Assembly (NCBI GenBank): GCA_021791615.1
Contig: JAJYWG010000116.1
Location: 1-13,079, forward strand
Length of the DNA: 13,079 nucleotides
Reading direction: 5' to 3'
Origin: Actinomycetes bacterium
Lineage (GTDB): Bacteria > Actinomycetota > Acidimicrobiia > Acidimicrobiales > RAAP-2
Below, piece after piece: positions 1 through 13,079 of this stretch; within the stretch, counting starts at the first letter, position 1; the number at the start of each line of letters is the position of its first letter. A program made the position numbers and the translations under genes. The notes beneath the pieces are model-generated. The model made no database searches and had not been told where the DNA came from. It worked only from the letters and a program-made list of their open reading frames with translations.

Positions 1-1
1 G

Positions 2-481
2 GTGTCCGAACCGCCAGCATCGGGGGGAGCCCCTCCCGATTGGTGGACCATCGAGGCCTACACCGTCCAGGGAGAGTGGGGAATTTCAGTGATCGAGAGT
101 GGGGAGTCCTACGTGATCCTCAACAGCGCCGATTCCCGGCGTGTCGCGCGCCGCCTCAGCGCTGCGGGCAGACGAGCCGCCAGCCGGATACGAGAGCAGC
201 GCCGCGCGATCCTCGAGGCCCTGGCGGTGCCCTGGTGGACTGTCTCGATGCCACGCCACCTTGATCTTGATTGCAGGCCGCTTGCTCGTCGCCATCATGT
301 GAGACCCCGGCACTTCCCGATGGACCTGCCGGCTCTTCGACCTGGATGGGTGCGACGCTTGGAGGGTCTCGGCTCTTTCGAGAAAGACCAGCGTGTCCGG
401 ATCTTTCTCCTCAACTCCGGGTCTTCGGTGCAGCCCGACCCCGAGTCGAAAAGACGCTATGCCCGGCCGGGCCGACTGTGA
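2..481 (+). CDS. Uncertain hypothetical protein, possibly 5'-truncated by the window
   Basis: An open frame of 159 codons starts with GTG at base 2, so the true start may lie outside the window. I recognise no family. The first half, about residues 13-70, has a protein-like character: a Trp/Tyr-rich start (DWWTIEAYTVQGEWG), then an Arg/Ala-rich stretch (residues 46-68) that would form an amphipathic helix. The second half is Arg/Pro-rich, looks less convincing and could be read-through past a lost stop. Its last 25 bases overlap the 3' end of the convergent metallo-hydrolase gene. There is no visible ribosome binding site because the window starts here. A short real protein with a spurious tail is as likely as the full frame. 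Confidence 0.4.
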   Translation: MSEPPASGGAPPDWWTIEAYTVQGEWGISVIESGESYVILNSADSRRVARRLSAAGRRAASRIREQRRAILEALAVPWWTVSMPRHLDLDCRPLARRHHVRPRHFPMDLPALRPGWVRRLEGLGSFEKDQRVRIFLLNSGSSVQPDPESKRRYARPGRL

Positions 482-1443
482 GGGGCGTCGTTCAAGATCG
501 CCCTTGTGGTGACACGAGGAAACGCTCTGTGCAGAAGCCCCCGGGACAGAAGGCTCAGCTGATCGCGGCGGCGCGGTTCGTTGTAGATGATGAAATCGTC
601 AAAGGTGTTGCGTCCTCTGCGGTTGGCGACCGAGTGAGCCGCCTCGCGGACGTCGAGCAACTGGGACACCGCCATCTGGAGCGCTCGCTCCTGAGGCTGG
701 TACGTCGCCCCGAGCGGGTAGTCCATGCCGGGCGTGCTCGTCATCTCGACGTGACAACCGAAGACATGGGTGACCGCCCGGCTGCTGGCGAATGTGACGA
801 TCCGGTCGAGACTGTCGAGGAACGCGGGGTAGTCGAAGGCGTACAGGCGCCCAGGGAGGACGGTGTCCCCAGTGAGCAGGAACCCGCTCCAGGGGTCGTA
901 GACGGTGATGGAGGCGGGATGGTGCCCCGGGGTGCCGGTGATCTCGAGCAGACGGCCCCCAAGGTCGAGCGTCGCGATTTGCTCCGGCCAAGCCGTGAAC
1001 CCGAAGTACCGCTGGACGGAGTCCAGCTCCCTGCCGACAACAGTGGTCGCGGCCCGGCCCGCGAACTGCCCGTCGGCGGCGACGTGGTCGTTGTGCCCGT
1101 GGCTGTGGGCGACGATGAGCTCGTAATCGGCTCGTGGGTGGTCGGTCAGCCATGCAGCGATGAGCTCGTCGACGGTGGCCCGCAACGGGAAGGAGGCTGG
1201 ATCGCCAGTCGCGCCGGTGTCGAACAACACTGCCCGCTCGTTCCCAAAGAGCAGGTACATGAACGGCGCCTCGAAGGACACGCACTTGCTTTGGCGCAGG
1301 ATGACGGTGTGCGGGTCGACCCAATGGACTTGGATGGGGGGCTCGCTCGACCGGCCCCTCGTGGGGACTCCGTGGTTCCAACGGACGTCCAGGAGCAGCT
1401 GGGACGCGCTGGAGGATCCGAACGGCACCCAGGTGTCACCCAT
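457..1443 (-). CDS. Metallo-beta-lactamase-fold hydrolase
   Basis: A 328-residue protein of the metallo-beta-lactamase superfamily, predicted cytoplasmic hydrolase with a dinuclear metal site. The HxHxDH signature is seen as HSHGHNDH at residues 113-120 (ligands H115, H117, D119, H120). Further ligands are likely in TPGHHPAS (H174), TGDT (D193) and GCHVE (H231), in family order and spacing. No signal peptide is visible. The segment after about residue 240 is longer than in the minimal fold and may form a substrate lid or dimer arm. The ATG at 1443 overlaps the last 8 bases of the ArsR-type gene upstream, so the two are co-transcribed and probably translationally coupled. The substrate cannot be read from the sequence; glyoxalase II-like thioesterase, lactonase or other esterase activity are all possible. 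Confidence 0.9.
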   Translation of the reverse strand: MGDTWVPFGSSSASQLLLDVRWNHGVPTRGRSSEPPIQVHWVDPHTVILRQSKCVSFEAPFMYLLFGNERAVLFDTGATGDPASFPLRATVDELIAAWLTDHPRADYELIVAHSHGHNDHVAADGQFAGRAATTVVGRELDSVQRYFGFTAWPEQIATLDLGGRLLEITGTPGHHPASITVYDPWSGFLLTGDTVLPGRLYAFDYPAFLDSLDRIVTFASSRAVTHVFGCHVEMTSTPGMDYPLGATYQPQERALQMAVSQLLDVREAAHSVANRRGRNTFDDFIIYNEPRRRDQLSLLSRGLLHRAFPRVTTRAILNDAPHSRPGRA

Positions 1444-2017
1444 GATCTGTGTCCTCTCTGAGATCCGTGGCGCCCCAGACGAGCGGCGTCATCGCCGTGA
1501 AGCAACGGACGTAGCGCTGCTCGGGCCCCATTGCGCGGTGTTGCGCCGCGTCCGCATACGGCGCGAGGAGCTCCAGCCACTTCTCCTTGAGAGTCGCCGC
1601 CTCATCTGGAGACAAGACAACCACCGCTGAGACGATGCCCGCCTTGTGCTCCCACTCCGCACTCGCTCCCTCGGGTCGCTGCGAATAGTCGAGGACCGCC
1701 TGCATCTCGCGCTCGACCACCAGACGTTCAAGGTGCTGGCGAAGCGTCGCATCCCTTGCGGATCCCGTCTTTACCGACAAGCGTCGGTCGGTCACGCGCC
1801 AGCGCCTCTCGCGCCGATCGCCACTGGTCCCGGCCTCTTCCACAAAGTCGTACTTGGCGAGCTGTCGCAGATGGAACGAGCAACTCGCCTGGGAGACGCC
1901 GAGCACCCGGCCGCACTGCGCCGCGGTTGACGGACCTGCGGCACCCAGCACCTGGAGGAGATCGAGGCGCAACGGATGAGCGAGCGCACGGATCGCCACC
2001 GGGTCGCTGATCTCCAT
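1436..2017 (-). CDS. ArsR-family (winged-helix) transcriptional regulator
   Basis: A 193-residue DNA-binding protein. Residues 5-80 form an ArsR/HTH_20-type winged helix: PVAIRALAHPLRLDLLQVLG, then the recognition helix region VSQASCSFHLRQLAKYDFVE (41-60) and a basic wing around residues 67-78. The remaining 110 residues are longer than in minimal metal-sensing ArsR proteins and could be an effector or dimerisation domain. Cys35 and Cys46 are present, but no clear CxC metal motif is seen, so metal sensing is not supported. The ATG at 2017 lies 7 nt behind a -10 hexamer, with no leader and no ribosome binding site, as in leaderless actinobacterial mRNAs. It leads an operon with the metallo-hydrolase, overlapping it by 8 bases, and probably represses its own promoter through the palindrome there. 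Confidence 0.87.
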   Translation of the reverse strand: MEISDPVAIRALAHPLRLDLLQVLGAAGPSTAAQCGRVLGVSQASCSFHLRQLAKYDFVEEAGTSGDRRERRWRVTDRRLSVKTGSARDATLRQHLERLVVEREMQAVLDYSQRPEGASAEWEHKAGIVSAVVVLSPDEAATLKEKWLELLAPYADAAQHRAMGPEQRYVRCFTAMTPLVWGATDLREDTDHG

Positions 2018-2053
2018 ATGTCAAAGAATACTTTGGGAACTGCAGAACTGCAA
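2018..2053 (-). promoter_or_regulatory. Promoter and putative operator of the ArsR-hydrolase operon
   Basis: Read on the minus strand: -35 TTGCAG (2053-2048), a 17-bp spacer, -10 TATTCT (2030-2025), then 7 nt to the ATG at 2017. This predicts a leaderless transcript. A palindrome CAAAG-AATA-CTTTG (2022-2035) covers the -10 hexamer, which is where a repressor of the ArsR type would block polymerase. The spacer and -35 region also hold the direct repeat TGCAGTTC TGCAGTTC. That the adjacent ArsR protein binds here is inference. Confidence 0.65.
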
Positions 2054-2212
2054 GTGTCGTCGCGAGCTGAGATCGCGAGCGAGATCGCGCTGAGTGAGCT
2101 GCGGAACGGCGCATTGAGGTGCTCCGTCGAGCCCGGGGCCGGCGAGACGGTCACCGTGACGGTTGCCGGTCGTCCCGTCGCAGCTCTCCGGCCGGTACAA
2201 GGCCGCCGCTGA
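2054..2212 (+). pseudogene. Phd/YefM-type antitoxin with two compensating frameshifts
   Basis: The C-terminal half is a typical prevent-host-death antitoxin: SELRN ... GAGETVTVTVAGRPVAALRPV. Between them (2108-2134) the current frame gives the atypical GALRCSVEP. The +2 frame of the same bases gives RIEVLRRA, which matches the usual EVLRRVEAGE helix. One missing G near 2108-2110 and one extra C in the CCC run near 2132-2134 would explain this, so nine residues are scrambled although the frame is restored. The GTG at 2054 is a plausible start; an ATG at 2018 lies inside the ArsR operator and is less likely. The toxin partner normally found downstream (VapC, YoeB or Doc type) is not visible in 2213-2358. 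A 12-bp period duplication (GAGATCGCG at 2069 and 2081) adds an EIAS repeat. Decay or sequencing error could both produce this. Confidence 0.6.
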
Positions 2213-2358
2213 GTGAGCAGCGGCATGCTTGGCAGCAGCTGGCTCGGGGAGGCCCGGAGGGCCTGTAGGTACCGAGAACCTGTGGGTGCTCGAGGAACAC
2301 CTTCCGCTGGCGCGCTCTGCTGCGTAGCGGATTGTAGTAGTATGTAGGTGTAGTACGA

Positions 2359-2652
2359 GTGGACTGGCGCAAGCGGGCCGACTACGTCCGCGCACGCCAT
2401 GGCGTCGACCCAAGGTGGGCCGACGAGGCGGTGAACGAGGACCATGCGGTCTGGCTCACGCCGGATCCGGCGAGCCGGAGCGGCCCGTCGGTGCGGGTGA
2501 TCGGCTATTCGGCGAGCGCCCGCGACATCCTCGTCGTCATCTTGGTCGCCGCCGATGTCGACGAGACGGAGCAACCTGCCGGGGAGTGGTGGGGCGCCAA
2601 CGCCTGGGTCGCAAGCCCACGGGATCGGCGGCTCTACGCAGAGGGGGACTGA
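2359..2652 (+). CDS. BrnT-like toxin of a type II toxin-antitoxin pair
   Basis: A 97-residue protein resembling the BrnT/RelE-fold ribonuclease toxins. It has the KHGV-like RARHGVDPRWADEAV at residues 11-25, a DPDPASRSG-type turn, a central strand RVIGYSASARDILVVILV (46-63), and the closing ANAWVASPRDRRLYAEG, which resembles the ISAR.A...ERR.YE ending of BrnT. The start is a GTG at 2359; no strong ribosome binding site is seen, and an AT-rich patch (2331-2356) just upstream is the likely promoter area. It ends one base into the start codon of the ribbon-helix-helix partner. Toxin-first order is typical of brnTA. The function as an mRNA interferase is inferred from family resemblance only; divergence from classical BrnT is clear, so another small toxin family remains possible. 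Confidence 0.65.
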   Translation: MDWRKRADYVRARHGVDPRWADEAVNEDHAVWLTPDPASRSGPSVRVIGYSASARDILVVILVAADVDETEQPAGEWWGANAWVASPRDRRLYAEGD

Positions 2653-3017
2653 TGAGCAAGAAGATCGACGACGTGCTGGCCGAAGAGGGGGCAGCGGCAG
2701 AGAACTACGACATCGAAGACACCGTGCCCGAGGGTGTCGCGGTCACGAGGCCCAACCTCGGCCGAGCCACCGTGGTGTCTGTCCGGTTGTCTGGTGACGA
2801 GCATGCCCGGTTGCAGCGGGCCGCCGAGAAGGCGAACCTGCCCGTCTCCACGCTGATCCGCATCTGGGCGCTCGATCGGCTTCGCGCCGAGGAGGAGGGG
2901 AGCCAGTCAAGCGTGGCGGAGCGCCTCCGTCGGCTCGAGCAGGCCGTGTTCCAGCGCTCCGCGTGGAGCGGGTCGACAACGAAGGTACCGCCGCACTCGT
3001 CGCCCGCGTCGCGGTAG
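2652..3017 (+). CDS. Ribbon-helix-helix antitoxin (BrnA/CopG-like)
   Basis: A 121-residue protein starting at the ATG 2652-2654, which shares one base with the toxin stop codon, behind the purine-rich ribosome binding site GAGGGGG (2641-2647). Residues 1-36 are acidic and probably disordered, fitting a toxin-neutralising segment. Residues 39-80 are a ribbon-helix-helix: strand ATVVSVRLS, helix DEHARLQRAAEKAN, then LPVSTLIRIWALDRLRAE. A short coiled-coil segment follows (88-100). In the better-known brnTA pairs the RHH part is also in the second gene. The last 20 residues (SAWSGSTT... to the end) are low-complexity and may be a replaced tail. Predicted role: binds the toxin encoded upstream and represses the operon. 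Confidence 0.72.
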   Translation: MSKKIDDVLAEEGAAAENYDIEDTVPEGVAVTRPNLGRATVVSVRLSGDEHARLQRAAEKANLPVSTLIRIWALDRLRAEEEGSQSSVAERLRRLEQAVFQRSAWSGSTTKVPPHSSPASR

Positions 3018-3080
3018 GTGAGCTCAGTGTCGTGGACCGCCACCGCTGTTCCCGGCCGCACGCCTGCAGGCGACGACCGC

Positions 3081-3122
3081 CGTTCTCCCGCTACTGCGGG
3101 GCGTTCTCCCGCTACTGCGGGG
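3081..3122. repeat. 21-bp tandem duplication at the 3' end of the DinB-like gene, each copy with a small hairpin
   Basis: Two identical 21-bp units lie at 3081-3101 and 3102-3122. Read on the minus strand each contains CCCGC-AGTA-GCGGG, a 5-bp stem with a 4-nt loop. The DinB-like stop codon TAG lies in the loop of the first unit read on that strand, and the second unit repeats it downstream. The hairpins could act as a weak transcript end between converging genes (this operon and the RHH antitoxin), but no T-run follows. Confidence 0.8.
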
Positions 3123-3654
3123 CGTCCTCGCCGACCAATCCGTCGATCGACTCGCGGATCAAGTCGGCATGTCCGGTGTGGCGGGCATACTCCTCGATCA
3201 GGTCTATGAGCATCCGGCGCAGGTTGGGTCTCTCGGCCCAGTCGGAGATCGCGAGCGGTTGGTCGAGGTCGCTCTTGGCGAGGGCCTCGTCGAGAGCTTC
3301 TTCCGAGCGTGCGACTGCATCGAGCCACAGTCTGCGCAGCCCCTCGGGGGAGTCCTCGACAGCTGAGGTCCACTCCCAGTCGTGGTTGCCCGCTGCGGGC
3401 GCCCACACGGCTGGGTAGTCGCCACCGAGGAGCTGATGGGTGAAGTAGTGGTCCTCGACGAGGGCGAGGTGCTTGATCAGCCCGGCGAGGGTCAGCCTGG
3501 ACGGCCCGAGGGTTCGGTGCATCGCGTCGGCGTCGAGGCCGCCGGTCTTCCAGGCGAAGGTGCGCCGGTTGCGGTCCAGCGCGCCGCGCAGAGCCTCGGT
3601 CTCGTCCGGGGCGGCGGGGAAAGGACGTGGCGAGCGTTCCTCAGGCGCGGTCAT
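3112..3654 (-). CDS. DinB-like (DUF664) four-helix-bundle protein
   Basis: A 180-residue protein starting at the ATG 3654, which overlaps the upstream acetyltransferase stop (ATGA). It has the DinB/YfiT-like fold pattern: helix 1 with TEALRGALDRNRRTFAWKTG (residues 19-38), then LAGLIKHLALVEDHYF with the first metal histidine H62, and the C-terminal EEYARHTGHADLIRESIDG with H159 and H162. These three histidines fit the usual metal-binding triad. Family members include thiol (mycothiol or bacillithiol)-dependent transferases; which reaction this one performs cannot be told. It is the last gene of a three-gene operon with an alpha/beta hydrolase and a GNAT protein. The last residues and stop codon lie in a tandemly duplicated sequence. 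Confidence 0.88.
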   Translation of the reverse strand: MTAPEERSPRPFPAAPDETEALRGALDRNRRTFAWKTGGLDADAMHRTLGPSRLTLAGLIKHLALVEDHYFTHQLLGGDYPAVWAPAAGNHDWEWTSAVEDSPEGLRRLWLDAVARSEEALDEALAKSDLDQPLAISDWAERPNLRRMLIDLIEEYARHTGHADLIRESIDGLVGEDAPQ

Positions 3655-4268
3655 GCCGCTGCGACCTCCTTGCTCACGATCCAGGCGTGCTTGCCGACCT
3701 GGCGTCCACGGATGAAGCCGTACTGCTCGAACAGCTCGACGGTCGCGCTGAAGAGGAACCTGCTCTGCGCGTCGCGCCCGGCTGCGGTCTCGGACGTGGC
3801 TTCGACCAGCCCACCTCCGGCGGCGGCAATCTGGGCCAGCGCACCCTCCAATGCGGCGCGAGCGATCCCTTGGCCGCGGTGGCGCTTGTCGACGAAGATG
3901 CAGGTGATCCGCCAACGCGCCCGCGGCGGCGGGTCCTTGCGGTACTCACGGGCGTGCTTCAAGTCGAGCTCGTCGGGGGTGCCGTACTGGCACCAGCCCT
4001 GCGCACGGTCTTCGGCGTCGAAGACCAGCGCGGCGTGGGCGCGACCGGCCCGGACGAGCTGTTCTTTCAAGCTGCGCGGGTCGCTGAGGCCGCGCTGGTA
4101 GCACGAGTGGAAGGCGATGCACCAGCATCCGCCGTAGATCCCGTTGTTGCGCTCGACCAGCTCCGCGAACGCCTCCCAGGTGGATGCGTCGAGGGACCGG
4201 ATCGTGCAGGACGAGGGACCCGACGCTTTCGTTGTCGGTCTGCGGTCAGTCATGCTGCGGTCAGTCAT
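3651..4268 (-). CDS. GNAT-family N-acetyltransferase
   Basis: A 205-residue protein with a GNAT acetyl-CoA site: the strand ARWRITCIFVDKRHRGQGIA (residues 117-136) holds the R/Q-x-x-G-x-G/A pyrophosphate loop as KRHRGQGIA, followed by helix RAALEGALAQIAA. The end, LFEQYGFIRGRQVGKHAWIVSKEV, is the usual YGF...W closing strand. The N-terminal part has NNGIYGGCWCIAFH (41-54), a Cys/Trp-rich patch seen in a GNAT subgroup I cannot name precisely. The substrate is unknown. Two starts are possible, ATG 4268 and ATG 4253, created by a 15-bp duplication; the first overlaps the hydrolase stop by 8 bases. It overlaps the DinB-like gene by 4 bases at its end. Confidence 0.88.
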   Translation of the reverse strand: MTDRSMTDRRPTTKASGPSSCTIRSLDASTWEAFAELVERNNGIYGGCWCIAFHSCYQRGLSDPRSLKEQLVRAGRAHAALVFDAEDRAQGWCQYGTPDELDLKHAREYRKDPPPRARWRITCIFVDKRHRGQGIARAALEGALAQIAAAGGGLVEATSETAAGRDAQSRFLFSATVELFEQYGFIRGRQVGKHAWIVSKEVAAA

Positions 4269-4269
4269 G
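4240..4269. repeat. 15-bp tandem duplication over the GNAT start codon
   Basis: CTGCGGTCAGTCATG occurs twice in a row (4240-4254 and 4255-4269). On the coding (minus) strand this duplicates the start codon and the first four codons, so the protein begins MTDRSMTDR. Both ATGs are in frame. The outer copy provides the overlap with the stop codon of the upstream hydrolase. Confidence 0.9.
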
Positions 4270-4944
4270 CGCGAGGCTCCCCAACAAGCCAGCGAGCGCG
4301 CTGGGCTGGCTGAACATCGGCCAGTGCCCGGACTCGATGTCCACGAAGCTGACGTCGTAGGCTTTGGACAGTTCGGGCAGCTCTCCGGTGTCGACCCACT
4401 CCTTGGCCTGGGCTGCGCTGAATTCGGGGCATACGACAACGACGGGGACGCGGTAGCGCCGGTCGTCTCGAAGGTGCACGACGGCGTGCGTCACCGCTTC
4501 GGGGACCGGGACCGTTGCTGTGGCGATCCGGCGCTTGGTCTCCTCGTCCAGATCAGCCGAGTCAGTGCCCTCGAAGGGCTCCCACCCAGGGAACCGGACG
4601 GCACCGTCGACAGGGTCGAACACATCGAAGTACGCGGTGCCATCAGCTGCGGGGAAGCCACCGATGAAAACGACCTTCGCGACCTTGTCCGGCCGGGCGT
4701 CGACAGCCATCCACGCAAGGCTGGCCGCGGCGGAGTGCCCGACCACCATGGACGGATCGGCTGCGGCGTCCACGGCGGCGACCACCGCTGCCAGCTGGTC
4801 ATCGAGGGAGGCGCTCGCCGAGCCGTCGCCTTGGCCCGGGAGCCACAGCGGCACGGGATGGTGGCCGAGTGAGGTGAGCGCCGACGCCACGTCGCTCCAG
4901 GCAGATCCGTCCAACCACATGCCGGCGACGAGAACGATCTCCAC
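4261..4944 (-). CDS. Alpha/beta-fold hydrolase
   Basis: A 227-residue single-domain alpha/beta hydrolase. The N-terminus MEIVLVAGMWLDGSAWSDVA is the first strand plus an oxyanion loop. The nucleophile elbow is VVGHSAAAS with S71. The catalytic histidine is H207 in SGHWPMFSQP. The acid is probably E174 in VVVCPEF, the position after strand 6, or a nearby Asp. No secretion signal. The GTG start (4944) is supported by AAGGGAG (minus strand, 4959-4953) nine bases upstream. It is the first gene of the operon hydrolase-GNAT-DinB, whose genes overlap by 8 and 4 bases, and is divergent from a WYL regulator 141 bp away. The substrate is unknown; small-ester or amide hydrolysis is the family default. 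Confidence 0.9.
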   Translation of the reverse strand: MEIVLVAGMWLDGSAWSDVASALTSLGHHPVPLWLPGQGDGSASASLDDQLAAVVAAVDAAADPSMVVGHSAAASLAWMAVDARPDKVAKVVFIGGFPAADGTAYFDVFDPVDGAVRFPGWEPFEGTDSADLDEETKRRIATATVPVPEAVTHAVVHLRDDRRYRVPVVVVCPEFSAAQAKEWVDTGELPELSKAYDVSFVDIESGHWPMFSQPSALAGLLGSLAHD

Positions 4945-5039
4945 GGTTCGTGCTCCCTTCGGTCGATGGAGTGATCCTTCGCAGACGCCGGCCGGTTGCG
5001 TCGAGCGGGCATACCGGCCGGGCTGCGGTTCACCATATG

Positions 5040-5085
5040 ACCGGTTCAGGACGATCCACTACCGGTTTGTAGGTACGATTTCAGG
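5040..5085 (+). promoter_or_regulatory. Putative promoter/operator of the WYL regulator
   Basis: A -10-like TACGAT (5074-5079) lies 6 nt before the GTG at 5086, which would make a leaderless mRNA. No good -35 is seen. The palindromic core ACCGGT occurs at 5040-5045 and 5061-5066 (both extend to ACCGGTT), 21 bp apart, i.e. two helical turns and on the same face of the DNA. They are candidate sites for the WYL protein acting on its own gene and on the divergent operon. Binding is inference. Confidence 0.4.
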
Positions 5086-6069
5086 GTGGCACCCGCGCCC
5101 AGCCCGACGGCTCGCGCCCTGCGGGCCATGGAGACCCTCTGGGCACGTCCCACCACGACCGCCGCCGAGCTCGCCGAGCGCCTGGGCGTCAGCGAGCGGG
5201 CAGCCCGGCGCTACGTCGAGATCCTGCGCGAGGCAGGGCTCGCGGTCGAGTCAGTACGCGGACCCTACGGTGGCTACCGCCTCGGCGCCGGCACCCGTCC
5301 CTACCCAGTTGTGTTCACCGAGACTGAGGCGTTGGGGCTGGTCATGGCCGTCCTCGGCGGGCACCCGGCTGCCGCCGGCGACGTCGAGGACCCGGTAGGC
5401 AGGGCGCTGGCCAAGGTGATCCGCGTGCTGCCCGATGCCGTCGGACGCCAAGCGGCCGCGTTGCGCGAGCACGCATCGGCGGCACCCGACCGACACGCTG
5501 CCCACCCCGATCCTGCTCTCACCGGTGCCATCGTCGCCGCGGTGGTGGCGCGCCAATGCCTCCTGGTCGGGTATCGCAGCGAGTCCGGCAACGAGTGGGA
5601 GGCCGAAGTCGACCCCTGGGCCGTCGTGGTCCGCCACGGGCGCTGGTATCTCCTGTGCCACTCACACCGAGCTGGCGCGGTTCGCACCTACCGCCTCGAT
5701 CGGGTCACCTCTGTGTCTCGCACCGGCCACCGCTTCACACCACCCGAGGGGCTGGACCCGGTGGCGACCCTGGAGGAGAGCCTCGGTACCGGATGGGAGT
5801 ATCCAGTACACGTCGTCTTCGACGCGCCGCTTGCCGAGGTGGCGCCTTGGATCCGCCCGACGATGGGCCAGCTCGCAGCAGTAGAAGACGGGTGCATCCT
5901 CACCGGCAGCACGAGCAATCCCGCCATGTACGCCCAGGAGTGGTTGGCAGCCGTCCCCTTCTCCTTTCGCGTCGAGGCGGGGCCCGAGCTTCGTGCCGCC
6001 ATGGCGGCCCTCGCAGCCCGCTGCGCAGCCGCCGTGCAAGGCAGTCCACGGCACGGACAACCAGGTTGA
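5086..6069 (+). CDS. HTH and WYL-domain transcriptional regulator (YafY type)
   Basis: A 327-residue regulator. Residues 8-66 are an HTH_11-type winged helix (ETLWARPTTTAAELAERLGV, then SERAARRYVEILREAGL, and the wing PYGGYRLGAG). The WYL domain covers about residues 145-212, with the name-giving W187-Y188-L189 in HGRWYLLCHS and the RTYRLDRV strand (200-207) that usually contacts a ligand or nucleic acid. The WYL C-terminal extension domain follows (about 235-320). Full family length, no interruption. The GTG start sits just behind a -10-like hexamer without a ribosome binding site, so a leaderless start is likely; no better in-frame start is seen. Its divergent neighbours (hydrolase, GNAT, DinB) are the most likely targets. 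The signal it senses is unknown. Confidence 0.9.
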   Translation: MAPAPSPTARALRAMETLWARPTTTAAELAERLGVSERAARRYVEILREAGLAVESVRGPYGGYRLGAGTRPYPVVFTETEALGLVMAVLGGHPAAAGDVEDPVGRALAKVIRVLPDAVGRQAAALREHASAAPDRHAAHPDPALTGAIVAAVVARQCLLVGYRSESGNEWEAEVDPWAVVVRHGRWYLLCHSHRAGAVRTYRLDRVTSVSRTGHRFTPPEGLDPVATLEESLGTGWEYPVHVVFDAPLAEVAPWIRPTMGQLAAVEDGCILTGSTSNPAMYAQEWLAAVPFSFRVEAGPELRAAMAALAARCAAAVQGSPRHGQPG

Positions 6070-6137
6070 CCGATCAGGGACCTCCCTGCAGACGACGGCA
6101 CCGGTGTCGTGACGGCTAGGCGTGGCCCATTTCATCC

Positions 6138-6168
6138 TTGACCTTCACACGGTGTGAGGGTCTAGGGA
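6138..6168 (+). promoter_or_regulatory. MerR-type promoter with 19-bp spacer and operator
   Basis: TTGACC (6138-6143) and TAGGGA (6163-6168) are separated by exactly 19 bp, the elongated spacer typical of promoters activated by MerR proteins. The spacer holds the perfect palindrome TCACAC-G-GTGTGA (6145-6157). It lies 10 bp before the start of a broken MerR-type gene, so it is probably the original autoregulated promoter. Confidence 0.7.
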
Positions 6169-6178
6169 TGGTGGTGTC

Positions 6179-6594
6179 ATGTTGACCATCGGAGAGTTCG
6201 CTCGCCTCGGGCAGGTGTCGCCTCGCATGCTGCGCCACTCCGACCGGGTCGAGGATGCTGAGGATGCGTCGGGCGCAGATCGAGCAGTCGGTCGTAGAGG
6301 AGCAGGAGCGGCTGCGTCGAGTCGAAGGGCACCTCCGACCGCTGGAATGGCGCGACACCATGAGCTTGCAGGACATCGTGAGCAAGCAGACGAACGGCTC
6401 GGGTTCGCGCACCTCGGCGAACTACGGATCCCCGACGGACCGCCGTTCTGCCCGATGCGACGGCCGCCGGCATCGACTTAGCCGAGCTCGGGGTCTCCTC
6501 CTACGGGACGTCGGAGCGACAGGTCGGCTCCAACTTCAACAAGTCGCCGCGTCACAAGCCGATCCCTATCCGGTACTTCGGTTGTCAGCGGTGA
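6179..6594 (+). pseudogene. Decayed MerR-family regulator (GyrI-like effector domain)
   Basis: Pieces of one MerR protein are spread over three frames. Frame of 6179: MLTIGEFARLGQVSPRMLRH, the HTH start, with the usual RHYD changed to RHSD. Then about 40 residues, including the rest of the HTH and wing, are missing. From 6255 another frame gives RRAQIEQSVVEEQERLRRVE, the dimerisation coiled coil. Around 6400-6460 the first frame returns with FAHLGELRIPDGPPFCP, resembling the GPPF motif of GyrI-like effector domains. A third frame runs from about 6445 to the TGA at 6592-6594 (DATAAGIDLAELGVSSYGTS and on); I cannot place that part with confidence. No continuous product is possible. The promoter upstream looks intact. 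The tail overlaps the convergent MazF-like gene. Confidence 0.7.
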
Positions 6595-6919
6595 GCCAGA
6601 GGGTCAGCTGCCCGATGACCTTGTTCAAGGTGTCGTCGGTGGCCGTGCTGATCTCACGCTCGAAGCGCTGCGTTGATACCGCTCGGACGGCCTCGCACAT
6701 GGCCCAGCTGGCGCGGTTGAGCCCACCGTCGTCTACAACGCGTACGTGGTGTGGGAACCCGCGTTCCCGGGTGGTCAAGGGCACCACGATGGCCTGTCGG
6801 ATCGCCAGCGCGTTGTAACGATCGCCGGAGATCACGAGACACGGCCGGAAGCCGCGTTGCTCATTGGCCACCGTGGGGTCCAGCGTGGCCAACCAGATGT
6901 GGCCCTGTTGCACCCTCAC
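6566..6919 (-). CDS. MazF/PemK-like mRNA interferase toxin
   Basis: A 117-residue type II toxin. GHIWLATLDPTVANEQRGFRP (from residue 6) is the N-terminal strand and loop with the conserved R25-P, followed by CLVISGDRYNA and AIVVPLTT (residues 43-50). The Arg and Thr in these motifs (R25, T49 or T50) correspond to the catalytic pair of MazF. WAMCEAVRAVSTQRF (72-86) is the usual late strand segment. Predicted to cleave single-stranded RNA at short motifs. I chose GTG 6919, which overlaps the antitoxin stop as GTGA; an in-frame GTG at 6913 is an alternative preceded by GGTGAGG. The 3' end runs into the decayed MerR gene of the opposite strand. Confidence 0.85.
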   Translation of the reverse strand: MRVQQGHIWLATLDPTVANEQRGFRPCLVISGDRYNALAIRQAIVVPLTTRERGFPHHVRVVDDGGLNRASWAMCEAVRAVSTQRFEREISTATDDTLNKVIGQLTLWLTADNRSTG

Positions 6920-7188
6920 CCGTTGTACTCCGGCCACTCCTCTGCGGCAGAATTGTCCGGCTCGCCAGCGGTGACCTCGGCCAGCTCGGCGATGTACTCG
7001 CTCCATGCGTCCGGGTCATCGCGCTGCATGCGCTGGTGGGCGGCCTCGATCTCCGACCACTGCTGTTCGATCTCCAAGCGACGCGATTCCTGCTCCAAGA
7101 GAGCGCCCATCGTGGTGCCTCGTGCTCGGGCGATCCGAGCCAGCCGGTCACGGACCGCAGAATCAACCTTGATCGTGGTCACGGACAT
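6916..7188 (-). CDS. MazE-like ribbon-helix-helix antitoxin
   Basis: A 90-residue partner of the downstream toxin. Residues 1-35 (SVTTIKVDSAVRDRLARIAR, then ARGTTMGALLEQES) form a ribbon-helix-helix DNA-binding unit. Residues 36-60 continue as a charged helix, and the acidic C-terminus (DAWSEYIAELAEV... EEWPEYNG) is a typical toxin-binding tail. It lies first in the operon, overlapping the toxin by 4 bases with the GTG 6919 start. The ATG at 7188 follows a -10 hexamer by 7 nt, so the mRNA is probably leaderless. It is expected to repress its own promoter together with the toxin. Confidence 0.83.
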   Translation of the reverse strand: MSVTTIKVDSAVRDRLARIARARGTTMGALLEQESRRLEIEQQWSEIEAAHQRMQRDDPDAWSEYIAELAEVTAGEPDNSAAEEWPEYNG

Positions 7189-7204
7189 ACATAACAGTAT
7201 ACCA
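7189..7204 (-). promoter_or_regulatory. Extended -10 promoter of the MazEF-like operon
   Basis: On the minus strand TG-G-TATACT (7204-7196) is a strong extended -10 element. Seven bases separate it from the ATG at 7188, predicting a leaderless transcript. No -35 with the right spacing is seen, which is acceptable for an extended -10 promoter. Confidence 0.65.
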
Positions 7205-7347
7205 TTCGGGGATACTCAACGGCGGGTCCGTATGGAGATCCTGGTTCTGGTGATGGTGGCGAAGCGGTCGGAGGCTTGAACGAGCGGTCGCGGCCGCCGC
7301 CCGTGACCGGGCAACCCTGTGGGTGCCGAGAATGCCATGTCTGCAGC

Positions 7348-7521
7348 TCAGGCCACCATCCGGTACTCGTGGATGATGCCGCCCAGACGGTCGGCTTTTC
7401 GTAGCCTGGCGGAGTTGATGTGGTGGAGCGGCGCCGGCAGTGAGTCGATCGCAGATGGCGCACGCTGGTCCAGGGCGCGGTGGGGACGGTGGGAGTTGTA
7501 GTTCCCGACGTACTCGCTCGG
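7348..7521 (-). mobile_element. C-terminal remnant of an integrase-core transposase (IS3/IS481 type)
   Basis: About 57 codons read EYVGNYNSHRPHRALDQRAP and, near the end, RKADRLGGIIHEYRMVA. YN..RPH..L is the hallmark of the C-terminal part of rve-type transposases and DRLGG-IHEY is a common ending in one IS subgroup. The catalytic DDE residues, N-terminal HTH and terminal inverted repeats are not visible, so this is a dead fragment. Upstream sequence in the same frame (to 7821) is unrelated Arg/Gly-rich noise. Confidence 0.7.
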
Positions 7522-7577
7522 CCCTGCTGTGGAACCGTCGCGGGCGCCGAGGGGCACGGCGCGCCCTCTTCGCCCGC

Positions 7578-7937
7578 TCAGTGCGCGGCAAGGCATCCCG
7601 CAGTCCCCTTTGGGATGACAGCGACGACCGCGCTCGATACCGCGCAGAAGACGGCAACCACCCACAAGGTGCCAAGTCCCCAGGACGCGTAAGCGGCCGC
7701 GGCGGCGCCTGCGGCGCCAACCGGGCAGACGGTGGTGGCGGTCTCCCCGGCGGCCTACATGGCGGCGGGCCCAAAGCGACTGGCGGCGCGCCGGATGGTG
7801 GGTTCGGTGAGCGCCACCCACATCGGTAGCACGGACATGGCCTGGCGTAGCCCTGGGGGATAGATATCGGGGTGGTCGGTGTCGAACAGCCCGAAGCCGC
7901 GAAAGCCGATGCCGATTGGTCGGCGAGGCAGTGGCAC
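7578..7937 (-). pseudogene. Possible decayed membrane protein with an in-frame stop
   Basis: One minus-strand frame runs from an ATG at 7937 to a TGA at 7578 with a single TAG at 7757-7755. Before the stop it reads YPPGLRQAMSVLPMWVALTE and TIRRAASRFGPAAM; after it, GAAGAAAAAYASWGLGTLWV and AVFCAVSSAVVAVIPKG, which would make one or two membrane helices. The hydrophobic pattern suggests the end of a transporter-like protein, but I recognise no family. The upstream part, if any, lies in a different frame. Confidence 0.3.
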
Positions 7938-8322
7938 ACCCGTTTGATCGGTGTCGAGAGGTACACGATCAGGATCCCGAGCACCAAACGCGGTTTCGCG
8001 CAGCTCGACGTCGAGACGAAGCCTGTGGTGCCGAGAGCCTCATCCGTCTCGGTGACCTGGATCAACGACTTGGGCATGTTGGAACCTTCGACCGACGATC
8101 TTCTGACGAATACGAGGATCCCACTGTTGGTATCACCAGCTCTGCAGCAGTCGTACCGTAGTGGGACTGCTGCCCGCCGTCTCAGCTCGGCGGGCAGGAT
8201 GACCTTCTTGGCGCATGCACGTGGTTGTTCACGACGGCTCGGTCGGCCGACGAGTAGCACATCTACTACATGGGCCACTTGCTTCACCATGGGAAATAGC
8301 TGGCACTCTGAGAGGTTGTCAA

Positions 8323-8832
8323 TCAACGGGGAGAAACGCCTCTGGCGGAGTTGTTCGCGTCGCGAGCGGAGGCGGCTGGAGCGGCCGGCCGTTCGTCGGA
8401 AAGGAGGTAGCGGGGTCCCGTGCCTAGGGTGGCGGCTGCGTCGTCGGGGTTGTAAAGCTTGCAAGATCGAAGTGAAAGGCAACCGCACCCTATGCAAGAG
8501 GAGAGTTCGTCGCGTAGGCGCTCCAGCACTGCGATCTGTTCGTCGAGCCGAGGACGCCACGCAGACGAGAGCCGAGCCCAGTCGGCCTTGGTGGGGGTGC
8601 GTGACTCGGGCAGGGTGGCCAACGCCGACCGGATCTCTTCCAAACTGAGGCCCACCTTCTGTGCTACCCGGATGAAGGCGATGCGGCGTAGCGTGATCCG
8701 CGCGTACCGCCGTTGGGAACCGGTGGTGCGGCTGCTCACGATCAATCCTTGCGCCTCGTAGAAGCGCAGGGCCGAATGTGAGAGGCCGGTTCGGGCCGCC
8801 ACTTCCCCGATGCTGAGCAGTGCTTCGGGCAT
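8323..8832 (-). CDS. soxR: Redox-sensing MerR-family activator SoxR
   Basis: A 169-residue MerR-family protein. Residues 6-45 are the HTH and wing (LLSIGEVAARTGLSHSALRF, YEAQGLIVSSRTTGSQRRY), 50-75 the second helical part, 95-112 the dimerisation helix. The [2Fe-2S] cluster motif CIGCGCLSLRSC supplies C113, C116, C118 and C124, the same C-x2-C-x-C-x5-C spacing as E. coli SoxR (C119, C122, C124, C130). The protein should be oxidised by redox-cycling compounds or superoxide and then activate promoters with 19-bp spacers. The tail after residue 145 (ERPAAPAASARDANNS...) is an extra low-complexity extension. It is divergent from the split transketolase, with two SoxR boxes in the 145-bp gap. No clear ribosome binding site precedes the ATG. 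Confidence 0.93.
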   Translation of the reverse strand: MPEALLSIGEVAARTGLSHSALRFYEAQGLIVSSRTTGSQRRYARITLRRIAFIRVAQKVGLSLEEIRSALATLPESRTPTKADWARLSSAWRPRLDEQIAVLERLRDELSSCIGCGCLSLRSCKLYNPDDAAATLGTGPRYLLSDERPAAPAASARDANNSARGVSPR

Positions 8833-8863
8833 GAGCGAAGCGTAGCGCCGGCGGGCACATTGA

Positions 8864-8881
8864 CCTCGAGTTAGCTTGAGG
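8864..8881. promoter_or_regulatory. SoxR box 1 (proximal to soxR)
   Basis: CCTCGAGTTAGCTTGAGG matches the known SoxR site of the E. coli soxS promoter (CCTCAAGTTAACTTGAGG) at 16 of 18 positions. On the plus strand it carries a TTGACC -35 (8860-8865) but no -10 at the 19-bp distance (CGGCGG). On the minus strand the corresponding -35/-10 (GCTGCC/ATGTGC) is weak. It is centred 40 bp upstream of the soxR start codon, so autoregulation of soxR is the likeliest role. Confidence 0.8.
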
Positions 8882-8938
8882 CAGCGGCGGGGGGCGGTGT
8901 CGTGGCTGACGTCGCCAGGCGACTGAAGGCGAAAGCTC

Positions 8939-8969
8939 TTGACCTCAAGCGAACTTTAGGTAGTACACC
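8939..8969 (+). promoter_or_regulatory. SoxR box 2 and SoxR-type promoter of the transketolase operon
   Basis: TTGACC (-35, 8939-8944), a 19-bp spacer, and TACACC (-10, 8964-8969) form a MerR/SoxR-type promoter. Within it CCTCAAGCGAACTTTAGG (8943-8960) matches the SoxR consensus at 15 of 18 positions and sits between the elements exactly as in soxS. The ATG of the transketolase gene follows 8 nt after the -10, so the transcript has little or no leader. Confidence 0.75.
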
Positions 8970-8977
8970 TTCATCTT

Positions 8978-9733
8978 ATGGATGTCTTCAAGGCCACGAA
9001 CCCACCTGCTATTCCTGCCCCGCTCCCAGATCCCGGACAGCTCCAGCGTCTCCTCACCTTGCTGACCGGAGACGAGAAGCACGAGCCTGCAGCGCTCTCG
9101 ACGCTCGACGTCCTCTGGGTGCTGTACACCAGGGTCCTACGCATCGACCCGGCGTCGCCAGGCGACCCCGACCGAGACCGCTTCGTGCTCTCCAAGGGAC
9201 ATGGACCAGCCGCCTACTACGCGGTGCTCGCCGCGTGCGGATTCCTCGACGAGGCGCTCCTTTCCACTTTCGGACGGTGGCAGTCCCCGCTCGGATGCCA
9301 TCCTGATCGGCTTCGGATCCCCGGCGTCGAGGTTTCTTCCGGGTCACTCGGCCACGGTCTGCCCATCGCCGTCGGGATGGCCCTCTCCCTGCGGGCCCAG
9401 CGCCACCACGAGCCCCGCGTCGTGTGCCTGCTCGGGGACGGCGAGTGCGAGGAGGGCTCGGTGCACGAGGCCGCTGCCCTCGCCGGACGCGAGCGCCTCG
9501 GCGCGCTCACCGCGGTGGTCGTCGACAACCATTCCACCAGTCTCGGCTGGCCCGGCGGCATCGGATCGCGCTTCAGTGTCGAGGGATGGGAGACCTGCAC
9601 CGTCGACGGTCGTGACCGCGCCGCGCTCGAAGCGGCACTCTCCGTGCGCCGCGAGGGTGACCCCCGCGGCGGTACCCCCCGGCTGGTCGTCGCGGACATC
9701 GAAGCGGGTGTCCCGGAGCGAGCTGCGGCATGA
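8978..9733 (+). CDS. Split transketolase, N-terminal (ThDP pyrimidine/pyrophosphate) subunit
   Basis: A 251-residue subunit carrying the diphosphate-binding half of transketolase. SKGHGPAAY (residues 72-80) holds the conserved His; SSGSLGHGLPIAVGMAL (120-135) is the family signature with a second conserved His. GDGECEEG (153-160) to N184 is the ThDP/Mg2+ motif (GDG, about 30 residues, N). The protein is slightly shorter than usual N-terminal subunits (about 270-280). The ATG at 8978 lies directly behind a SoxR-type promoter; no ribosome binding site, so probably leaderless. Its stop overlaps the next start as ATGA, giving equimolar subunits. With the partner it should transfer two-carbon ketol units in the non-oxidative pentose phosphate pathway. 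A specialised sugar substrate or a DXS-like activity cannot be excluded. Confidence 0.9.
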   Translation: MDVFKATNPPAIPAPLPDPGQLQRLLTLLTGDEKHEPAALSTLDVLWVLYTRVLRIDPASPGDPDRDRFVLSKGHGPAAYYAVLAACGFLDEALLSTFGRWQSPLGCHPDRLRIPGVEVSSGSLGHGLPIAVGMALSLRAQRHHEPRVVCLLGDGECEEGSVHEAAALAGRERLGALTAVVVDNHSTSLGWPGGIGSRFSVEGWETCTVDGRDRAALEAALSVRREGDPRGGTPRLVVADIEAGVPERAAA

Positions 9734-10662
9734 CCACCATGCGCGAGCGGTTCGTGAAAGTGGCCTCCGAAGCCCTCGAGAGCAACCAGCGCGTGGCCGT
9801 CGTGCTCGCGGGAATCTCGGTCGACGCGTTCGGTCCCGCCAAGGCTCGCCATCCGGACCGGGTGCTGAACGTCGGCATCCGCGAGCAGGCGATGATCGGC
9901 GTCGCGGCGGGGCTCGCTCTCGAGGGCATGCGGCCGGTGGTCCATACCTTTGCCCCCTTCCTCGTGGAGCGGCCCTTCGAGTCTTTGAAGATCGACCTCG
10001 CGCACCAAGGGCTCGGGGCGGTGCTCGTGAGCATCGGCGCCTCCCACGACGTTCCCGCCTACGGACGCACGCACGAGTGCCCCGAGGACGTCGCGCTTCT
10101 CGACACTCTTCGTGCCTGGACGGTGCACGTGCCGGGCCATCCCGAGGAGGCCGCGACGCACCTGCGCGCTGCGCTCGCCCACGAGGGCCTCGTCTACCTG
10201 CGTCTGAGCGAGGCGAGCAACCGAGCGCCGGTCGCGGCCGGGCCGGCTATGACGGTGCTGCGCCGCGGCGCGCGGGGCACCGTCGTCGCGGTCGGTCCCA
10301 TGCTCGACGCGGTCTTTGAGGCGGTGGAGGACCTGGACGTCACCGTCCTCTACGCCACGACGGTGCGTCCGTTCGACGCCACCACGCTACGTGCCACGCT
10401 CAGCGAGCCCGCCGTCGTCGTGGTCGAGCCGTACCTCGCAGCGACCTCCTTGCCGAACGTCAGCCGGGCCCTCTGCGATATCGCACATCGCAGCTGCGGC
10501 CTGGGGGTCGGTGAAGCGGACGGCGGCGTCGATCTGCATCGCTACGGCACCCGGGCAGAGCACGACGCCGCGCACGGTCTCGATCCCGAAGGCCTGCGCG
10601 CCCGGATCACCCGCTTCCTCGACGGGACTCCTGATGGTTCCCGCGACGACAACTCGGCCTGA
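9730..10662 (+). CDS. Split transketolase, C-terminal (pyrimidine-binding) subunit
   Basis: A 310-residue partner subunit. The ThDP-activating glutamate is E52 in RVLNVGIREQAMIGVAAGLA (44-63). HTFAPFLVERPFESLKIDL (72-90) forms the aminopyrimidine pocket, and YGRTHECPEDVALL (111-124) is the substrate-loop signature with the conserved H-x-x-x-E-D. The C-terminal transketolase domain (about 190-300) follows (TVVAVGPMLDAV, TVLYATTVRPFD, AVVVVEPYLAATS). The start overlaps the N-terminal subunit gene by 4 bases. Length is in the normal range for such subunits. No separate promoter is seen, so expression depends on the SoxR-type promoter upstream. Confidence 0.9.
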   Translation: MTTMRERFVKVASEALESNQRVAVVLAGISVDAFGPAKARHPDRVLNVGIREQAMIGVAAGLALEGMRPVVHTFAPFLVERPFESLKIDLAHQGLGAVLVSIGASHDVPAYGRTHECPEDVALLDTLRAWTVHVPGHPEEAATHLRAALAHEGLVYLRLSEASNRAPVAAGPAMTVLRRGARGTVVAVGPMLDAVFEAVEDLDVTVLYATTVRPFDATTLRATLSEPAVVVVEPYLAATSLPNVSRALCDIAHRSCGLGVGEADGGVDLHRYGTRAEHDAAHGLDPEGLRARITRFLDGTPDGSRDDNSA

Positions 10663-10840
10663 GGTTGCCGACTCGCGATTTCGGATGGAGAAGGTGCGAG
10701 CTGGGTCGAGTCGCTCGGAACTACCCGGTGCCCGGGCAGATCCGGAAAGATGAGTCAGTAGGGCAACCACCGGGTGGCTGCATAGGGCAAGTGCCGCAAC
10801 CAACGACCTCGTCGGGTTCATCACCCGCCGGTCGGGGTTC

Positions 10841-11173
10841 ATGACCCAGCTCTACGACACCACCCTGCCCCAAAACCGCGCCAAGCTCGAGGCTGTCGAA
10901 GCACTGGCCAAGCTTGCCGAGCAGGCCGGGCTGAGCCTGATCCAGCTCGCGCTCGGCTTCGTGACCGCTCACCGCGCAGTGACGAGCTCGCTGCTCGGCC
11001 CGCGCACCCTCGAGCACCTGGGCTCCCAGCTCGCCGCCGCCGACACCGTGCTGGGCGCGGAGGTGCTCGACGAGATCGACGCCATCGTCGCCCCCGGCCT
11101 CGACCTCGCCCCGGCCGAGAAGAACGACACCCCACCCGCCGTGCTCGACCCTGCCCTGCGGCGTCGTCGATGA
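10841..11173 (+). pseudogene. Aldo-keto reductase, C-terminal fragment
   Basis: About 110 residues correspond to the last third of an aldo-keto reductase: LPQNRAKLEAVEALAKLAEQ, SLIQLALGFVTAHRAVTSSL, LGPRTLEHLGSQLAAADTVL, LDEIDAIVAPG and the end DPALRRRR. LGPRT-x-E-x-L is the NADPH adenosine-phosphate binding segment. The N-terminal two thirds, including the catalytic Asp-Tyr-Lys-His tetrad, are absent; 10663-10840 shows no trace of them in any frame. It cannot be an active reductase. Its stop still overlaps the LLM start as ATGA, so the two were an operon before decay. Confidence 0.8.
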
Positions 11174-11881
11174 CACCGACCAGCTTCGGGATCATGACCG
11201 CGCCGATGCACGTCGACTACGCCGACATCCTGCGGGTCTGGCGCGAGGCCGACGCCGTCGGCGAGATCGAGCACGCATGGCTGTTCGACCACCTCCTACC
11301 CAACTGAACCTCGGCATCGGTGCCGGGTCACGGCCCGACATCCCCTGGGCACAGCGCGAGTACACCGCGCACGGACTGGCCTTCTAGGACGCCGCCCACG
11401 CCACCGGCAGTCTCGCCGAAGCTGCACCGTCATCCGGCGGCTCTGGACCGAGACCGAACCGTTCGACTTCCACGGCACCTACCACCAGCTCATCGGCGCG
11501 TTCGGCAATCCCAAGCCAATCCCGCGTCCCCACCCGCCGATCCTCGTCGGCGGACGCTCCGGCGCGACCCTGCCCATCGCCGCCGAGCACGCCCGCATCT
11601 GGAACTACCCTGGCCGCGACCTCGCCGACGCCACACGGCGCACCCGCCTGCTCGACCGCTACTGCGCTGAGATCGGCCGCCACCCCACCGAGATCATCCG
11701 ATCCCTCGTCCTACCCGTCTCGTACCAGCAGCCCGAGATGACTCGCAACGCCATCGCCGGTGCCGCCGACCGCGGGTTCGCCCACATCGTCCTCGCACTG
11801 CCCGCCCCATACCCCGACCGCGTCGTCCGCTGGCTCACCAACACGCTCATCACCCCCGTCGTCGACGGGCTCGCCCGCTAG
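11170..11881 (+). pseudogene. LLM-class (F420-dependent type) oxidoreductase, broken gene
   Basis: Three pieces in three frames make one LLM oxidoreductase. Piece 1 (11170-11307, 45 codons) starts MTPTSFGIMTAPMHVDYADI and ends AWLFDHLLPN-stop. About 45-50 residues are then missing. Piece 2 (from 11304) has LNLGIGAGSRPDIPWAQREY but an in-frame TAG at 11385-11387. A one-base loss near 11422 (GAAGC-TGC) shifts to piece 3, open to the TAG at 11879: CTVIRRLWTETEPFDFHGTY, HPPILVGGRSGATLPIAAEH and on to DGLAR. GIGAGSRP and ILVGGRS are family motifs for flavin or F420 binding. The long open third piece suggests recent decay. Confidence 0.82.
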
Positions 11882-12095
11882 CGCTAGCTGGTCCTGACGT
11901 TGTGGTCGACCCGGCATCCACGAGAACCTACGAAAGCGAGCGAGCTGATGCAGAGCGCACGGGACGCATCCTGGGAGCCTCCGCGTCACGTCGCTAGGAG
12001 GTGGTCGGGCTCCTCATCGTCGGGATGCCCCCAGCTGTTCTCCTTCTGTCAGTATGGCCGCCGCGAACCGATCGGGGCGCTGCGGGCGAATACAA

Positions 12096-12692
12096 GTGAT
12101 GACGCTGAGTGACGAGGAAGTAGTCGAAAGGTCTTTGGGTGATCCGGGCCTGTTTGGGCTGGTGTTTGATCGACACTTCAACGCGATCGCCCAGTTCTGC
12201 ATTCGCCGTGTCGGTGGCGTCCAGGGAGAGGACCTGGCCGGTGACGTCTTCGTTTGGGCGTTTGCGAACCGCCATCGCTTCGACCCCGAGCGAGGCGCTG
12301 TTCGGTCGTGGCTCTTCCGCGTCGCCAACAACGAAGTCCGACACGCACTACGCAGCGCAGGTCGCCAGAGCCTGGCCTATGTGCGCTGGTCAGTAGGCGT
12401 TGAACGACAGGGAAGCGACCTCGCAAATGAGGTCGCTTCGGATGTCGATGCCGAGAAGGATCTCTCTGTGGTCGCCGCGGTCCTCGATCTTCGACCGATC
12501 GAGGAAGTCGAGACGCTGCTGCTGTTTGCTTGGGAGGAGCTGTCGTATGTGGAGATCGCGGAAGTGCTCGCGATCCCGGTCGGCACCGTGCGCTCCCGCA
12601 TCAATCGGATTCGTCATCACCTGCGCGACGTCCTCGACGATGGCCTCGTGCAGCCGGAACGTCCATTACGTCTGCTAGGAGGTCTGCAATGA
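12096..12692 (+). CDS. ECF-type RNA polymerase sigma factor
   Basis: A sigma-70 family protein of about 197 residues (numbered from ATG 12099). Region 2 is at residues 20-88: VFDRHFNAIAQFCIRRVG, EDLAGDVFVWAFANRHRFD and WLFRVANNEVRHALRS, which open and bind the -10 element. Region 4 is at about 125-178: VETLLLFAWEELSYVEIAEV and LAIPVGTVRSRINRIRHHL, a helix-turn-helix for the -35 element. Regions 1 and 3 are lacking, as in ECF factors. Start choice: GTG 12096 and ATG 12099 are adjacent; an upstream ATG at 12054 adds a non-conserved stretch and is less likely. No clear ribosome binding site is seen. It overlaps the downstream membrane protein gene as ATGA, the normal arrangement for a sigma/anti-sigma pair. 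Confidence 0.9.
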   Translation: MMTLSDEEVVERSLGDPGLFGLVFDRHFNAIAQFCIRRVGGVQGEDLAGDVFVWAFANRHRFDPERGAVRSWLFRVANNEVRHALRSAGRQSLAYVRWSVGVERQGSDLANEVASDVDAEKDLSVVAAVLDLRPIEEVETLLLFAWEELSYVEIAEVLAIPVGTVRSRINRIRHHLRDVLDDGLVQPERPLRLLGGLQ

Positions 12693-13079
12693 ACCACGAC
12701 GTGATTGACCGGGTGCGGCTGCTTGCGCCGCCAACCGAGGTGAGCGAGACGGGTCGCACCGAGCAACGGTGGAAGCTCGAGCACGCCATCGCCGCCGAGA
12801 CGGCATTGCGCAGTCCTGCAGAGGCACCTTCTTCTCGGCGGCGGTGTCGCGTCCCGAGATCGCATCGGCGGGCGTATCTCGCCGGGGCAGCAGCGTCGCT
12901 CGTCGCTGCGGCAGGAGTCGCGGTTCTGCTCTCTCTCGGCGCAGGCTCACCGGCGGCGTTTCGCGCAAATGTGAGCGGCGCTCCAGTGATGCAGATCGGC
13001 TCCTACCGGCTCCGGTTGCCGAGCAGCTACCGACTTACCTCGGCAGACACCTCGGGTTGTCAACCGTTCGTCGTGGCGG
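12689..13079 (+). CDS. Membrane protein, probable anti-sigma factor (3' end outside window)
   Basis: The first 130 codons of a gene still open at the window end. The ATG at 12689 overlaps the sigma factor stop and has a perfect AGGAGG at 12677-12682. Residues 1-61 are a charged cytoplasmic part with HDVIDRVRLLAPPTE and a basic RRRCRVPRSHRR cluster; about 63-85 (YLAGAAASLVAAAGVAVLLS) is one membrane helix; an extracytoplasmic part follows. Position and topology fit an anti-sigma factor holding the sigma factor at the membrane. The zinc-binding HxxxCxxC motif of ZAS anti-sigma factors is not present in the visible cytoplasmic part, so it is either a non-zinc type or a CU044_5270-like sigma-associated membrane protein. 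Confidence 0.75.
   Translation, partial: MNHDVIDRVRLLAPPTEVSETGRTEQRWKLEHAIAAETALRSPAEAPSSRRRCRVPRSHRRAYLAGAAASLVAAAGVAVLLSLGAGSPAAFRANVSGAPVMQIGSYRLRLPSSYRLTSADTSGCQPFVVA

Follow-up and report, generated by a model that had tools for sequence, protein, structure and literature searches.

A split, transketolase-like thiamine diphosphate enzyme under probable SoxR control in Actinomycetota

Introduction

In E. coli, soxR lies divergent from its target soxS, with a SoxR box in the gap between the two genes. Oxidised [2Fe-2S] SoxR distorts promoter DNA and starts transcription. The current view of non-enteric SoxR is that it protects against redox-active secondary metabolites, or processes them, with a few pumps and redox enzymes as its targets. 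The regulon of Streptomyces coelicolor and relatives, according to Naseer 2014 (PMC4146615), is governed by direct action of SoxR on few genes via a promoter box, as is predicted for the locus presented here. Among split transketolases, ChTK-F of Carboxydothermus hydrogenoformans (6yak, 6yaj) is described in PMC7661550 as the product of two genes, a PP-domain chain and a Pyr/C-terminal chain with no linker, and the enzyme presented here has the same arrangement. Split N and C subunits also make up FasB/FasC, encoded in the cytokinin fas operon on plasmid pFiD188 of Rhodococcus fascians.

We analysed a stretch of 13,079 nucleotides (hereafter the window; contig JAJYWG010000116.1 of an Actinomycetes bacterium of the order Acidimicrobiales) in which soxR adjoins two genes for a split transketolase-like enzyme.

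Organisation of the soxR-tktN-tktC locus

The divergent genes soxR and tktN are separated by an intergenic gap of 145 bp (8833-8977; Table 1). The soxR product scored 209.9 bits against TIGR01950 (equivalog cut-off 116.9), matched the E. coli SoxR structure 2zhg (E=2.9e-42) and has the complete [2Fe-2S] cluster motif CIGCGCLSLRSC (C-x2-C-x-C-x5-C), which bears out the earlier note's identification of a SoxR with an intact cluster motif. The four-cysteine motif was present in all 27 SoxR proteins encoded near tkt genes of this split-transketolase family, the window protein counted. Judged by its sequence, the protein is a putative redox-dependent transcription activator.

Table 1. Features of the soxR-tktN-tktC locus (positions in the window)
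Feature	Position	Strand	Description
soxR	8323-8832	-	169 aa, MerR-family [2Fe-2S] redox-sensing activator; TIGR01950 match and cluster motif
SoxR box 1, CCTCGAGTTAGCTTGAGG	8864-8881	+	differs from the E. coli-type consensus CCTCAAGTTAACTTGAGG at 2 positions; soxR-proximal
tktN-tktC promoter, MerR/SoxR-type	8939-8969	+	TTGACC 8939-8944, 19-bp spacer, TACACC 8964-8969
SoxR box 2, CCTCAAGCGAACTTTAGG	8943-8960	+	3 mismatches to CCTCAAGTTAACTTGAGG; within the tktN promoter spacer
tktN	8978-9733	+	251 aa, diphosphate (TPP)-binding subunit of split enzyme; PF00456 match
tktC	9730-10662	+	310 aa, pyrimidine-binding and C-terminal domain subunit; Transket_pyr match

The two near-consensus boxes that had been reported in the gap were the only sites in the whole window within 3 mismatches of CCTCAAGTTAACTTGAGG, and none arose in 200 shuffles. 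A two-gene transketolase directly behind the second box had likewise been noted, and box 2 indeed sits inside the 19-bp promoter spacer just upstream of tktN. The tktN ATG (8978) lies 8 bp past TACACC, so that the tktN-tktC mRNA, whose start site is deduced from the promoter, is probably leaderless or nearly so. The region of box 1 also contains TTGACC (8860-8865), but a search of the + strand downstream of it found no -10 element; box 1 is therefore not an equivalent second promoter, and autoregulation or service as an auxiliary operator is its candidate role. Relatives carry the box in the same place as box 2, the layout TTGAC-19-xANNNT was also found across them, and the box-to-start distance was 14-15 nt at many other box-bearing genes in a strict-box genome scan.

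The frames of tktN and tktC share 4 bases (ATGA). The tktN product matched Transketolase_N (PF00456) with 100.6 bits (cut-off 22); that of tktC matched Transket_pyr with 92.8 bits (cut-off 27) and Transketolase_C with 23.8 bits, slightly below the cut-off of 25.9. Together with the TPP motif and the catalytic Glu411, the domain pair Transketolase_N and Transket_pyr that characterises transketolases is thus present. The closest solved chain to tktN was 6yak (split transketolase N, E=1.3e-39), which was also the top PDB fold match of its AlphaFold2 model (pLDDT 85.2). Scores stayed below the NCBIfam transketolase equivalog cut-offs (for tktN, 153.6 bits against 488 and 108.7 against 682.25; for tktC, 74 against 488), which a split enzyme would miss in any case because they are set for full-length chains, and below the likewise full-length cut-off of the DXS model (58.5 of 465.95 bits). 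DXS was the closest fold to tktC, so a pyruvate-type donor is possible. Fold similarity of the DXS type is, on its own, common to the whole superfamily.

Conservation of the pairing and of the SoxR box

A first sample comprised 80 loci from genome contigs, 63 with a tktN at least 50% identical to that of the window and 17 below 50%. Divergent adjacent soxR genes were found at 25 of the 80 loci, all in the more similar group (25/63 versus 0/17). A second sample held 53 loci with tktN identity of at least 50%, four of which repeat earlier genomes, and 10 loci below 50%. Adjacent soxR occurred at 20, the dyad at 38 and either at 42 of the 53, versus 0/10 for adjacent soxR and 1/10 for the dyad among the less similar loci. 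The soxR-tkt pairing recurs in many soil bacteria.

The family promoter set (n = 67) consisted of 63 genome loci, three plasmid loci and the window. A SoxR-type dyad, defined as TTGA-preceded with at least 6 of 9 pairs, was located just upstream in 58 of the 67 members, versus 0.30% of 17,751 background windows. Where the box was present and soxR not adjacent, SoxR passed the cut-off elsewhere in 13 of 14 searched genomes; the exception, L050 (Isoptericola), has a good box, yet its searched genome yielded no SoxR over the cut-off. Conversely, the genomes of L006 and L140 encode SoxR and no box was found at the copy examined, and L121 has the dyad and lacks SoxR. Of 31 hand-picked genomes, all 21 from the linked branch had SoxR and none of the 10 unlinked ones did; by a mechanical rule, box or adjacency and SoxR co-occurred at 19/21 versus 1/10 (Fisher p=2.5e-5). 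Judged across genomes, the box is a marker that tracks SoxR presence, with L050, L006 and L140 as exceptions; in the window the conserved box and soxR occur together. No link to SoxR was seen in part of the family (L056, L060, L119, L120 and L171-L177); SoxR is thus not required for the enzyme to work.

The strict-box scan returned 39 sites in 12 of 13 genomes, and the reversed control none. The 30 sites that were fetched include eight at tkt genes, eight at ABC transporters, five at zinc-type dehydrogenases (quinone-oxidoreductase-like), two at FMN reductases and two at ABM monooxygenases. The remark in the earlier note that a transketolase was not known to it as a direct SoxR target was nearly right; PMC4146615 predicts, in a footnote, a conserved SoxR site at SAV_1623, a 'putative transketolase' of S. 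avermitilis, and this is the only mention we found. We assume that SAV_1623 belongs to the window's split-enzyme family.

Instead of SoxR, a different regulator of the MerR type might use the boxes, or the only tie between soxR and tkt might be that they are carried together, with no SoxR control. Most sites depart from the perfect box, the sixth base is T (TTGACT instead of TTGACC) in 14/18 loci with adjacent soxR versus 3/25 others (dyads of at least 7 pairs), and the L050 box lacks a SoxR over the cut-off. We nevertheless consider this very improbable, given that the box occupies the 19-bp promoter spacer also where soxR is not adjacent, that box or adjacency and SoxR co-occur, that the same box marks genes of the SoxR-regulon type, and that the S. 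avermitilis site was predicted independently in PMC4146615. The proposal that SoxR directly controls a transketolase, for which conservation of pairing and boxes in relatives had been named as the check, withstood that check and is strongly supported by the comparison: pairing, box and 19-bp spacing recur, and the box tracks SoxR. From these sequence patterns, we conclude that SoxR very probably controls tktN-tktC.

Active-site residues and candidate chemistry

Residues were numbered as in E. coli transketolase (TktA), with 17 distant split transketolases as control. The TPP and donor residues H26, H66, H100, E411 and H473 are kept, as are D155 and N185 of the TPP motif; the invariant R5 of tktC may correspond to R358, and the S385 column could not be aligned reliably. 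On the acceptor side, the window tktC has G103 at H461, Y111 at D469 and E161 at R520. None of these three residues survives in any of 66 family members, whereas the distant split transketolases keep H461 in 7/17, D469 in 6/17 and R520 in 16/17. Position 261 is His in none of the 67 family rows (coverage is lacking there in L058 and L078) versus 17/17 in the distant set, and the window tktN ends ahead of the H261 loop, its TktA alignment stopping at residue 243. The window enzyme therefore lacks both the acceptor/phosphate residues and the His261 loop of transketolases, and a clean separation of the family from the distant set is seen only for R520 and the H261 loop.

These residues bear on whether SoxR simply turns on an oxidant-tolerant spare, i.e. 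an ordinary pentose-phosphate transketolase that, once the main enzyme is damaged by redox cyclers, maintains sugar-phosphate flux and the supply of NADPH and aromatic precursors. In E. coli, FumC stands in for fumarase A/B in an analogous manner, and E. coli transketolase is reportedly superoxide-sensitive (Benov and Fridovich 1999); this sensitivity would fit a spare, as would the transketolase domains and the donor and TPP residues. The absence of R520 and H261 from every family row able to show them argues against it, as does the loss of H461 and D469, although these two are also patchy in the distant set. A full-length transketolase was present in 23 of 24 relatives' genomes searched, which is compatible with a spare and shows no need for one. 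A spare is thus quite unlikely, and the role in pentose-phosphate recycling and NADPH supply, or in making a sugar phosphate, that the earlier note had envisaged is weakened by the missing residues and loop and by the retained full-length enzymes.

In a tree rooted with 10 distant split transketolases, FasB/FasC (L003) nest within a mostly SoxR-adjacent part of the family (support 99/98 for the group of 10 rows and 94/90 once Amycolatopsis is included), in the same clade of split TPP enzymes as the window enzyme. FasB has an N-terminal extension annotated as ferredoxin and adjoins a P450. Both this placement and the extension would suit a TPP enzyme with an electron-supplying role: a 2-oxo acid or ketose would be oxidised, and electrons handed singly from the TPP enediol to ferredoxin, a quinone or the redox cycler. 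The extension, however, is confined to FasB among the 21 rows compared, and the window tktN has neither the extension nor any ferredoxin domain match. FasB chemistry may moreover have shifted, since Ala replaces the H100 kept by the others, and published speculation on FasB/FasC favours DXS-like redundancy instead; we regard electron supply as unlikely. FasB/FasC, with the cytochrome P450 FasA alongside, are another pair for which electron supply could be proposed.

E. coli transketolase engineered at S385, D469 and R520 accepts aromatic aldehydes, according to PMC10787763 and PMC7661550. The latter also reports that ChTK, without engineered substitutions, still takes bulky aldehydes, so the residues alone do not define the acceptor.

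Proposed function

A SoxR-governed redox-response operon with a transketolase-like ketol transferase is our best overall explanation, held with moderate confidence. Its regulation is well supported by the sequence comparisons, and its chemistry is what we infer from residues and folds. Reduced SoxR would hold the overlong 19-bp-spacer promoter idle, as expected from SoxR biology and the promoter anatomy. A redox-cycling compound would oxidise the [2Fe-2S] cluster, the DNA would be distorted and the near-leaderless tktN-tktC mRNA would start. TktN and TktC would then combine as an alpha2beta2, split-transketolase-type enzyme that uses thiamine diphosphate. Because the donor half is transketolase-like, a ketose or hydroxypyruvate is expected to donate the C2 ketol unit; the acceptor half has little grip on phosphate, and the acceptor is therefore likely a non-phosphorylated aldehyde (or quinone). 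TPP ketol-type chemistry with a non-canonical acceptor is about as likely as not. The role of the enzyme would be to modify redox-active or reactive carbonyl compounds, with a transporter, quinone-reductase-like enzymes and monooxygenases as putative partners in relatives sharing the box. A redox-active or stress-derived carbonyl as the substrate is a tentative proposal, and no gene neighbour pointing to the substrate was recognised in the partly annotated clusters.

More speculatively, and with considerable doubt on our part, this widespread, unnamed two-subunit family could serve as the arm of the non-enteric SoxR response that makes carbon bonds. It would transfer C2 ketol units to redox-active molecules that are not phosphorylated and may be aromatic or quinonoid, thereby disarming or tailoring them; the plant-associated actinomycete R. 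fascians would have captured this stress enzyme, joined to a ferredoxin, as FasB/FasC for cytokinin synthesis. Should a C-C bond-forming thiamine enzyme prove to be a standard SoxR target in Actinomycetota and Chloroflexota, the SoxR response would extend to chemistry of which we found no report. Inducers and soxR mutants would then offer a regulatory handle on an enzyme family that includes FasB/FasC, and the family would provide a natural transketolase relative whose acceptor site is changed where biocatalysis groups mutate for aromatic aldehydes.

Comparison with known systems

ChTK-F is the top sequence match of both tktN and tktC and the top fold match of tktN, but the window tktN, at 251 aa versus 309 aa in ChTK-F, stops ahead of the H261 loop. 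The substitutions for aromatic specificity are reportedly all absent from ChTK, but the window enzyme differs at D469 and R520; the host of ChTK is described as having no full-length transketolase, and the available text of PMC7661550 mentions no SoxR link. FasB/FasC share with the window enzyme the absence of H461, D469 and R520; FasB differs by its ferredoxin-annotated extension and the Ala at H100, and the fetched stretch of the fas operon contained no SoxR box and no SoxR neighbour. DXS is one chain where the window enzyme is split, and the E. coli Dxs arginines aligned with H461 and R520 are absent from the family.

On the regulatory side, E. coli soxR-soxS has the same divergent layout with a box in the gap, but the target in the window is an enzyme operon and not a second regulator. 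ABC transporters, zinc-type dehydrogenases, FMN reductases and monooxygenases, found here downstream of the strict box (present in 12 of 13 genomes), are also classes named for S. coelicolor. The accessible text of PMC4146615 does not include divergent soxR-tkt pairs, the split enzyme or its residues; the tested six-gene regulon it describes is without a transketolase, unlike the SoxR-linked set found here.

SoxR and the promoter of the split enzyme

The SoxR encoded in the window scored 209.9 bits against an equivalog cut-off of 116.9 and carries the four-cysteine motif; among solved structures its best match is E. coli SoxR. Two SoxR boxes, differing from the 18-bp E. coli-type consensus at 2 and 3 positions, lie in the 145-bp soxR–tktN gap, and no box match occurred in 200 shuffles of the window. 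The earlier note had correctly seen a SoxR, two boxes and a two-gene transketolase-like pair. The 19-bp spacer around box 2 is overlong, which is typical of MerR-family target promoters, and since the tktN start codon lies 8 bp past TACACC, the tktN–tktC mRNA probably has little or no leader. Box 1, located 31 bp ahead of the soxR start, may have a role in soxR autoregulation; no −10 element was found after it on the forward strand. Elsewhere in the window, a MerR piece, apparently a remnant, and an aldo-keto reductase fragment suggest a decaying or rearranged stretch. The Mycothiol-S-transferase domain fits an actinobacterial origin.

Features of the window and of the FasB locus
Feature	Position	Strand	Remarks
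NikA-like protein	2592–3017	+	28.1 bits, cut-off 27
Mycothiol-S-transferase domain	3115–3915	−	118.8 bits
MerR regulator start	6179–6481	+	profile positions 1–18 of 38, under cut-off
PemK/MazF-like toxin gene	6566–7006	−	84.9 bits
Small ORF, candidate antitoxin	6916–7188	−	precedes and overlaps PemK/MazF-like gene; no Pfam match
soxR	8323–8832	−	back to back with tktN
tktN promoter	TTGACC 8939–8944, 19-bp spacer, TACACC 8964–8969	+	ATG 8 bp further; box 2 inside
tktN	8978–9733	+	first gene of two-gene enzyme
tktC	9730–10662	+	second gene of two-gene enzyme
Aldo-keto reductase C-terminal fragment	10841–11173	+	profile 219–290 of 291; just behind operon
Sigma-70 family factor	12054–12692	+	regions 2 and 4
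FasB	L003 5740–6654		nested in core family

Recurrence of the pairing and of the box

An alignment of tktN relatives (21 rows) served as query for a scan of genome contigs, and at least 594 candidates were confirmed. The SoxR and box search covered 84 loci (the best 80 of these genome matches, three plasmid loci and the window), of which 67 with a tktN at least 50% identical to that of the window (63 genome, three plasmid, the window) were termed core and the remaining 17 (<50%) far. The pairing and the boxes, checked for conservation in relatives, were present: among the best 80 of at least 594 matches, tktN has a divergent soxR as its direct neighbour in 25/63 core genome loci, as in the window, and in 0/17 far loci. 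At locus L058, SoxR lies about 2 kb from tktN. All 27 SoxR proteins near tkt, including those of the window and L058, have the four cysteines (loci from the same best 80 of at least 594). Members of the split transketolase-like family occur widely in Streptomyces and other mesophilic Actinomycetota.

Within 200 bp upstream of tktN, 58/67 core loci have a dyad behind TTGA in which 6 or more of the 9 pairs are complementary, versus 0.30% of 17,751 background windows taken from these loci on both strands; for 7 or more pairs the figures are 43/67 and 0.011% (genome loci from the best 80 of at least 594). Column counts over loci with at least 7 pairs gave TTGAC(C/T), the dyad and then xANNNT 19 bp past the −35 hexamer. 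The dyad is absent upstream of tktN at L003 (the FasB locus), L006, L056 and L060 and has only 5 pairs, under the threshold, at L004, L036, L045 and L021; the box of L052 sits behind TTGT, hence outside the rule. Variant half-sites CTTCAAG or GTTGAAG are commoner in loci with their own soxR (e.g. L008, L011, L061, L064), and loci without mostly have CCTCAAG-type half-sites.

Further tktN matches came from 14/198 genomes of the phylum of genome G014 (E-value limit 1e-40), 53/394 of its class (1e-52; loci given for 30 matches), 20/301 of the phylum of G027, titled Chloroflexota MAG (1e-52), and 5/198 in a further draw repeating G014-phylum genomes (1e-52). This second sample comprised 63 loci (L117–L179; 53 core, 10 far), with 25 class-of-G014 matches left out and four core loci (L117, L164, L174, L179) repeating first-set genomes. 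Allowing TTGA or TTGT in front of at least 6 pairs, the 53 core loci had an adjacent soxR in 20, a dyad in 38 and either in 42; the 10 far loci had no adjacent soxR and one dyad. Among the G027-phylum loci, soxR was adjacent in 11/20. The 11 core loci with neither comprise nine of low identity (50–57%; L119, L120, L171–L177), L132 (5 pairs, box-like) and L140 (no dyad). The phylum draw for G026 (locus L062), a MAG titled Acidobacteriota, returned the same genomes as that for an actinobacterial genome; the title is probably wrong.

Where a box occurs without adjacent soxR, a SoxR over the cut-off was encoded elsewhere in 13/14 genomes searched (L015 not included). L050 (Isoptericola) has a clear box, yet its genome sequence contains no SoxR over the cut-off, which may reflect either an incomplete assembly or another MerR regulator. 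Co-occurrence was assessed in 31 genomes hand-picked after their promoters were seen: 21 of the linked branch, out of 29 new ones in the G014 phylum and class draws, and 10 unlinked (nine core plus L178 with 48% identity; one of these, L121, does carry a dyad). SoxR was present in 21/21 versus 0/10 (p=2.3e-8 for this post hoc branch split); a mechanical rule (adjacent soxR or dyad of at least 6 pairs) gave 19/21 versus 1/10 (Fisher p=2.5e-5). Four genomes (G414, G440, G538, G570) encode two SoxRs each, one beside tkt and one elsewhere, and with the variant boxes at own-soxR loci separate specificities are possible. Anatomy, recurrence and co-occurrence make the earlier proposal of SoxR control over tktN–tktC a well supported prediction.

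A proposed change in the acceptor site

The nearest solved relative of both subunits by sequence is the split transketolase of Carboxydothermus hydrogenoformans. AlphaFold2 models of tktN (pLDDT 85.2) and tktC (pLDDT 90.0) matched the folds of that enzyme (6yak) and of DXS or split transketolase, respectively. Relative to E. coli TktA, the core family keeps H26 (63/66), H66 (66/66), H100 (65/66), E411 (65/65) and H473 (66/66). The H461 column holds G or A in 62/66 and H in 0/66, D469 and R520 are each kept in 0/66, and the N subunit stops before the H261 loop; hhalign supports the columns of H26, H66 and H100 and, on the C side, E411, H461, D469, H473 and R520. Seventeen distant split transketolases keep H261 in 17/17, R520 in 16/17, H461 in 7/17 and D469 in 6/17, so that H261 and R520 separate the core family from this set and H461 and D469 vary outside it too. 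Substitutions at S385, D469 and R520 make the acceptor site of E. coli transketolase accessible to aromatic aldehydes, and H100 affects the choice between hydroxypyruvate and pyruvate (PMC10787763, PMC7661550). From these kept and lost residues and the engineering data, our reading is that the donor half resembles that of a transketolase and that the acceptor half has been rebuilt. A full-length transketolase also occurs in 23/24 relatives' genomes searched (exception: that of L054), so housekeeping is covered. Given these losses and the second enzyme, the earlier idea that SoxR switches on pentose phosphate recycling is not well supported. What the sequence predicts is a SoxR regulon that includes a split thiamine enzyme whose acceptor site has changed.

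The tree, built from 65 core and 10 far N+C pairs, placed the core family in a single clade (support 100/100). Adjacency of soxR requires 13 changes on it and has therefore come and gone. FasB/FasC, described as of unknown function (PMC4092121), fell within a group (99/98) that is rich in Pseudonocardiaceae and in which soxR is mostly adjacent; their branch was marked as long. Only FasB has Ala at H100 among core rows and a ferredoxin-type N-terminal extension among the 21 tktN alignment rows; a change at H100 reportedly raises pyruvate use in other transketolases, and both features hint that FasB/FasC may use another donor or act oxidatively.

Genes sharing the box

The strict pattern TTGACCTCRASNNNNSTYGAGGT gave 39 sites in 12/13 actinobacterial genomes (0–5 per genome) and 0 in the reversed control; 10/39 lie at tkt by position. 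The 30 sites fetched precede tkt (8), an ABC transporter (8), a zinc-type dehydrogenase of quinone-oxidoreductase type (5), FMN reductase (2), ABM monooxygenase (2) and, once each, luciferase-like, erythromycin-esterase-like and DUF4440 proteins; the downstream gene was unreadable at two (L107, L116). Nine genes were assigned by Pfam, the others by shared N-termini or position.

The earlier note knew of no description of a transketolase as a direct SoxR target. A prediction, with no test, exists: Table 4 of PMC4146615 (footnote c) credits SAV_1623, a 'putative transketolase', with a conserved SoxR site. Beyond this footnote no mention of such a target was found among the papers listed, and the literature search found no other paper naming SAV_1623. 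The S. coelicolor SoxR regulon in that paper includes a transporter, a quinone oxidoreductase, a flavoprotein reductase and a monooxygenase, gene classes that also stand behind the strict boxes in 12/13 genomes.
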